Below, one piece after another: positions 1 through 64,000 of a stretch of 64,000 bases of DNA. The notes under the pieces were generated by a model that saw nothing but the letters and a program-made list of their open reading frames with translations, was not told the DNA's origin and searched no databases. The DNA is from Arcobacter sp. (GTDB lineage: Bacteria; Campylobacterota; Campylobacteria; Campylobacterales; Arcobacteraceae): assembly GCA_002869535.1 (NCBI GenBank), contig PKUK01000008.1, positions 664,351-728,350 of the forward strand, read 5' to 3'. Position 1 is the first letter of the stretch. Each line of letters starts with the position of its first letter. A program made the position numbers and the translations under genes.

Positions 1-2
1 TT

Positions 3-761
3 TCAATAATGGCTTTATATATTTTAGCAAATGCATATGTAATTACTATTTTACAAGGGAATCTAAGCTCATCATTGTTCTTGGAAACAGTTCCTTTAAG
101 TGATCCATTTGCTGTTTTACAAATGTTTTTTGCAGGTGCCTTAATATCAACAAATATACTAGTAGGTGCATCAATAATAACACTCTTTTATTTTTTAGTT
201 GGTGGTAGAGTTTTTTGTTCATGGGTATGTCCAGTAAATATAATAACTGATTTAAGCTCATTTATTAGAAGAAAACTAGGATTTGATACTATACAAAAAA
301 AACAACCAGCTAGTAGAAATATGAGATATTGGGTTTTAGCTCTTACCCTTGTACTTTCAACAATCTTAGGATTGGGTGCATTTGAATTTATTTCACCAAT
401 ATCTATGGTTCACAGAGGTTTGGTTTTTGGTCTTGGATTTGGTTGGGCTGCAATGCTTATCATTTTTCTTTTTGATCTTTTTGTTTTAAAAAATGGATGG
501 TGTGGACATATTTGTCCTCTTGGTGGATTTTATTCACTTGTAGGAAAATATAGTTTTCTAAGAGTTGATCATAATCATGATAAGTGCACAGAGTGTATGA
601 AGTGTAAAGAAGTGTGCCATGAAAATCAGGTTTTATGGATGATTAAAAAAGAGTCTATTCCTGTGTTGTCTGGTGAGTGCACTAATTGTGCTAGATGTAT
701 TGAAGTTTGTGAAGATGACGCTTTAAATTTTTCAATAATCAATAGATTTGAAAAAAAATAG
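3..761 (+). CDS. napH: NapH, quinol dehydrogenase membrane subunit (5' end outside window)
   Basis: Membrane iron-sulfur protein that passes electrons from the quinol pool toward periplasmic nitrate reductase. The frame is open to the window edge, so the N-terminus is missing; the ATG at 9 lies inside the first membrane segment and is not the true start. Counting from that Met, about four hydrophobic segments are visible, with CxxxCP motifs at 70-75 and 165-170 and two ferredoxin-type 4Fe-4S motifs (CTECMKCKEVC at 193-203, CTNCARCIEVC at 224-234). napB follows after 9 bases. The order H-B-F-L-D is the usual epsilonproteobacterial nap arrangement; napA and napG would be expected just upstream. 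Confidence 0.93.
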   Translation, partial: SIMALYILANAYVITILQGNLSSSLFLETVPLSDPFAVLQMFFAGALISTNILVGASIITLFYFLVGGRVFCSWVCPVNIITDLSSFIRRKLGFDTIQKKQPASRNMRYWVLALTLVLSTILGLGAFEFISPISMVHRGLVFGLGFGWAAMLIIFLFDLFVLKNGWCGHICPLGGFYSLVGKYSFLRVDHNHDKCTECMKCKEVCHENQVLWMIKKESIPVLSGECTNCARCIEVCEDDALNFSIINRFEKK

Positions 762-770
762 GAGAAAAAA

Positions 771-1379
771 ATGAAAATTACTAAAATAGCTTTAGGGTTA
801 GCAACAGTAACTGCAATATTTGTTACAGGTTGTACAATAGCTCAAAAAACTTATTCTGAAGAGTCTTTAGGATTAAGAAAGGTAGATATTTATACTGAAA
901 ATAGTATTGTTCCAGATAAAACAGACTATACAAAACCTGCTGCTGGAGCATCAACAAAGATTGATAGAGCATTTGAAAATGCTCCTCCAATGATTTCACA
1001 TGATGTTGAAGGAATGTTACCAATAACAATAAATAATAATCAATGTATTGTTTGTCATGACCCAGCAGTTGCAGCTTCTATGGGAGCAGTTCCAGTTCCA
1101 TTGACTCACTTTACAGATTTAAGACCGCAAACTTCTTTAAATGAAAATGGTAAAATAGTAAAAGAGGGAAATGTTGTTGATAATACAAGTGATTTAAAAG
1201 TTCCAAAACAAAAAGAACTTGCTCATTTAGCAGGTGCAAGATTTAACTGTACTCAATGTCATGCTCCACAATCAGATACAAAATTGATTGTTGAAAATAA
1301 TTTTGAAGCTGATTTTAGAAAAGATGGTGATAACAAATCATCAAATTTAATAGATAATATCAATGAAGGTGTTAAATAA
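771..1379 (+). CDS. napB: NapB, di-heme cytochrome c subunit of periplasmic nitrate reductase
   Basis: Small electron-transfer subunit that feeds the NapA catalytic subunit in the periplasm. The 202-residue protein has two CxxCH heme c motifs (CIVCH at 92-96, CTQCH at 160-164) and family-typical histidines at 77, 113 and 152 that could be axial ligands. The N-terminus is a signal peptide whose cleavage region reads VTGC at 18-21, which looks like a lipobox, so the protein may be a lipoprotein rather than soluble. A ribosome-binding site (aggag) precedes the ATG. It sits 9 bases after napH and 3 before napF. Confidence 0.95.
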   Translation: MKITKIALGLATVTAIFVTGCTIAQKTYSEESLGLRKVDIYTENSIVPDKTDYTKPAAGASTKIDRAFENAPPMISHDVEGMLPITINNNQCIVCHDPAVAASMGAVPVPLTHFTDLRPQTSLNENGKIVKEGNVVDNTSDLKVPKQKELAHLAGARFNCTQCHAPQSDTKLIVENNFEADFRKDGDNKSSNLIDNINEGVK

Positions 1380-1382
1380 CTT

Positions 1383-1856
1383 ATGAAAAGAAGAGAGCTA
1401 TTTAGCTCTCTTGCTTCATCATTTAAAAATGAAAAGCAAGAGAAAGTAATACGTCCACCATATTATGATGATGAAGAACTCTTTTTAAAAGAGTGCATTA
1501 AATGTGAAGGCTTGTGTGCTGATGCTTGTGAAGTGAATATAATACTTATTCAAGATGACAAAACTCCAAAATTAGATTTTTCAAATAGTGGCTGTACATT
1601 TTGTGATGAGTGTGCAAAAGTATGTCCTAGTGAAGTTTTAAAACTTGAGTATAAAAAAAATATTAGTGCAAAAGTGGAAATAAATGTTTTAGAGTGTTTA
1701 AGTTGGAACCAAACTATGTGTTTTTCTTGTAAAGACCCATGTTTAGACGATGCAATAACTTTTTTAGGAATGTTTAGACCTGAGATAAATGACGCTTGTA
1801 CTTCATGTTGATTTTGTTTAAAAGTTTGTCCAACAAATGCAATTAAAATAGGATGA
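1383..1856 (+). pseudogene. napF: NapF, ferredoxin-type protein, interrupted by in-frame TGA
   Basis: Cytoplasmic ferredoxin-like protein of the nap system, thought to act in NapA maturation or electron supply. Read through, it has 157 residues with four cysteine groups: CIKCEGLCADAC, CTFCDECAKVC, CLSWNQTMCFSC and CTSC-stop-FCLKVCP. The TGA at 1809-1811 (codon 143 of 158) falls exactly where ferredoxin motifs have Gly (CxxCGxC), so GGA to TGA is the simplest explanation. After it the frame continues to a TGA at 1854-1856 that overlaps the napL start as ATGA, the normal spacing of an intact operon. As written, the last cluster would be lost. Confidence 0.85.
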
Positions 1857-2809
1857 AAATGAATATTTTAAAGATTTTATTTATACTGTTTTTAATATCT
1901 TCATTAAATGCCAATGAAGTATTGCCAACAAAAAGAGTTGATATAAGTGCAGGAGCAACTGACTTAGTAATAAGTGATAATAAACTATATGTATCAACAA
2001 AAGCAGGTATTGTAAATATTTTTAATTTAAATGATTTTAAGCTTCTATCAAATATTGCTATTGCCAAAACAAAAGACTTTATGGGAGAGATAAGTGATAG
2101 TAAAATATACTCCATAGATGTTTTAAAGGATAAAGTTTTAATATTATCTCAAGGTCAAAAAGGTGCAAGAAGAATTGATATTTTTCAAAATCAAAAATTG
2201 ATTAATATTATTTCTGATGAAAAAAGATTGTTTATTGCCCAAGCAAAATTTATAAATGAAAATGAAATTATATTTTCACTTTTAAGTAATGAACTACTCT
2301 TATATAATATGAGTACAAAAAAGTTTATCTACAATATACAAGTTAGTCAATCAAAGTTTTCATCTTTTGCATTAGATGAAAATAAAAAGAGAATTATAAT
2401 TGCAGATGAAAGTGGAAACTTAAAACTATATGATGTTCAAAATGGAAATTTGCTAAAAACATATAAAGGCCAAAATCTAGATAATGTATTTCAAGTTGAC
2501 TTTAAAAATGATAAAATACTAACAGCAGGGCAAGATAGAAGAGCTGTATTTTATTCAAAACTTGACACGTATTATAAAGAATCAAATTTTTTAATTTATT
2601 CTTCTGCTTTGAATTTTGATGGATCATTAGGAGCCTATGCTTCAAATGAAAACAGTGATGTAACTATTTTTGATACATCGTCAAAAAAGAATTTATTTAA
2701 ATTAAAAAAAAATAAAATGACACTTACTAAAATTTTATTTATAAATAACAATGAAGTTTTAGTTGCAAGTGATGATAAAACAATAAATTATTATAAATTA
2801 AAGGAATAA
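1853..2809 (+). CDS. napL: NapL-like periplasmic beta-propeller protein
   Basis: Accessory protein of epsilonproteobacterial nap operons with no settled biochemical function. The 318-residue product starts with a signal peptide (hydrophobic residues 4-18, cleavage probably after SLNA) and then has repeated strands with WD/PQQ-like blade character, for instance ISAGATDLVISDNKLYVS and KLYDVQNGNLLKTYKG. The ATG overlaps the end of the extended napF frame by four bases and the gene ends one base before napD, so it is co-transcribed. The name rests mainly on gene order and propeller-like sequence. Confidence 0.8.
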   Translation: MKMNILKILFILFLISSLNANEVLPTKRVDISAGATDLVISDNKLYVSTKAGIVNIFNLNDFKLLSNIAIAKTKDFMGEISDSKIYSIDVLKDKVLILSQGQKGARRIDIFQNQKLINIISDEKRLFIAQAKFINENEIIFSLLSNELLLYNMSTKKFIYNIQVSQSKFSSFALDENKKRIIIADESGNLKLYDVQNGNLLKTYKGQNLDNVFQVDFKNDKILTAGQDRRAVFYSKLDTYYKESNFLIYSSALNFDGSLGAYASNENSDVTIFDTSSKKNLFKLKKNKMTLTKILFINNNEVLVASDDKTINYYKLKE

Positions 2810-2810
2810 A

Positions 2811-3194
2811 ATGAACATTTCAAGTATTGTAGTTCAAACACTACCAAAATTTTTAGATACAGTTTTAGAAGAGATAAAAAGTTGTAAAGCCTGTGATTAT
2901 CATATGCATGATGAAAAAGGAAGAATTATAATTACAATTGAAGGTGAAAATGTAAACCAAGAGTTAGAAAAGCTAAGAGTAATAGAAGCAATTCCACATG
3001 TAATAAGTGCTGATATGCAAATGGCATATAGTGAGGATGAACTTAATGAAAATATTGATGTTCTTAAAAACTCTGATGCTGTTCCATCTATGTTAAATGA
3101 TGAAAATAAAGATCCAAATAAAATAATTTATAATGGAGATTTAAAGAAAAAAGATATCTATGGGTTTGCAAAACACTTAGAAAATAATAAATAA
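2811..3194 (+). CDS. napD: NapD, chaperone for NapA
   Basis: Cytoplasmic chaperone that binds the twin-arginine signal of the NapA catalytic subunit before export. The first 80 or so residues match the NapD fold: MNISSIVVQT at the N-terminus, then the strand GRIIITIEGEN and the stretch IEAIPHVISADMQMAYSEDE. At 127 residues it is longer than many NapD proteins (about 80-90), with an extra acidic, lysine-rich tail. It begins one base after the napL stop and ends the operon, followed by an AT-rich gap with a candidate terminator. Confidence 0.88.
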   Translation: MNISSIVVQTLPKFLDTVLEEIKSCKACDYHMHDEKGRIIITIEGENVNQELEKLRVIEAIPHVISADMQMAYSEDELNENIDVLKNSDAVPSMLNDENKDPNKIIYNGDLKKKDIYGFAKHLENNK

Positions 3195-3276
3195 AGACTC
3201 TTCTTTTACCAAATTAAAATAAATTATTTTAATTTTCTACATAGCCCTAAAGCTAGGAATAACCCTCTATCTTATA

Positions 3277-3309
3277 TAAAAAAAGTTTAATTAAATTAAC
3301 CTTTTTTTA
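3277..3309 (+). terminator. Candidate terminator after napD
   Basis: An A-run, an imperfect AT-rich inverted repeat (about AAAAAAAGTTTAATT / ATTAACCTTTTTTT) and a T-run form a weak intrinsic terminator. The rest of the 3195-3422 gap holds no ORF. An AT-rich stretch near 3345-3375 may hold the aapJ promoter, but I see no clear -10 box. Confidence 0.4.
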
Positions 3310-3422
3310 TATTATTTAAATTTATTAAAAACTGGTTAAAAAATATACAGCTTTGCTATTCTAATGCTACGTAATTCATGTAAAATTTTCTTTGACTCAA
3401 ATAAAATACAAAAGGATTTGAA

Positions 3423-4439
3423 ATGAAATTACTAAAGACGCTATCTCTAAGTGTTGCTGCTATTGCACTTGCAACAACTGTATCATCTGCTGATACATTA
3501 GAAACAACAATGAAAAATGGTAAATTAAGCTGTGGACTAAATACAGGTCTACCAGGATTTGCATCTCCTGACTAATCTGGAGTTTGGAAAGGATTAGATG
3601 TTGATATTTGTAAAGCTGTTGCAGCTGCTGTTTTAGGTGATGCATCAAAAGTTAAATATTCTCATTTAAATGCAAAAGAGAGATTTACGGCATTACAAAG
3701 TGGTGAAATTGATGTATTAGCAAGAAACACAACTTGGACTGCAACTAGAGATACTTCATTAGGTTTAAACTTTACAGGTGTGAACTATTATGATGGTCAA
3801 GGTTTCTTAGTTTCAAAAAAACTTGGTGTTAAATCAGCTAAAGAATTAAGTGGAGCAACTTTTTGTATTCAAGCAGGAACTACTACTGAACTTAACTTAA
3901 CTGATTATTTCAAAGCTAATAAAATGGAATATACTCCTATTACTTATGATACTTCTGCACAATCAATTGAAGGTTTTGAAGCTGGTAGATGTGATGCTTT
4001 AACTTCTGATGCATCACAATTATATGGATTAAGAACTACTCTTAAAAATCCAGATTCAGCTATTGTACTTCCTGAAATTATTTCAAAAGAGCCTTTAGGA
4101 CCTGTTGTTAGACAAGGTGATGATGTATGGTTTAATATCGTTAAATGGACTCAAATTGCAATGTTAAATGCTGAAGAATTAGGTGTAAACTCTGCAAATG
4201 TTGATGAAATGTTAGAGAGTAAAAACCCAAATGTTCAAAGATTACTTGGTGTTACTGGTGATATTGGTAAAAACCTTGGATTAGATCCTAAATGGGCATA
4301 CAATGTTATTAAACAAGTTGGTAATTATGGTGAATCATTTGATAGAAATGTTGGAAAAGATTCTCCACTTGGAATTGCTAGAGGATTAAATGCTCTATGG
4401 AAAGATGGTGGGCTTCAATATGGAGCACCTATTAGATAA
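3423..4439 (+). pseudogene. aapJ: General L-amino acid ABC transporter, periplasmic binding protein, interrupted by in-frame TAA
   Basis: Solute-binding protein of a polar amino acid ABC importer. The ATG at 3423 has an AAAGG site upstream and begins a signal peptide ending about SSADTLE. The AapJ-like sequence GLNTGLPGFASPD is followed by TAA at 3573-3575 (codon 51 of 339), and the same frame resumes with SGVWKGLDVDICKAVA and runs to 4439 (338 residues when read through). Conserved stretches after the stop include ERFTALQSGEIDVLARNTTW, FCIQAGTTTE and the closing GLNALWKDGGLQY. A fragment from the next in-frame ATG would lack the signal peptide. The genes for both permeases and the ATPase follow and are intact. 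Confidence 0.88.
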
Positions 4440-4474
4440 TTAAAGTTTAATACTTACAAAAAACTATTTAATAG

Positions 4475-4507
4475 AAAAAAAGGGGAAGTTATTCTTCCCC
4501 TTTTTTG
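4475..4507 (+). terminator. Hairpin between aapJ and aapQ
   Basis: The stem AAAAGGGGAAG / CTTCCCCTTTT with loop TTATT is followed by a run of T, a strong intrinsic terminator. Because aapQ, aapM and aapP continue in the same direction, it probably works as a partial terminator that keeps the binding protein more abundant than the membrane parts. Confidence 0.8.
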
Positions 4508-4523
4508 ATTATAAGGTTAAAAG

Positions 4524-5708
4524 ATGAATAAACACAAAAAAAAAGTTCAACCTTCCGTTGCTTTTTATAATAACCCAGACAATAGAGCAATAATTTATCA
4601 AATAATTGCGCTTGCAGGTATATTTTTATTTACATATTTTGTTTTAAATAATATGTTTATAAATATAGAAAAACGTGGGATTAATACAGGATTTGATTTT
4701 TTAGGTGCAGAAGCAGGATTTGGTATCATAACAACGCTAATTCCATATGATGAATCTGATTCACATGGTAGAGTATTTATTATAGGTATTTTAAATACAC
4801 TTTTAGTATCAGGAATTGGTATATTCTTTTCAACAATTATTGGATTATTAGTTGGGATTGGAAGATTATCAAAAAACTACATGGTTGCTAAACTCTCTTT
4901 AATTTATGTAGAGACTTTTAGAAATATCCCAATATTGCTACAAATCCTATTTTGGTACAATGTTGTATTAGCCGCACTCCCAGGACCAAGACAATCTATG
5001 TCTTATTTAGATGCATTTTTCTTAAATAATAGGGGATTATATATTCCAAGACCTATTTTAGAAAGTGGATTTAGTTTTGTCATCGTAGCTTTTATTCTAG
5101 CAATAGCAGCTGTTTTTTATCTTGCTAAATGGTCAACAAAAAAGCATGATGAGACAGGTGAAGAATTTCCAATTTTTTGGATATCTTTAATTATACTAAT
5201 AGCAAGTCCTTGTCTAGTATACTTTATAGCAGGTACTCCTGCATCATTAGAATATGCACAACTACAAGGTTTTAACTTTAAAGGTGGCTGGAGTCTAACA
5301 CCAGAACTTTTAGCTCTATCTTTTGCCCTTAGTATTTATCCAGCAACTTATATAGCAGAAGCTGTAAGAGCTGGAATTGAAGCAGTTCCTAAAGGTCAAA
5401 AAGAAGCAGCAAGTGCATTGGGACTTAAAGACTACATAATCTTAAGAAAAGTTGTTCTTCCTCAAGCACTAAGAGTTATTATTCCCCCTGTTATTAATCA
5501 ATATTTAAACTTGATGAAAAACTCATCTCTTGCAACAGCGATTGGTTATCCAGAACTTGTAACAATATTTGCAGGAACATCTCTTAATCAAGTTGGTCAA
5601 GCAATAGAAATCATTTTAATGACAATGGCTGTATATTTAACTATTAGTATTGTTATTTCTTTAGTAATGAATATTTTTAATGCAAAAATGCAAATAAAGG
5701 AGAGATAA
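4524..5708 (+). CDS. aapQ: General L-amino acid ABC transporter permease AapQ
   Basis: First membrane subunit of the amino acid importer. It has 394 residues, the long form typical of AapQ as opposed to the roughly 220 residues of HisQ types. An N-terminal membrane segment near 25-45 precedes the permease domain. The EAA loop in the second half reads IEAVPKGQKEAASALGLKD, the site that contacts the ATPase AapP. It starts 17 bases after the terminator hairpin and its TAA shares one base with the aapM ATG (TAATG), indicating translational coupling. Confidence 0.93.
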   Translation: MNKHKKKVQPSVAFYNNPDNRAIIYQIIALAGIFLFTYFVLNNMFINIEKRGINTGFDFLGAEAGFGIITTLIPYDESDSHGRVFIIGILNTLLVSGIGIFFSTIIGLLVGIGRLSKNYMVAKLSLIYVETFRNIPILLQILFWYNVVLAALPGPRQSMSYLDAFFLNNRGLYIPRPILESGFSFVIVAFILAIAAVFYLAKWSTKKHDETGEEFPIFWISLIILIASPCLVYFIAGTPASLEYAQLQGFNFKGGWSLTPELLALSFALSIYPATYIAEAVRAGIEAVPKGQKEAASALGLKDYIILRKVVLPQALRVIIPPVINQYLNLMKNSSLATAIGYPELVTIFAGTSLNQVGQAIEIILMTMAVYLTISIVISLVMNIFNAKMQIKER

Positions 5709-6784
5709 TGGCAACTTATAAAACACTACAAGCAAAACCAGCTCCTTTAGGAGCTAAAGGTCCAATAAAATGGATAAGAGAAAATCTTTTTCCATCAATA
5801 ACTAGTTCTATTTTAACTATTTTGTCTCTTATGTTAATCATGTACACTCTTCCACCTCTATTAGATTGGATGATTTTTGATGCTACTTGGAGTGGAACAA
5901 AAGAAGAGATTACAAAAGATGGTGCAAGATGGATTTTTATTTATGAAAAATTTAACCAATTTATTTATGGATTTTATCCAGAAGATTCCTACTGGAGACC
6001 AAATCTTATATTAGTTCTTTTTGTAGCTTCAATCATAGGATTTAAAAAAATTGCAAATATAAAAATTAAAGCAGCCATTGTACTTTTATTTCCAATAATT
6101 TCTTTTATATTAATCTATGGAGGATTTGGACTTGAAGTAGTTCCCACAACCAAATGGGGTGGACTATTACTTACTATTGTTGTAGCTGCTGTTGGTATTG
6201 TTGTTTCTTTTCCTATAGGGATATTATTTGCACTTGGTCGACAATCTAAAATGCCAATAATTAAAACAATAAGTGTAATGTATATTGAGTTTATTAGAGG
6301 GGTACCTTTAATTACCTTACTATTTATGTCTTCTGTTATTCTTCCTCTATTTTTTCCAGAAGGTATAACTTTTGACAAGTTATTAAGAGCATTGATTGGT
6401 ATTACACTTTTCCAAGCTGCGTATATTGCAGAAGTTGTAAGAGGTGGTTTACAGGCTATTCCTAAAGGGCAATATGAAGCGGCTGATTCAATTGGACTTT
6501 CATATTGGCAAGCTATGGGAATGGTTATTCTTCCACAAGCACTTAAAATTTCAATTCCAAATATTGTTGGTTCGTTTGTTGCTTTATTTAAAGATACAAC
6601 CCTTGTACTAATTATTGGGTTATTTGATGTTTTAGCAATGGTAACATTAACAACAACTGATCCAAATTGGTTAGGATTTGAAACAGAAGGTTATGTTTTT
6701 ATAACCATGCTTTATTGGATTATTTGTTTTAGTATGTCGAAATACGCACAATCAGTAGAAAATAGATTTAATACTGAACATTAA
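5708..6784 (+). CDS. aapM: General L-amino acid ABC transporter permease AapM
   Basis: Second membrane subunit of the importer, 358 residues. Several hydrophobic segments flank a long periplasmic loop, and the permease domain begins near residue 150 (LLLTIVVAAVGIVVSFPIGI). The EAA loop is LQAIPKGQYEAADSIGLSY. The N-terminus (LGAKGPIKWIRENLFPS) resembles other AapM proteins. The one-base overlap with aapQ and the 18-base gap to aapP place it in the aapJQMP operon. Confidence 0.93.
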   Translation: MATYKTLQAKPAPLGAKGPIKWIRENLFPSITSSILTILSLMLIMYTLPPLLDWMIFDATWSGTKEEITKDGARWIFIYEKFNQFIYGFYPEDSYWRPNLILVLFVASIIGFKKIANIKIKAAIVLLFPIISFILIYGGFGLEVVPTTKWGGLLLTIVVAAVGIVVSFPIGILFALGRQSKMPIIKTISVMYIEFIRGVPLITLLFMSSVILPLFFPEGITFDKLLRALIGITLFQAAYIAEVVRGGLQAIPKGQYEAADSIGLSYWQAMGMVILPQALKISIPNIVGSFVALFKDTTLVLIIGLFDVLAMVTLTTTDPNWLGFETEGYVFITMLYWIICFSMSKYAQSVENRFNTEH

Positions 6785-6802
6785 TAAAAATAGGAAAAGA
6801 TT

Positions 6803-7549
6803 ATGAGTAATACGGATTATATGATAGAAATGACTAATGTTAATAAGTGGTATGGAGATTTCCATGTACTAAAAGATATTAATTTAAAAGTAAAAAAAGG
6901 TGAAAAAATTGTTATTTGTGGACCTTCTGGTTCTGGAAAGTCAACAACAATACGATGTATGAATAGACTAGAAAGCTTTCAAGAGGGTGAAATGTATGTG
7001 GCTGGTTTAGAGTTAACTGAAGATGTTAAGAGAATTAGAGAGATAAGAACTCATGTTGGAATGGTTTTTCAACATTTTAATCTTTTCCCTCATCTTTCAA
7101 TTTTAGAAAATCTTATTTTAGCTCCAACTTGGGTAACAAAAATACCAAGAAAACAAGCAATTGAAACTGCAATGTATTATTTAGAAAGAGTTAAAATTGC
7201 AGAACAAGCACATAAGTTTCCAAATCAATTGTCAGGTGGGCAACAACAAAGAGTTGCAATAGCAAGATGTCTATGTATCAATCCTGATATTATGCTATTT
7301 GATGAACCAACTTCTGCACTAGATCCAGAGATGATTGGAGAAGTTCTTGATGTTATGACAGAACTTGCAGAAGAAGGTATTACAATGGTTTGTGTAACAC
7401 ATGAAATGGGATTTGCAAAAAAAGTAGCAGACAGAGTTATTTTTATGGATGAGGGACAAATTGTTGAAGAAAATACTCCAACAGAATTTTTTGATAATCC
7501 TCAATCTGATAGATTAAAACTATTCTTAGAGCAAATTTTAGATCATTAA
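6803..7549 (+). CDS. aapP: Amino acid ABC transporter ATP-binding protein AapP
   Basis: Cytoplasmic ATPase that powers the AapQM permease. The 248-residue protein shows Walker A (GPSGSGKST), the Q-loop ([11 protein letters not shown]), signature motif ([15 protein letters not shown]), Walker B ([12 protein letters not shown]) and the switch histidine ([15 protein letters not shown]), all intact. The length is normal for the HisP/GlnQ/AapP group. A GGAAAAG site lies just before the ATG. It ends the operon, followed by a hairpin shared with the convergent lysE gene. Confidence 0.95.
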
Positions 7550-7566
7550 TAATTAGACTTCTTTTT

Positions 7567-7606
7567 AGTAGCAAATACTTTTTCTTATGAGGTATTTGCT
7601 ATTTTT
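7567..7606. terminator. Terminator between aapP and the convergent lysE gene
   Basis: A perfect ten-base inverted repeat, TAGCAAATAC at 7569-7578 and GTATTTGCTA at 7592-7601, is followed by TTTTT on the plus strand. It lies 19 bases after aapP and just before the minus-strand lysE stop, so it probably terminates aapP transcription and may serve both strands. Confidence 0.7.
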
Positions 7607-7611
7607 AATTC

Positions 7612-8241
7612 TTAGCTTAGAGCCAACCAAACTCCTATTCCTATCATCATAGAACCGGCAATTTTATTTAAAAGCTTTACATTTGAACTATTTTGTAATA
7701 GCTTCCTAAGTGTACTTCCTCCACTTGCATAGATAATCAAGCAAGAAAACTCCAATAAAAGTATAAGAAATATTAAAACACTAAGCTGTGGCATATAAGG
7801 TAACTTTTCATCTATAAAAGGTGGCAATAATGCAATAAAAAAAGCCCAGCCTTTAGGATTTGCTATTGCTGTTACAAAGCCTTGAATTGCAAGATTTTTT
7901 TTTGATACATTGAAACTACACCCCTCTAAATTTAAAGCCATTTTACCACGAGATAACCACATGGTTATTCCTAAATAGATTAAATATGCTCCTCCACAAT
8001 ACTTTAAAATAAGAAAAATAGTTGGATTTGTAAGCATTATTGTTGCAACACCAATTACTGATGATATTGCAACTAAAGCTACACCCAAAAGTTCCCCTGC
8101 CATCATATACATTGTTTTTTTTAAACCAATACTCATACCCATACTTAAAGATAGAGTCATGCACATTCCAGGAGTAATAGATACAAAAAAGAAAGTTGGT
8201 ATGAAAATTGCTAAAATTGATAAATTAATATACTCTAAAAT
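7612..8241 (-). CDS. LysE-family exporter with apparent ATT start
   Basis: Inner-membrane exporter of the LysE/RhtB family, exporting amino acids or related small molecules. The first ATG in frame (8166) would drop the first transmembrane helix. The frame extends upstream through LEYINLSILAIFIPTFFF and the family motif VSITPG to an ATT codon at 8241-8239. That codon sits six bases after an AAGGA site and downstream of a TATAAT box at 8264-8259, exactly where ATG would be expected. Extended length is 209 residues, normal for the family (about 205). ATT is a very rare start, so this gene may be poorly translated or the base may be an error. Confidence 0.82.
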   Translation of the reverse strand: MLEYINLSILAIFIPTFFFVSITPGMCMTLSLSMGMSIGLKKTMYMMAGELLGVALVAISSVIGVATIMLTNPTIFLILKYCGGAYLIYLGITMWLSRGKMALNLEGCSFNVSKKNLAIQGFVTAIANPKGWAFFIALLPPFIDEKLPYMPQLSVLIFLILLLEFSCLIIYASGGSTLRKLLQNSSNVKLLNKIAGSMMIGIGVWLALS

Positions 8242-8258
8242 TAGAAATCCTTTTAAAA

Positions 8259-8264
8259 ATTATA
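8259..8264 (-). promoter_or_regulatory. -10 box of lysE
   Basis: TATAAT on the minus strand, 18 bases before the ATT codon at 8241, with an AAGGA ribosome-binding site in between. This arrangement supports the upstream start rather than the internal ATG at 8166. Confidence 0.5.
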
Positions 8265-8279
8265 CTCTTATTATATTAC

Positions 8280-9581
8280 TTAATCTAAATTTTCAATTAC
8301 TTCTTTAAGAGTACTTACAATTGTTTGAATATCATCTTTTGAAACAATAAATGCTGGAGATAAAGCTATAATATCACCACTAGCTCTTACTAATAAACCT
8401 TTTTTATAACACTCTTTAAATACTTTATCACCTCTTACTCCAGCTAGACCATTTTTAGCACTAAAATGAATAGCTCCAACTAAACCAAGGTTTCTAATAT
8501 CAATAATCTTATCAGAGCCTTTTAATGTATGTAATTGCTCTTGCCAATAGGAAGAGATACTGGCAACTTTTTCAAATAATTTTTCTTCTTTATATGCTTT
8601 TAATGTAGCAATTCCTGCTGCGCAAGCAATGGGATGTCCAGAATATGTATATCCATGAAAAAACTCAATTGGAGTTTTACTATTTTTCACAATGCCATCA
8701 TATATTTTGTCACTAGCAACAACTGCTCCCATTGGAATAGCCCCATTTGTAAGACCTTTTGCCATTGTCATAATATCAGGAGTTACACCAAACTTTGTAG
8801 AAGCAAAAGCTTCTCCTAATCTTCCAAATCCCGTAATAACCTCATCAAAAATCAATAAAATATCATTCTCTTTACAAATTTGGGATATTCTTTCTAAGTA
8901 GCCTTTGGGTGGGACATGAACTCCTGCAGAACCTGCAACTGGTTCCATAATTAAAGCTGCAATATTTTCTGCCCCATATATATTAATAGTATCTAATAAA
9001 GCTTCTGCTTTATTGGCACCATGTTCTGGAATACCTTTTGAAAAAGCATTTTTTTCTATATCTAAGATAGTAGGAATATGTGCCACTTTAAGTAGATTGT
9101 TGTAGTGTCTTTTATTATTTATTAATCCTCCAACTGAAATACCACCAAAGTTTACACCATGATAAGAGTGTTCTCTTCCTAAAATCATTGTTTTACTGCC
9201 ATTGCCAACTGCTTTGTGATAAGCTAGTGCCATTTTTAATGCACTTTCAACTGATTCTGAACCTGAGTTTGTGAAAAATACATGATTTAAATCTTCTGGT
9301 GTTATTGAAACTAATTCATTTGCTAATTCTAGTTCTAAGTCATTTCCAACTTGAAAGGCTGTATTGTAGTACATAGTTTCAGCTTGTTCTTTAATTGCTT
9401 CAACTACTTTTGCATGATTATTTCCTAAATTACAACACCATAATCCAGAAACTGCATCTAAGATTTTTTCACCTTTATTAGTATAATAATACATACCATC
9501 AGATTTTACAAATATTTTTGGGTCTATATTAAATTCTCTATTTGCAGTAAATGGTTTCCACAATACTTTTCTATCTATCAT
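8280..9581 (-). CDS. Class III aminotransferase (omega-amino acid:pyruvate type)
   Basis: PLP-dependent aminotransferase of class III, 433 residues. It carries SGLWCCNLGNNHAKVVEAI near the N-terminus, the PLP-phosphate region NSGSESVESALKMA, the cofactor aspartate in LLIFDEVITGFGRLG and the Schiff-base lysine in MTMAKGLTNGAIPMG. Close relatives are annotated as beta-alanine:pyruvate, taurine:pyruvate or putrescine aminotransferases, and the sequence alone does not identify the amine donor. It stands alone between lysE and an outer-membrane protein gene. Start ATG at 9581 with an AAAAGGAAG site upstream. Confidence 0.88.
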   Translation of the reverse strand: MIDRKVLWKPFTANREFNIDPKIFVKSDGMYYYTNKGEKILDAVSGLWCCNLGNNHAKVVEAIKEQAETMYYNTAFQVGNDLELELANELVSITPEDLNHVFFTNSGSESVESALKMALAYHKAVGNGSKTMILGREHSYHGVNFGGISVGGLINNKRHYNNLLKVAHIPTILDIEKNAFSKGIPEHGANKAEALLDTINIYGAENIAALIMEPVAGSAGVHVPPKGYLERISQICKENDILLIFDEVITGFGRLGEAFASTKFGVTPDIMTMAKGLTNGAIPMGAVVASDKIYDGIVKNSKTPIEFFHGYTYSGHPIACAAGIATLKAYKEEKLFEKVASISSYWQEQLHTLKGSDKIIDIRNLGLVGAIHFSAKNGLAGVRGDKVFKECYKKGLLVRASGDIIALSPAFIVSKDDIQTIVSTLKEVIENLD

Positions 9582-9750
9582 TTAACTTCCTTTTAAATCT
9601 ATCTTTTATTTGTAAATATCAAATAGTATAAATGCAAATAAATCATTAAAAATTATATTTAGTTTGATGATAGGAAATGTAATATTAAAAAATGTTGAAG
9701 CAAGATTTTTACTTGAAATATAAGAGCTAATTGGAAAGTTGTTCTTTATA

Positions 9751-9776
9751 AAAGAGTAAGAATTTCTTACTCTTTT
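9751..9776 (-). terminator. Terminator of the outer-membrane protein gene
   Basis: AAAGAGTAAG and CTTACTCTTT form a perfect ten-base stem around a five-base loop, followed on the minus strand by TTTTAT. It starts within a few bases of the stop codon at 9781. The remainder of 9582-9750 holds no ORF and no clear element. Confidence 0.65.
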
Positions 9777-9780
9777 ATAT

Positions 9781-10530
9781 TTAAAACTTGTATTCTAAAC
9801 CTGCATAAATACCAGAATAATCTAAATTTAATTTTTCATCAGACTCAATTTCAACTTCTACATCTTTTGACATATAACCAGTTTTTAAACTCAAGCCCTT
9901 TACTTGTGGAATCATAATATTTAATCCAGCATAATATTCTGTATAATCTCCATAACTACCAAATGTCATAAAGGCACCTTTTGCTTCAACTGCCATGTAC
10001 TCTAATATATCGTATCTAATATTTATTACAGCAGTAGGAAGAGGTGCCGTCTCATCAAATGATTCATTAATACCAGTTGTGATTAAACTTGTTTCTAAAT
10101 CTATAATATTTAAATCAAGTCCTCCCGAGATATTTAATTTATTTTCAAAAAATGAATCAAACTTATATCTATAACCTAACTGGTACCAATTTGTTTTGAG
10201 TTTAGTTCTTACAGAAGAAGAGACTGCATAAACTTTATTATTAAAGGTAATGTTTCGTGATAATACTGATGTCTCATCATAAGAGCTTGTTTCATAATTG
10301 AATAGAAACTTATGCTTTTTATTATCTGTAAGATAAGTCAATGTTGGCTTAAAACTTGTTTTTGTATCATCTAAACCTAAGTCCTTTTTTAAATCAATTT
10401 TTGTTCCTTTATATTGAACACTTCCTCCAACATCAATTTTTTGTACACCTAATTCTAATCCAAATTCACCTGCCATCAATTGCGAAGAGACACCAGCAGC
10501 TAAAATTCCTGCAAATAGTTTTTTTGTCAT
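9781..10530 (-). CDS. Predicted outer-membrane beta-barrel protein
   Basis: Secreted 249-residue protein of unknown specific role. A signal peptide (KKLFAGILAAGVSSQLMA) ends in an AMA-like cleavage site. The mature part alternates short amphipathic strands rich in Tyr, Thr and Gly (WYQLGYRYKF, SGIYAGLEYKF) and ends in a C-terminal Phe, the usual mark for outer-membrane barrel insertion. Length suits an eight-stranded barrel. I do not recognise a specific porin or adhesin family. It has its own terminator and a TATAAT box at 10576-10571, so it is probably a single-gene unit. Confidence 0.75.
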   Translation of the reverse strand: MTKKLFAGILAAGVSSQLMAGEFGLELGVQKIDVGGSVQYKGTKIDLKKDLGLDDTKTSFKPTLTYLTDNKKHKFLFNYETSSYDETSVLSRNITFNNKVYAVSSSVRTKLKTNWYQLGYRYKFDSFFENKLNISGGLDLNIIDLETSLITTGINESFDETAPLPTAVINIRYDILEYMAVEAKGAFMTFGSYGDYTEYYAGLNIMIPQVKGLSLKTGYMSKDVEVEIESDEKLNLDYSGIYAGLEYKF

Positions 10531-10570
10531 AGGCTATCCTTTAGTTTAATATTAAATAAATATTAACATA

Positions 10571-10576
10571 ATTATA
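10571..10576 (-). promoter_or_regulatory. -10 box of the outer-membrane protein gene
   Basis: TATAAT on the minus strand about 40 bases before the ATG at 10530, in a very AT-rich gap. A poorly conserved -35 region is usual in Campylobacterota. Confidence 0.4.
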
Positions 10577-10665
10577 TAAAATATCAAAAAAAGTAAGAAA
10601 AAATATAATTTATGGTGAGTTTTTATAGGGCTTTGAGAATAATAATTATTAAATATTTTAAGCAG

Positions 10666-10702
10666 GTAACAGGAGGCTATTATTACAAAACCTCCTATTT
10701 AG
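10666..10702 (-). terminator. Candidate terminator after serS
   Basis: AGGAGG at 10671-10676 pairs with CCTCCT at 10691-10696, with flanking TAAC/GTTA extending the stem imperfectly. On the minus strand the T-run is weak, so confidence is moderate. Confidence 0.4.
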
Positions 10703-10712
10703 TTAAATCCAT

Positions 10713-11957
10713 TTACATATATTTTTTTAAAACATCAGGAATAGTAATTGTTCCATCTTCATTCTGATAGTTTTCCATAATAGCCACAAGTGTTCGTCCA
10801 ACAGCTAATGAAGATCCATTTAACGTATGAGCTAAGATATTTTTTTTACCATCTTTATATCTTATTTTTGCTCGTCTTGATTGGAAATCTCTAGTATTTG
10901 AAATAGATGATATCTCTCTAAATTTTCCTTGTCCTGGTAACCAAACTTCTAAGTCAATTGTTCGTGTAGCACTAAATCCTAAATCTCCAGTACAAAGCAT
11001 AACTTTTTGATGAGCAAGTCCAAGTGAAGTCAATAAATCACTTGCACATGAAACCATCTTTTCAAATACTTCTTCACTTTGCTCTTGTGTAGTAATAGCT
11101 ACCATCTCTACTTTATCAAACTGATGTTGTCTTATAAGTCCTCTTGTATCTCTTCCTGCACTACCTGCTTCTTTTCTAAAACAAGGAGTATAAGAAGTCA
11201 TAAGATAAGGTAACTCTTCTACGGGTATAATTTCATCGTTATATAGATTTGTCAGTGCAACCTCAGCAGTTGGAATCAAATATAAATCTTCACCCTCAAT
11301 TTTAAATAAATCATCACCAAATTTTGGTAATTGACCAGTTCCTTGAAGTGCGTTAGTATTTGCCATAAATGGAACATACCACTCTTCAAATCCTCTCTCA
11401 GCATTAAACTTAAGCATATAGTTAATAAGTGCTCTCTCTAATTTTGCAGCTTGTCCTCTCATAGCTGTAAATCTTGATTTTGCAAGTTTTACACCTCTTG
11501 TAAAATCAAGTGTTCCATTACTCTCACCTAAGTCCCAATGCTCTTTTGGCTCAAAAGAAAAACTTGGTTTTTCACCAATAGTTTCTAATACAACATTTTC
11601 ATTTTCATCTGCACCATCTGGAACATCACTATCTGGCATATTTGGAACACCTAAAATAACAGATGAAAGTTCTTCTTCTAAAACTCTAACTTGCTCTTCT
11701 AGTATTTGTTTTTCATTTTTAAGTTTATTGATATTTTCTTGTAAAGGTGCAATATCTAGCCCCTCTTTTTTATATCTTCCAAAATCTTTAGATAGAGAGT
11801 TTTGCTCAGCAGTAACATTTTCCATCTCTTGTATTTTTGCTTTTGCATCAACTGAAAGAGCTTTTAAATTATCTAAAATATCTTGGCTAACACCTTTTCT
11901 ATTTAAGGCTGTAGCAACTTCATCAAAATCTTTTTGTAATAGTTTAATATCAATCAT
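10713..11957 (-). CDS. serS: Seryl-tRNA synthetase
   Basis: Charges tRNA-Ser with serine in the cytoplasm. The 414-residue protein has the N-terminal long alpha-helical coiled-coil tRNA-binding arm (about residues 30-100, rich in Glu, Lys and Leu), then class II motif 2 ([20 protein letters not shown]) with the following QFDKVEM, and motif 3 near the C-terminus ([18 protein letters not shown]). Length is normal (about 410-430). The ATG at 11957 is preceded by AGAG and a TATAAT box at 11992-11987. It is transcribed divergently from the TAXI protein gene. Confidence 0.97.
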
Positions 11958-11986
11958 TTCTCTACTTTTTTCATATATTTTCGCGA

Positions 11987-11992
11987 ATTATA
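11987..11992 (-). promoter_or_regulatory. -10 box of serS
   Basis: TATAAT on the minus strand 29 bases before the serS ATG, in the 115-base gap divergent to the TAXI gene. Confidence 0.45.
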
Positions 11993-12072
11993 ACGAAAGT
12001 TATCTACAAATCTAATTTTTTATCATTTTCTAATTACATTTTATATAAAGTTATTTAATACAAGGATGATTT

Positions 12073-13365
12073 ATGAAATATGCTTTTTTAAAAGTTTCCA
12101 TTCCAGTTTTACTTCTAATCGTCGCAATGTTTGTCATAACTTCAGAATTTATTCAACCAGCTCCTGAAAAAAAGCTCACCATTGCAACTGGTTCTAAAAA
12201 TGGCAATTATTACAAAGTAGCCCAAGAGTATAAAAAACTTCTAGAAGAAAATAAAATAGAAGTTACTTTAATAAATACAGAAGGTTCAGTTGAAAATATA
12301 CAACTCCTAAAAGACAAAAAAGTAGATATTGCTTTTGTTCAAAATGGAATATTAAACTCAAAAGAAAAAGATATTGAGTTTTTAGCAAATATCTATTATG
12401 AGCCTTTGTGGATATTTTATAAAAATGATAAATATACAATTGATTATCTAATCCAACTAATAAGTAAAAAAATATCAATTGGAGCCCAAGGAAGTGGCAC
12501 TAAAGATTTAGCTACAAAGCTCTTAAATGATAATGGAATTACCAATGAAAATAGCACAATTTTAACTTTAGGAACAGATGAATCTAAAAAAATGCTTTTA
12601 TCTGGAAAAATTGATGCTATGTTTATGGTTACATCCCATGATTCTGCTACAGTAAAAGAGTTACTTGAAAATCCTGATATAAATATACTAAGTATAAAAA
12701 GAGCTAAAGCTTATGGTCAAAAATATGGATTTATGGAAGCTTTAACTCTTCATGAAGGAACACTTGATTTATATAAAAATATTCCAGATGAAAATATAAA
12801 TTTACTCTCAACTAGTGCAAACTTATTAGCAAGACCCGATGTTCCTTCAGAATTAATTAGAATCTTTTTAAAACAAGTAAAAGAAGTGCACAAAGAAGAG
12901 TCTCTTTTTTCTAAAGAAAATCAGTTCCCAAACTTATTAAATACTACTCTTAAAATTAATAAAGAAGCAAAACAATACTTCACAAAAGGTGATACTTGGC
13001 TATAATCAATTTTCCCATATTGGATTGCTTCAAATATTGATAGACTAAAACTTTTATTAATACCTTTGTTAACTTTAATGTTTCCATTATTTAAAGGGGT
13101 ATTCCCTCTGTATCAATGGAGTATGCGTTCAAAAATATTTAGATGGTATAAGATTTTAAATAACATTGACAAACAAATAAACACAGCCACATTTGAAGAG
13201 TTAGAAAAATTTAGTAAAGAACTAAAAGAATTAGATGTAGAGATACAAGAAGAGACAAAAGTTCCCCTGTCATATATGGGTGAATATTATGACTTGATGG
13301 TTCACTTAGAACTAATCCAAAATAAAATTGAAAGTAAGTCAAATCAAATCCAAATCAACTATTAG
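12073..13365 (+). pseudogene. TAXI-family TRAP solute-binding protein with C-terminal membrane segment, interrupted by in-frame TAA
   Basis: Resembles TAXI-type substrate-binding proteins of TRAP transporters. An N-terminal membrane anchor or uncleaved signal (about residues 5-27) is followed by the TAXI-like LTIATGSKNGNYYKVAQEYK and IGAQGSGTKDLATKLL. The TAA at 13003-13005 (codon 311 of 431) interrupts it after KGDTWL; the frame continues with SIFPYWIASNIDRL, a hydrophobic segment (LLLIPLLTLMFPLFKGVFPL) and a charged cytoplasmic tail to 13365, 430 residues in all. No TRAP permease gene lies nearby, so it may be a membrane-tethered binding protein with another role. Truncation would remove the second membrane segment. 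Confidence 0.8.
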
Positions 13366-13366
13366 A

Positions 13367-13372
13367 TATAAT
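13367..13372 (+). promoter_or_regulatory. -10 box of trpS
   Basis: TATAAT immediately after the preceding gene's stop and 28 bases before the trpS TTG start. Confidence 0.4.
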
Positions 13373-13399
13373 TCGTAAATTTTTTATAAGGACTAAGAT

Positions 13400-14362
13400 T
13401 TGAGAATACTTTCAGGAATACAACCCTCAGGAATTATTCATATAGGTAACTACTTTGGAATGATTAAAAAAATGATTGAATCACAAGATGATGGTGAACT
13501 TTTTGCCTTTATTGCTTCATATCATGCATTGACAACTGTAAAAGAAAAAGAGCTTTTAGAAAAAAATATCTTTGAAGTAGCAGTAAACTTTTTAGCACTT
13601 GGAATGGATCCAGAAAAATCAACATTTTGGGTACAACACCATGTAAAAGAGGTACTAGAGTTATACTGGCTTTTATCAAATCATACATCTATGGGATTAC
13701 TTGAACGTGCTCACTCTTATAAAGATAAAACAGCTAGAGGAATACAAGCAAACCATGGGCTTTTTTCATATCCCGTACTAATGGCAGCAGATATTTTAGT
13801 ATATGATTCAAATATTGTTCCAGTGGGAAAAGACCAAATTCAACATGTGGAGATGACAAGAGATATTGCAAATAGCTTTAATAATCACTACAAAACTGAT
13901 ATCTTGTTATTGCCACAAGCAAGAGTTGATGAGATAGTTGCAACGGTTCCTGGAACTGACGGAGCTAAAATGTCAAAATCTTATGGAAATACAATTGATA
14001 TGTTTGGAGATGCAAAAACAATCAAAAAACAAGTTATGGGAGTAGTAACTGATTCTAAAGGATTAGATGATGTAAAAGATCCTACAACTTGTAATATTTA
14101 TAAACTTTGTGAACTATTTATGAACCAAGATGAATTAGCAGAACTTAGACAAAGATATGCAACTCCTGGTGAAGGATATGGACACTTTAAAATGAGCCTA
14201 TTAGATAAAATCAATGAGCATTTTGAACCATATGCACAAAGAAGAGAAGAACTTTTAAACAATCCAAAAGAAGTACATGAAATACTTGCATTTGGGGCTG
14301 AAAAAGCTGGCAAAATAGCAAAAGCTAAAATGGAAAAGATTAGAGATATAGTAGGACTTTAA
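13400..14362 (+). CDS. trpS: Tryptophanyl-tRNA synthetase
   Basis: Class I synthetase that charges tRNA-Trp. The 320-residue protein has the HIGH-type signature as HIGNYFG within the first 25 residues, the tryptophan-site helix region QHVEMTRDIANSFN and the KMSKS signature as KMSKSYGNTIDMFG, all intact. The start is TTG at 13400, which fits the conserved N-terminus (RILSGIQPSG) and lies six bases after an AAGGA site. Length is normal for bacterial TrpRS (about 320-335). Confidence 0.97.
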   Translation: MRILSGIQPSGIIHIGNYFGMIKKMIESQDDGELFAFIASYHALTTVKEKELLEKNIFEVAVNFLALGMDPEKSTFWVQHHVKEVLELYWLLSNHTSMGLLERAHSYKDKTARGIQANHGLFSYPVLMAADILVYDSNIVPVGKDQIQHVEMTRDIANSFNNHYKTDILLLPQARVDEIVATVPGTDGAKMSKSYGNTIDMFGDAKTIKKQVMGVVTDSKGLDDVKDPTTCNIYKLCELFMNQDELAELRQRYATPGEGYGHFKMSLLDKINEHFEPYAQRREELLNNPKEVHEILAFGAEKAGKIAKAKMEKIRDIVGL

Positions 14363-14367
14363 GATTT

Positions 14368-14400
14368 AATAAGTGTAGTTAAATCTTAACTACACTTATT
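14368..14400. terminator. Bidirectional terminator between trpS and fmdE-like gene
   Basis: A perfect 13-base inverted repeat (AATAAGTGTAGTT and its complement) with a seven-base loop separates two convergent genes. It begins six bases after the trpS stop and contains the last codons of the minus-strand gene. Confidence 0.75.
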
Positions 14401-14978
14401 ACCTCATCAACTTTATTAGATATCTCTTCAACTCTATTTTGCCAAAGTTTTCCAAACTCTTTAAGCTCCTGTTCATTTGCATTTTTAGAAATAGCTTTTT
14501 GCATTAGAGTTTGAAGTTCTTCACTCATTTTTATAGAACTTGTATCATAGAAAACATCAACACTTTTTTGAGTATCAACTCTTGTATATCTAACACTTGA
14601 GCTAATATCTTTTTCAAAAAACATCAAAAATCTTCTATCAAAATTTCCAGCTAATCCTTTAAATCCAGTATCAAAGGTAGCACCTGTTATATTAGACATA
14701 ACATTTGAAATAACTCCTGTTACACCTTCTGTTTGTTTGGTAGAAAACTCTATTTTGATTTCACCACGTATGGGCATTTCATTTTTATATAATTCATCTA
14801 AAGCTTTATAAGTCATAAGATATGCACCTAAAACGGTAGGACAGGAGTGTCCTGCACTTTTTATAACATCTTTGTATGAGAATTCTATTTGTCCATCTTC
14901 AAAGGCACCTAAAAAGCTTGAGAGATTATCTTTTAGTTTTATATTTGGAATTTTGTCAAAAAATTCTGGGTAATTCAT
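14379..14978 (-). CDS. FmdE-family protein
   Basis: 199 residues with the FmdE/GHC-type motif GHSCPTVLGAYLMTYKALDE in the first third, the region named after subunit E of formylmethanofuran dehydrogenase that in other members binds metal through Cys and His. The rest (IKIEFSTKQTEGVTGVISNV, FDTGFKGLAGNF) is consistent with this family. There is no methanofuran pathway in this lineage, so the role is probably an uncharacterised metal- or molybdenum-related function. It follows a SAM methyltransferase gene by 11 bases, so they may be co-transcribed with hisG and coaX. Confidence 0.7.
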   Translation of the reverse strand: MNYPEFFDKIPNIKLKDNLSSFLGAFEDGQIEFSYKDVIKSAGHSCPTVLGAYLMTYKALDELYKNEMPIRGEIKIEFSTKQTEGVTGVISNVMSNITGATFDTGFKGLAGNFDRRFLMFFEKDISSSVRYTRVDTQKSVDVFYDTSSIKMSEELQTLMQKAISKNANEQELKEFGKLWQNRVEEISNKVDEVISVVKI

Positions 14979-14989
14979 AAAAAATCCTT

Positions 14990-15688
14990 TTAAGATTTTT
15001 TACAGATATATATTTCCTTATCATTTTCACAAGAATCATGAAGATTAAAGTCAATTATTTTCTCAACTTCAAAACCTGAAGTTTTAAGTAAATCTTTTAA
15101 TTCACTTCTTTCATAATAGTATTGAATAATACAATCATTCTCTTTTGTGAAAAGTTTGCTTTTATTTTGTGAAAAAAGCGTAATATCTGTAATTAGTTTT
15201 TCTTCTTCAAAGTTTGCGTCGATAACTACAAATTTATCCCCTAAGTCAATACTTAAAGTTCCTTGTGCTACCTCTTCAAATCCAAAAAGCGAGTTTACAT
15301 CAAAAATAAAATATCCGCCTTGATTCAAAACAAGACTCATCTGATTAAAAAAAGTTTTTATACCATTTTTAGGAATATAATTTATAACATCAAAAATTGC
15401 AGTTGTACAATCATATTTTTCTTTTACTTCATTTAGAGGTATTGAAGATACATTTTTGATGCCATTTTGTTTACAGATTTTTATTTGTTCACTACTTAAG
15501 TCTATACCATAAGAGTTAAGACTTAGAGTTGATAATTGATTTAAAAAAGAGCCTTGCCCACAGCCTACATCTAAAATATTATCAAGCTTTTTTTCTAGAA
15601 TGACAGATAAAAATACTCCATGAAGTTTAGTAACTTCATCTTCAAAATCTAAAAACTGCTCTATCTTGGCATATAAGTTTAGACCCAT
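14990..15688 (-). CDS. Class I SAM-dependent methyltransferase
   Basis: Predicted cytoplasmic methyltransferase of unknown substrate, 232 residues. SAM-binding motif I is LDVGCGQGSFLNQL near residue 40, followed by YGIDLSSEQIKIC (motif II acidic end) and TAIFDVINYIP (motif III region). The C-terminal half has the mixed-strand region seen in ubiE/methyltransf_25 type proteins. Its ATG overlaps the hisG stop by a single base, so it is translationally coupled to hisG, but nothing in the sequence links it to histidine synthesis. Confidence 0.82.
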   Translation of the reverse strand: MGLNLYAKIEQFLDFEDEVTKLHGVFLSVILEKKLDNILDVGCGQGSFLNQLSTLSLNSYGIDLSSEQIKICKQNGIKNVSSIPLNEVKEKYDCTTAIFDVINYIPKNGIKTFFNQMSLVLNQGGYFIFDVNSLFGFEEVAQGTLSIDLGDKFVVIDANFEEEKLITDITLFSQNKSKLFTKENDCIIQYYYERSELKDLLKTSGFEVEKIIDFNLHDSCENDKEIYICKKS

Positions 15689-16296
15689 TATAAAACTGCT
15701 TTGATTCTTTCTCTTAATTCTAAAATTTTATCTTTTTTTGCATAATATGAATTTTTGTTTGCTATTAAGTGTGCACTACTTTCCATGATAGTTGGACCTA
15801 CTTCTAAGCCATTTTGTTTCATAGTTTCGCCAGTTTCAACGATATCTACAATACAGTCACTTAAGTTTACTAAAGGAGCCAACTCTATTGAACCATAAAG
15901 TTTGATAATTTCAACTGCCATTGCTTTTTCTTCAAAATATCTTTTTGCTATTTTTTCATGTTTTGTTGCAACTGTAATTTTACTTTTAGAAAAATCTAAT
16001 TCTTCGCCTGCTCTAAGACCAAAAGCAACCTTACAACGTCCAAGTTGTAAATCAAGAAGTTTGATTAAGTCATACTCTTTTTCTTCTAAAACATCTAAGC
16101 CAACAACACCTAAGTCAGCAGCTCCATGCATTACATAAGTTGGTACATCTTGGTTTCTTACATTTAAAAATCTAAATCCACTTTTTTCTAAAATCAATTT
16201 TCTTTTTTCAAATATAAACTTTTCACCAAAAGCTTTCTCAAATTTGTCTAAAGTCTCTTCTGCAATTCTTCCCTTAGGCAATGCAATAGTTAGCAT
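15688..16296 (-). CDS. hisG: ATP phosphoribosyltransferase, short form
   Basis: First enzyme of histidine synthesis, joining ATP and PRPP. At 202 residues it is the short HisG that lacks the C-terminal regulatory ACT-like domain and usually needs HisZ as partner; hisZ is not in this window. Typical stretches are LTIALPKGRIAEETLDKF, GAADLGVVGLDVLEE and the PRPP-loop region DCIVDIVETGETMKQNGL. I chose the ATG at 16296, one codon inside a TTG, since it follows AAAAGGATTATTG with good spacing. It overlaps coaX by 23 bases. Confidence 0.95.
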   Translation of the reverse strand: MLTIALPKGRIAEETLDKFEKAFGEKFIFEKRKLILEKSGFRFLNVRNQDVPTYVMHGAADLGVVGLDVLEEKEYDLIKLLDLQLGRCKVAFGLRAGEELDFSKSKITVATKHEKIAKRYFEEKAMAVEIIKLYGSIELAPLVNLSDCIVDIVETGETMKQNGLEVGPTIMESSAHLIANKNSYYAKKDKILELRERIKAVL

Positions 16297-16900
16297 CAAT
16301 AATCCTTTTCATGTTATCAAATATTAATTCTTTTTTATATGTACTATTTTTAAAATATTTACTTAGTAGCTTTCCATCGCCACCTGTAAAAATGATTTTT
16401 CTTTTTTTGCTTACTTCTTTGATTGGTAAAATAATAGATTTCATCATTGCATATGTAATAGCATCTTTTGTTTGAAGCGGTATTTTATCTAAATTTATTT
16501 TTTTTTCAAAATCAAACTTAAGCTTTTTTGAGATTTTTGGATAAGTTTTCATAAATGCTCTAAATCCAGGCAAAATAAAACCACCAATATGTTTTTCCTT
16601 TTTCATAATATCAACGGTGATGGCACTTCCTGCATCTACAATAACTGCATCTTTTTCAAAACAACAAACAAGTGCTCTATCCATACCTAAGCCCTCATAT
16701 TTTGTATCAAAATTTATTAGTTTTTCTATATTTTTAGCTTTTGGATTGGATTTCAAAAGTTTTTTTGTTGCACTTTTATTTACAGAAATAAAATATATCT
16801 GATCATCATACTTTGGTAACTTTTCATCTAAAAAATATTTTTCTTGTCTACCATTTATTAAAAAATGGTAAGTACTATTTCCTATATCACATAAAATCAA
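16274..16900 (-). CDS. coaX: Type III pantothenate kinase
   Basis: Phosphorylates pantothenate in the first step of coenzyme A synthesis. The 208-residue protein has the three motifs of the type III fold: the phosphate-binding CDIGNSTYHF at the N-terminus, GLGMDRALVC (family GxDR) and VDAGSAITVDIM, followed by GGFILPG. It is short for the family (about 210-260) but in line with Campylobacterota members. It starts with TTG at 16900, seven bases after GGAG, overlapping the preceding small gene by 14 bases. Confidence 0.9.
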   Translation of the reverse strand: MILCDIGNSTYHFLINGRQEKYFLDEKLPKYDDQIYFISVNKSATKKLLKSNPKAKNIEKLINFDTKYEGLGMDRALVCCFEKDAVIVDAGSAITVDIMKKEKHIGGFILPGFRAFMKTYPKISKKLKFDFEKKINLDKIPLQTKDAITYAMMKSIILPIKEVSKKRKIIFTGGDGKLLSKYFKNSTYKKELIFDNMKRIIDANYCIA

Positions 16901-17222
16901 TATCTACACTCCATTTATTATCTTCTAATGTCTTTTTTGCTTTTGAACACAAAGGTGAACTTATAAGTAAAAACTTTTTCTTAAAATTATGCTCTTTATA
17001 TGTTTTTAAAGTCTCAAACATCTTTTCTAAGTCTTCAACGTTTTTTCTTATAAACCTACTCTTTGAATCGTAAATAAATATTGCCACATACTCTTTGTTT
17101 ACAGATGTTCCACAATATATACCAATCTTTTTTCTACTATTTAACTCTTTTGGCAAAACCTCATTTAGGTCTTTAAAAATAATATCTTTTTTTTCTAAAA
17201 AATAGTTTGTTAAGTTTTTCAA
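16887..17222 (-). CDS. Conserved-looking small protein of unknown function
   Basis: 111 residues that I cannot place in a family. It is soluble and basic with no signal peptide. Short hydrophobic strands alternate with helices: KKIGIYCGTSVNKEYVAIF, FIRKNVEDLEKMFETLKTYK, KKFLLISSPLCSKAKKTLE. The alternation of beta strands and helices suggests a small alpha/beta fold. Its TGA lies inside coaX (14-base overlap) and it heads the coaX-hisG-methyltransferase-FmdE series, so it is likely translated. It has no strong start signal other than the ATG at 17222. Confidence 0.6.
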   Translation of the reverse strand: MKNLTNYFLEKKDIIFKDLNEVLPKELNSRKKIGIYCGTSVNKEYVAIFIYDSKSRFIRKNVEDLEKMFETLKTYKEHNFKKKFLLISSPLCSKAKKTLEDNKWSVDIDFM

Positions 17223-17358
17223 ATTTTTCCTTCAATTAATGTGAAATTATAATCAAAACTTCTTTATAAAGCATAATTTAACCTATATACTATTTTTTAT
17301 ACAATTTATTTTTTTAAATTTTAATAAAAATGATAAAATATCATTATGGAAAAAACTA

Positions 17359-18126
17359 ATGAATTATAAAGAACAAACAAAAATAACCCGAGCAATAATA
17401 AAATCAGCAGTAATTATGCTTGAATTTGGAGCAGAGAGTATTTTGATTGAGCAAACAGCACAAAGGTTGGGAAAAGCTTTAGGTGTTGACTCAGTTGAGA
17501 TCTCTTTAATACCTTCAGCTATTGTACTAACAACTCTAAAAGACTTGCAATCTGTTACAACTACAAGACGTGCTCACCATAAACCAATAAATATGTCAAT
17601 AGTCTGTGATATTCAAAAGATGACAATAGATGCAGAAAAAAACTCCAACATAAGTGCAGATTTTATAACAGACACTTTAAAAAATATTGAGCCAAAATAC
17701 TATAATAAATGGCTATTAGTATTTATGGTTGGTTTATCATGCGCTTCATTTGCTTATTTAAGAGGTGTAGATTTAAATGGATTTTTTATAACATTTTTAG
17801 CAGCCTCAATTGCTATGATGATAAGACATCAACTAGCAAAAAAAAGATTTATCTTAATTCTTACCTTTGGAATAACTGCTTTTTTTGCAACAGTAATTGC
17901 AAACTTAGCTTCATCCTTAAATCTAAGCTCAACTCCTAGTATAGTTTTGTCAGCTTCTGTTTTACTTTTAGTTCCTGGATTTCCTTTTATAAACTCTATG
18001 CTTGATGCTACAAAGGGCTATTTATCAATGGCTTGGGGACGATGGATGCAAGCATCACTTTTAACTCTAGCAACTACGATTGGTATTATTATTGCCATGT
18101 CAATTTTAAATATAAAGGGTTGGTAA
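17359..18126 (+). CDS. ThrE-type exporter, N-terminal component (DUF1212)
   Basis: First half of a threonine/serine exporter of the ThrE family. The cytoplasmic N-terminal part (residues 1-115) has the conserved ITRAIIKSAVIMLEFGAESI and VEISLIPSAIVLTTL. About five membrane segments follow from residue 117 onward, including LVPGFPFINSMLDATKGY, a family hallmark. In many bacteria the domain is split from its partner, as here: the partner gene starts one base after this stop. The substrate in this species is inferred from the family only. Confidence 0.85.
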   Translation: MNYKEQTKITRAIIKSAVIMLEFGAESILIEQTAQRLGKALGVDSVEISLIPSAIVLTTLKDLQSVTTTRRAHHKPINMSIVCDIQKMTIDAEKNSNISADFITDTLKNIEPKYYNKWLLVFMVGLSCASFAYLRGVDLNGFFITFLAASIAMMIRHQLAKKRFILILTFGITAFFATVIANLASSLNLSSTPSIVLSASVLLLVPGFPFINSMLDATKGYLSMAWGRWMQASLLTLATTIGIIIAMSILNIKGW

Positions 18127-18127
18127 T

Positions 18128-18598
18128 ATGAATTTGATTTTACAAGATATTATTTTAAATGCAATTTTTGCGGCTATCCCTGCGGTTGGTTTTGCCATGC
18201 TATTTAATGTTCCAAAATCAGCATTAAAGTATTGTGCTTTGGGTGGAGCAATTGTTTATACACTAAGAGAAATATTTATGGACTTAAACTTAGCAATAGA
18301 ACTTGCAACTTTTTTAGCCTCAATGATTATAGGATTGATTGCCCTATATTGGTCAAGAAAAAATTTAGTACCAAGACCTATTTATACAGTTGCCTCTATA
18401 ATTCCAATGATTCCAGGTACTTATGCTTTTACTGCAATGATTAGTTTAGTTGATATGAATACACATGGAGTAAGCAGTGAATTAATAGAGATATTTATAG
18501 AAAGTGGATTAAAATAAATCTCAATTTTAGGGGCTATTAGCTTTGGTCTTGCACTCCCATCACTTTATTTTATGAGGTACAAAAGACCAATAGTCTAA
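18128..18598 (+). pseudogene. ThrE-type exporter, C-terminal component (DUF3815), interrupted by in-frame TAA
   Basis: Second half of the split ThrE-type exporter. Hydrophobic segments begin at ILNAIFAAIPAVGFAMLF and continue through the family motif IIPMIPGTYAFTAM. A TAA at 18515-18517 (codon 130 of 157) is followed in frame by ISILGAISFGLALPSLYF and MRYKRP, another membrane helix and positive tail, ending with TAA at 18596-18598. Read through it is 156 residues, normal for the family. As written, the last helix is lost. The stop abuts the convergent mgtE stop without any gap. Confidence 0.83.
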
Positions 18599-19969
18599 TT
18601 ATAAAAGTATTAAAGTTGCAAGGCCTAAAAAGCTGAAGAAGCCAACTACATCAGTAACAGTAGTAAGTAATACAGTGCTTCCAATAGCTGGGTCTATTTT
18701 TAACTTTTGTAAAGTTAAAGGAATAACTGCTCCAAAAAAACCTGCACTTAGAAGGTTTATTACCATTGATAAAGCAATAACAACTCCAAGCAGAGGTAAC
18801 TTAAACCAGGCATATGCAATTAGTCCTATAACTGCAGCAAAAAGTAGTCCATTTACAAGGGATATAATTACTTCTTTATATATTGTTTTTTTTGCATCTT
18901 CATTTTCAATATCCCCTAGTGCCATTTGTCGCACAGTTACTGTTAATGTTTGAGTCCCTGCATTACCACCCATGGAAGCTACTATAGGCATAAGAATAGC
19001 TAAAGCAACTAAAGATTGAATAGTTGCATCAAATACACCAATTACAACAGAAGCAGCAATTGCAGTAAGCAAGTTTACACCTAACCAAATAGCCCTACTC
19101 TTTCCAATTTGATACATACTCTCTTCTTGCTCAGCTTCATCATTAACCCCTGCCATGTTATAGATTTGCTCAGTTGCACTATCTTGGATGATATCATACA
19201 CATCATCAGAAGTAATTCTACCAATCAATCTATTTCTATTGTCAACAACAGGTAAACTTGATAAGTTGTAGTTTGTTACCATATCTACCACCTCTTTCAA
19301 GTCCGCTTTGTGTGAAATATTGTAGTTTCTTAACTTATCACTTGGGATATCTAAAAATTTTAAGTCATGTTCAAAAATAATCAGCTCTTCAAGTCCAACA
19401 CTACCGATGTACTCTCCCCTTTTATTCATAATATGACAATGCCAAATATTATCAACTTCCCCAATCTCTTTTAGCTCTTTTAATCTTTTTATTGCATCAC
19501 CAATTTTTTCATCGTTTTTTGCACTAAAAAGCTCTGTTTGCATATAAGCACCAGCTTCATTATCATCATATGAGATAAGTTGCTCTAGTAACTCTTTATC
19601 TTCATCATCAAAGCTTTCTAAAATCTCTTGGGCTAACTCTTCATTATCTTCAGAGATATTTTGAATAAAATCCGCAGCATCATCTGTATCCATATTAGAA
19701 GTAACAGCAACAATCTTCTTTGTACTAATATGTTCACTAATCTCTTCTTGAACAATATCTGGCATTTCAGATAAAACTTCTGCAAGAAGAGCACTTGGTA
19801 TTTTTTTAAGTATATGAGAATACTCATCTTCATCAAGTTCTCTAAGCTTTAAAAGTTGTTCAGAAATATCATAGGGATGAACAGTATTACTCTCTTTTTT
19901 AAACTCAATTATTTCATGATTAAGTATTTCTATTAATTGTTCAATTTGATCTATATTTTTTTCATTCAT
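18599..19969 (-). CDS. mgtE: Magnesium transporter MgtE
   Basis: Mg2+ channel of the MgtE family, 456 residues. The cytoplasmic N domain (1 to about 130) consists of helical repeats (LLAEVLSEMPDIVQEEI). A tandem CBS pair (about 135-255, with SSLPVVDNRNRLIGRITSDDVYDII) senses Mg2+. About five membrane helices follow from 285, with the conserved stretch MPIVASMGGNAGTQTLTVTVR and the C-terminal AIGSTVLLTTVTDVVGFFSFL whose Asp is typical of the ion path. It lies just downstream of the dehydrogenase gene. No terminator is visible between it and the convergent thrE half. Confidence 0.93.
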   Translation of the reverse strand: MNEKNIDQIEQLIEILNHEIIEFKKESNTVHPYDISEQLLKLRELDEDEYSHILKKIPSALLAEVLSEMPDIVQEEISEHISTKKIVAVTSNMDTDDAADFIQNISEDNEELAQEILESFDDEDKELLEQLISYDDNEAGAYMQTELFSAKNDEKIGDAIKRLKELKEIGEVDNIWHCHIMNKRGEYIGSVGLEELIIFEHDLKFLDIPSDKLRNYNISHKADLKEVVDMVTNYNLSSLPVVDNRNRLIGRITSDDVYDIIQDSATEQIYNMAGVNDEAEQEESMYQIGKSRAIWLGVNLLTAIAASVVIGVFDATIQSLVALAILMPIVASMGGNAGTQTLTVTVRQMALGDIENEDAKKTIYKEVIISLVNGLLFAAVIGLIAYAWFKLPLLGVVIALSMVINLLSAGFFGAVIPLTLQKLKIDPAIGSTVLLTTVTDVVGFFSFLGLATLILL

Positions 19970-19970
19970 A

Positions 19971-20606
19971 TTAAATCTTCTTTTTTATCTCTAATTTTTG
20001 AGGTCTTATTGTTATATCTGTAATAACTCCATTAAAAACAATGATATCTAAAATACTTTTGGCAATATCTTCAGCTATCAAGTGAGAGTTTTTACTATCT
20101 CCTGGTTAAAAATTAAAATCATCGAAAAAATTTGTTTTAGTTAGGTCTGGATTTACGGTTGTAACTTTTACATCACTTCGCCTAAGTTCTTCAAATAAAG
20201 CTAAACCAAAACTTCTAAGTCCTGATTTAGTAGCTGTATAAAGAGCTGAAAACTTAGAGTGCCGTGTAGCTTCCACCGAAGCTATATTGATAATATGACC
20301 CTTAGTCTTTTTTAAACTTCTAAGAAGTAAATTTGATATAATAATTGGTGCTGTTAAATTTACATCAATTACCTCTTTTATCTTAGATAAAGAGATCTCT
20401 TCATGGGGCTTAAAAACACCTAGACCTGCACAATTAACCAAAACATTTATATCACTTGTTTTAAGTAATAACTTTACTTCTTTTTCTAAAGAGTCTAAAT
20501 CATTTAGTCTAGCTTTTAATTTAATTATTTCAAAACCATTACTTTCTAAAATATCAGAAATTGCTTTACCAATACCTGAACTATATCCTGTAACTATTGC
20601 TTTCAT
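19971..20606 (-). pseudogene. Short-chain dehydrogenase/reductase, interrupted by in-frame TAA
   Basis: NAD(P)-dependent SDR of unknown substrate. The N-terminus [16 protein letters not shown] contains the TGxxxGIG cofactor motif, followed by NVLVNCAGLGVF (NxAG), the catalytic serine region IINIASVEA and the Tyr-x3-Lys motif in YTATKSGLRSF. After FFDDFNF a TAA at 20108-20106 (codon 167 of 212) interrupts the frame, which continues with PGDSKNSHLIAEDIAKSIL to a TAA at 19971, one base before mgtE. Read through it is 211 residues. The catalytic core precedes the stop, but the substrate-binding tail would be lost. Its ATG overlaps the dedA stop by four bases. Confidence 0.82.
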
Positions 20607-21211
20607 TTTGTTAAACTTTTTCTTTTATATTTTTTATAATACAAATATACAACAAATGATAAAGTTATTAAAATAGCAATTACAATATATCGTAAATACT
20701 CTTTTATCAGTTGTTCATTATCACCAATAAAATAGCCAACTAAAGCTAAAATTATAACCCAAATTCCAGCACCTAGAGTTGTATATAAGGAAAATAAAAA
20801 GATATTCATCTTTGCTAGTCCTGCTGGAAAAGAGATATATTGTCTAACTGCTGGAATCAACCTACCTGAAAAAGTAGAGATAGGACCATGCTCTTTAAAA
20901 AAGTTTTCCATTTTATTTATAGTCTCTTCATTTACAAAAAAATACTTTCCATATTTTATTAAAAATTTTCTTCCAAATTTTATAGCTAAAAAGTAGTTAA
21001 ATAGTGCTCCTGCCAAACTTCCTAGTATCCCTGCAATAATTGCAATTGTCATATTCATTTCACCTTTAAAGGCTAAATATCCAGCTGGAACCATAACAAC
21101 TTCACTTGGAAAAGGGAAAAATGAACTCTCTAAAAACATCATAATAAATATTCCCAAATAACCTAATGAGCCAACTGTTTGAACTATAAAATCAACTATT
21201 TCATGTAGCAT
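20603..21211 (-). CDS. DedA-family membrane protein
   Basis: 202-residue inner-membrane protein of the DedA/VTT superfamily, whose members act in undecaprenyl-phosphate or lipid flipping and membrane potential homeostasis. Visible family features are the early [20 protein letters not shown], and [20 protein letters not shown] with the conserved arginine and proline, then [19 protein letters not shown]. The C-terminal end is a membrane helix plus a lysine-rich tail. It lies between znuB (3-base gap) and the dehydrogenase gene (4-base overlap). Confidence 0.9.
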
Positions 21212-21214
21212 ATT

Positions 21215-22024
21215 TTAAGACTCACCTTTAAATTTTTTATATATTATAAACATAAATAGTGACATTGCGCTTACAACTATTATTGTAGCCCCTGAAGTTA
21301 GATTAAAAAAATATGCAATATATAATCCAATTAATGTAAAAATTGAAGATAAAATGGCTGAAATAATCATCATTCCATATAAAGAGTGTGAAAGTTTTTC
21401 AGCAATATATATGGGTATTGTTAAAAGGGCAATTACTAAAATCAAGCCAACAACTTTTATAGCAATGACTACAGTTAGAGCTGATAAAACTAAAATAAGT
21501 GTATAAAAAAACCTTACATTTATACCACGTAAAGAGGCATATTCACTATCATAAGATACAGCTAAAATATCCCTATAAAAAAATACAACAATTGATACAA
21601 TAAAAGCTAATAATATCCCCATATAGATTAAGTCATCACTACTAACAGCTAAGATTGAACCAAATAAATAACTCATCAAATCAACATTATATCCAGGAGT
21701 CAAATCAACTAATATAATCCCAAGTGCCATTCCACAAGCCCATATAAGGCCAATAAATGTATCTATTCTATCCCTTTGATAAAGAGTTAAATATGCCATT
21801 AATAGGGCTGCTCCTATTGAGAAAACTGAAGCTCCTAAAAAAATAGGTAAGCCAAAATAAATAGCAATACCAATACCACCATAAGAAGTGTGTGCAATTC
21901 CACCAGCTAAAAACACCATTCTATTAACAACTATCAATGAACCAATAATTCCAGAAGCTATACTAACCAATACACCAGCAAGTAGCGCATTTTGGAAAAA
22001 TGTATAATTTAGTGCTTCTAACAT
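21215..22024 (-). CDS. znuB: Zinc/manganese-type ABC transporter permease
   Basis: Membrane subunit of a metal ABC importer of the ZnuB/MntB family, 269 residues. The N-terminus [20 protein letters not shown]-like pattern (here [20 protein letters not shown]) and the [18 protein letters not shown] stretch are family marks, with about eight membrane helices overall. I prefer the ATG at 22024 over a TTG two codons upstream; it overlaps the end of znuC by seven bases. Neither a znuA binding protein nor zur is in the window. Zn2+ is the likely but unproven substrate. Confidence 0.85.
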
Positions 22025-22764
22025 CCGCAACTCTTTTTTGTACCTAATAATTGAAGCATCTCAACTTCACAAAAGTGCATATCATCATTTGGAATATTTT
22101 CTTGCTTATGAGAAATATCATGAAAAGTTAATTTTTTATTTATGTGAGCTACTTTTGTTGCATAGCCTAAAATAACAGAAATATCGTGACTAACTACTAC
22201 AATGGTAATTGACTTATTCAAAAGTTTTAATAAATCATAAATTTGTTTTTGTCCATCAACATCAATACTAGCTGTTGGTTCATCTAGAAGTAAGATTTTT
22301 GGATGTGCGCATAAAGCCCGTGCTATCATTACTCTTTGACGTTGACCACCTGAAAGTGTCCCTATTTTTACATTGGCAAAATCTTGCATGCCAACTTGCT
22401 CTAGGGCACCCATTGCACAAGCTATCTCTTCTTTTTTATATCCTATTAGTGGACGTTTGTGCCCAACATGTCCCATCATAACTACTTCTATTACTTTGAT
22501 AGGGAAATTTATATTTACATTTGTATTTTGAGGAACATATCCTATTGCTTAAATATTCTTTTCAACTTTTGAGCCAAGGAGTTTTATTTTTCCTTTTTTA
22601 ACTTTGTTTATTCCTAAAATAGTTTTTAATAAAGTTGATTTACCTCCACCATTAGGTCCAATGATTGCTAAAAAATCATTCTCTTGAATTGTCAAACTAA
22701 TATCTTCAAGAATAATTTGTTTATCATATGCAAAGGTTAATTTCTCTATTTCAAGTATATTCAT
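22018..22764 (-). pseudogene. znuC: Zinc/manganese-type ABC transporter ATP-binding protein, interrupted by in-frame TAA
   Basis: ATPase partner of the znuB permease. Walker A (GPNGGGKSTLL) is in the first segment; a TAA at 22551-22549 (codon 72 of 249) interrupts it after LLGSKVEKNI, and the frame continues with the Q-loop strand AIGYVPQN, signature [15 protein letters not shown], Walker [13 protein letters not shown] and switch histidine VVSHD. Read through it is 248 residues with no frameshift. As written neither fragment could hydrolyse ATP. The C-terminal tail ends in a Cys-rich KKSCGC, which could bind metal. Confidence 0.88.
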
Positions 22765-24006
22765 TTATCTTCTTTTATCTATTTTACTAAAGTATGACAT
22801 TTTCATCATATCTTCCATTTGATTATTGGAAAAGTATTCAAAACCAAAACAATCTTTCCAAAGTTTGTGGTCTTCCATGCATAAATAGAAGTATACCTTA
22901 TTGTGCCAAGCTTTAAAAGAGTCATAGGCAAATTTAAACATCTCTTTTTTTATCTCATAAGGGTATGACTGCTTTTTATTTATCTCTTCAAAGGGCATTT
23001 GCAAAATCTTTGATTTAAAATCTCTACTTTTTATTTTATTTATAACTGGTTTTATAAAGGTGAGTGTTCCAAATGATACTAAGGCTACATCATCTGGATT
23101 GAACTCACTTATAAGATTGTCAAATACCTCTTTATATTCATCTAAATAATTCTCATAATGAACAATTGGATGGAAGTGAAAACCTACAATCACACCTTTT
23201 TTTGATAAAGCTTTTGCTGCATCAATTCTTTGTTCTAATGTTGCTGTTAAATGCTCTTCATTTTTTATAATGGTAGGTGTATTTAAAGACCAAGTACATA
23301 TTATATTTGCAGGAACATCATTTTCTAAAAAATATTTTATGTTATTTGATTTTGTTTTAAACTCTAAAATTACATTTTGATTTTTTCTTGCAAAATCAAA
23401 AAGTGCATCTAAAAGGCCACCTTTATTTCCCCACATAAGTGAATCAGAACTCTGACCTGTTCCTATATGATAAGTATAGTTTGGGTCAAGTTTTAGTTTT
23501 TTTAGATTATCTTTAAAATTTACATCAAAACCTATTTTATCTTGATTATAAAAAGATTGGATAGAACAATAAGAACAATCAAATCCACAAGAGTGAACTG
23601 CATCAAGAGTAAGTAAGTTACAACATCTTGTACTCTCACTTGCAACAGGGCAAGAACCAAGGGCAACATTGTCTTTTTTTATCTCATTAAAAGAGAAACG
23701 TCTTGGTTTTTCATAAGATTTTTCATTAAATGTTTTATATGTATTTGAGGACTTTTTTAAATCTTCCCAAATTTTTCTAATATGATTAAAGGCATTTTTT
23801 CGTGAAGCATATTCTTCTTCAAAAACTTCATAAAGTTCTTTTTCATTCCACATATTAAAATCAATCGCAAAATCAATTAACTGCTTTAACTCTTGATATG
23901 AAAACTGATATTGTAAATATATCTCTTTTACAAACTCTTTGTTTTTTTCTTTTAGATTTTCGTAATTAGTTTTTAATATATGTTCATTGAATTTTTCTAT
24001 ACTCAT
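22765..24006 (-). CDS. SPL-family radical SAM protein
   Basis: 413-residue radical SAM protein related to spore photoproduct lyase. The cluster motif CGFDCSYCSIQ (CxxxCxxC) is near residue 135 and follows a Cys-rich LGSCPVASESTRCCNLLTLD. Later stretches such as YHIGTGQSSDSLMWGNKGG and IVGFHFHPIVHY match the SPL-like fold. The lineage does not sporulate, so the substrate is likely not spore photoproduct. I chose the ATG at 24006, which overlaps the upstream stop as ATGA, over a TTG at 24021. It is followed immediately by znuC. Confidence 0.82.
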   Translation of the reverse strand: MSIEKFNEHILKTNYENLKEKNKEFVKEIYLQYQFSYQELKQLIDFAIDFNMWNEKELYEVFEEEYASRKNAFNHIRKIWEDLKKSSNTYKTFNEKSYEKPRRFSFNEIKKDNVALGSCPVASESTRCCNLLTLDAVHSCGFDCSYCSIQSFYNQDKIGFDVNFKDNLKKLKLDPNYTYHIGTGQSSDSLMWGNKGGLLDALFDFARKNQNVILEFKTKSNNIKYFLENDVPANIICTWSLNTPTIIKNEEHLTATLEQRIDAAKALSKKGVIVGFHFHPIVHYENYLDEYKEVFDNLISEFNPDDVALVSFGTLTFIKPVINKIKSRDFKSKILQMPFEEINKKQSYPYEIKKEMFKFAYDSFKAWHNKVYFYLCMEDHKLWKDCFGFEYFSNNQMEDMMKMSYFSKIDKRR

Positions 24007-24527
24007 ATATACTTTTTCCAATCATTAAAACTATTTTGTATAAGTTCAATTACAAATGATTTTTTGGGAATAGTAATATCTAGATAATCAGAAACCACTT
24101 TAAATACATATATATCTTTTATATATTTTAAACATGTTTCTTTGAAATATGAGCTTTCCATATCCACTAAGAGTGTTTCTAAGTTTTCGTCACTATCAAG
24201 TGGAGTATCAACTGTAGTTATTGGTGCAAAATTTATATTTGGCAATAGTCTGTTTGTACAAAATAGTGTTCCAATTTTAACTGAACTATCGCAACATCCT
24301 GCAATTCCAATATTGATGGCTTTTGATATTGAATAGTTTTCAAATACAAAATTTAAAGAATCAATTGTATTTTTTTTACCCATACCCGATACTATTAATA
24401 TAATATTATCATTAAAAAAAAGTTTGAAATTTTGGACTGAATTGTCCTGTTTTAGTTTATAAAAGTTGATTAAGTATTGTGCTTCTGGTTGAAGGGCTGT
24501 GTGAATTAGAACTTTTGCTGTAAGCAT
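24003..24527 (-). CDS. Nucleoside phosphorylase/MTA-SAH nucleosidase-like protein
   Basis: 174-residue protein resembling the purine nucleoside phosphorylase/MTAN fold but shorter than MTAN (about 230). Visible parts are VLIHTALQPEAQYLINFY, VSGMGKKNTIDSL, AINIGIAGCCDSSVKIGTLF (GIAG turn) and the ribose/base region VDMESSYF with Met-Glu. The length and divergence mean enzyme activity and substrate are unsure. Its stop overlaps the next ATG by four bases, so it is translationally coupled to the SPL-like gene. A strong terminator separates it from rplS. Confidence 0.65.
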   Translation of the reverse strand: MLTAKVLIHTALQPEAQYLINFYKLKQDNSVQNFKLFFNDNIILIVSGMGKKNTIDSLNFVFENYSISKAINIGIAGCCDSSVKIGTLFCTNRLLPNINFAPITTVDTPLDSDENLETLLVDMESSYFKETCLKYIKDIYVFKVVSDYLDITIPKKSFVIELIQNSFNDWKKYI

Positions 24528-24531
24528 AAGA

Positions 24532-24560
24532 ATAAAAAGTCGAAGTTAAACCTTCGACTC
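24532..24560 (-). terminator. Terminator of the trmD-rplS operon
   Basis: On the minus strand GTCGAAG, a short loop and CTTCGAC are followed by TTTTTATTC, a standard intrinsic terminator 9 bases after the rplS stop. It overlaps the start region of the nucleosidase-like gene, which therefore needs its own promoter or readthrough. Confidence 0.85.
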
Positions 24561-24568
24561 TTAAAAGA

Positions 24569-24925
24569 TTACTTTTTAAGCTCTTTAATTCTAGCTTTTT
24601 TACCAGTTAATCCTCTTAAGTAGTGAAGTTTAGCTCTTCTTACTTTACCTCTTCTTAATACTTCAAAAGATTTGATTGAATCTGAATATAATGGGAAGAT
24701 TCTTTCAACACCAACAGAGTTAGCTCCAATTTTTCTTACTGTAAAAGTAGCGCTTACACCTTCAGCACTTCTAGCAATAACAATACCTTCGAAAGTTTGA
24801 ACTCTTTTTTTCTCACCCTCTTTAATCTCAATACCAAGTCTAACAGTATCACCTGCTCTAAATTGAGGAATCTCTTTTTCTGCAATTTGCGCTGCTTCAA
24901 AGCTCGCAATGTATCTATTTTTCAT
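24569..24925 (-). CDS. rplS: Ribosomal protein L19
   Basis: Large-subunit protein at the interface with the 30S subunit. 118 residues from the ATG at 24925, which has AAAGGGAA seven bases upstream; an ORF extending further upstream is not part of the protein. Typical stretches are [28 protein letters not shown] and [12 protein letters not shown], ending with a lysine/arginine-rich tail ([15 protein letters not shown]). It follows trmD in the common trmD-rplS order. Confidence 0.97.
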
Positions 24926-24980
24926 TGTATTTCCCTTTAGTGAAAGTGCCCGCATTTGCAAATTGCGGGGTATCACATTT

Positions 24981-25670
24981 CTATTTTGTTTTTTTCTTTG
25001 TAACTAAACCTGGTCTAAAGTATTTTGTTTTGCAAATAGACAGATTATTTTTTAAGTCGGCAATTTTACTATGATTTCCCTTTAAAAATTCTTTAATCAC
25101 ACTTAAGTTTTGGAAATTTTCAGGTTTTGTAAAAGATGGAGCTTCTAAAAGATTATTTTCATAGCTCTCAACGTCCAAAGACTCAGAATTTCCAAGTACG
25201 TTTTCAACATTTCTTGAAATTGCATCTGCCATGACTAAAGATGGCAATTCTCCACCAGTTAGTATATATTCTCCTATACTAAAGACTTCATTTGCATACT
25301 TTTCTATAACTCTTTCATCAATTCCTTCATATCTACCACTTACAATAACTATATTTTTTTTCTTTGCTAATCTTTTTGCATCTTTTTGATTAAAGGGTTT
25401 TGCAGCTGCCAATGGAAAAATAATATAGGCATCAGGATTTTTTGCTTTTATCGCATCTAAACAGTCAAATAAAGGTTGAGGAGTCATAAGCATTCCAGCT
25501 CCTCCGCCTACCATTTGCTTGTCTACTTTGTTGTGCTTATTTAAAGTATAATCTCTTGGATTATAAAACTCATATGATATAAAATTTGATTCAACTGCTC
25601 TTTTTAATATTGAGTCATAGAAGTATGGTTCAATTAAATTAGGAAAAAGTGTAACAAAAGTAAATTTCAA
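24981..25670 (-). CDS. trmD: tRNA (guanine-N1)-methyltransferase
   Basis: Methylates G37 in tRNAs to prevent frameshifting, using the trefoil-knot SPOUT fold. The 229-residue protein shows [15 protein letters not shown], the [15 protein letters not shown] loop, [17 protein letters not shown] and the knot motif [21 protein letters not shown]. The start is TTG at 25670 with a weak ribosome-binding site. It has no rimM or rpsP upstream, which often lead this operon; ilvA is divergent 47-62 bases away. Confidence 0.95.
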
Positions 25671-25732
25671 TCTTTTTAGCCTTTAATAAATATTTTGATA
25701 TCATCACATTAAATTATTTGAAGAAGTATGAA

Positions 25733-26938
25733 ATGATAACATTAAAAGATATAAAAGAAGCAAAAACAAATTTAGAAGGTATTATATTACAAACGCCACT
25801 TACTTATGCACCATTTTTAAGTAAAGAGTTCAATAGTAATATCTATTTAAAAAAAGAGAATCTTCAATTAACAGGAAGCTTTAAAATAAGAGGTGCCTTT
25901 AATAAAGTTGCCTCACTTGACAAAGATATAAGAGATAAAGGAATAGTAGCAGCAAGTGCTGGAAATCATGCACAATGTATTGCATATTCGGGAAGTTACT
26001 TTGGATGTGAAGCTACAATATTTATGCCAGAAGCAACACCACTTACAAAAGTAAGTGGTGTAAAACAGTATGGTGCAAAAGTAGTTTTAGGTGGACAAAA
26101 CTATGATGAAGCATATAGTGCAGCTGTTAAATATTGTGAAGAACATAATAAGACATTTATTCATCCTTTTGCAGATGATAAAGTAATAGCAGGCCAAGGA
26201 ACAATTGGTCTAGAGATTATTGAAGATATAAATGATTTAGATGTTTTAGTAATCCCAATTGGTGGAGGGGGTTTAATCTCTGGTGCTGCCCTTGCTGCAA
26301 AATCAATAAACCCTAAAATAAAAATTATTGGTGTTGTTGCAAGTGGAGCTAGAGGAATGAAAGAGTCTTATGATTCAAAACTACCTATTGATTCTACTTA
26401 TGTAAAAACTATCGCTGATGGTATTGCAGTAAAAGCAGTAAGTCCAAAAACCTTTGAATATATCTTAGAGTATGTGGATGAAGTTGTTGAAGTAGAAGAG
26501 CATGAAATTGCAAATGCTATTTTATTTTTACTTGAAAAACACAAACTTGTAGTTGAAGGTGCAGGTGCCGTTTCAGTTGCAGCTTTAATGCATGGAAAAA
26601 TAGATGTTGAAGATTTAAAAGTTTGTGGAATAATAAGTGGTGGAAATATAGATGTAACTATGTTATCTCAGATTATTGAGAAAGGTTTGGTTAAATCATA
26701 TAGAAAAATTAACCTTTTGGTAACATTGATTGATAAACCTGGTTCATTGATGCATTTAACCTCTATATTCCAATCATGCGATGCCAATATTGTACAAATT
26801 GATTATGATAGAAGTTCGGTGAAGTTGGAGTTTGGTGAAGCACATGTAACAATATCATTGGAAACAAAAGGTGAAGAGCACCAAAAGTCAATTCGTGAAA
26901 ATTTGAAACAAAATGGTTACAGATTTAAACAAATATGA
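25733..26938 (+). CDS. ilvA: Threonine ammonia-lyase (biosynthetic threonine deaminase)
   Basis: PLP enzyme turning threonine into 2-oxobutyrate for isoleucine synthesis. 401 residues from the ATG at 25733; a TTG at 25718 is a possible alternative. The PLP lysine is in LTGSFKIRGAFNK, the phosphate-binding glycine loop is IPIGGGGLISG and a glycine-rich VVEGAGAVSVAAL follows. The C-terminal domain (about 330-401, LLVTLIDKPGSLMHLTSIFQ) is ACT-like, so allosteric control is likely, as in IlvA/TdcB-type proteins with one ACT domain. Confidence 0.93.
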   Translation: MITLKDIKEAKTNLEGIILQTPLTYAPFLSKEFNSNIYLKKENLQLTGSFKIRGAFNKVASLDKDIRDKGIVAASAGNHAQCIAYSGSYFGCEATIFMPEATPLTKVSGVKQYGAKVVLGGQNYDEAYSAAVKYCEEHNKTFIHPFADDKVIAGQGTIGLEIIEDINDLDVLVIPIGGGGLISGAALAAKSINPKIKIIGVVASGARGMKESYDSKLPIDSTYVKTIADGIAVKAVSPKTFEYILEYVDEVVEVEEHEIANAILFLLEKHKLVVEGAGAVSVAALMHGKIDVEDLKVCGIISGGNIDVTMLSQIIEKGLVKSYRKINLLVTLIDKPGSLMHLTSIFQSCDANIVQIDYDRSSVKLEFGEAHVTISLETKGEEHQKSIRENLKQNGYRFKQI

Positions 26939-26980
26939 TTATTTAATATACTATTTATAAAAAATTTAGAATCTAAAGTA

Positions 26981-26986
26981 TATAAT
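26981..26986 (+). promoter_or_regulatory. -10 box of atpB
   Basis: TATAAT 41 bases before the atpB ATG, after an AT-rich tract. This gives atpB its own promoter. Confidence 0.5.
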
Positions 26987-27027
26987 AGTCGCCATAACTA
27001 TAGAAGAAATTATAAAGAAGGAAAACG

Positions 27028-27717
27028 ATGGAAGGAAGATTATTTACATTCTTAGGAGCTATTGGTGGACATAGCCAAGAATGGATTATTTTATCGCATT
27101 TTATTTTGTCAATTGCGATTGTTTTTTTATTAGCAAGAGCTGCTACAACTAAAATGCAACTAGTTCCAACTGGTGCACAAAATGCTTTAGAAGCATTCAT
27201 CAGTGGTGTTATAGCAATGGGTGCTGACACTATGGGGGAAAAGAATGCTAGAAGATATTTACCATTAATTGGTTCATTAGCATTAGTTATTTTTGTAAGC
27301 AACATGATTGGAGTTATTCCAGGATTTGAAGCTCCTACAAGTAACATTAACTTTACTTTGAGTTTAGCATTAATAGTATTTGTTTACTATAACTATGTGG
27401 GAATCAAATTAAATGGTTTTGTTAACTATTTTAAACACTTCATGGGACCTATGCCAATACTAGCACCATTAATGTTCCCTATTGAAATTATTTCTCATAT
27501 TTCAAGAATTATTTCATTATCATTTAGACTTTTTGGTTCAATTAGAGGTGATGATATGTTCTTAATGGTACTTTTAATGTTAGTTCCTTGGTTATTACCA
27601 TTACCAGGTTTCTTTTTATTAACTGCCTTTGGTGTATTACAAGCATTTATTTTCAGTATTTTAACATACGTTTATATTGCTGGTTCAGTTATGATGGCTG
27701 AGGAAGATCATCACTAA
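27028..27717 (+). CDS. atpB: F0F1 ATP synthase subunit a
   Basis: Membrane subunit forming the proton half-channels of ATP synthase. The 229-residue protein has about six membrane helices. The helix with the essential arginine is ISHISRIISLSFRLFGSIRGDD, and the closing region FGVLQAFIFSILTYVYIAGS carries the conserved Gln. It is a single-gene unit with its own promoter and terminator, as usual in Campylobacterota, where atpB is separate from the other atp genes. Confidence 0.96.
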   Translation: MEGRLFTFLGAIGGHSQEWIILSHFILSIAIVFLLARAATTKMQLVPTGAQNALEAFISGVIAMGADTMGEKNARRYLPLIGSLALVIFVSNMIGVIPGFEAPTSNINFTLSLALIVFVYYNYVGIKLNGFVNYFKHFMGPMPILAPLMFPIEIISHISRIISLSFRLFGSIRGDDMFLMVLLMLVPWLLPLPGFFLLTAFGVLQAFIFSILTYVYIAGSVMMAEEDHH

Positions 27718-27721
27718 GTGT

Positions 27722-27760
27722 CTAAATGACATTTAGTGGGTCTGAGTAATTACCACTAAA
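27722..27760 (+). repeat. Overlapping inverted repeats after atpB
   Basis: CTAAAT/ATTTAG (27722-27736) and TTTAGTGG/CCACTAAA (27732-27739 with 27753-27760) share bases, so the two stems cannot form together. They lie between the atpB stop and its terminator. Confidence 0.5.
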
Positions 27761-27765
27761 AACTT

Positions 27766-27798
27766 AAAAGGGGAAGATTATTTTCTTCCCCTTTTTTT
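27766..27798 (+). terminator. atpB terminator
   Basis: AAAAGGGGAAG and CTTCCCCTTTT form an 11-base stem followed by a T-run, about 50 bases after the atpB stop. The stem is the same as in the aapJ-aapQ hairpin. Confidence 0.85.
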
Positions 27799-27819
27799 AT
27801 ATCTATAAAATGGATAAAA

Positions 27820-28380
27820 ATGGAAGATAACTTTAACTACTATTTAATCACTGATCCTAAATACTACACAAATAATAAAACTACATTTAAAGAAAAATTA
27901 GAAAATACTTTAGCAAATAAAAGAGTTGATATTGCCTGTTTTAGAGATAAAATCTCTACAAACTATGAAGAACTTGCAAAAGTATTTTTACATACTTGCA
28001 AAAAATTTAATATCAAACAAATCATTTTGAATGAAAATCTAGAATTGGCCATAAAATTAAATTGTGGAATTCATCTAACAAGCAAACAGTTTGACAAAAT
28101 CAAACTTGCAAAAGATGCAAATTTATTTAAAATAATTTCTTGCCATAATGAAGAAGATATAAAAAAAGCAATTCAAAATAATGCAGATGCGATAACTTAC
28201 TCCCCTATATTTGAAACACCAAATAAAGGAAAAGCAAAAGGAGTTGATGAGTTAAAAGAGGTAAATGAAAAATATCCTATTAAAATAATAGCTTTAGGTG
28301 GTATTATTGATGAATCACATATAAATCAAATAAAAGCTTGCAAAACTGATGGTTTTGCCTCTATTAGATACTTTATCTAG
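27820..28380 (+). CDS. Thiamine-phosphate-synthase-like protein
   Basis: 186-residue TIM-barrel protein of the ThiE/TenI group. Matching stretches are YYLITDPKYY at the N-terminus, VDIACFRDK, CGIHLTSKQFD, ISCHNEEDIKKA, ADAITYSPIFETPNKGKA and IIALGGI. ThiE proteins have lysine- and glycine-rich pyrophosphate loops; the SPIF.TP.K motif is present here, so enzyme activity is plausible. TenI-type regulators look similar, so the exact role is uncertain. It starts soon after the atpB terminator and overlaps the convergent addA end by four bases. Confidence 0.75.
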   Translation: MEDNFNYYLITDPKYYTNNKTTFKEKLENTLANKRVDIACFRDKISTNYEELAKVFLHTCKKFNIKQIILNENLELAIKLNCGIHLTSKQFDKIKLAKDANLFKIISCHNEEDIKKAIQNNADAITYSPIFETPNKGKAKGVDELKEVNEKYPIKIIALGGIIDESHINQIKACKTDGFASIRYFI

Positions 28381-31112
28381 ACAGCTTTTAAATAAGCCTT
28401 TTGTGTTGTTAAATATATCAAATAGGCATATACCTCATCGCAATTAGTTATATCTTTAATTGCTTTTTTATAAAAAGAGACTTGTTTTTCATGCTCAATA
28501 TTTTCACCATGTGTAGTTTTATAATCAAAAATATAATACTTTTCATCTTTTTTTATAAGTAAATCTATGATTTTTATCTCTTTATTAAACATCAAGGATT
28601 GCTCCCTTAAAAAAGTTGCATTGTTTAAAAACTGACTAAACTCTTTATTTTCAATTAGCATTATAACTCTTTGTTTAATATCATCAAAATCTCTATCTTC
28701 CAAATAAACAGAGTATCTACTTCTTGCAAGACTTAAAGAATAGTTTAATTGTTCAATTGTAAAACTATTCATCATCTCCAAACAATAGTGTGTTGCTATT
28801 CCAAAATATCTTGATTTTAATTCAAACTTATCCTCATAATCTTTTGAAGCTTTATTTGCTTGTCTACCTAAAGACAGTGGTTTATAATCTATTTTTTTGA
28901 TTTTTTGATTAATATCTCTTTTTACTTCATTTATAATTAAATCACCGATTTTACTAGACTCTAATCCTATTAAATAAAAAACTGACTTTTCTTCTTTTTT
29001 AAAAATAAAGAGATTGTTTTTTGCCCTTGTTAGTGCCACATACAAAATATTTATTTCATCTTCTTGTTGTAGTGCTTTCTCTTTGTTTAAAGCCCGCTCA
29101 TAGTTTTCATCAAATTTATCCAAATTTGATATCTTATAATAAACATTATCTAAATAAACACCACTATATTCAAAAAGAAGAGAGCTTCTATCAGCATTTT
29201 TATTTTTTATTCTATCAAGTAAAATTACTGTATCAAACTCTAAACCCTTTGATTTAAAGATTGTCAAAATTTGTAAACCCATTTGTTCTTTATTTTCTAT
29301 TGGAGTTTCCATTAAATCAACTTCATATACAAAATCAACTATATCAACAAAGTTTTTTGACTCTTCAATAAATCTTATAACATTATCATCTAAGATATTA
29401 AACTGTTTTGCAACTTTTAATATAAGCTCAAATACCCTATTCTCTTCTAAGTCAAAATCAAACTCTATATTTGCTCCAGGTGCATTTCCTATAATGGCAT
29501 TTAAATTCTCTTTATAAATCTTCTCTTTATAATAAAGATATTTTATTGCATTTATACAAGCTTTTACATTCTCTTGATTTATGAGTTTTGATGTCATTTC
29601 TGTGGAAATTTTAAGGGAAGGGAAACTCTTACTTAAATAAGAATATAACTCCAAAACATCATCATTTGTATATGTTAATATGGCAATAGAGTTTGGGTCA
29701 ACATTCTTTCTAATAAGTGATGCAATTGTACTTGCCACATTTTTATATTTTTCATCTTCTTTTAGACTTTCATCATTTATTACTTCAACATAACCATTTT
29801 CTATATTACTTAACTGTTCGTAATACTCATAATTGTTTAAATTCAAAAATGCCCTATTTACAAACTCAACTATATTTTTAGCACTTCTAAAATTTGTATT
29901 TAAAATCTCTGTTTCTATTTGATTATGCTTTTTACTAACAAAATCAAAAAGCTCTCTTTTACCACCTCTAAATCTATAAATAGACTGCTTTGTATCACCC
30001 ACATAAAAAAAACTTTTAAACTTTTCACTATTTCCCGAGAGTGTCTCTTCAATAAGTGGTTCTAAAATCTTATATTGCAGTAAAGAGGTATCTTGAAACT
30101 CATCTATTAAAATATGATTATATTTACTATCAAGTCTAAAGTATAAAAAGTCTTTATCAATTTTACTACTTAATAATTCATAAACATAATTTGATATATC
30201 ATTAAAAGTAAAATAGTTTTTATTTTTGTTATAGCTTTTTTTAAAATCTTTAAATAAATTATATAGTTCATACAGTGAGCTTAAAGAGTATGCTGAGCGC
30301 AATTTGTAGTAGTTGCTAATCTCTATTTTAAGTTCTTGAAAGTTTTTTTCAAACTCCTCATTAACCCACTTCTTAAAATCCCTTGAATCGCTTGCCACAT
30401 CTTTAGTAAGCCAAGTTTTTCCTCTTTCTAATAGTTCTTCAAAGTTATTAAAATCTACAGCTTTTAAAGAGGCATTTGAAGCACCCTCACAACTAATTAT
30501 GTGATTTTTTAATTTAATTGCGATTTCAAGGGCTAAATTTTTTTGTAGAGGTATTAACTTTTCTTCAATATTGACTACTTTAAACTCTTCATTTTTTTCA
30601 TTTAAATTTTGAAAAATATCAAAAATAGAATTAAACTTTTTGGATTCATAATATGAAAAAGTTATCAATTTATCAAAATTTTCTAAACCCAATGATTGTA
30701 AAAATTTATACTGAAGATTTTCTACATTATCTTGTTTGATTGAAAAGTCATCATCTACGCCAATATATCCACTGAATTCTCTTAAAATCTTATTTATAAA
30801 TTTATCGATTGTATAAATAGAGAGTTCTGAGTTTAAATATAAATTTATAAGATTGTCTTTTTTATTTAGTATTTGTTCATTTGATAGCTCTGAGACTTTT
30901 GATATTTGTTCTAAATAGATCTCGTCATTGCCGAGATTTTTTAGAGTTTTAAATACTCTTTCACTCATCTCTTTTGCAGCTTTATTTGTAAATGTTAAAG
31001 CTAGGATTTCTGTGGGGTTAGCCCCTTTTAATAACAAAGATATGTATCTTACTGTTAATGCAAAAGTTTTTCCACTTCCTGCACTAGCTTTTAATGCTAA
31101 ATATTCTTTCAT
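28377..31112 (-). CDS. addA: AddA/RecB-like UvrD helicase-nuclease
   Basis: DNA helicase-nuclease for double-strand-break repair, 911 residues. The N-terminal ATP-binding motif is ASAGSGKTFAL (Walker A, near residue 10), then ALTFTNKAAKEMSERV, the DEFQDTS Walker B, GDTKQSIYRFRGGKREL and motif VI region ILYVALTRAKNN. The C-terminal nuclease of the PD-(D/E)XK type shows as IFDYKTTHGENIEHEKQV. An AddB partner gene is not in this window; in Campylobacterota addB is usually elsewhere or adjacent. It is slightly shorter than average AddA (about 1,000-1,200). Confidence 0.88.
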   Translation of the reverse strand: MKEYLALKASAGSGKTFALTVRYISLLLKGANPTEILALTFTNKAAKEMSERVFKTLKNLGNDEIYLEQISKVSELSNEQILNKKDNLINLYLNSELSIYTIDKFINKILREFSGYIGVDDDFSIKQDNVENLQYKFLQSLGLENFDKLITFSYYESKKFNSIFDIFQNLNEKNEEFKVVNIEEKLIPLQKNLALEIAIKLKNHIISCEGASNASLKAVDFNNFEELLERGKTWLTKDVASDSRDFKKWVNEEFEKNFQELKIEISNYYKLRSAYSLSSLYELYNLFKDFKKSYNKNKNYFTFNDISNYVYELLSSKIDKDFLYFRLDSKYNHILIDEFQDTSLLQYKILEPLIEETLSGNSEKFKSFFYVGDTKQSIYRFRGGKRELFDFVSKKHNQIETEILNTNFRSAKNIVEFVNRAFLNLNNYEYYEQLSNIENGYVEVINDESLKEDEKYKNVASTIASLIRKNVDPNSIAILTYTNDDVLELYSYLSKSFPSLKISTEMTSKLINQENVKACINAIKYLYYKEKIYKENLNAIIGNAPGANIEFDFDLEENRVFELILKVAKQFNILDDNVIRFIEESKNFVDIVDFVYEVDLMETPIENKEQMGLQILTIFKSKGLEFDTVILLDRIKNKNADRSSLLFEYSGVYLDNVYYKISNLDKFDENYERALNKEKALQQEDEINILYVALTRAKNNLFIFKKEEKSVFYLIGLESSKIGDLIINEVKRDINQKIKKIDYKPLSLGRQANKASKDYEDKFELKSRYFGIATHYCLEMMNSFTIEQLNYSLSLARSRYSVYLEDRDFDDIKQRVIMLIENKEFSQFLNNATFLREQSLMFNKEIKIIDLLIKKDEKYYIFDYKTTHGENIEHEKQVSFYKKAIKDITNCDEVYAYLIYLTTQKAYLKAV

Positions 31113-31243
31113 AGCTAGGATTGTACTATAAGAATAATTAAGTAATAGAAATTTTATTTTTAATTATTTTTAAAAATATCTATTAATTAAATTATTTAAG
31201 AGTAGTGATGATAGAATACTTTTACATTTTTCAAAGGCATCAG

Positions 31244-33088
31244 ATGGTTTCAAAACGTAAAATATCATTTTCACTTTTTTTAGTAATGGCAGTTATGTTC
31301 ATTATCCTTATTTTAAACATTTTAATGAATTTTCGTGATTACGGATTACAAAGTGTTGAAAATAAGGCTAAAGCAATCGCTCAAACTGTAAAACATAGTT
31401 TAACTTCCCATATGGTTAATGGAGTTATTGACAATAGAGAATTATTTCTTCAACAAATTACAAAATTAGAAAATATCGATAATATTTGGCTATCAAGAGC
31501 ACCTGCGGTTATTGAACAGTTCGGTATAGGTAATAATAATGAAGTGGCAAGAGATAGTATTGATGAAGAAGTATTGCACACAGGAAAAGAAAAAGCAGTA
31601 ATTGATGAAAAAATCTTTGGTAAAAGTTCTTATAGAATAACTATTCCCTATATTGGTTCATCAGAGGGAACTATAGATTGTCTATCTTGTCATACTACTG
31701 CAAAAAGTGGTGATACATTAGGGGCAATAACAATTAGTATGTCTGTTGATGATATAAAAGAAGTTGGTATTATAACTGTTGGAAATACCATTGTTATTGC
31801 ATTAGTACTGATTATTTTTATATTAATTTTTGTAAATAGACTTATCTCACCATTTTTAATGCTATTTGATTCAATAAATCGTGTTATGAAAAAAGCACAA
31901 AAAGGTGACTACTCAGATAGAATTGGTTTAACAAATGGTAAAGAGAGTGATTCAGTAGCAAGTTGTATTGACAGTTTATTGGAAAAACTTCAAACAACCC
32001 TAGATGATATCGAACAAAAAATCAATGTCTTTTTAGTTCATCAAAAAACAAAAAAAGAAGATCCACTTATTGATGTAAAATTAACAGTTAATCGACTTGC
32101 TGATATTTATAGATTTAGAAAAACAATAGAACATGATGAATATATAAATGAAGTATATGACCGGTTAGCCTATGTACTTAAAGACAAATTTAAATTATCG
32201 GATTTTAATTTTATTGAAGCTGATACTACCCATAAGAATGTAGAAATTGTTTATGTTGAAAAAGAGATTCACTGTGCTGCACAGGATGGTTGTAGAGCAG
32301 ATAGAACAAATACCCTTGTTGATTCATGTCAGTTCCATGATATATGTGACAAGTTCAATCATGACACAAATAAATATTACATATGTATTCCTTATTCAAT
32401 TTCAAATGATTTAGACTTTATTGTATCAATTATTTGTGATACAAAAGAAGAGAATGAAAGAGTACGTGCTTTATCTCCATCAATACAAGATTATATTGAT
32501 GCTGCAAAACCTGAAATAGTTAGTAAAAAACTTATGCAAATATTAGAACTAACGGCAAGAACAGACCCTTTGACTGGCCTTTTTAATAGAAAATATCTTG
32601 AAGAGTCAGTTAAAACAATGATATCACAAGTAAAACGTTCTGATATAAAATATGGTATTTTAATGGTAGATATAGATTTCTTTAAAATGATTAATGACAA
32701 TTATGGACACGATGTGGGGGATCAAGCAATAAAAGTAATTTCCCAAACACTAATTGAAAATACAAGAGAATCTGACACAGTTATAAGATATGGTGGAGAA
32801 GAGTTTGTTGTTCTGCTTTATAATTGTGATGAAAATTATTTATTTGATGTATCAGAGAAAATAAGAATAGCTTTCTCAAAAAAAGAGATACCAGCGGGAA
32901 CAATCACTTTCAACAAAACAATAAGTATTGGTTCTTCAATTTTCCCACTACATACAGACAATTTTTGGCAATGTCTAAAATTTGCAGATCTTGCCTTGTA
33001 TAATGCAAAAGATACTGGTAGAAATAAATCTGTTATATTCTCACCAGACCTAATAAAAGACAGTGAACTAAATGAGCAACAGTATTAA
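31244..33088 (+). CDS. Diguanylate cyclase with periplasmic c-type heme motif
   Basis: Membrane-bound GGDEF protein, 614 residues from the ATG at 31244 (AAAGG six bases upstream; a GTG at 31205 is possible but less well placed). A membrane helix near residues 10-30 is followed by a periplasmic domain of about 150 residues that holds CLSCH (146-150), a CxxCH heme c attachment motif. A second helix (about 182-200) leads to a HAMP-like segment, a cytoplasmic linker and the GGDEF domain, with TDPLTGLFNRK, GGEEF and an RxxD inhibitory site five residues before it. Heme sensing of redox or gas is inferred. The linker also contains several Cys and His residues. Confidence 0.85.
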   Translation: MVSKRKISFSLFLVMAVMFIILILNILMNFRDYGLQSVENKAKAIAQTVKHSLTSHMVNGVIDNRELFLQQITKLENIDNIWLSRAPAVIEQFGIGNNNEVARDSIDEEVLHTGKEKAVIDEKIFGKSSYRITIPYIGSSEGTIDCLSCHTTAKSGDTLGAITISMSVDDIKEVGIITVGNTIVIALVLIIFILIFVNRLISPFLMLFDSINRVMKKAQKGDYSDRIGLTNGKESDSVASCIDSLLEKLQTTLDDIEQKINVFLVHQKTKKEDPLIDVKLTVNRLADIYRFRKTIEHDEYINEVYDRLAYVLKDKFKLSDFNFIEADTTHKNVEIVYVEKEIHCAAQDGCRADRTNTLVDSCQFHDICDKFNHDTNKYYICIPYSISNDLDFIVSIICDTKEENERVRALSPSIQDYIDAAKPEIVSKKLMQILELTARTDPLTGLFNRKYLEESVKTMISQVKRSDIKYGILMVDIDFFKMINDNYGHDVGDQAIKVISQTLIENTRESDTVIRYGGEEFVVLLYNCDENYLFDVSEKIRIAFSKKEIPAGTITFNKTISIGSSIFPLHTDNFWQCLKFADLALYNAKDTGRNKSVIFSPDLIKDSELNEQQY

Positions 33089-33110
33089 AGTTAGTTTTCT
33101 AACTTTAATA
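33083..33110 (+). terminator. Candidate terminator after the heme-motif cyclase
   Basis: Twelve-base perfect stem TATTAAAGTTAG / CTAACTTTAATA with a TTTT loop, overlapping the stop codon. The following T-run is broken, so efficiency is uncertain. Confidence 0.55.
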
Positions 33111-33175
33111 CCTTATAACTACTTTTTTTATTACACATTAAATTAAAATCATTTTATAAATAAGCTACTTTTTAG

Positions 33176-33181
33176 TATAAT
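33176..33181 (+). promoter_or_regulatory. -10 box of argB
   Basis: TATAAT preceded by TTTTTAG, 46 bases before the argB ATG. Confidence 0.5.
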
Positions 33182-33227
33182 GCCCAACTTATAGAAATAC
33201 AATACTAAAGAAAAGGTCAAATAACCT

Positions 33228-34127
33228 ATGCAAAAAAAAGCTCATAAAGTACAAACCCTCCTTGATGCTATTCCATATATCAAGAAATTTTATGGAAAAG
33301 TAATTGTAATCAAATATGGGGGAAGTGCACAAACTTCTCCTGATCTTCAAGAAAAATTTGCACAAGATATTGCACTTCTTTCACTTGTAGGAATCAAGCC
33401 AGTAATTGTTCATGGTGGCGGTTCTAGAATTTCTGAAATGTTAAAAAAGTTAGAGATTCATTCTGAATTTGTAGATGGACACAGAGTTACTTGTGGCGAT
33501 AGTATGAGAGTTGTGGAGATGGTGTTAAGTGGAGAAATTAATAAAAATATAACTTCACTATTAAATCATCATGGCGCAAAAGCTATAGGAATATCAGGAA
33601 AAGATTCATCAATAATTCAAGCAGAAGCAAAAGATGGTGGTAAGTTTGGATATACAGGTGTAATAACACAAATAAATGGAAAAATGCTTACAAATCTTAT
33701 AAATGAAGGATTTATTCCAGTTATTGCTCCAATAGCAGATGCAAAAGAGCCTGGACATCCTGGATTTAATATCAATGCAGATGTGGCTGCTAGTAAAGTT
33801 GCCATTGCACTTGGAGCACAAAAGGTTCTGTTCTTAACAGATACTTTAGGAGTTCTTGATAAAGATAAAAACCTTTTAAACTCACTAGATAAAGAAGATG
33901 TTGAGTTTTACAAAAAAAATGAAACAATTGCAGGTGGTATGATTACAAAAGTTGATTCTTGTATTGATGCAATTTACAATGGAGTAAATAAAGCCCATAT
34001 AATTGATGGAAGAGTTGAACACTCAATTATTCTTGAACTATTTACAAATGATGGAATTGGTACACAATTTGTAAGAAAAGATAATCCAAACAATGGAATA
34101 GATTTAGAAAAATTATTAAATGATTAA
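33228..34127 (+). CDS. argB: Acetylglutamate kinase
   Basis: Second enzyme of arginine synthesis, phosphorylating N-acetylglutamate. The 299-residue protein has the amino acid kinase motifs VIKYGGSAQ, VIVHGGGSRISEML, GISGKDSSIIQAEA and AGGMITKVDSCIDAI. Its N-terminal helix (KVQTLLDAIPYIKKFYGK) is the hexamer-forming helix of arginine-regulated forms, so feedback inhibition by arginine is likely. It is followed after a hairpin by thrC. Confidence 0.95.
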   Translation: MQKKAHKVQTLLDAIPYIKKFYGKVIVIKYGGSAQTSPDLQEKFAQDIALLSLVGIKPVIVHGGGSRISEMLKKLEIHSEFVDGHRVTCGDSMRVVEMVLSGEINKNITSLLNHHGAKAIGISGKDSSIIQAEAKDGGKFGYTGVITQINGKMLTNLINEGFIPVIAPIADAKEPGHPGFNINADVAASKVAIALGAQKVLFLTDTLGVLDKDKNLLNSLDKEDVEFYKKNETIAGGMITKVDSCIDAIYNGVNKAHIIDGRVEHSIILELFTNDGIGTQFVRKDNPNNGIDLEKLLND

Positions 34128-34134
34128 AGAAGTT

Positions 34135-34161
34135 AAAGTCCCTATGTAAAGGGACTATTTT
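34135..34161 (+). terminator. Hairpin between argB and thrC
   Basis: AAGTCCCT and AGGGACT pair around a short loop, then TATTTT, directly followed by the thrC ribosome-binding site AAGGAA. It looks like a terminator or attenuator, and a near copy precedes ispH at 51837-51860. Confidence 0.65.
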
Positions 34162-34172
34162 AAGGAATAAAA

Positions 34173-35651
34173 ATGAATTTTATAGAGACAAGAGGAAATG
34201 ATGGAATTAAAGCAAAAGAGATAAGCTTTAGTGAAGCAATTTTAAGCCCAAGTGCTTCTTTTGGAGGACTTTATGTTCCAAAAGAGCTACCAAAATTAGA
34301 AGATAATTTTTTACAAAATCATCTAAACTCAAGCTACAAAGAGCTTGCATATGACATATTAAAAGCTTTTGAGATAGATATTGATGAAGAGGAAATTAAT
34401 AAAGCTTTAGATTTATATGATAATTTTGATGATGCTTCAAATCCTTGTCCTGTTGTAAAAATAGAAGACGACCTTTTCGTACATGAACAATATCATGGTC
34501 CAACGCGAGCTTTAAAAGATATGGCGTTGCAACCATTTGGTTCTATTTTAAGTTCAATTGCAAAAAAGAAAAAGGAAAAATACCTAATCTTAGCAGCAAC
34601 ATCAGGAGATACAGGACCAGCTGCACTTAATACTTTTAAAAATAAAGAGAATATTCAAGTAGCTTGTTTATATCCAAGTGGTGGAACTAGTGATGTTCAA
34701 AGATTACAAATGGTTTGTGAAAATGGAACTAATTTAAATGTAATAGGTATCAAAGGAAACTTTGATGATGCACAAACTGCACTTAAAAATTTATTGGCTT
34801 CTAAATCTTTTAAAGATGAATTAGAAAAAGATGGTATAAAACTAAGTGCTGCAAATTCAGTGAACTTTGGAAGAATAATATTCCAAATAATCTATCACTT
34901 TTGGTCATATATCCAACTATTAAAACAAAATGAAATAACATTTGGCGAAAAAATTTATCTAATAGTTCCAAGTGGAAACTTTGGAAATGTATTAGGTGGA
35001 TTTTATGCACTCAATATGGGTGTGCCAATTGAAAAACTTTTAGTAGCTTCAAATGAAAATAATATTTTAACTCAATGGATAAACACTGGTACTTATGATA
35101 TTAGAGGAAAAAATTTACAACTTACAAAATCACCAGCAATGGATATTTTAAAATCCTCAAATATAGAAAGAGTTATTTTTAGTATTTGTGGGGCTAATAG
35201 AACAAAAGAGTTGATGGATTCTTTAAATGAACAACTATATTTTAAAATGAATCAAAACGAAACAGAAAAACTTCAAGAATATTTTTCTGCAATTGAGTCA
35301 AATGATGAATATGGAGTAAAAATAATTAAAAAATACTCAAATAAAAATTATATCATGGATCCACACACAGCAACTTGTATAAAAGCATATGAACATTTAA
35401 AAGAGAAAAATTTAAAAACTGTTATGTATTCAACAGCAGAATGGACAAAGTTTTCACCAACTGTTTTAAATGCTTTATATGAAAATAATGAAAAATATGA
35501 TGACAAAGTCGCTTTAGAAAATATTTCAAAAGAGTGTAATGTAAAAATACCTAATGTCATTTCAGAACTATTTAATTCTACTATTTTACATAATGATGTT
35601 GTAAATAAAGAAGACATAGAATCTAAAATAATTGAATTTATCTCTTCATAA
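34173..35651 (+). CDS. thrC: Threonine synthase
   Basis: PLP enzyme making threonine from O-phosphohomoserine. The long form, 492 residues, starts with the conserved TRGNDGIKAKEISFSEAILS. The PLP lysine is in HGPTRALKDMALQPFG, and ATSGDTGPAAL and IVPSGNFGNVLGGF hold the cofactor phosphate. The closing region EWTKFSPTVLNAL matches the family. An AAGGAA site sits seven bases before the ATG, right after the hairpin. Threonine from this enzyme feeds ilvA and may be exported by the ThrE halves. Confidence 0.96.
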   Translation: MNFIETRGNDGIKAKEISFSEAILSPSASFGGLYVPKELPKLEDNFLQNHLNSSYKELAYDILKAFEIDIDEEEINKALDLYDNFDDASNPCPVVKIEDDLFVHEQYHGPTRALKDMALQPFGSILSSIAKKKKEKYLILAATSGDTGPAALNTFKNKENIQVACLYPSGGTSDVQRLQMVCENGTNLNVIGIKGNFDDAQTALKNLLASKSFKDELEKDGIKLSAANSVNFGRIIFQIIYHFWSYIQLLKQNEITFGEKIYLIVPSGNFGNVLGGFYALNMGVPIEKLLVASNENNILTQWINTGTYDIRGKNLQLTKSPAMDILKSSNIERVIFSICGANRTKELMDSLNEQLYFKMNQNETEKLQEYFSAIESNDEYGVKIIKKYSNKNYIMDPHTATCIKAYEHLKEKNLKTVMYSTAEWTKFSPTVLNALYENNEKYDDKVALENISKECNVKIPNVISELFNSTILHNDVVNKEDIESKIIEFISS

Positions 35652-35668
35652 TATAACTTAAACTTATA

Positions 35669-35702
35669 ATTATAGGGTCAATTCTACCCCTATAATTTCT
35701 TC
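35669..35702 (+). terminator. Candidate terminator after thrC
   Basis: TTATAGGG pairs with CCCTATAA across a ten-base loop, followed by TTTCTTCT. It separates thrC from the petABC promoter. Confidence 0.55.
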
Positions 35703-35763
35703 TACAATCCATATAATGTGTAGTTTAGACACGTTTTGCTATTTTATCGATATGATTTGACCT

Positions 35764-35803
35764 TAGTCATATATATTTAAGATATTGTTAAATATAATGA
35801 CTA
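35764..35803 (+). promoter_or_regulatory. petABC promoter with long operator-like dyad
   Basis: TATAAT at 35793-35798 lies 36 bases before petA. The region from 35764 to 35803 is a near-perfect inverted repeat: TAGTCAT plus an AT tract, a seven-base centre, then the mirrored AT tract and ATGACTA. The right arm contains the -10 box and the left arm the -35 region, so a dimeric regulator bound here could block or alter transcription. Confidence 0.55.
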
Positions 35804-35833
35804 GATTTTAATTTTAAAAAAAGGAAGCCAAAT

Positions 35834-36340
35834 ATGTCTAATGAAATTAATAGACGAGATTTTCTTGGTTACTCATTTGCTGCAGTTGCTGCAGTTGGTG
35901 GTGCTGCGTCGCTTGTTGGTATGAAACAAGCATGGGATCCACTTCCAAGTGTACTTGCTGGTGGGTTTACAACAATCGACTTAGCTCCACTTAAAGCAGG
36001 TGAACCAGAAACATTTACATGGAGAGGAAAGCCAATTTTTGTTCTTAAAAAAACGGCTGAAATGGAATCTTCAGATAGAGATTTAGTTGTAGGTAGTGAT
36101 AGATATACTGTTGCTATTGGTCTTTGTACACACTTAGGTTGTATTCCAGCATGGAAAAAAGACAAATGGAAATGTGCATGTCACGGTGGGGAATTTAACC
36201 CAAGTGCTAAGCAAACTTTTGGTCCTCCTCCAAGACCTCTTGATTTACCTCCATTTAAAGTTGAAGGAACTACTATTGTTTTAGGTAATACTGGTCCTGA
36301 ATCTGAAAAAATTGCTGCTTATTTAGCAACACAAGCTTAG
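35834..36340 (+). CDS. petA: Rieske iron-sulfur subunit of the bc1 complex
   Basis: Rieske protein that accepts electrons from quinol in the cytochrome bc1 complex. 168 residues with a twin-arginine signal (NRRDFLGYSF) and one membrane anchor. Rieske box I is CTHLGC at 98-103 and box II CACHGG at 114-119; the ligands are expected to be C98, H100, C114 and H117, with a disulfide between C103 and C116. GPPPRPLDL is the usual proline loop. The ATG has AAAAGGAAGCC just upstream. First gene of the petABC operon. Confidence 0.96.
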   Translation: MSNEINRRDFLGYSFAAVAAVGGAASLVGMKQAWDPLPSVLAGGFTTIDLAPLKAGEPETFTWRGKPIFVLKKTAEMESSDRDLVVGSDRYTVAIGLCTHLGCIPAWKKDKWKCACHGGEFNPSAKQTFGPPPRPLDLPPFKVEGTTIVLGNTGPESEKIAAYLATQA

Positions 36341-36349
36341 GAGAGTAAA

Positions 36350-37600
36350 ATGGCAAAATTTGAAAAAGCAAACTCTGTTGGTGAGTGGTTAGACCAAAGA
36401 TTAAATCTTACAACATTCAATAAAGTTATGATGACTGAATATTGGATTCCAAAAGATATTAACTTTTTATGGGCTATGGGTGTTCTTTTAGCAACAACAT
36501 TTGGTATTTTAATTATCTCAGGAATTTTCTTGATGATGTATTACAAACCAGATATTAATTTAGCATTTGATTCTGTTAACTATACTATTATGCAAGAAGT
36601 TGCATACGGTTGGCTATTTAGACATATGCATGGTGTTGCAGCTTCTGTAATTTTCTTAATTATATATATTCACATGTTTACAGGTATCTATTATGGTTCT
36701 TATAAACAAGGTAGAGAGATGATTTGGATTTCTGGTATGTTATTATTTATGACATTCTCAGCAGCAGGATTCTCTGGATATATGTTACCATGGGGACAAA
36801 TGTCTTACTGGGCAGCAATGGTTATTACAAACTTATTTGGTGGAGTGCCTGTTATTGGTGATGCTCTTGTAGTTTGGATTAGAGGTGACTTTAATGTTGC
36901 TGATGCTACATTAACAAGATTCTTTATGCTACATGTTTTCTTATTACCAGTTGCAATTATGGGACTTATTGGATTACACTTTTATACATTAAGAATTCCA
37001 CACGTAAATAATCAAACTTCTGAAGAGTTAGATTTTGATGCAGAAGCTGAAAAATATCTTTCTGGAAATAAAAAAGAGTCAAAAGTTATTCCTTTCTGGC
37101 CTGTATTTATCTCTAAAGATTTAGCAGTACTTGGTATCTTCTTATTATTCTATTTTTACTTAGTATTCTTCCACTATAACTTTGCTATGGATCCAGTTAA
37201 CTTTGATCCTGCAGATAACATGGTTACCCCTGCTCACATTTATCCTGAGTGGTATTTCCTATGGTCATACGAAGTATTGAGAGGTTTCTTCTTTGATGTA
37301 GGTCCTATAAAAGCATTTGACATTGGTTTAATGGCCTTTGGATTTGCTAATGCTATTTTCTTAGTATTACCATTCCTAGATAGAGATCCTAAAATCTTGC
37401 CAGCGCACAAAAGACCTAAATTTTTTATTTGGTTCTGGATTTTAATGGCAGACTTGATTGTATTAACAATTTGGGGTAAATTGCCTCCTACAGGAACAAA
37501 TGCATATATTGGGTTTGTAGCTGCTGTTGCATTTATTTTAATATTCTTGGTATTACCATTTGTTACGAAGTGCGATGCTAAGAAAAGGGGTGACGTATGA
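36350..37600 (+). CDS. petB: Cytochrome b subunit of the bc1 complex
   Basis: Membrane core of the quinol:cytochrome c oxidoreductase, binding two b hemes. The 416-residue fused form combines the cytochrome b N-terminal part (helices with WLFRHMHGVAAS and HMFTGIYYGSYK) and C-terminal part. The quinol-site PEWY loop reads YPEWYFLWSYEVLRG. Haem-ligand histidines are visible in RHMHG and LHVFLLPVAIMGLIGLH. It overlaps petC by four bases (ATGA). Confidence 0.96.
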   Translation: MAKFEKANSVGEWLDQRLNLTTFNKVMMTEYWIPKDINFLWAMGVLLATTFGILIISGIFLMMYYKPDINLAFDSVNYTIMQEVAYGWLFRHMHGVAASVIFLIIYIHMFTGIYYGSYKQGREMIWISGMLLFMTFSAAGFSGYMLPWGQMSYWAAMVITNLFGGVPVIGDALVVWIRGDFNVADATLTRFFMLHVFLLPVAIMGLIGLHFYTLRIPHVNNQTSEELDFDAEAEKYLSGNKKESKVIPFWPVFISKDLAVLGIFLLFYFYLVFFHYNFAMDPVNFDPADNMVTPAHIYPEWYFLWSYEVLRGFFFDVGPIKAFDIGLMAFGFANAIFLVLPFLDRDPKILPAHKRPKFFIWFWILMADLIVLTIWGKLPPTGTNAYIGFVAAVAFILIFLVLPFVTKCDAKKRGDV

Positions 37601-38469
37601 GAGAATTAAAGATTTTAGCAGTAGTAGTAGCTCTTACGCTAATTACATACTGGGGTGTTGAACCATTTGCACACTCGCAAATGCACCCTCACGTTGAAGC
37701 TCCTGATTATGAGTTCAAAGATGTAGATGGATTAAATGGTCTTAAAGGTAATGCAAGTGATGGTGCAATGCTAGTTCAATCTAACTGTACAGCTTGTCAC
37801 GGAATTGAAAAAGCAAATTTCCCAGCACTAATGGATAATGCTAGCAGTGCTGCAGCATATGGAGTTGTTCCACCAGATTTAAGTACTGCTGGAAAACTTT
37901 ATAATGCTGATTATTTAGCTGCTTTTATTAAAAATCCTGCAAAATCATCTAATGTTTCACATAAATATACTGATGGAAAAGTTCATCCAATGCCAGGTTA
38001 TGACTGGATGCAACCACAAGAAATAGCTGATATTGTTGCTTGTTTACAATCAATCGCTCCAGAAGAGATGACAAATAAAGAAGTATATGCTGATGCTTGT
38101 CAAAGATGTCACTCTATTAAATATGGAGATATGAAAGGTGGTTCAATGGCTGCTTTCACTCCAGATGCAAATATCAAAGGCTACATGGGTAAATACCCAC
38201 CTGATTTATCTCAATATATTAGATCAAGAGGTCATGAGTATTTACATGAATTTATAAATAATCCACAAAAACATCTTGAAGGTACAGCAATGCCAAGAGT
38301 TGGGTTAACAAAACAAGCTGAAACACAAGTTATTAGTTATTTAGAAGAAGTTGGTGACTCTAAAAAAGCAGAGAGAGAAGAGTTAGGACCTAAATTCCTA
38401 ATCTATTTAGTAATCTTTGCAATATTTGCTTGGTTATGGAAAGTTAAACAATGGAGAGAGATGCATTAA
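37597..38469 (+). CDS. petC: Di-heme cytochrome c1-type subunit of the bc1 complex
   Basis: Electron exit subunit of the bc1 complex. The 290-residue protein carries two CxxCH motifs, CTACH (64-68) and CQRCH (168-172), the duplicated form typical of Campylobacterota rather than the mono-heme c1. The N-terminal hydrophobic stretch and a C-terminal membrane anchor (FLIYLVIFAIFAWLWKV) hold it at the membrane. Methionine-containing loops such as HPMPGYDW and GTAMPRVG could supply the sixth ligands. The gene follows petB with a four-base overlap and is followed 29 bases later by another small cytochrome. Confidence 0.93.
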   Translation: MRELKILAVVVALTLITYWGVEPFAHSQMHPHVEAPDYEFKDVDGLNGLKGNASDGAMLVQSNCTACHGIEKANFPALMDNASSAAAYGVVPPDLSTAGKLYNADYLAAFIKNPAKSSNVSHKYTDGKVHPMPGYDWMQPQEIADIVACLQSIAPEEMTNKEVYADACQRCHSIKYGDMKGGSMAAFTPDANIKGYMGKYPPDLSQYIRSRGHEYLHEFINNPQKHLEGTAMPRVGLTKQAETQVISYLEEVGDSKKAEREELGPKFLIYLVIFAIFAWLWKVKQWREMH

Positions 38470-38498
38470 GCATCCTCTTTATTAAAAGGAAAATAAAT

Positions 38499-38894
38499 AT
38501 GAAATTAATCAAATTAGCACTTATTGCAACTCTTAGTTTTAGTGTTGCAAATGCAGAAAACGTTATGCAAAAATCTATGTCTATGATGGATGAAGGTATG
38601 ACTTTAATTCAAAAAGGATTCATTAATAGTAATATTGCTTTAATTAAAGATGGAGCAAAACTTGTTGATGAAGGTAATGCACTTTTTTCAGATGAAAAAA
38701 TCATAAAAGAGTTTTTACCAAAAGATAAAAAACACATGATAAATGTTGCTGAAAATGCTTCAAAAAGAATAAGCTTAGATTTAAATGTATTAGAACTTAA
38801 CGTAGATGAAAAAGCTTACGTTAATGCTGCTAATGCATATTCAGATATGCTTAATGCATGTTCAAGATGTCACTCAATAGTTAGAGAGTGGTAA
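38499..38894 (+). CDS. Small periplasmic mono-heme cytochrome
   Basis: 131-residue secreted protein with a cleavable signal (LIKLALIATLSFSVANA) and one heme motif, CSRCH, close to its C-terminus, the arrangement found in cytochrome c'-type four-helix bundles (the body is almost all helical). I place the start at ATG 38499, nine bases after AAAAGGA; an upstream ATG at 38451 lies inside petC and would add a tail without a signal peptide. Position after petABC suggests an electron carrier or gas-binding partner of the bc1 complex. Confidence 0.82.
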   Translation: MKLIKLALIATLSFSVANAENVMQKSMSMMDEGMTLIQKGFINSNIALIKDGAKLVDEGNALFSDEKIIKEFLPKDKKHMINVAENASKRISLDLNVLELNVDEKAYVNAANAYSDMLNACSRCHSIVREW

Positions 38895-38899
38895 TTCTT

Positions 38900-39568
38900 T
38901 TATAGTAGTAGCTTGGCTGCTACTACTGTAACTGCTGTTTCACTTCTCAAAATTAGATTAGAATTTATTCCCACAATTTTTTCACTAGAAAAGTTTTCTA
39001 ACTCATTAGAGGAAAACCCACCCTCACATCCAACAATTATTCTTCTTATCTCTTTATTATTATCAATATAATTTTCTGAGAAATTAAAAATAAAAGCGTC
39101 ATCATAGATTTTTATAACTTCTGATAAAGAGTTTAATATCTCCAATTTAATAATTGAACTTCTTCCACACTGTTGAGAAGAGTTAATCAATATTTTTTCA
39201 AATTTTTCTAGATTTAATTTGAAATTCTTTTGTGAATAATCTGCATAAAAGAAAGTTATTTTATCCACACCTATTTCATTTAGATAGGGAAGTTGTTTCT
39301 CTATTGTTTTGGGATCTACAATGGCCCATATAAGATGGAATTTTTTGTTAGACTCTAGACTTTTTTCTTCTTTTTCAAGAAGTCTTAGGGTTGCATCTTT
39401 TTTTGTTATATCAAAAATCTCATATTTATAGATATAACTATCAACAAGATTTCTAAAATAAATAGTTGAACCAATCTTTTCACGTCTTACTTTAAAAAGA
39501 TATTTGTAAATATCTCCATCTACTTTTAGCGTTTCATTTGATGCTTCAGAAGAATAAATAAATTGCAT
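38900..39568 (-). CDS. rsmE: 16S rRNA (uracil-1498-N3)-methyltransferase
   Basis: SPOUT-family methyltransferase acting on U1498 of 16S rRNA. The 222-residue protein starts MQFIYSSEAS and shows the RsmE pattern: the N-terminal PUA-like strand region, LIWAIVDPKTIEKQLPYLNE, SSQQCGRSS and the knot sequence IIVGCEGGFSSNELENF followed by ILRSETAVTVVAAKLL. It shares one base with the upstream membrane protein gene and is convergent with the small cytochrome gene five bases away. Confidence 0.93.
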   Translation of the reverse strand: MQFIYSSEASNETLKVDGDIYKYLFKVRREKIGSTIYFRNLVDSYIYKYEIFDITKKDATLRLLEKEEKSLESNKKFHLIWAIVDPKTIEKQLPYLNEIGVDKITFFYADYSQKNFKLNLEKFEKILINSSQQCGRSSIIKLEILNSLSEVIKIYDDAFIFNFSENYIDNNKEIRRIIVGCEGGFSSNELENFSSEKIVGINSNLILRSETAVTVVAAKLLL

Positions 39569-39972
39569 TAGAATATCTTGCTAATAATATATGTAGAAAT
39601 AATTATTACGATTTCAATAAGATATATTTTCCTAGAAAATTTCAAAAACTCCTCTTGCAATTCTATATCTGCTACTTTAATAACTCTCATCTTTTTAAAT
39701 CGTTTAATTTCTAATACCATTACTGCAATTGAGGCTGCAATCATAATAAATATTGTAAAACTAAATATTTTTTCATAAAAAGCAACAATAGTTCCTGTAT
39801 AAATAATAACTGCGTTTAAAGTATGGTATAAAGGTGTTAAAAATTTTAATCTTTTTGCCAATTTTACAAAATTACCTATATTATAAACGCTATAAAAATT
39901 AATTATCATCACAGATATAAAAATATAAATAAAAAAAACGTGTGTATCTATTGAATCCTGCATTAAATCCAT
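39568..39972 (-). CDS. Predicted membrane protein of unknown function
   Basis: 134 residues with four hydrophobic segments (VFFIYIFISVMIINFY, TLNAVIIYTGTIVAFY, FTIFIMIAASIAVMVL, IYLIEIVIIISTYII) and charged loops (KRFKKMR). I choose the ATG at 39972, preceded by AGTGAGAT, since an upstream ATG at 40020 would add a 16-residue polar stretch. I recognise no family. It is coupled to rsmE by a one-base overlap and divergent from moeA, which starts 72 bases away. Confidence 0.6.
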   Translation of the reverse strand: MDLMQDSIDTHVFFIYIFISVMIINFYSVYNIGNFVKLAKRLKFLTPLYHTLNAVIIYTGTIVAFYEKIFSFTIFIMIAASIAVMVLEIKRFKKMRVIKVADIELQEEFLKFSRKIYLIEIVIIISTYIISKIF

Positions 39973-40043
39973 GTTTATCTCACTTTTAAAAAATTTTGGT
40001 ATTATATAAGACTTAAGCATAGGTATAAGTAAAAGGATTTTAT

Positions 40044-41264
40044 ATGAGTGTATCGGTTGAAGAGGCTTTAAATATAATTATAAATTCTATTAAAATAAAA
40101 GATTTTGAAATAGTCCCTATTGAAAATGTAACATCAAGAATTAGTGCCCAAAAAATATATGCAACAAGTTCTTTACCAAAATTTAATAACTCTGCAATGG
40201 ATGGATATGCAATTTTATTTGAGGATAAAGATAAAGAACTATTTGTAACAAATAAAATATTTGCAGGTGATGATAACCAAGATATAATTGAATCTGGAAC
40301 TAGTATAAAAGTGATGACAGGAGCTAGAGTTCCAAAAAACTGTGAAGCTGTTATTGCCCAAGAAGATGTTGAAGTCATTGGAAATAAGATTAAAATAAAT
40401 TATGATGTAAAAAAGATGCAACATGTTAGATTTGTAGGAGAAGATATACAAAAAGGTGAACTTCTTATTGATATAGGTGATGAAATAAACTTTTCAAAAG
40501 TCACCCTTTTAGCTTCGCAAGGTGTTTCTCATATAAAAGTTTACAAAAAACCAAGAGTTGTAGTTTTTGCTTCAGGGGAAGAGTTAAAACTTCATTATCA
40601 GCCAATAAAAGAGTATCAAATATATAATTCAAATACTCCTACCTTTATTTCAAGAGCTCAAGAATTAGGCTGTGATGTGAGTTTTATTGGGCAAGCAAAT
40701 GATTCAATTGAATCAATAAAAGAGTATATAAACAACTCTTTAAATGCAGATTTAATAGTTACCTCTGGTGGTGTTTCTGTTGGAGAAGCAGATTTTACAA
40801 GGGAGTCTTTTACTCAAGTTGGTTTAGAAACTTTATTTGATGGTATTATTGTAAAACCAGGCAAACCAACAATCTTTGGTAAAATAAAAGATACCTATAT
40901 TTTAAATCTTCCAGGAAATCCTCTAGCTTCTGCTATGGTTTTTGAAATGATTGGAAAAATAATTATTCAAAAAATGCTTGGTTCAAAAAACTTTTACCAT
41001 AATTTCATTACAACAAAACTAGGTAAAGACTTATTAAATAAAAAAGGGAGATTAACTCTTGTCCCTGGTTTTTTTGATGGAGAAAAATTCAATCCATCTG
41101 ATAAAAAGAGTCCAGGTATGATATCAATCTTAAGCGAATGTAACTCATTTATTGTACTAAATGAAGATATAACAAAATTAAATGAAAATCACATTGTAAA
41201 AGTATTACCAATAAACTGGAAATATTTTTGTAATGAAAAAAAGGATTATATAACTTATGAGTAA
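40044..41264 (+). CDS. moeA: Molybdopterin molybdenumtransferase
   Basis: Inserts molybdenum into molybdopterin, needed for nitrate reductase and formate dehydrogenases. The 406-residue protein has the N-terminal NNSAMDGYAI motif (in LPKFNNSAMDGYA), the MPT-binding TSGGVSVGEADF, KPGKPTIFGK and LPGNPLASAMVFEM. Length is normal (about 400). It supports the nap system at the left end of the window. Its last eight bases overlap the queC start. Confidence 0.94.
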   Translation: MSVSVEEALNIIINSIKIKDFEIVPIENVTSRISAQKIYATSSLPKFNNSAMDGYAILFEDKDKELFVTNKIFAGDDNQDIIESGTSIKVMTGARVPKNCEAVIAQEDVEVIGNKIKINYDVKKMQHVRFVGEDIQKGELLIDIGDEINFSKVTLLASQGVSHIKVYKKPRVVVFASGEELKLHYQPIKEYQIYNSNTPTFISRAQELGCDVSFIGQANDSIESIKEYINNSLNADLIVTSGGVSVGEADFTRESFTQVGLETLFDGIIVKPGKPTIFGKIKDTYILNLPGNPLASAMVFEMIGKIIIQKMLGSKNFYHNFITTKLGKDLLNKKGRLTLVPGFFDGEKFNPSDKKSPGMISILSECNSFIVLNEDITKLNENHIVKVLPINWKYFCNEKKDYITYE

Positions 41265-41928
41265 AAAAGCTATTTGTATATTAAGTGGAGGAATGGATTC
41301 CACACTTGCTTCATATATTGCTAAAAATGAAGGCTATGAAATTATTGCTATTCATTTTAATTATGGGCAAAGAACACAAAATAGAGAATTAAAAGCATTT
41401 AGGGATGTATGTGAAAGTTTAAAGGTTAAAAATAAATATGAAATTGATATACCATTTTTCACACAAATTGGAGCAAGTGCTTTAACTGATGCAAATATTG
41501 ATGTTCCAGTTGATGGAGTTAAACCTGGTGTTCCAATTACCTATGTGCCATTTAGAAATGGTATTTTTCTTTCTATTGCAGCTGCAGTTGCTTAAAAAGA
41601 GAATGCAGAAGCTATGTATATTGGAGTTGTAGAAGAGGATAGTAGCGGATATCCTGATTGTACAGATTCATTTATAAATCAAATTAAAAATGCAATCAAT
41701 GAAGGTACAAGAGAATCAACACATATTAATATCAAAACTCCTTTAGTAAAACTTCACAAAAATGAAATTGTGAAAAAAGCACTTGAATTAAATGTTCCAC
41801 TAGAGCTTACTTGGTCATGTTATAAAGAAGAGAATGAAGCTTGTGGTGTTTGTGATTCTTGTAGATTAAGATTAAATGGATTTGCCCAAGCAAATTCAAA
41901 AGATCCAATACCATACAAAGGTTCTTGA
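41257..41928 (+). pseudogene. queC: 7-cyano-7-deazaguanine synthase QueC, interrupted by in-frame TAA
   Basis: Makes preQ0 in queuosine synthesis, with ATP and ammonia. The PP-loop SGGMDSTL is near the N-terminus, followed by HFNYGQRTQNRELKAF. A TAA at 41593-41595 (codon 113 of 224), after VPFRNGIFLSIAAAVA, is followed in frame by [21 protein letters not shown] and the zinc-site cysteines ([16 protein letters not shown]). Read through it is 223 residues, normal for QueC. Neither half alone would be active. The gene overlaps moeA by eight bases and its TGA shares a base with queD, showing an intact operon. Confidence 0.9.
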
Positions 41929-42464
41929 TGAGATGGAATATTTCAAAAGAGTTTGATTTTTGTTATGGACATAGAGTTTGGTCACAAGAGTTAAACCCTG
42001 ATTTTTCACTAGATTCATGTTTGATGTGCAGACACTTGCATGGACATCAAGGCAAAGTAATAGTTCACTTAGAAAGTTCAAATTTAAAAAATGGAATGGT
42101 AACTGATTTTAAACACCTAAATTGGTTTAAACAGTTTTTAGATGATACTTTAGACCATAAATTTGTCTTAGATTTAAATGATCCTTTGTTTGAGACTTTA
42201 TTGCCACACTTTAAAGACAAAAAAGAGTTACTTTATCACAATGAAGATTTTTATACTTTTGATTTAACTACTATAAAAAAGGAACCAATTCATATACATG
42301 AAATGTATGAGGGATATATCCTAGTTGATTTTGTACCAACTAGTGAAAACCTTTCAGCTTGGCTTTTAAAAATATTACAAAAAAAGATGGATGAAATATC
42401 TATAAAAGTATCCCACGTGGAGTTTTTAGAAACTCCTAAAAGTAAAAGTACAGTTTATGCTTGA
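41928..42464 (+). CDS. queD: 6-carboxytetrahydropterin synthase-like QueD
   Basis: Second queuosine pathway enzyme, converting dihydroneopterin triphosphate to 6-carboxytetrahydropterin with zinc. 178 residues from the ATG at 41928 (TGATG overlap with queC). The zinc histidines are seen in FCYGHRVW and RHLHGHQG; the catalytic cysteine is likely in DSCLMCRHLHGH. The central insert (KDKKELLYHNEDFYTFD) makes it longer than E. coli QueD (about 120), as in related epsilon proteins. The C-terminal VSHVEFLETPKSKSTVYA is conserved. It overlaps queE by eight bases. Confidence 0.88.
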   Translation: MRWNISKEFDFCYGHRVWSQELNPDFSLDSCLMCRHLHGHQGKVIVHLESSNLKNGMVTDFKHLNWFKQFLDDTLDHKFVLDLNDPLFETLLPHFKDKKELLYHNEDFYTFDLTTIKKEPIHIHEMYEGYILVDFVPTSENLSAWLLKILQKKMDEISIKVSHVEFLETPKSKSTVYA

Positions 42465-43206
42465 AATAAATGAGATATTTGGTCCAACTATTCAAGGTGA
42501 AGGAAAATTTGTTGGGAATCCATCTATTTTTATAAGATTTGGAAAATGCAACTTTAGATGTGAAGGTTTTGCCGTTGAGTATGAAACTCCAAGTGGAGTA
42601 AAAAAGTGTTCATGTGATTCATTTTATGCAGTTGATCCAGCTTTTAAAGACCAATGGCATAAAATGAACAAAGATGAAATAATAAATGAAGCTAAAAAGC
42701 TGGAACCCTCTTATAAAACTGACATTGTAATAACAGGTGGTGAGCCACTTTTGTATTGGAACAACGAAGAATTTCAAGAGATATTAGAATATTATATTTC
42801 AAATGGATATAAAGTTACAATTGAGACAAATGCTTCATTAAATATTAATTTTACAAAAGATTATCAAAAAAAGATAATCTTCTCTATGAGTGTAAAACTT
42901 TCAAACTCCCTTGAGCCATTAAAAAAAAGAGTTAATGAAGATACTCTCAAAAAAATCATATTAAATACAGAAGAATCATACTTGAAATTTGTAATTAGTA
43001 AAGAGTTTATTTCAAAAGCTAAAGCTGAGATTGAATCAATCTCATCAATAATACCAGATTGTGATATCTATCTTATGCCTATGGGTGATAGTGCAGATGA
43101 AATTAATAAACACAGTGAAAGCGTTATAGATATGGCAATTGAATCTGGATATAAATATTGTGATAGGCTTCATATTAGGGTTTGGGATAATAAAAGAGGT
43201 GTATAA
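42457..43206 (+). CDS. queE: 7-carboxy-7-deazaguanine synthase QueE (radical SAM)
   Basis: Radical SAM enzyme of the preQ0 pathway. The 249-residue protein starts LEINEIFGPTIQGEGKF, the QueE substrate region. The cysteines are not in a standard CxxxCxxC: the sequence reads FGKCNFRCEGF, then after 14 residues KKCSCDSFYAVD. Variant spacings are known in QueE, where CX14CX2C has been described, and the third ligand here is probably in CSCD. The SAM-binding VITGGEPLLYW follows. It overlaps queD by eight bases and ends the moeA-queCDE cluster. Confidence 0.88.
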   Translation: MLEINEIFGPTIQGEGKFVGNPSIFIRFGKCNFRCEGFAVEYETPSGVKKCSCDSFYAVDPAFKDQWHKMNKDEIINEAKKLEPSYKTDIVITGGEPLLYWNNEEFQEILEYYISNGYKVTIETNASLNINFTKDYQKKIIFSMSVKLSNSLEPLKKRVNEDTLKKIILNTEESYLKFVISKEFISKAKAEIESISSIIPDCDIYLMPMGDSADEINKHSESVIDMAIESGYKYCDRLHIRVWDNKRGV

Positions 43207-43271
43207 ATAGACATTAAATTAATATTTTGATATTATTAAAACTATTTTTATAAACTATAACAAGGATAAAG

Positions 43272-44015
43272 ATGAAATTTACAGGTTCTAATGTACTAGT
43301 AACAGGTGCTAGCAGAGGAATAGGTGCGCAAATCGCTAAAACTCTTGCAGGTCATGGACTTAAAGTATGGATAAATTATAGAAGTGGAGCAGATGCTGCT
43401 TCTAAAATTCAAGAAGAAATCGAAGCTGCTGGAGGAAAAGCTGCAATAATAAAAGCAGATGTAACAAATGAAGATGAATTTGTAAGTGCAATTAATACAA
43501 TTATTGACTCAGATGGGCAACTATCTTATTTAGTTAATAATGCAGGTATTACAAAAGATAAACTTGCACTTAGAATGTCTGTTCAAGATTTCAATGATGT
43601 AATAAGTGCAAACTTAACATCAGCATTTATTGGTTGTAAAGCAGCACTTAAAGTTATGGGTAAAAAAAGATTTGGTTCTATTGTAAACATCTCTTCAATT
43701 GTTGGAGAAATGGGAAATCCAGGTCAAACAAACTATTCTGCTTCTAAGGGTGGATTAAATGCAATGACTAAATCATTTGCAAAAGAGGCAGCTGCAAGAA
43801 GTATAAGATATAATGCAGTAACTCCTGGTTTTATTCAAACAGATATGACTGATGAATTAAAAGATGAAGTAAAAGCGGAATATGAAAAAAATATCCCGCT
43901 AAGTAGATTTGGCAAGCCAAGTGAAATCGCAGATGCGGTTGCATTTTTATTAAGTGACCACTCTTCATATATAACTGGTGAGATATTAAAAGTTAATGGT
44001 GGCTTGTACGTATAA
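43272..44015 (+). CDS. fabG: 3-oxoacyl-ACP reductase
   Basis: NADPH-dependent reductase of fatty acid elongation. The 247-residue protein has the cofactor motif GASRGIGAQ, the NNAGIT motif, the catalytic serine in VNISSIVGEMG and YSASKGGLNAM (Tyr and Lys). The closing GEILKVNGGLYV is typical. It is followed at 78 bases by acpP. AAGGA lies before the ATG. Confidence 0.95.
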   Translation: MKFTGSNVLVTGASRGIGAQIAKTLAGHGLKVWINYRSGADAASKIQEEIEAAGGKAAIIKADVTNEDEFVSAINTIIDSDGQLSYLVNNAGITKDKLALRMSVQDFNDVISANLTSAFIGCKAALKVMGKKRFGSIVNISSIVGEMGNPGQTNYSASKGGLNAMTKSFAKEAAARSIRYNAVTPGFIQTDMTDELKDEVKAEYEKNIPLSRFGKPSEIADAVAFLLSDHSSYITGEILKVNGGLYV

Positions 44016-44057
44016 GCTAAAAAAGTTTATTTAAAAGAATATTTAAATGCTTTTGGG

Positions 44058-44063
44058 TATAAT
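44058..44063 (+). promoter_or_regulatory. -10 box of acpP
   Basis: TATAAT with a preceding TTTTGGG, 30 bases before the acpP ATG at 44093. It gives acpP its own promoter besides fabG readthrough. Confidence 0.5.
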
Positions 44064-44092
44064 TCTTGGAAAATTTTAAAAAAGGAAAAAAA

Positions 44093-44323
44093 ATGGCATT
44101 ATTAGATGATGTGAAAGAAGTAGTAGTTGAGCAATTAGATTGCGATCCAGCTGAAGTTAAAGAAGATTCAAAATTCATTGAAGACTTAGGTGCAGATTCA
44201 TTAGACGTTGTTGAGCTAGTTATGGCTTTAGAGGAAAAATTTGACATCGAAATCCCAGATGAAGATGCTGAAAAAATCTTAACTGTAGCAGATGCTATTA
44301 AATACATCGAAGATAATAAATAA
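44093..44323 (+). CDS. acpP: Acyl carrier protein
   Basis: Carries growing acyl chains on phosphopantetheine. 76 residues from the ATG at 44093, which has AAAAGGAAA upstream; an in-frame TTG at 44066 lies upstream but would add a poorly conserved tail. The attachment serine is in [14 protein letters not shown]. The acidic character and [18 protein letters not shown] match AcpP. It sits between fabG and fabF. Confidence 0.97.
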
Positions 44324-44351
44324 TCAAGATAACAAACGTTTTTCTTGAGTC

Positions 44352-44389
44352 AAATAAAGAGTTAATTTTAACTCTTTATTTAAATTTTT
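44352..44389 (+). terminator. acpP terminator
   Basis: A 14-base perfect stem (AAATAAAGAGTTAA / TTAACTCTTTATTT) with a two-base loop is followed by AAATTTTTG, 28 bases after the acpP stop. Confidence 0.7.
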
Positions 44390-44430
44390 GAATTTTTATA
44401 AAAAAATTGAACAATTTAAATAAAATAAAT

Positions 44431-44436
44431 TATAAT
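44431..44436 (+). promoter_or_regulatory. -10 box of fabF
   Basis: TATAAT 20 bases before the fabF ATG, after the acpP terminator. The implied leader is only about a dozen bases long but still includes GGAG. Confidence 0.4.
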
Positions 44437-44455
44437 CACAATGGAGCTTAAATAG

Positions 44456-45715
44456 ATGAAAAGAGTTGTAATAACTGGACTAGGTACTATAAATTGTTTA
44501 GGACACAATGTAAATGATTCATTTGATGCAGTAGTTGCAGGAAAATGTGGAATCGAAGAAATTACTCTTTTTGACCCAGCAGAATATTCTGTTAAAATTG
44601 CAGGAGAAGTAAAAAATTTCGACCCAACAACAGTTATGGATAAAAAAGAAGTAAAAAAAGCTGATAGATTTATTCAATTAGGTATTAAAGCTGCAAAAGA
44701 AGCTATGATAGATTCTGGTTTTGTAAGTGATGGTAGTAATAAAGTTGATGATAGTATTTCAAATAGATTTGGAGTTATTTCAGCTTCTGGTATAGGTGGA
44801 CTTTCTACAATTGAGAGTAACTCAAGAACACTAGAACTAAAAGGTCCAAGAAGAATTTCTCCATTTTTCATACCTTCATCTTTAGTAAATATGTTAAGTG
44901 GATTTATCTCTATTGAACATGGATTAAAAGGTCCAAGTTTATCTCATGTAACTGCTTGTGCAGCTTCAACACATGCTTTAGCAGATGCAGTTAAAACAAT
45001 CGCTTTAGGTGGTGCTGACAATATTTTAGTTGTGGGTGCAGAATCTGCTATTTGTGGAGCTGGTATTGGTGGCTTTGCTGCAATGAAAGCACTATCAACA
45101 AGAAATGATGACCCTCAAACTTCATCAAGACCATTTGATAAAGATAGAGATGGTTTTGTTATGGGAGAAGGAGCTGGAGCTTTAGTTGTAGAAACTTTAG
45201 ATTCTGCTTTAGCAAGAGGCGCAAAAATTTATGCTGAAGTTATTGGTTTTGGGGAAAGTGGTGATGCAAATCATATCACTGCACCTGTAATGGATGGTCC
45301 ACTAAGAGCAATGAGAGCTGCATTTGATATGGTAAAATCAAATACTGGAGAATATCCAAAAATTGATTATGTTAATACGCATGGAACTTCTACACCAGTT
45401 GGTGATGTAAATGAAACAAAAGCTATCAAAGAGTTATTTGGAGGTAAAGAAAATTGTCCTCCAGTAACATCAACAAAAGGTCAAATTGGTCATTGTTTAG
45501 GAGCAGCAGGTGCTATAGAAGCAATTTTTGCTATAAAATCATTAAATGATGGTATTATTCCCCCAACAATCAATATAATAAATCAAGATGAAGAGTGTGA
45601 CTTGGATTATGTTCCAAATGTTGCTAGAAAAGTTGACCTAGATATCGTTATGAGTAATAACTTTGGTTTTGGTGGAACAAACGGTTCAGTTATATTTAAA
45701 AAATATACAAAATAA
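44456..45715 (+). CDS. fabF: 3-oxoacyl-ACP synthase II
   Basis: Condensing enzyme that elongates acyl-ACP. The 419-residue protein has RVVITGLGTINCLGHNVNDS at its start, the active-site cysteine in VTACAASTHALADA, and histidines in NTHGTSTPVGD and KGQIGHCLGAAG. NNFGFGGTNGS closes the protein. Normal length (about 410). GGAG lies shortly before the ATG. accA follows after 40 bases. Confidence 0.97.
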   Translation: MKRVVITGLGTINCLGHNVNDSFDAVVAGKCGIEEITLFDPAEYSVKIAGEVKNFDPTTVMDKKEVKKADRFIQLGIKAAKEAMIDSGFVSDGSNKVDDSISNRFGVISASGIGGLSTIESNSRTLELKGPRRISPFFIPSSLVNMLSGFISIEHGLKGPSLSHVTACAASTHALADAVKTIALGGADNILVVGAESAICGAGIGGFAAMKALSTRNDDPQTSSRPFDKDRDGFVMGEGAGALVVETLDSALARGAKIYAEVIGFGESGDANHITAPVMDGPLRAMRAAFDMVKSNTGEYPKIDYVNTHGTSTPVGDVNETKAIKELFGGKENCPPVTSTKGQIGHCLGAAGAIEAIFAIKSLNDGIIPPTINIINQDEECDLDYVPNVARKVDLDIVMSNNFGFGGTNGSVIFKKYTK

Positions 45716-45755
45716 TTTATATTAAAATCTAAATCTTTTTAATAAAAGGAATGAA

Positions 45756-46694
45756 GTGCCAACTTATTTGACATTTGAAGAAAAAATTAAAGCTATTGAA
45801 GAAGATATACTAATTGCAAAAACTAAATCTGATGAGCATGCAGTTGAAATTCTAGAAAAAAAGTTAGAAAAAGAAGTTGAAAAAACTTTCAAAAATTTAA
45901 CTGATTACCAAAAACTTCAACTTGCACGTCATCCAGATAGACCTTATGCTATGGATTATATAAGAGGTCTTTTAACAGATGCTTATGAAATACATGGTGA
46001 TAGACATTTTAATGATGACAATGCAATAGTTTGTTACTTAGGTAAAATAGGTAATGAAAAAGTAGTTGTAATTGGTGAGCAAAAAGGTAGAGGTACTAAA
46101 AATAAACTAAAAAGAAATTTTGGTATGCCAAGTCCTGAAGGATATAGAAAAGCCCTAAGAGCTGCAAGATTAGCTGAAAAATTCAATTTACCAATACTAA
46201 TGTTAGTGGACACTCCAGGTGCATATCCAGGTATTGGAGCTGAAGAGAGAAATCAATCAGAAGCTATCGCTAAAAACTTATACGAATTCTCAGATATTGA
46301 TGCGATAACTGTATCAGTTGTGATTGGAGAAGGTGGTTCAGGTGGAGCACTAGCAATTTCAGTTGCTGATAAATTAGCAATGATGAGATACTCAGTATAT
46401 GCAGTTATTTCACCAGAAGGTTGTGCTGCTATTTTATGGAATGACCCAGCTCAAGCTGAAACTGCAGCTAACTCTTTAAAAATCACAGCAGATTCACTAA
46501 AAAGTCTTAACTTAGTTGATGATGTTATAAATGAACCTTTAATAGGAGCTCATCGATCAAAAGAAGAAGCAATAAAAGCTTTAGGTGATTATTTTATTGA
46601 ATCAGTAAATGAAATAAGAGAGCTATCAAAAGAAGAAAGATACGAAAAAAGATATCAAAAATTGATGTCTTTAGGTAGCTTTACTCAAAAATAG
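45756..46694 (+). CDS. accA: Acetyl-CoA carboxylase carboxyltransferase subunit alpha
   Basis: Subunit of the carboxyltransferase that makes malonyl-CoA. The 312-residue protein begins at GTG 45756 after AAAAGGA, followed by [15 protein letters not shown]. Conserved stretches are [56 protein letters not shown] and [14 protein letters not shown]. Partner accD lies elsewhere. It ends the fabG-acpP-fabF-accA series and is convergent with the HIT gene. Confidence 0.96.
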
Positions 46695-46722
46695 TAAAAA
46701 AGAGAAAATCTCTTTTTTTACT
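46693..46722. terminator. Bidirectional terminator between accA and the HIT protein gene
   Basis: AGTAAAAAAGAGA and TCTCTTTTTTTACT form a long stem with A- and T-runs on both sides, which can terminate transcription from both directions. Confidence 0.75.
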
Positions 46723-47062
46723 CTTTTGTTTTATCCCCAACTAATCTTCCAACATACTCTCCACCCAAAATATGAAAATGTAAATGATGCACAACTTGCC
46801 CACCTTGTTCACCAATATTAGTGATAAGTCTATAGCCATCATCTCTTAAATTTAATTTTGAAGCAACTTTTTGAATAAACTCTGTCATGCCAGCCATTAT
46901 TTTAGGTGGTACTACATCAAATGAGGTGTAGTGGTCTTTTGGGATAACTAAAATATGTACTTTACATGAAGGATTGATATCCTCAAAAGCTAAAAATTTT
47001 TCATCTTCTAAAATAGTTTTATTTGGAATTTCTCCATTTACAATTTTACAAAAAATGCACAT
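46718..47062 (-). CDS. HIT-family nucleotide hydrolase/transferase
   Basis: 114-residue histidine-triad protein (HINT branch). It begins CIFCKIVNGEIPNKTILED, a zinc-site-like Cys pair plus the family N-terminus, and ends with the triad VHHLHFHILGG. Such proteins hydrolyse adenosine phosphoramidates, but the natural substrate here is unknown. It is single, convergent with accA and divergent from pheS. Confidence 0.92.
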   Translation of the reverse strand: MCIFCKIVNGEIPNKTILEDEKFLAFEDINPSCKVHILVIPKDHYTSFDVVPPKIMAGMTEFIQKVASKLNLRDDGYRLITNIGEQGGQVVHHLHFHILGGEYVGRLVGDKTKE

Positions 47063-47164
47063 CTATAATTCCTTTTAATAGTATTAAATTTTATTATAAC
47101 CAAACTCTAATAAAAACTTAAGTACAATAATCACCTTTTATATAAATGAAAATAGGGGAAATAA

Positions 47165-48157
47165 TTGAGAGAGTGGATCGAAAAAATAGAATCTGCTGAT
47201 TCTATAGAAACCTTAGAAAATCTAAGAATTGAGATACTTGGTAAAAAAGGTTTCTTAACTAAAGAGTTTGCAAGATTAAAAGATATTCCAAATGAAGAGA
47301 AAAAAGCTTTTGCACAAAATCTTAATAATAATAAAGTTGAAATAAACAATGCTTTAGAAGTAAAAAAAGAGATTTTAGAAAAAATAGAATTAAATAAAAA
47401 ACTTGAAGCAGAAAAAATTGATGTTTCTAGATTTAATACTAACCTAACATGTGGGGCATTTCATCCAGTTGCAGATACAATGGATAGAATCATTACATAT
47501 TTTCAAAACTTAAACTTTTCAGTTGAAGAAGGGCCTTTAGTAGAAGATGATTTTCATAACTTTGAAGCACTAAATCTTCCTAAATATCATCCAGCACGTG
47601 ATATGCAAGATACTTTTTACAATAAAGACTATACACTTTTAAGAACTCATACTTCTCCTGTACAAATAAGAACAATGCTATCACAAAAACCCCCAATAAG
47701 AATGATAGCACCAGGTACAGTATTTAGAAGAGACTATGATATTACTCATACACCTATGTTTCATCAAATCGAAGGGTTGGTTGTTGATAGTTCTGATAAA
47801 ATTTCATTTGCTAACTTAAAACATGTACTTGAAGAGTTTTTAAAACATATGTTTGGAAATGTTGAAGTGAGATTTAGACCATCATTTTTCCCTTTTACAG
47901 AACCCTCAGCTGAAGTTGATATTTCTTGTGTATTTTGTGAAGGTGAAGGTTGTAGAGTTTGTTCATACACAGGCTGGCTTGAAGTTTTAGGTTGTGGAAT
48001 TGTAGATGAAAATGTATTTAAATCTGTTGGATATGAAGATGTTTCAGGTTATGCTTTTGGATTAGGAGTAGAACGATTTGCTATGCTAATTCACAATATT
48101 GGAGATTTAAGGTCTCTATTTGAAAGTGATTTAAGACTATTAGGACAATTTAAATGA
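47165..48157 (+). CDS. pheS: Phenylalanyl-tRNA synthetase alpha subunit
   Basis: Catalytic subunit of PheRS. The 330-residue protein starts with TTG at 47165, seven bases after AGGGGAA. The N-terminal coiled coil is followed by class II motif 1 ([15 protein letters not shown]), motif 2 ([12 protein letters not shown] and [18 protein letters not shown]), and motif 3 [14 protein letters not shown]. The [12 protein letters not shown] stretch near 260 is the small Cys-rich site often found in PheS. Its last codons overlap the pheT ATG (ATGA). Confidence 0.97.
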
Positions 48158-50472
48158 TAATTACAAAAAGATGGCTAGAAGATTTTATAGATATATCAAA
48201 AATTGATATAAACGATATTTGCAAAAAATTAAACTCAATTGGTTTAGAAGTTGATTCACTAGAAAAGGTTAGAATACCTTCTGGTGTAGTAGTTGGATAT
48301 ATTGAATCAAAAGAGAAACATCCTGATGCAGATAAATTATCAATTTGTCAAGTGAATATTGGAAGTGAAGTTTCTCAAATAGTATGTGGTGCTAAAAATG
48401 TGGCAGAGGGGCAATATGTTCCTGTTGCAACAGTTGGTTGTGTTCTTGGAGCTGATTTTAAAATAAAAAAAGCAAAACTAAGAGGTGTAGAATCATTAGG
48501 TATGATTTGTTCTTCAACAGAACTTGGACTTCCTAAATTAAATGATGGTATTTTAGAACTTGATGATTCAATTGGTGAATTAATTATTGGAAAAGAATTA
48601 AATGAATATAGACTTATCAATGATGATATTATTGATATAGAATTAACAGCAAATAGAGGTGATTGTTTAAGTATTCATGGCGTTGCTAGAGAATTAAGTG
48701 CTTGTTATGGAATAAATATATATGAGCAAGAAAAGAACTTAGAATACAATGATAAGGGAATTGGACAATTGCTTGAAATTGAGTGTGAAAGTGCAATTAA
48801 CTCTTCACTAATTTACAAAGCTGGTGATTTTGAAGAGTTAAAAGTTCCTCTATTATACAAATTAAGAGTTGCTATTTTAGACCTTTATAAAGATTGTGAT
48901 ATTGAAAATATTTTAACATATTCTACTCACACAACAGGTGTTACACTACATGCTTATGCAAAATCTGATTGTGACACTTTAAATGAATTATCAGTACTTC
49001 ATATTAAAAAATCTGAAAATGGATTTGACGAAGTTTATGGGAAAGAAAGATTAAGTACTATTAGTATTAAAAATGAAGCAATCAATAAAGAAGATAATAC
49101 ATATATTCTAGAAGCTTCATATAATAACCCTGAAGAGTTATCAAAAAATGTATTTGAGAAAAAAATAAAAACAGGTGAAGTATATTATAAAACATCAAGA
49201 GGATCTGAGCCAAATATTGAATCTGGTATGGAATACTTCACAACATTAATCTCTAAATTTGGTGCAAAACTTTATAGAGGATATGAAGTATTTACAGAAG
49301 ATAAAGAGAGATTATCAATAGATGTAAGTATTAAAAGAGTAAGTTCAATTGTTGGAAAAACATTTACAAAAGTAAAAATTGAAAAGATATTAAGTGGATT
49401 GGGATTTATCGTAAGAGATGGTGGTTCAGGTGTTTTATCAGTTCAAGTTCCACTTTTTAGACATGATATAAAAAATATTGCAGATATTACAGAAGAAGTT
49501 GTAAGAATAGTAGGTATTGATAATATTGAATCAACTCCATTGCAAATAGAAGAAGTAAATAGAGTAAATGAAGCATCTGAAAAAATAATCAAAAAAAATA
49601 AAATAAGAGCAAAAGCTATTGAAGATGGTTTTTTTGAAACATTAACTTATGTTTTTACAAGCAAAGAGACTTTAGTAAAATATAATCTTGATACAGTTGA
49701 TGAAAAACTTGATATTTTAAATCCAATTGTAAATGAACTAAATACTTACAGAACAACTATAATAACAAACCTAATAGAAGCTTGTTCAAATAACTTCAAA
49801 CAAGGGTTTAAAAAAGTTGCCTTCTTTGAAATTGGTACAGTTTTTGACACAGCTAGAAAAGAGTCAAAAAAAATCTCTTTTATTTTTAGTGGAGATAGAG
49901 AGCATGAATCTTTTTTAAATAATGGAAAACCAAAACTAATTGACTTTTTCACATTTTCTAAAAAAATAGCAAATAGTATTGGAAGCTTTGATTTAGAACC
50001 AATGAATGAAATTACCAATTCATTAATTCATCCATATCAAAATGCTAGTGTAATTGTAGACAATAAAATAATTGGTTTCATCTCTAAATTACATCCAAAT
50101 GTTGCAAATGATTATGATTTACCAGATACGTTTATTGCTGAGATTGATTTTGATAAAATTGAAAACTCTTTAGTAAAAGCAAATGAATATTCAAAATTCC
50201 AAGCTTCAAAAAGAGATTTAAGCTTAATTGTTCCAAAAAGTATTTCATACTCTAGAATAAGAAATGTAATTAATAGTATTGAGGATGATACAATCCAACA
50301 GTTTAATTTAGTAGATACTTATAGTGATGAAAAACTAGGAGACAAAGAGAGTTTAACAATAAGATTTGTTCTACAAAGTTTTGAAAAAACACTAGAAGAA
50401 GAAGATATTACAAAAACAATGAGTACTATTTTAGATAAATTAAATACAGCCTTAGGAATAGGAATAAGATAA
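48154..50472 (+). CDS. pheT: Phenylalanyl-tRNA synthetase beta subunit
   Basis: Non-catalytic and editing subunit of PheRS. The 772-residue protein has [15 protein letters not shown] at its start, the tRNA-binding EMAP/OB domain ([21 protein letters not shown]), the B3/B4 editing region, the B5 region and the C-terminal ferredoxin-like anticodon-binding domain ([20 protein letters not shown]). Length is normal (about 770-800). It overlaps pheS by four bases and abuts aroA exactly. Confidence 0.96.
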
Positions 50473-51753
50473 ATGCAAAGTTTTAGCATAGATGCTTTAA
50501 GTAAGCCATTTGACATAGTAATTGATAATATTGCAAGTGATAAATCAATCTCCCACAGATGTGCAATGTTTTCATTACTAAGTAATGAAACATCACACAT
50601 CAAGAACTTCTTAACAGCAGAAGATACATTAAACACTCTTTCAATAGTTGAACAATTAGGTGCAACTATACAAAGAGATGGCTCAACTGTTACTATTACA
50701 CCAAAAGAATTCCTAAGTGAACCAGCTAACGTTTTAGATTGTGGAAATTCTGGAACAGCCATGAGACTTTTTTGTGGTTTTTTAGCTTCTATTGATGGAG
50801 CTTTTACCCTTGTAGGAGATAAATATCTTCACTCAAGACCCATGAAAAGAGTTGCAGACCCACTTAGAAGTATTGGCGCTAAAATTGATGGTAGAGAAGA
50901 TGGAAATAAAGCACCACTTTTTATAAGAGGTGTAAAAAAATTAGAAGCTTTTACTTACCACTCACCTGTTGATTCTGCGCAAGTAAAATCAGCTATGATT
51001 CTAGCAGCGCTAAGGGCTAATGGCATTTCAAAATATAAAGAGAATGAACTAACACGAGATCATACAGAGAGAATGTTAAGAGGTATGGGTGCAAAATTAG
51101 AAAATGATAGTGAAGGATTTATACATATCCATCCACTAACTTCATCTTTAAAACCTTTAAATATAACAGTACCAACAGATCCTAGTTCTGCATTTTTCTT
51201 TGCTCTTGCAGCAGCAATTACACCAAAGGCAAAAGTAACAATTAAAAATGTAACTTTAAACCCAACTAGAATAGAGGCTTATCAAGTTTTAAAAAGAATG
51301 GGTGCAGATGTTGAGTTTATTGAAAAAGAAAATGTATATGAGCCAATAGGAGACATTGTAGTAGCCAATAAAGAATTAAATGGTGTAGATGTTAGCGAAA
51401 ACATTTCATGGCTTATAGATGAGCTCCCTGCACTTAGTATTGCTATGAGTTTAGCAAATGGAAAATCAAAAGTATCAAATGCAAAAGAGTTAAGAGTAAA
51501 AGAGAGTGATAGAATAAGCTCAGTTGTAAATAACTTAAAGCTTTGTGGTGTAAATTATACAGAGTTTGAAGATGGTTATGAAATAACTGGTGGAAAACTT
51601 CAAAAAGCTGTAATTAACTCCCATGGAGATCACAGAATTGCAATGAGTTTCGCAATTGCTGGATTAAATTCAGGTATGGAAATAGAAGATGTTGATTGTA
51701 TATTAACTTCTTTTCCAAACTTTAAAGAGATATTAGATACTTTAAAAAATTAA
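50473..51753 (+). CDS. aroA: 3-phosphoshikimate 1-carboxyvinyltransferase (EPSP synthase)
   Basis: Sixth step of the shikimate pathway. The 426-residue protein includes the substrate loops [62 protein letters not shown] and [15 protein letters not shown], plus [14 protein letters not shown] and [15 protein letters not shown]. The start directly follows the pheT stop. The [11 protein letters not shown] phosphoenolpyruvate site, with Gly and no Ala before the Thr-Ala segment, resembles glyphosate-sensitive class I enzymes. This is a family comparison only. Confidence 0.96.
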
Positions 51754-51754
51754 A

Positions 51755-51860
51755 AGGACAATTCCTTGTCCTCTTTAGGATTTGCTTCTTTAAAGGTAGC
51801 TTTGCTATCTTGCTAAAAGAAGTTATAAAAGAAAAGGTCCCTTAAAAATAGGGACTATTT
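51755..51860 (+). other. Hairpin-rich gap between aroA and ispH
   Basis: Three hairpins occur in 120 bases: AGGACAA/TTGTCCT (51755-51772), an imperfect GGTAGC/GCTATC (near 51795-51808) and GTCCCT/AGGGAC (51837-51855) followed by TATTTTTAAGGA and the ispH start. The first looks like a terminator of aroA, the last is a near copy of the argB-thrC hairpin. Confidence 0.55.
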
Positions 51861-51873
51861 TTAAGGACAATTT

Positions 51874-52707
51874 ATGAAAGTAAAATTAGCATCATCTTAT
51901 GGGTTTTGTTTTGGAGTAAAAAGAGCTATAAAGATTGCTTAGGAGTATAAAAACTCTGCAACAATGGGACCTCTTATTCATAATACAAATGAAATAGATA
52001 GGCTTAAAAATGATTATAATGTAGGATTATATACCTCTTTAGATGAAGTAAAAGATAATGATACAATCATTATTAGAACCCATGGTATTCCAAAATTTGA
52101 TTTAAAAAACCTAAAAGCAAAAGATGCAAAAGTTATCAATGCCACATGTCCTTTTGTGACAACTCCTCAGCAAATAGTTAAAAAAATGTCCCAAGAGCAA
52201 TACTCAATTGTAATTTTTGGAGATGAAGACCATCCTGAAGTTTTAGGTGTTCAATCTTATGCAAAAGATCAAGATGATGTTTTTGTAATACTAGAACCTA
52301 GTGATTTGGATAAAATAACTTTTAAATACTCAAAAATAGCAACCATTGCTCAAACAACTAAGAAAAAAGAGAAATATCTTGAAATTGTAAACACTTTGAT
52401 TTTAAAAAATAAAGAAGTAAGAGTATTTAATACAATTTGTGATGCAACTTTTGAAAATCAAGATGCAGCAAGAGAGTTATCAAAAGAAGTAGATATTATG
52501 ATTGTAATTGGAGGTAAAAACTCCTCAAATACAAAACAACTTCTTAGTATTGCTCAAGAGAATTGTAAAGATAGTTTTCTCTTAGAAGATGAGAGAGAAT
52601 TGGAAGCTTCATGGTTCAAAAATAAAAAACTTTGCGGTATAACAGCCGGTGCATCGACTCCTGATTGGGTTATACAAAAAGTTGTAGACCAAATAGAAAG
52701 ATATTAA
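51874..52707 (+). pseudogene. ispH: 4-hydroxy-3-methylbut-2-enyl diphosphate reductase, interrupted by in-frame TAG
   Basis: Last enzyme of the MEP isoprenoid pathway, with a 4Fe-4S cluster. The ATG at 51874 follows AAGGAC. After VKLASSYGFCFGVKRAIKIA a TAG at 51940-51942 (codon 23 of 278) interrupts it; the frame continues EYKNSATMGPLIHNTNEIDR with cysteines in ATCPFVT and NTICDATFENQ. Read through it is 277 residues, normal. IspH proteins of this group have Glu-Glu here (AIKIAEE), so GAG to TAG fits. Translation starting downstream would lose the first cluster cysteine. The gene is normally essential in this lineage. Confidence 0.92.
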
Positions 52708-52744
52708 TCAAATACTTAAAATAGTAGTTTAAGCCAAGCTTCGA

Positions 52745-52750
52745 TATAAT
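52745..52750 (+). promoter_or_regulatory. -10 box of rpsA
   Basis: TATAAT after TTCGA, 40 bases before the rpsA ATG at 52790, matching a strong ribosomal protein promoter. Confidence 0.5.
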
Positions 52751-52789
52751 CATCGCATTTTATAAATAATGGTTATACAAAGGAAAAAT

Positions 52790-54442
52790 ATGGGTATCGA
52801 AGATATTGAAATTGGTGAAGACTTTGACTTTGAGCAAATGCTTAATGAGTCTTTCGAAAATGCAGAGAACAACTCTGTAGTTGATGGTGTTATTGTTGAG
52901 ATTTCTGGTGAAAATGTTTCTGTAGATGTTGGTCAAAAAGTTGAAGGAAGACTACATATTTCTGAAATCACTATTGGTGGTGAAGTTAAGTATAAAGTGG
53001 GAGACACGCTTCCTGTTATACTAATGGGTACTAGAGGTGAAAAACCTTCTATCTCACATAAGAAAGTTTTACAAAAAGAAAAATTTGATGCTTTTGTTAA
53101 AGAACATACTGAAGATTTAGAAAATGTTACTATTGAGGGTAAAATTATCTCTATTAAACCAAGAGGTGGATTTATAATTGAAGATGACAATGGCTGTGAA
53201 TACTTCATGCCAATGGCACAATCATACTTAAAAGCTCAAGGTGCACTTGGTAAAAAAGTTAAAGCAAAAGTTCTTAAAATAAATGAAGCTCAAAGCTCTA
53301 TTATAGTTTCTAGAAAAAAACTTATTGAAGAATCTAAATTAGAAAAAGATGCAAAAGTTGCTCAATTTCTAGAAAATGATGGTCCAATCAATGGAACAAT
53401 CAAAAAAATCACATCTTATGGAATGTTTGTTGATTTAGGTGGAATTGATGGTTTAGTAAACTACAATGAAATCTCATACAAAGGTCCAGTAAATCCATCT
53501 AATTATTATGCTGAAGGTGATGAAGTTACTGTTAAAGTTCTATCTTATGATAAAACTAAACAACACTTATCATTATCTGTTAAAGCTGCTCTTGCTAACC
53601 CTTGGGAAGAGATCAGAGACGAATTAGAAGTTGGTGATACAATTACTGTAACTATCTCTAATTTTGAATCATATGGTGCATTTGTTGACTTAGGAAATGA
53701 TATTGAAGGTTTATTACATATTTCTGAAATTTCATGGAATAAAAATCTTAAAAATCCAAAAGATCTTTTAACATTAGGTGATGAAGTTAATGTTGAAGTT
53801 ATTGAATTAGACGTTGATAAAAAAAGATTAAGAGTATCTTTAAAAAATCTTCAAGAGAAACCTTTTGCAAAATTTACAAAAGAGCATAAAGTAGGAGATA
53901 TCGTTACTGGTAAAGTAGCAACATTAACTGAATTTGGTGCATTTGTTACTTTAGGTGATGTTGATGGTTTATTACATAATGAAGAAGCTTCTTGGGAAGG
54001 TAATGCAAAATGTAAAAACCTTTACAAAAAAGGTGATGAACTTGAAGTTAAAATTATCAAAATTGATAGAGAAAAAGAGAATATTTCATTATCAATCAAA
54101 GATATTACAGATTCTCCTGCTAAAAAATTCCAATCAACTCACAAAATTGGTGATATTGTAAAAGGAACAATTAAAGATCTTAAAGATTTCGGATTATTCA
54201 TTAAAATTGAAGATAATTTAGATGGATTAGTTAGAAATGAAGATTTTGGTCCTTTAACACCAGAAGATGTAGAAGTTGGTAAAGAGATTGAAGCTGTTGT
54301 TGTGAATATTGATACAAATAGAAATAGAGTTAGATTATCAATCAAAAGATTAGAGCAACAACAAGAGAGAGAAATCCTAAAATCTGTTAATGATGATTCA
54401 TCTATGACTTTAGGTGACTTATTAAAAGACCAAATGAAATAA
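52790..54442 (+). CDS. rpsA: Ribosomal protein S1
   Basis: mRNA-binding protein of the small subunit. 550 residues from the ATG at 52790, which follows AAAGGAAAAAT; an upstream ATG at 52769 gives a non-homologous extension. About six S1 domains are visible, each with the pattern VGDIVTGKV...GAFVxLG...GLLHxxExSW (for example FESYGAFVDLGNDIEGLLHI and TEFGAFVTLGDVDGLL). Length matches other Campylobacterota S1 proteins (about 550). serA follows after 17 bases. Confidence 0.96.
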   Translation: MGIEDIEIGEDFDFEQMLNESFENAENNSVVDGVIVEISGENVSVDVGQKVEGRLHISEITIGGEVKYKVGDTLPVILMGTRGEKPSISHKKVLQKEKFDAFVKEHTEDLENVTIEGKIISIKPRGGFIIEDDNGCEYFMPMAQSYLKAQGALGKKVKAKVLKINEAQSSIIVSRKKLIEESKLEKDAKVAQFLENDGPINGTIKKITSYGMFVDLGGIDGLVNYNEISYKGPVNPSNYYAEGDEVTVKVLSYDKTKQHLSLSVKAALANPWEEIRDELEVGDTITVTISNFESYGAFVDLGNDIEGLLHISEISWNKNLKNPKDLLTLGDEVNVEVIELDVDKKRLRVSLKNLQEKPFAKFTKEHKVGDIVTGKVATLTEFGAFVTLGDVDGLLHNEEASWEGNAKCKNLYKKGDELEVKIIKIDREKENISLSIKDITDSPAKKFQSTHKIGDIVKGTIKDLKDFGLFIKIEDNLDGLVRNEDFGPLTPEDVEVGKEIEAVVVNIDTNRNRVRLSIKRLEQQQEREILKSVNDDSSMTLGDLLKDQMK

Positions 54443-54459
54443 TTCAAGGATTTAGTAGA

Positions 54460-56043
54460 ATGAGTAAACATACAATTGTAGTTTGTGATCATATCCATGA
54501 AGATGGACTAAATATACTTAAAGCTGCAGAAGACATTAATTATGTTTTTGCAGCAGATATTGATAAAACTACTTTATTAGATGTAATTAAAGATGCTGAT
54601 GTTGCAATTACAAGATCTTCAACAGATGTTGATGAGAAATTTTTAAATGCAGCAGTTAATTTAAAAGCAATTATTAGAGCTGGTGTTGGTTATGATAATG
54701 TTAATATGGAAGGTTGTAGCAAAAGAGGTATTATTGCTATGAATGTTCCAACAGCTAATACAATAGCAGCTGTTGAGCTTACAATGACTCACATGTTGTC
54801 TTGTATGAGAAAATTTCCTTATGCTCACAATCAATTAAAAAATGATAGAGTTTGGAAAAGAGAAGATTGGTATGGTAGAGAACTATATGGTAAAAAACTA
54901 GGAGTAATTGGTTTTGGAAATATAGGTCACAGAGTTGCCTTAAGATCAAAAGCATTTGAAATGGATGTAGTTACGTATGACCCTTATATCCCTTCAACAA
55001 AAGCAACTGACTTAGGTATCAAATATACAACAAACTTTAATGATATATTAGATTGTGATATTATCACTATTCATACACCAAAAAACCAAGAAACTATCAA
55101 TATGATTGGTGAAGCCGAAATTGCTAAAATGAAAGATGGTGTAATTTTAATCAACTGTGCTAGAGGTGGATTATATAATGAAGAAGCTTTATATAACAAC
55201 CTAAAGTCAGGTAAAATTTCAATGGCTGGAATTGATGTATTTATTAAAGAACCAGCAGTTTATAATCCATTATTAGATTTACCAAATATTACAGTTACTG
55301 CACACTTAGGTGCAAATACAAAAGAATCACAAAAACAAATTGCTATTCAAGCTGCAGAAAATGCAATTGAATCTGCACGTGGCATTGCATATCCAAATGC
55401 TCTAAACCTACCAATAGATGAAAGCAAAATTCCTTCTTTTGTAAAACCATATATTGAATTGACTCAAAAAATAGCATTTTTAAGCGCTCAAAGTGATAAA
55501 AGTGCTATTAGATCAATTAGTGTTTGTGCACAAGGTGAAATCAAAGAGTATTTAGATTCACTTCTTACTTTTGCAACTGTTGGGGCTTTAAAAGTTTCTG
55601 GCGGTGATGAAGTTAATTATGTAAATGCAAAATTTTGGGCAGAAGAAAAAGGTATCAAATTTGATACTTGTGAAATTACAAATAGTAGTGGCTATAGCAA
55701 TAAAGTTACTATAAAAATCACTACTGAAAAAGGTGTAAATACTATTTCAGGAACTGTATTTGATGAAAATGTACAAAGAATCGTTGAAATCAATGGCTTT
55801 GTATTTGATATTGCACCAAAAGGGAATATGATTCTTTTAAGAAACTCTGATATCCCAGGAGTAATTGGAACGGTTGGAAAAACTTTAGGCGACAATAATA
55901 TAAATATCGCTGACTTTAGATTATCTAGAGGAAAAGACTCTGCATTGGCTGTTATATTGGTTGATACTTTTGTTTCTCATGAAGTTTTAAAACAATTAGA
56001 AGACTTAGAAGCTGCAATATCAGTTTCTTATGTTGAAATTTAA
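54460..56043 (+). CDS. serA: D-3-phosphoglycerate dehydrogenase
   Basis: First enzyme of serine synthesis. The 527-residue long form has the N-terminal catalytic/NAD-binding domain with GVGYDNVNMEGCSKRG, GFGNIGHRVALRSKAF and NCARGGLYNEEALYNN, and the AHLGANTKESQ catalytic histidine region. An intervening domain (about 320-450) and a C-terminal ACT domain (SDIPGVIGTVGKTLGDNNIN) follow, the type that can bind serine. It ends at 56043, 12 bases before the efp start. Confidence 0.95.
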   Translation: MSKHTIVVCDHIHEDGLNILKAAEDINYVFAADIDKTTLLDVIKDADVAITRSSTDVDEKFLNAAVNLKAIIRAGVGYDNVNMEGCSKRGIIAMNVPTANTIAAVELTMTHMLSCMRKFPYAHNQLKNDRVWKREDWYGRELYGKKLGVIGFGNIGHRVALRSKAFEMDVVTYDPYIPSTKATDLGIKYTTNFNDILDCDIITIHTPKNQETINMIGEAEIAKMKDGVILINCARGGLYNEEALYNNLKSGKISMAGIDVFIKEPAVYNPLLDLPNITVTAHLGANTKESQKQIAIQAAENAIESARGIAYPNALNLPIDESKIPSFVKPYIELTQKIAFLSAQSDKSAIRSISVCAQGEIKEYLDSLLTFATVGALKVSGGDEVNYVNAKFWAEEKGIKFDTCEITNSSGYSNKVTIKITTEKGVNTISGTVFDENVQRIVEINGFVFDIAPKGNMILLRNSDIPGVIGTVGKTLGDNNINIADFRLSRGKDSALAVILVDTFVSHEVLKQLEDLEAAISVSYVEI

Positions 56044-56055
56044 TAAGGGGTTACT

Positions 56056-56619
56056 TTGGCAAATATAGGAATGAGTGAATTAAAAAAGGGTTTAAAGATT
56101 CAACTTGATGGAATCCCTTATAAAATTACAGAATATCAACATGTAAAGCCTGGAAAAGGTGCAGCATTTGTTAGATGTAAAATAAAATCTTTTCTAAATG
56201 GTAAAGTAATTGAAAAAACTTTCCATGCAGGTGATAAGTGTGAAACTCCTGATTTACAACAAAAAACTATGCAGTTTTTGTATGATGATGGTGAGTTATT
56301 ACAATTTATGGACAATACTACTTATGAACAAATTGGTTTAACTTATGACCAAGTTGGTGAAGCATTTGACTGGATTATTGATGGTATGAGTTGTGATATG
56401 ATGTTCTTTAACGGAAATGCAATTACAGTTGAACCACCAATGACAGTTGAGCTTAAAATTGTAGAGACTCCACCTAACTTCAAAGGTGATTCTCAAGGTG
56501 GTAAAAAACCAGCAACTTTAGAATCAGGTGCAGTTGTACAAATTCCATTTCACTTAGTTGAAGGTGACATTATTAAATGTGACACAAGAATTGGTGAGTA
56601 CATAGAAAAAGTAAAATAA
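56056..56619 (+). CDS. efp: Translation elongation factor P
   Basis: Helps ribosomes through polyproline stretches. The 187-residue protein begins with TTG at 56056, eight bases after AAGGGG; the second in-frame ATG (MSELKK) is less well placed. The lysine that is normally modified is in [14 protein letters not shown]. Further features are [17 protein letters not shown] and the C-terminal [18 protein letters not shown]. It closes the rpsA-serA-efp stretch. Confidence 0.96.
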
Positions 56620-56758
56620 AAAGGAAAAGCTTTGTCGCAGAAACTCTGCGATATTGCTCCTTTTCTTTCAGTCACTTACACTTGTAAGTTCCTTCACTCA
56701 AAGAAGCACTATCTTGGTTTCTTCAACAAATCTTTACCTTTTAAAAATCAATTTTATA
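56619..56758. repeat. Structured intergenic region downstream of efp
   Basis: About 140 bases with nested inverted repeats: an outer AAAAGGA...TCCTTTT pair, an inner TCGCAGA/TCTGCGA hairpin (56635-56651) and ACTTACA/TGTAAGT (56674-56689). The outer pair ends in TTTCTTT and could terminate efp. A 63-residue ORF in this region looks non-coding. The rest resembles a dispersed palindromic element. Confidence 0.5.
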
Positions 56759-58504
56759 TCAAAAAGACAATTTATTTCTACCTTCATTCTTTGACTTATA
56801 TAGTAAGATATCTAGTCTTTTAAAGAGTTCATCTACGGATTCATCATTTTGATACTCTACTAGTCCTATACTTATAGTTACTTGTTTTACATTTTCATTA
56901 AATTTATGTTCTGAAACACTTTTTCTAACTCTTTCAGATACTATACAAGCATCTTTTAGCATTGTATTTTTGTATATTATTAAGAACTCTTCTCCCCCAT
57001 ATCGTCCCATAATATCACTCTCTCTTAAAAAATTATTAACAAAAGAGGAGAGAGTACATAAAACTATATCGCCTACATCATGTCCATAATTATCATTAAT
57101 ATCTTTAAATTTATCAATATCAAACAATGCTATACACAAATTTCCACCACATCTACTCAATTTACGAATTTCTTGTTCCATAATATTCATGATTGAATAT
57201 CTGTTGTGAATTTTTGTCAAAGCATCTGTTGTAGCTAACACTTCTAAGGATTCTCTTGATTTTTCAAGTTCTTCAGTTCTATCTTTAACTTTATCCTCTA
57301 ATGATTTATTTAACTGCTTTAGTTCACCTGATTTATTTAAAATTCTACTTTTATATTTTAAAAACTGTGACTTTAAATACTTAGATACAACATATGAACA
57401 TACTAATGATATAAGTATAGATATAAACCCAATAGTTAGAATGTAGCTAATTCTCATATGATAATCTTCATATAGTTTTGTTACTTGTACTGCTGCATTT
57501 GACTTAATTGTAGATTCGTAAAACCCACTTCCTATTATCCAGTTTGTATTTGGCACTTTTTTTATATAGCTGTATTTTACTTCCTCTTTATTTGTTTCAG
57601 GATTTACCCAACTATATCTTGAAAATTTATTATCAACACTCTTTATGCTTTTTAATAAAAGTAAATAAACATCTTTTATACTTTTATCTTTAATCTTGTA
57701 GAAGTTCTTATTTACATATTCAGGTGTACTATCATTTAAAAGTATATTACCATTTGTATCAAATACAAAAATATACTCACTTGTATTTTCACTAATTTTT
57801 TGAATAGCTTTTAGTATTTCATTACTACTTATTTTTGATGCTGTTTCTAAATACTCACCTGAACCCAAATATAAATTGTAAAAACCTAATGCTTTTACAA
57901 AAACAACTTGATCATAACTATTTGTAGAAGGATCAGTTGGTTTTGTAAACTTATCCCATAAAAAGCCTTCATTTTTTGTTTTAACTGTTTCAATCTCTTC
58001 TTTGATTACAAATATTCCATTTGCATCTTGAAAATCAATTATTGAAGTTCCCTCTAAATGTTTTAGATAATTTGGTGCTAGATGAAAGACACCATTATAA
58101 TCTAATATAAAAATAAAGCTTTCATCATTATTCCAAGACAAAGGTGATAAAGAAGTAATAATTAAAGACTTTATCTCTTTTTGACTTTTTGTATTTTTAT
58201 ACTTGTTATATATATTTGTTGCAATTTTATGTGAGCTATTAACTCTATCTTTTATTCGAAGTGTTAACTTTTTAACAGTAAGATCATTTTGGTAAGCAAT
58301 TAAGTCAGAAATTCCATCAATTTTTGATTTAATAGCTTTTTTTTCAATATTTATAAGATTTTCTTCAACTTTTGATAAGGTCTTTTCAAAATTTTGTTCA
58401 TGTTCAATAATTATAATTAAAATTATTGCAATTACAAATAATGGAATAAAAATCAAAGGTCCAATAGCAATAATTTTAATTAAATTACTTTCTCTACTTT
58501 TCAT
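56759..58504 (-). CDS. Cache-domain diguanylate cyclase
   Basis: Membrane-bound sensor cyclase, 581 residues. The first helix (about 10-33) is followed by a periplasmic Cache-type domain to about residue 345, with YDQVVFVKALGFYNLYLGSG and PNTNWIIGSGFYES, features of small-ligand sensors. The second helix (about 350-372) leads to a coiled coil (KQLNKSLEDKVKDRTEEL) and a GGDEF domain with TTDALTKIHNRYS, GGEEF and an RxxD (RESD) site five residues upstream, so feedback inhibition is likely. The ligand is unknown. It ends near the structured region after efp. Confidence 0.88.
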   Translation of the reverse strand: MKSRESNLIKIIAIGPLIFIPLFVIAIILIIIIEHEQNFEKTLSKVEENLINIEKKAIKSKIDGISDLIAYQNDLTVKKLTLRIKDRVNSSHKIATNIYNKYKNTKSQKEIKSLIITSLSPLSWNNDESFIFILDYNGVFHLAPNYLKHLEGTSIIDFQDANGIFVIKEEIETVKTKNEGFLWDKFTKPTDPSTNSYDQVVFVKALGFYNLYLGSGEYLETASKISSNEILKAIQKISENTSEYIFVFDTNGNILLNDSTPEYVNKNFYKIKDKSIKDVYLLLLKSIKSVDNKFSRYSWVNPETNKEEVKYSYIKKVPNTNWIIGSGFYESTIKSNAAVQVTKLYEDYHMRISYILTIGFISILISLVCSYVVSKYLKSQFLKYKSRILNKSGELKQLNKSLEDKVKDRTEELEKSRESLEVLATTDALTKIHNRYSIMNIMEQEIRKLSRCGGNLCIALFDIDKFKDINDNYGHDVGDIVLCTLSSFVNNFLRESDIMGRYGGEEFLIIYKNTMLKDACIVSERVRKSVSEHKFNENVKQVTISIGLVEYQNDESVDELFKRLDILLYKSKNEGRNKLSF

Positions 58505-58579
58505 TCAAAGCCTTTTAAATATTCACTATATTGTAATACAGTTATATTTAAATTATTGAATTAAGGCATAAAAATTATC

Positions 58580-59593
58580 TCACAAATTATTTATTCTTTT
58601 TAAATAGACTATTTTTTCATCACCAATAAAATTTTCATGCACAATTTCAAAATCCATATCTATTTTATTAAGTGCATTAACTCCATTTCTAATTTTGGGA
58701 CTAACTAATAAAACAATATAATCTATTCTCTCTTTTAGTATCTCCATTAAATTATAAATACCCTCTATCATTATAAATTTATAATCTAGTAGTTTAAATA
58801 AATCATCACTTATTATTACTTCTCTATTTGCTACTTTAAATAGGGGAATATTTTCATCAAATATTTTGTTTTTACTGTAAATCATTACATTTGGAGCCCG
58901 ACCTGCTATATATCTAGCATCTAGTGTTGGTTTATCTATTCGTACAGTGTTTCCACCTATTAACATTAGATCTATTTTATCTCTTAAAGTATGAATATAT
59001 AGTTGAGCCATTTTTGATGATACTTTTCCATCTATACATCCATTTAATGTTTGTGCCATTTTATAAAAGATAAATGTTCCCTTGTTCCATTTAATAAACG
59101 GATATAGAAGCTCATAAGCCTCTTTTTTCATACAAGCTAGACTTACTTCTATATTTGCATTTTTTAGTGTTTCTATGCCACCTGTTGCTTGTTTATTTGT
59201 ATCTTCATGGGCTATGATTACTCTTTTGGGTTTCAACTCTTTTAGTAAATTTGCACAGGGGGGAGTTTTTCCTATATGGTTACATGGTTCTAGGGTTACA
59301 TATATTTCGCAGGTCTCAAAAAAATTATTATGATTTTTTAATAAGTAATCATGGATTTCATGGGAGGTTTTTTTTAGTTTTAAATCATCTTTTGCATATT
59401 TCTTTAAATATGCAGCTTTAAGTGCATTTACTTCTGCATGGGGCATTCCAGCTTCTTTGTGGGCTTCTATAGCTAAAATCTCACCATCTTTAACAACAAC
59501 GCAACCAACAGCAGGATTTGGATAAGTTAGAAGTTGATATTTCCATGCTTCATCAATGGCAAGTTTCATATAAAAACTATCATCAATTTTCAT
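58580..59593 (-). CDS. ribD: Riboflavin biosynthesis protein RibD
   Basis: Bifunctional deaminase-reductase of riboflavin synthesis. The 337-residue protein has the deaminase zinc motifs HAEVNAL and EPCNHIGKTPPCANLL near residues 50-110, followed by the reductase domain (FIFYKMAQTLNGCIDGKVSS, LMLIGGNTVRIDKPTLDAR). It is shorter than E. coli RibD (367) but complete at both ends. Its ATG shares one base with the upstream lysE stop. Confidence 0.94.
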   Translation of the reverse strand: MKIDDSFYMKLAIDEAWKYQLLTYPNPAVGCVVVKDGEILAIEAHKEAGMPHAEVNALKAAYLKKYAKDDLKLKKTSHEIHDYLLKNHNNFFETCEIYVTLEPCNHIGKTPPCANLLKELKPKRVIIAHEDTNKQATGGIETLKNANIEVSLACMKKEAYELLYPFIKWNKGTFIFYKMAQTLNGCIDGKVSSKMAQLYIHTLRDKIDLMLIGGNTVRIDKPTLDARYIAGRAPNVMIYSKNKIFDENIPLFKVANREVIISDDLFKLLDYKFIMIEGIYNLMEILKERIDYIVLLVSPKIRNGVNALNKIDMDFEIVHENFIGDEKIVYLKRINNL

Positions 59594-60219
59594 TATGTCT
59601 GCTTATTAAATAATAAAAAACTACCAGCAGCCACCATAATTGAACCTGCAGTATAATTTAATCTCTTTAGAGCCTTATTAGACTTTAACATTTTTTTAGT
59701 TCGACTTGCCAACATTGATATACTCATCAGCCCAAGCATCAAAGCTATAATAGTTAAAAATGAGACTAACATAATGTCATAACTTGTTAATGATTTTATA
59801 TCTAAAAAAGTTGGTAAAAATGCTATATAAAAAAGTATAACTTTAGGATTAGAAGCTGAGATTAAAAAACCTTGAATAAACCCAAGAAAAAAGTCTTTTT
59901 TATGTATGATGCTTTTATCTGTAGTTTCAATCTTTATTGGAGCTATGAACATCTTATATCCTAAATAAACAAGATATATTGCCCCAATTATTCTAATAAA
60001 ATCAAATAATAATGCATAGTTTTGCGCAATTGTAGCAAGTCCTAAACATGCAAAAATCAAATATATAACATCACTGATTGTCATACCAAAAGCCAAAGAG
60101 ATACACTCTTTTGATCCAAGTGTCATGCCTCTTGATAACAAAGCAAATACTCCAGGGCCAGGAGTAATGCCAAAAATAAATATGGCTAGGAAAAAAGTTA
60201 ATGAGCTTTCAAGACTCAT
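59593..60219 (-). CDS. LysE/RhtB-family exporter
   Basis: 208-residue exporter with about six membrane helices. The N-terminal AIFIFGITPGPGVFALLSRGM has the family motif (TPGPG). ISASNPKVILFYIAFLPTFL and GSIMVAAGSFLLF are typical. The substrate, presumably an amino acid, is unknown. A GGAG ribosome-binding site precedes the ATG. It sits between rimP and ribD in a translation-related operon. A second paralog is at 7612-8241. Confidence 0.9.
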   Translation of the reverse strand: MSLESSLTFFLAIFIFGITPGPGVFALLSRGMTLGSKECISLAFGMTISDVIYLIFACLGLATIAQNYALLFDFIRIIGAIYLVYLGYKMFIAPIKIETTDKSIIHKKDFFLGFIQGFLISASNPKVILFYIAFLPTFLDIKSLTSYDIMLVSFLTIIALMLGLMSISMLASRTKKMLKSNKALKRLNYTAGSIMVAAGSFLLFNKQT

Positions 60220-60232
60220 GAAGTCTCCTTAT

Positions 60233-60661
60233 TTACCACTCAAAATATGTAGAAGCTGAAGATATTTGATCATGAGTGATAATCTCTTCACCATGTTCTG
60301 TTTTTATTTTAATTTCATTTTCATCGGCAAAAATTAATTCACCTGTTAATATATTCTTTTCAAAATCTTTTACTTTTATCTTTTCACCAATTGAAACTTC
60401 AAAATGTCTTGGTTTTTTTAATTTTCTCTCAATTCCTGGTGAACTTACTTCTAAATTATACTTTCCATACATTGGCTCATCTACATCCAATATAGGTGAA
60501 ATCAATCTTGATACTTCTGCACATTTATCTAATGATACACCATCTTTAGCAATAATATATACTCTAAAAATATCTCTATCATTCTCTTTTGTAGTTACTA
60601 TGTCATATAGTTCAACGCCACAACCTTTTACAGTCATTTCAATTGATTCTTCTAAAGTCAT
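60233..60661 (-). CDS. rimP: Ribosome maturation factor RimP
   Basis: Assists 30S assembly. The 142-residue protein has the N-terminal alpha/beta domain ([34 protein letters not shown]) with the conserved [20 protein letters not shown], and the C-terminal SH3-like domain ([20 protein letters not shown]). Length is normal (about 140-155). It overlaps rbfA by one base in the infB-rbfA-rimP order. Confidence 0.93.
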
Positions 60662-61017
60662 TAGTCCTCTTTTTTATCTTTTTTTATTTTATCAAATAAA
60701 GACTCTATTTTTAAATCTTTTTCCAATTTATCATCAGCTTGAAATTTAAAATTTGGACATTTATACCAACCTGTGGCATTTAAACAATACGTTTTTATAT
60801 GTCCATTTGCTTTACTTAAAAGACTGTTTATTATTTGATGTTCTCTTTTATCATAATCACTTCCATCATAATAAACTACTCCATCATATTTACCATTTCT
60901 ACAATTTACTTCTGTAATTGCCAATGATTTAATTCTATTATCATTTAAAGTAGAAAGAGCCTCTGGAATTAACTCCATTAATAAAGACTCTGTTCTTTGT
61001 AAGTTTACACTTTTCAT
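60661..61017 (-). CDS. rbfA: Ribosome-binding factor A
   Basis: Binds the 30S subunit during 16S rRNA maturation. The 118-residue KH-type protein shows [19 protein letters not shown], the strand [21 protein letters not shown] and [15 protein letters not shown]. It is one base from infB and one base overlapping with rimP, the standard arrangement. The tail is rich in Lys and Asp. Confidence 0.9.
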
Positions 61018-61018
61018 A

Positions 61019-63679
61019 TTATAGGTCTATTTGTACTTTCTCTTCAATTTGAATAAATGTTTCGATGAAATCTCCAACTTTTATATCATTGAATTTTTCA
61101 AACATGATACCACATTCAAATCCATTAACAACTTCTTTAGCATCATCTTTGAATCTTTTAAGTGATGATATTTTACCTGTATATGTAACAACACCATCTC
61201 TAATAATTCTAGCATGTCCACCTTTGATAACTTTACCATCAGTAACTAAACATCCAGCAACTGTTCCAATTTTTGGTACAACAAATGTATCTCTTACTTC
61301 TGCTTGACCTGTATTTTCTTCTCTAATTACTGCACTCATCATACCAGATAGTGTTGCTTTAATATCATCAATTAAGTCATATATAATTGTATAAGTGTTA
61401 ATAGTGATTCCATCAGCTTTAGCTTTTTGTTTAATAGAACCAGTTGGTCTTACATTAAACCCTAAGATAACACAACCTTCACTAGCTCCTGCAAGAACTA
61501 AATCAGACTCAGTAATACCACCAACACCTGTGTGTAAAACTTTAACTTTTACTTCATCATTTTGAATTTTTTCTAGTGAACCTTTAATTGCTTCTAAAGA
61601 ACCTGCAACATCAGTTTTGATAATCACTGGTAATTGTTTGATTTTTCCTTCTGCAATTAATCCACTCATCTCTTCTAATGATACTTTTGTAGATTTAGAC
61701 AACTCTTTTGCACGTGCATGTTCTGCTCTAGTAGTTGCAATTTCTCTTGCTTCTTTTTCACTATCTTGCACAATCATTACAGAACCAGATGTAGGAATAT
61801 CATTTAATCCAAGTACATTTCCAGTTTCAGAAAGTTCTAATTGTTTTACAGGTTTACCCATGTCATTTGTAATTGCTTTTACTCTACCATATGTAGTATC
61901 ACTTACAATATTATCACCAACTCTTAATGTACCACTTTGTACGATTACTGTAGCAACTGGTCCTCTACCTTTTTCAAGTGTAGCTTCTACAACTGTAGCT
62001 TTTGCTTTAGAAGTTGGATCTGCTTGTAGTTCTAATATTTCTGCTTGAATTAAAATGTTTTCAAGTAAATCATCAATACCTTCACCTGTATGAGCTGAAA
62101 CACCGATAAATTCGATCTCTCCACCCCAATCAACGGGAAGCATATCTTTTTCTGCCATTTGTGATTTAACCATATCAGGATTTGCAGTCTCTTTATCCAT
62201 TTTATTCATAGCAACAATGATTGGACAACCACTTGCTTTTGCATGTGCAATTACTTCTTCTGTTTGTGGTTTAACGCCATCATCAGCAGCAACAACTATA
62301 ATAATAACATCAGTTACACTTGCACCTCTTGATCTCATTTCACTAAAGGCAGCATGTCCTGGAGTATCTACAAAAGTGATTTTTTTACCACTTTGTTCTA
62401 CTGTATATGCAGAGATATGTTGAGTAATTCCACCAGCTTCACCTTTTGCTACTTTTGCACTTCTAATTTTATCTAATAATGAAGTTTTACCATGGTCAAC
62501 ATGACCCATGATTGTTACAACAGGAGGTCTTGTTACGAAGTTTGATTTATCAATATTTTCTTCATGATCTTCCACATAATTTACATCTTCTAAAGCATCT
62601 TTAACAGTTACTTCAATACCAAACTCTTCACCAAGAATTTCTAACTCATCTTGTTTTAAGAAGTCATTTTTTGTAACCATCATTCCTAAAGAAAATAGTA
62701 CAGTAATTACTTCTGAAGCACTTTTTCCACAAGCTTCTGCAAACTCATAAACCCTAACATCTTCAGGTATTGTGATTTCAGTTACATCTGCAACTTCTAC
62801 TTCTCTTTTAATTCTTTTCTTTCTTCTACCTCTTTTTAAACCTTGAGGTCTATTTCCAAAAGCTGCAGGTTTTGAACTTCTTGTTTGTTTATCATTATTA
62901 TTTTTTGCAGGTTTATGTGGATCATCAAAAAGTTTTGATGTATCAGTTAAACCCATATCAAGTAATACGACTTCTTCACCCAATAATGAATCATCAGACT
63001 CTTTAAAATCTTGTTTATCTATTTCTAAAACTTTTCCATGCTCATGTGCTTTTGGAGGTGTTTTTTTCTTTTGAACTTTTGCTTTTGTTTTAACAGGTTC
63101 AGATTGATTATCTTGATTATTATTTCCACCAAGAATTTCACTTAAAGATTTCATAGGTTTTTTAACAGTTGATGGTTCTGAATAAGAAGTTAATTCTTCT
63201 TTTTTTACTACTTTTGGTTCTTCTGGTCTTTTCTTTTTAACAATTTTAATACCTCTTCTTTTAGGTATAACTTTTTTAACAGGTGAATCATCATTAACTT
63301 TTTGAGTATCATCAGTTTTTACAGGGCTAGTATTTTCAATTTTTTTAGGTTCTTCAATTACTGGCTTTTTTTCTTCTTTTGGTTTTTCAACCTCAGTTGT
63401 TTTTGCAATAATTTATTCTTCTGGCTTTTTGTCTTCAACTACTACTTTCTCTTCTTCAACTTTTTTAGGTTCTACACTCTTAGTTGCTTTTTTCTTTGGT
63501 GGAAGTTTTTTACTTTTACCAGTCATTATATAGTTTACTATCTCTTCTGCGTCCTCAACTGTTGTTTGACTTTGAGGTGATTTAAGTTCTATACCTAAAT
63601 CCTTTGCTTTTTTTATAACATCGTTGCTGCTAGCCCCAGCCTCTTCTGCAATTTCATATACTCTTACGTTATCTGACAT
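61019..63679 (-). pseudogene. infB: Translation initiation factor IF-2, interrupted by in-frame TAA
   Basis: GTPase that places initiator tRNA on the ribosome. Read through it has 886 residues: an N-terminal IF2N domain (VRVYEIAEEAGASSNDVIKK), a Lys/Glu/Pro-rich linker, a second IF2N domain (VRVYEFAEACGKSASEVI), G motifs GHVDHGKTS and FVDTPGHAAFSEM, NKMDKE, and C-terminal domains. A TAA at 63415-63413 (codon 89 of 887) falls in the low-complexity linker after DKKPEE and resumes with IIAKTTEVEKPKEEKK. A 711-residue internal segment from ATG 63154 retains all GTPase domains but has no clear ribosome-binding site. Confidence 0.93.
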
Positions 63680-63935
63680 GCGTTAATATCTCCTTAAGTT
63701 GTACCAAGTACTCGTCTTTTTTTTTACACTGTTTGAAAAGTGCTTTTTCAATTCTTTTTGCTTCTATATCCAAAAGAGTCTTCTCTTGACACTCTTTACA
63801 AATATAAAAACTCCTACCTATTCCATCAAAAGTGATGAGTTTATAATCCTTACATTGCAATCTAATTAAATTATCTTTAGTTAGTTTACTACGACAAACT
63901 ACACAAGTTCTTATAGGTTTTTCTAATTTAGCCAA
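63669..63935 (-). CDS. ylxR: YlxR-family RNA-binding protein (DUF448)
   Basis: Small protein associated with infB operons, with possible RNA or RNase P related roles. 88 residues. It contains the family motif PIRTCVVCRSKLTKDNLIRL and a second Cys pair in FYICKECQEKT, so a zinc-like site is possible. The C-terminal half is lysine-rich. It overlaps infB by 11 bases, as in many bacteria. The function in this organism is not established. Confidence 0.85.
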   Translation of the reverse strand: MAKLEKPIRTCVVCRSKLTKDNLIRLQCKDYKLITFDGIGRSFYICKECQEKTLLDIEAKRIEKALFKQCKKKDEYLVQLKEILTHVR

Positions 63936-63969
63936 TGATTATACCCAAAATTTATTAAATTTCCAATTT

Positions 63970-63999
63970 TTATGCTTCTACTCTAACACCGTAGTTGTC
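63970..63999 (-). CDS. thrB: C-terminal end of homoserine kinase (5' part outside window)
   Basis: Only the last nine codons are visible, DNYGVRVEA followed by TAA. Identification rests on gene order: thrB precedes the ylxR-infB-rbfA-rimP run in Campylobacter and related genomes. The fragment is too short to prove it. Confidence 0.45.
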   Translation of the reverse strand, partial: DNYGVRVEA

Positions 64000-64000
64000 A

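Follow-up and report, generated by a model that had tools for sequence, protein, structure and literature searches.

A gene in the 64,000-nucleotide stretch of DNA analysed here (the window) probably encodes a membrane enzyme that makes c-di-GMP in response to a periplasmic heme. Less certainly, a second, cytoplasmic cofactor bound by cysteines acts as a further input to c-di-GMP synthesis. The product is thus probably a diguanylate cyclase with a periplasmic heme-c input and a second cytoplasmic input, both cofactors being predicted (Table 1). A cyclase with a periplasmic heme domain is of an already known kind (heme-Cache); the inner cysteine-rich GAF domain appears not to have been described previously. 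In the literature searched, which was thin on subscription journals, no account was found of the GAF cysteine module and its pairing with a heme domain, of Fe-S GAF diguanylate cyclases, or of a heme-c cyclase from Campylobacterota.

Table 1. Features of the predicted heme-c diguanylate cyclase and their positions in the window.
Feature	Positions	Strand	Basis or description
Whole coding sequence, 614 aa	31244..33088	+	TM1 - heme-c Cache/PAS-like domain - TM2 - HAMP-like linker - Cys-rich GAF - GGDEF
TM helix 1, residues 9-27	31268..31324	+	Hydropathy
Periplasmic heme-c Cache/PAS-like sensor domain, residues 28-176	31325..31771	+	AF2, Foldseek, profile search
Met57, predicted distal axial heme ligand (= Met60 of GSU0935)	31412..31414	+	Alignment with 3b42
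CLSCH, predicted heme c attachment motif; C146, C149, H150 (proximal ligand)	31679..31693	+	TGT CTA TCT TGT CAT; conservation
TM helix 2, residues 183-201	31790..31846	+	Hydropathy
HAMP-like linker, residues about 202-255	31847..32008	+	Below Pfam cut-off; HAMP-like by analogy with relatives
Cytoplasmic GAF domain, residues 262-432	32027..32539	+	AF2, Foldseek; not recognised by Pfam
Cys344, first conserved GAF cysteine	32273..32275	+	140/147 rows
Cys350-Arg-Ala-Asp-Arg-Thr355 (CRAxRT motif)	32291..32308	+	C350, R351 invariant in alignment of 49
Cys368, invariant GAF cysteine	32345..32347	+	Alignments of 27 and 49
Cys381, invariant GAF cysteine	32384..32386	+	Alignments of 27 and 49
GGDEF diguanylate cyclase domain, residues 439-595	32558..33028	+	PF00990 E 6e-44, full length
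I-site R508-E-S-D511 (c-di-GMP product inhibition)	32765..32776	+	Motif reading, RxxD
GGEEF active-site signature, residues 517-521	32792..32806	+	Motif reading

The reading frame starts with ATG at 31244 and ends with the stop codon at 33086-33088. An alternative in-frame GTG start at 31205 is possible; the position of the ATG is the start in most orthologs. Hydropathy analysis identified exactly two membrane helices, with the CxxCH motif between them on the periplasmic side. Both this arrangement and the exact CLSCH motif had been reported in a first-pass annotation of the same DNA, and its assignment of a GGDEF domain with an I-site was confirmed by the Pfam match and the two motifs listed in Table 1. 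The metal-site residues of the GGDEF domain, D476 and D478, are also present. Two relatives (L092 and L093) have a degenerate GGDEF signature (LSGDEF and YSGDTF) with heme and GAF motifs kept, and are possible effectors or receptors. In paralog B (L004, G000:C5:512976), TDKE replaces the I-site RxxD before GGEEF.

Attachment of heme c to the periplasmic domain, as read from the sequence, is highly probable. CxxCH was kept in 30 of 30 orthologs examined and in all seven paralogs aligned. Since shuffling of the residues of the whole protein generated such a motif in only 0.37% of shuffles, its presence in all of these proteins excludes chance. Other invariant periplasmic columns in an alignment of 27 sequences were W82, R131, T133-I134-P135-Y136 and L159-G160, next to C146, C149 and H150. 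Among relatives, CxxCH was invariant wherever a heme-type periplasmic domain occurred. The same genome encodes ResB (system II maturation), and petC-like and napB-like CxxCH proteins are encoded within the window.

Structure prediction of the periplasmic domain, which the first-pass annotation had suggested, yielded a Cache/PAS layout (AF2, pLDDT 82.8) in which the CxxCH helix (domain residues 119-122) is located between the last two strands (101-110 and 131-141). The top Foldseek match of this model was 3b42 (GSU0935; E 1.6e-6). A profile of 47 relatives (A6), a wider alignment that also takes in four more remotely related heme proteins of the same genome, returned 3b42 as the best of 177,635 PDB sequences, colinear and at E 2.2e-4; the narrow periplasmic alignment (A2) reached it only at E 1.2. 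Judged by sequence profile and by modelled fold, the closest solved structure is the heme-c domain of GSU0935, a Geobacter chemoreceptor. Because the periplasmic domain is too divergent, no Pfam model matched it in the window protein, and the cut-offs of PF11845 and PF21563 were both missed. PF11845 was matched in 5 of 27 relatives (best E 0.0029), and hhalign gave a remote link to this family over 42 columns. A methyl-accepting chemotaxis protein (MCP) of the same genome (L243/L246) bridges the window domain to both families, falling narrowly short of the PF21563 cut-off at E 1.5e-5. The first-pass annotation had named the DUF3365/Tll0287-like types for comparison; homology to them is only remote, and the nearest characterised domains are of the GSU0935/GSU0582 type.

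GSU0935 and GSU0582 (PDB 3b42 and 3b47) share with the window protein the fold, the TM-periplasm-TM layout, the place of CxxCH between the last two strands and, if the ligation predicted here is correct, the distal Met in the N-terminal helix. Identity is only about 16%, and the output differs, being an MCP in the Geobacter proteins and a GGDEF cyclase with an extra, conserved-cysteine GAF in the window protein. Met57 (profile position 24 of A6) pairs with chain residue 26 of 3b42, in which residues 106-110 are CQSCH. As the corresponding motif of GSU0935 is numbered C140, C143 and H144 (PMC8396549), chain residue 26 equals Met60. In GSU0935, Met60 is the distal ligand and leaves upon oxidation or upon binding of NO or CO (PMC8396549). 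Heme ligation in proteins of this type is His/Met or His/water. The position of Met57 was occupied by Met in 45 of 47 relatives. In one same-genus paralog group (L005, L006 and L007, the latter being G000:C5:15829) it is Val or Ile, with CxxCH and the GAF cysteines retained, indicating that ligation differs among close relatives. The paralog at C5:15829 comes from the same genome as the window and offers a naturally occurring variant in which distal ligation can be compared.

A 2026 preprint united GSU0582/GSU0935 and DUF3365/Tll0287 as sCache_heme, present in >50% of Campylobacterota genomes (PMC12889525). Members of sCache_heme (PF11845) resemble the window protein in that signalling outputs, GGDEF among them, are fused to a heme-c Cache domain (PMC12889525), whereas the Tll0287-like relatives carry an insertion of roughly 18 residues after CxxCH that is absent from the window domain, as is a PF11845 match. 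The term GAF has zero occurrences in the main text of the preprint.

NO or redox state is likely to be the signal. Alternatively, the heme might serve in electron transfer or purely as a sensor of redox potential, with NO not sensed physiologically. Such a role would agree with the potentials of GSU0582 and GSU0935 (-156 and -251 mV), for which redox sensing was proposed, and with the Met-release model (PMC8396549), as well as with a respiratory neighbourhood that comprises nap-like genes at the start of the window and bc1-type genes after argB/thrC. It is nevertheless unlikely, since a HAMP-fused signalling member of sCache_heme bound NO strongly and released it slowly, whereas no stable complex with O2 formed (PMC12889525), and GSU0582 and GSU0935 also bind NO (PMC8396549).

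The first-pass annotation had connected the periplasmic heme c to c-di-GMP output via a HAMP domain and GGDEF. Conservation of CxxCH among orthologs, whose absence that annotation had named as refuting its idea, the structural evidence and the GGDEF domain supported the two ends of this route. Its middle was not recovered as such: Pfam returned no HAMP (PF00672) match in the window protein even at E <= 10, and the linker, in which P203 and G221 are invariant, is HAMP-like only by analogy with relatives (HAMP at E 0.004 in L089 and E 1e-8 in L090).

The GAF module between linker and GGDEF was absent from the earlier annotation. GAF or GAF-like structures (LuxR-type ligand-binding, CodY) accounted for almost all of the 50 best Foldseek matches of its AF2 model (pLDDT 77.4; cysteine loop weakest, with pLDDT 54-59 over modelled-domain residues 91-120). 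Pfam assigned no family to the window GAF, a single relative in the set of 49 matching GAF_2 at E 1.2e-4, and the GAF alignment, used as a profile against the PDB, gave no meaningful match. In the alignment of 27 sequences, C344, C350, C368, C381 and much of CRAxRT were invariant. C350, R351, C368 and C381 were also invariant in a 49-row alignment (23-84% identity), a hand-chosen set that leaves out L089 and L100 (cysteines lost) and L088 (shortened copy) so that the figure describes conservation within copies that carry the cysteines. A regular expression for a CRAxRT-type motif picked 147 non-identical rows, of which 140 had an upstream Cys near the position of C344 and 137 an upstream CxxCH. 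With C344 missing in seven of these rows, four thiolates are not strictly required. Compensation of this loss by an extra Cys was considered and dropped, extra Cys being equally common when C344 was present. The occurrence of a GAF with four conserved cysteines between linker and GGDEF indicates that the heme is probably not the sole input.

It is reasonably probable that the GAF cysteines form a metal site, either iron-sulfur or zinc; the site is quite possibly Fe-S, and zinc is improbable. The spacing in the window protein, Cys-X5-Cys-X17-Cys-X12-Cys, does not match that of AirS from S. aureus (Cys-X7-Cys-X-Cys-X17-Cys; PMC4601167), whose cysteine-ligated Fe-S sensing resides in an N-terminal region. 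CSK/Hik2 are Fe-S sensor kinases, and CSK would be comparable in its cysteine-ligated Fe-S sensing in a GAF domain. Unlike the window protein, AirS and CSK/Hik2 have kinase outputs, other cysteine spacings and no periplasmic heme. Lcd1 from Leptospira (PDB 5w10), the top Foldseek match of the GAF model, likewise has a GAF directly before GGDEF, but binds cAMP and is 11% identical to the window GAF. By description, GSU2622 similarly combines a heme c motif with HAMP, GAF and a c-di-GMP enzyme (PMC8396549); its HAMP/GAF/HD-GYP arrangement gives a phosphodiesterase-type output, whereas the window protein is a cyclase.

Should the GAF cysteines instead hold structural zinc, or act as a zinc-thiolate/disulfide switch, the heme-c NO/redox sensor alone would drive the cyclase. 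In one diguanylate cyclase, a zinc-binding CZB domain exerts control through oxidation, and one study reportedly describes an HOCl-responsive c-di-GMP sensor of the CZB kind. Dispensability of C344 and the frequent CxxC in the loop of relatives (CETC, CQAC) are compatible with zinc. However, the X5-X17-X12 spacing spans a low-confidence loop, the window copy is without two tight CxxC pairs, and the GAF metal sites in the cases compared are iron-based (non-heme iron in NorR, Fe-S in CSK), so that zinc with the heme as sole sensor is rather improbable.

Control of GGDEF by both a heme-c redox/NO sensor and a cytoplasmic metal-cysteine GAF, the full mechanism proposed here, is fairly likely. The heme c on C146/C149 would have H150 as its proximal ligand and Met57 as its distal, redox-labile one, and would sense redox state, NO or both. 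Once oxidation or the binding of NO had removed the Met ligand, the N-terminal helices would shift against the beta-sheet, and this rearrangement would be passed through TM1/TM2 and the HAMP-like linker to the cytoplasm. There, it would meet the GAF domain, whose conserved cysteines would hold a second cofactor, a [2Fe-2S] or [4Fe-4S] cluster being the likeliest. In this way, GGDEF dimerisation and c-di-GMP output would integrate the redox/NO signals of both compartments. The identity of the ligand, the type of cluster and the sign of regulation are predicted elements of this scheme. A two-compartment sensor with an outer c-type heme and an inner Fe-S cluster, in which c-di-GMP is set by comparing periplasmic and cytoplasmic redox/NO, is proposed only tentatively. 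If it applies, Fe-S sensing would gain a new domain in the CRAxRT GAF, which has so far been found only in Campylobacterota. The GAF module would represent a new cysteine-based sensor type unseen by Pfam, and the protein makes testable a link of denitrification or redox gradients to attachment and motility in Arcobacter and Sulfurimonas relatives.

Searches at genus and family level yielded orthologs at about 49-84% identity, the nearest named relatives being Arcobacter genomes and bins. The genome itself holds three full-length copies, two of them paralogs with 36-37% identity to the window copy, and most family genomes searched (92 of 104; E <= 0.001) carry a member or relative. The window copy is at a conserved locus: the gene order UvrD-like helicase - DGC - argB was kept in most orthologs examined, indicating true orthologs under long-term selection; these neighbours gave no functional clue. 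In a contig scan with alignment A3, the Cys-rich GAF was found only in Campylobacterota, an absence elsewhere that is as good as the one pattern used. Nearly all of the 80 loci kept were titled Campylobacterota or their genera, and a few 'bacterium' or 'Proteobacteria bacterium'. No GAF homolog was found on plasmids.

Relatives that have no heme motif and whose sensor is shortened or of another type (L081-L087, L090 and L091) retained the GAF cysteines, and the heme-bearing L089 and L100 were without them, which indicated that the two modules are separable. In a tree of 50 rows, midpoint-rooted for drawing only, the heme-less group formed one supported clade with long branches, and L089/L100 were placed at the root; L109 was labelled heme-less in this tree yet has CLTCH. 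The existence of relatives without CxxCH, together with the finding of no Campylobacterota member with demonstrated heme in the literature searched, could suggest that the motif is not hemylated but vestigial or a metal site, which is very improbable because in those relatives the entire periplasmic domain has been shortened or exchanged for another, the motif is otherwise invariant and ResB is encoded in the genome.

About ten heme-c sensor proteins were noted in the same genome: three heme-GAF-GGDEF proteins, three GGDEF-EAL proteins, one MCP and three proteins carrying Tll0287-like domains, of which at least two are apparently kinases (loci given: G000:C5:436197, C7:230079, C7:5661, C5:226876, C1:46130, C2:38993 and C2:26566). 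By reading only, ORFs at 9-3194 of the window resembled napH, napB, napF, napL and napD of a periplasmic nitrate reductase cluster. The minus strand at 56759-58504 encodes a further GGDEF protein, which has an extended periplasmic region at its N terminus and lacks CxxCH.

Follow-up and report, generated by a model that had tools for sequence, protein, structure and literature searches.

The ispH frame and its internal stop

The ispH gene of this Arcobacter genome record raises the question of how a gene for an essential step can carry a stop codon close to its start. The original prediction, made for a window of 64,000 nucleotides (the whole stretch of DNA that was analysed), placed a TAG at codon 23, past the codon for the first cluster cysteine, and proposed that an essential pathway step would be abolished unless TAG was read through or the base was wrong. 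The recorded sequence bears out both the stop and its position, and the locus is arranged as follows.

50473-51753: aroA, upstream of ispH
51874-52707, + strand: ispH frame of 277 codons, with one internal TAG (codon 23) and a normal terminal TAA
51940-51942, + strand: the in-frame TAG, ispH codon 23, with a T directly 5' of it; GAA (Glu) in both congeners
51964-52707, + strand: longest open part past the TAG, 247 amino acids from an ATG, without the first cluster cysteine
52769-54442: rpsA, downstream of ispH

The frame is full length with a single stop, and the part after the stop is 92% identical to each of the two congeners (G001 and G002), so that, judged from the sequence, it is not a product of chance. 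With the IspH equivalog model NF002187 this part reaches 297.9 bits, above the cut-off of 276. When the post-stop part was searched against 60 genomes an ispH match was obtained in all 60, and codon 23 was read at 30 loci (that of the window's genome and 29 relatives), where it is GAA in 16, CAA in 7, GAG in 5, AGT in 1 and TAG in 1. All 29 relatives have a sense codon at this position. The simplest route to the TAG would be from the Glu codon GAG by a G>T change after T.

The cysteine of the FCFGVKRA motif is codon 12, 5' of the TAG, and the next ATG is codon 31 (51964), 3' of it; any downstream start would lose this residue, as had been claimed. The first of the three cluster cysteines is not retained in any uninterrupted IspH frame here. 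In the available text of PMC8837944, three conserved IspH cysteines are described as binding a [4Fe-4S] cluster, and lytB/ispH as essential in E. coli and Synechocystis. Reinitiation at the codon-31 ATG was considered and rejected, the product losing the first cluster cysteine together with the start of the first domain. An AGGAG at 51941-51945 was also set aside as a ribosome binding site for this ATG, since it lies 18 bases upstream and was judged too distant. A literature search on IspH cysteine mutants found no paper.

Two escape routes that had been proposed as checks, a second ispH and a TAG-suppressing tRNA, both gave negative results. The genome record contains one ispH match and none beside it, and a CUA anticodon is present in none of the 46 tRNA genes found with a covariance model, all of which were named by ARAGORN. 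HMG-CoA reductase, which would indicate a mevalonate route, had no match in the window's genome in a search that was positive in 5 of 14 control genomes. Because of these three results the ispH allele as written should be non-working and lethal, and to this extent the predicted loss of an essential step stands. The RF1 gene (prfA, contig C10) scores above its cut-off and has no internal stop.

Some tRNA genes lie outside the assembly, as tRNA-Ala and tRNA-Ile(GAU) are absent from the 46 found. The sole 16S gene is located at a contig end (C7:277306-278706), and contigs C1, C4 and C8 each have a tRNA-Thr gene some 200 bases from an end. These features together suggest that the rRNA operons were probably collapsed, as in short-read assemblies, and a tRNA gene may be located in a gap.

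Premature stops in the sampled parts of the genome record

The attention given to ispH and TAG was directed at a gene that is interrupted in the recorded sequence, but the pattern extends through the sampled parts of the record and includes rpoB. A sample of 580 kb, made up of stretches of contigs C5 (400 kb) and C8 (180 kb) and representing 22% of the 2,683,134-base record, was compared with congener G001 using non-overlapping longest frames. With thresholds of at least 75% identity and 60% cover, and with stops counted only between codon 20 and 95% of the length, 289 genes (99,764 codons) could be aligned, and 29 of them contain 31 mid-gene stops in all; 25 of these stops are in 23 of 210 genes on C5 and 6 in 6 of 79 genes on C8. 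The same method applied to G002 against the same G001 genes gave 1 stop in 153 genes (52,267 codons). Counting the stops near the gene ends as well raises the totals to 37 for the window's genome and 4 for the G002 control, the filter having removed 6 of the 37 (3 of 28 on C5 and 3 of 9 on C8) and 3 of the 4. A looser run (65% identity, 70% cover) yielded 28 interrupted genes among 234; these included a doubtful frame (q220) that had three stops, and a folB-like frame that was interrupted and whose identity was 67%. In the reverse comparison, where G001 was searched with frames from the window's genome, there were 5 stops in 3 of 214 genes and 2 stops in a single gene of 80, together with one case resembling a frameshift; where one gene holds several stops, its frame may be spurious. 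A comparison that included antisense frames was set aside, its many multi-stop matches being spurious.

Interrupted genes that could be named include rpoB, ispH, infB, glmS, hemA, prfB, olsF, a MutS-family gene, secF, queC, lipA and rimM (NCBIfam models were run on 25 of the 29, rpoB and ispH were named separately, and frames of 333 and 249 amino acids were excluded). Codon 954 of rpoB (C8:321199) is TAA here and GAA (Glu) in all five relatives read, and glmS has two premature TAA codons within one essential gene (C5:532197 and 532875). The prfB gene for RF2 (C5:739072) has a TGA, the codon that RF2 reads, at codon 339 of 364. The MutS-family gene (C5:517638; 987 amino acids in G001) is interrupted at codon 54. 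Nine of the 31 stops fall in the window, namely that of ispH and the following eight.

1809-1811, + strand: TGA at codon 144 of 158 in a gene without an NCBIfam match at 1e-30; Gly in both congeners
3573-3575, + strand: TAA at codon 51 of 338 in an ABC transporter substrate-binding protein gene; Ser in both congeners
13003-13005, + strand: TAA at codon 314 of 433 in the gene for an unnamed protein; Glu in both congeners
18515-18517, + strand: TAA at codon 130 of 156 in the gene for a threonine/serine-exporter-like protein; Ser in both congeners
20106-20108, - strand: TAA at codon 167 of 211 in a gene without an NCBIfam match at 1e-30; Glu in both congeners
22549-22551, - strand: TAA at codon 72 of 248 in an ABC transporter ATPase gene; Ser in both congeners
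41593-41595, + strand: TAA at codon 113 of 223 in queC; Glu in both congeners
63413-63415, - strand: TAA at codon 90 of 888 (congener protein) in infB (IF-2), where the congener has Glu

The kinds of stop, 23 TAA, 4 TAG and 4 TGA, bear directly on the idea that ispH alone is a real null, rescued by a second IspH, a mevalonate route or a TAG-suppressor tRNA. Apart from the missing tRNA-Ala and tRNA-Ile(GAU), which indicate that some tRNA genes are outside the assembly, nothing positive points to such a rescue, and the searches described above and the 27 of 31 stops that are TAA or TGA leave it next to no chance of being correct. Even if an assembly gap concealed such a suppressor, the data would be left unexplained, because all three stop codons are involved and the changes have a G:C>T:A signature (see below). 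The marks of TAG reassignment are likewise absent, there being no CUA tRNA, no confinement of the stops to TAG and no loss or breakage of RF1. Of the two ways out that the original prediction allowed, a wrong base fits best, and suppression of TAG fails to cover the three stop kinds.

Genuine gene decay under relaxed selection, for instance in a gene-losing symbiont, would agree with the interruption of about 10% of the aligned genes. However, no frameshift-like case was found in the 289 genes aligned to G001, so the mixture of stops, frameshifts and deletions that marks decay is not seen, and rpoB, infB, glmS and hemA are among the genes affected. The interrupted genes are also still 74.7-96.4% identical to G001 (as listed; the 75% cut-off was by full alignment), and a single class of substitution dominates. 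Decay is therefore scarcely credible as the source of the stops.

Base changes, sequence context and selection

Of the 31 stops, 21 are one step from the G001 codon, and 19 of these are G:C>T:A and 2 are A:T>T:A changes; about 10 lie more than one base change away. No stop arose via C>T, T>G or C>G, despite these classes providing 14,988 of the 49,261 stop opportunities (C>T 4,013, T>G 8,303, C>G 2,672, C>A 12,452 and T>A 21,821). In a three-way comparison, G>T/C>A changes that are radical or create a stop number 28 of 96 on the window's branch, and the two congener branches have 1 of 19 and 1 of 15. The excess of G:C>T:A over the related lineages is that expected of an oxidative (8-oxoG-type) change; 8-oxoguanine pairs with adenine, giving G>T, as stated in the available text of PMC9636213.

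The changed G is preceded by a T at 17 of the 19 G>T stops, against a background of 48% (p = 2e-4). Missense changes in the G>T direction show a similar excess, with D>Y at 16 versus 3 in reverse and G>C at 6 versus 0, beside stops at 17 versus 0; this comparison was not polarised by G002, and its direction is taken from the excess. A 5' T is present in 31 of these 39 marker cases (16 D>Y, 6 G>C and 17 stops). The preference consequently goes with the base change rather than with the stop codon, and a readthrough context specific to stops was ruled out, as the G>T missense cases share the 5' T. Other codon types show little excess (A>S 163 versus 157, V>F 11 versus 9, V>L 28 versus 30), and the base 3' of the changed G may for this reason also matter. 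The SBS18 contexts quoted from PMC9270427 are C>A at ACA, CCA, GCA and TCT. The T[G>T]A preference observed here falls outside that quoted list, which has no TCA, the comparison being with the list of contexts. Because of this difference, an 8-oxoG chemistry of the G>T changes is not proven.

In any growing lineage stops are rarer than radical missense changes. In the window's genome C>A stops occur at 23.8e-4 per opportunity (7 events) and radical C>A missense changes at 24.9e-4 (17 events), the pooled congener controls giving 0 and 2.9e-4, respectively. As the stops are as frequent per opportunity as the radical missense changes, there is no purifying selection on them, and the changes were never tested by growth. 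The picture is not wholly clean: the window's branch is the longer one, and other radical classes are also raised relative to the pooled controls (T>C 12 versus 2, T>A 22 versus 11, T>G 6 versus 2 and C>T 12 versus 8). Under looser filters 2 T>A stops are seen beside the 7 C>A stops.

Loss of MutY was examined as a cause. No MutY above the curated cut-off was found in the window's genome, G001 or G002, and one of six genomes, that of a member of the same family (G011), has such a match. MutY loss was rejected, the two congeners being equally without a match and yet having no G>T excess. A literature search combining Arcobacter, MutY and mutation rate found no paper.

A living mutator with a heavy G>T load, whose ribosomes read through premature TAA, TAG and TGA codons but still terminate at true gene ends, perhaps helped by a truncated RF2, would accommodate the early TGA in prfB, the missing MutY match and the lack of depletion of stops relative to radical missense changes. 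Against this, 271 of 275 genes (those aligned to within 2 residues of the congener C-terminus) stop within six codons of that end, which indicates that the stops serve termination, and the terminators are an ordinary mix of 189 TAA, 51 TAG and 31 TGA. The RF1 gene is intact and a CUA tRNA is lacking, the congeners without MutY have no excess, and glmS would require two readthroughs in one protein. Such a mutator is very improbable.

Origin of the changes and comparison with known systems

Under normal termination no living haplotype can have rpoB, infB, glmS, hemA and ispH interrupted together. This, with the lack of selection and the G>T bias, points to a damaged template or sequence error in the consensus. 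We put a probability of about 0.8 on the reading that the ispH TAG belongs to a large set of G:C>T:A changes in the consensus of the record that were free of selection, and that no living lineage has it as a functional allele. Guanines would have been oxidised or otherwise damaged, with 8-oxoguanine pairing with adenine, and the damaged bases would have been copied when a small number of template molecules was amplified or made into a library; alternatively, another sequence error of the same bias may have acted. The resulting G>T changes would then have become fixed in the consensus of the assembly. In the case of ispH, TAG would have been recorded in place of a Glu codon, which follows a T like most of the other changed codons, and the cell that donated the DNA presumably had a sense codon there. 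The ispH TAG is not a recoding, suppression or pathway-loss event.

The state of the assembly counts against such an error. The record has 12 contigs, is 99.96% complete and looks like a contiguous short-read assembly, in which random read errors should be outvoted; the changes must therefore have dominated the template, or coverage was poor. This bears on the possibility that they are true mutations in the sequenced DNA: before sequencing, DNA would have been amplified from one cell or a few cells (non-viable or a subpopulation) in which G>T mutagenesis had occurred in a burst. The clean signature with its context, the absence of indels and of selection, and the presence of the changes at consensus level in a contiguous assembly are all compatible with such an origin. 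It requires an unusual sample, however, and a genome amplified from a single cell is not usually recovered almost whole in 12 contigs, so that we regard it as unlikely. A literature search on stops in assemblies gave no paper with the phrase G to T transversion among the matches listed.

Whether through damage or error, a near-complete public record (99.96%) can hold G>T changes free of selection, with about one in ten sampled genes (29 of 289) interrupted by them, and to claim gene loss, auxotrophy or recoding on the basis of this record would be an error. The present test, which combines the direction of change, its context, the frequency of stops and radical missense changes per opportunity, and congener controls, could flag other such records.

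Compared with known systems, the locus resembles IspH/LytB (NF002187, TIGR00216) in its full-length frame, in the aroA-ispH-rpsA synteny and in the score of the post-stop part above the cut-off, and differs in the one in-frame TAG at codon 23, which is absent from the 29 relatives read. An in-frame TAG in an otherwise intact gene recalls stop-codon reassignment or a suppressor tRNA, but here all three stops are affected and all serve as terminators, no CUA tRNA is found and the RF1 gene is intact. Mutator strains of the mutY/mutM type have a G:C>T:A spectrum, and no MutY match over the cut-off is found here; in contrast to such strains, the congeners that also have no MutY match show no excess, and essential genes are interrupted that selection would keep whole. 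The changes resemble 8-oxoguanine-type damage or a sequencing artefact in the dominance of G:C>T:A, the lack of indels and the lack of selection, and differ from these in being present in the consensus of a contiguous assembly and in a T[G>T] preference distinct from the SBS18 contexts quoted from PMC9270427.
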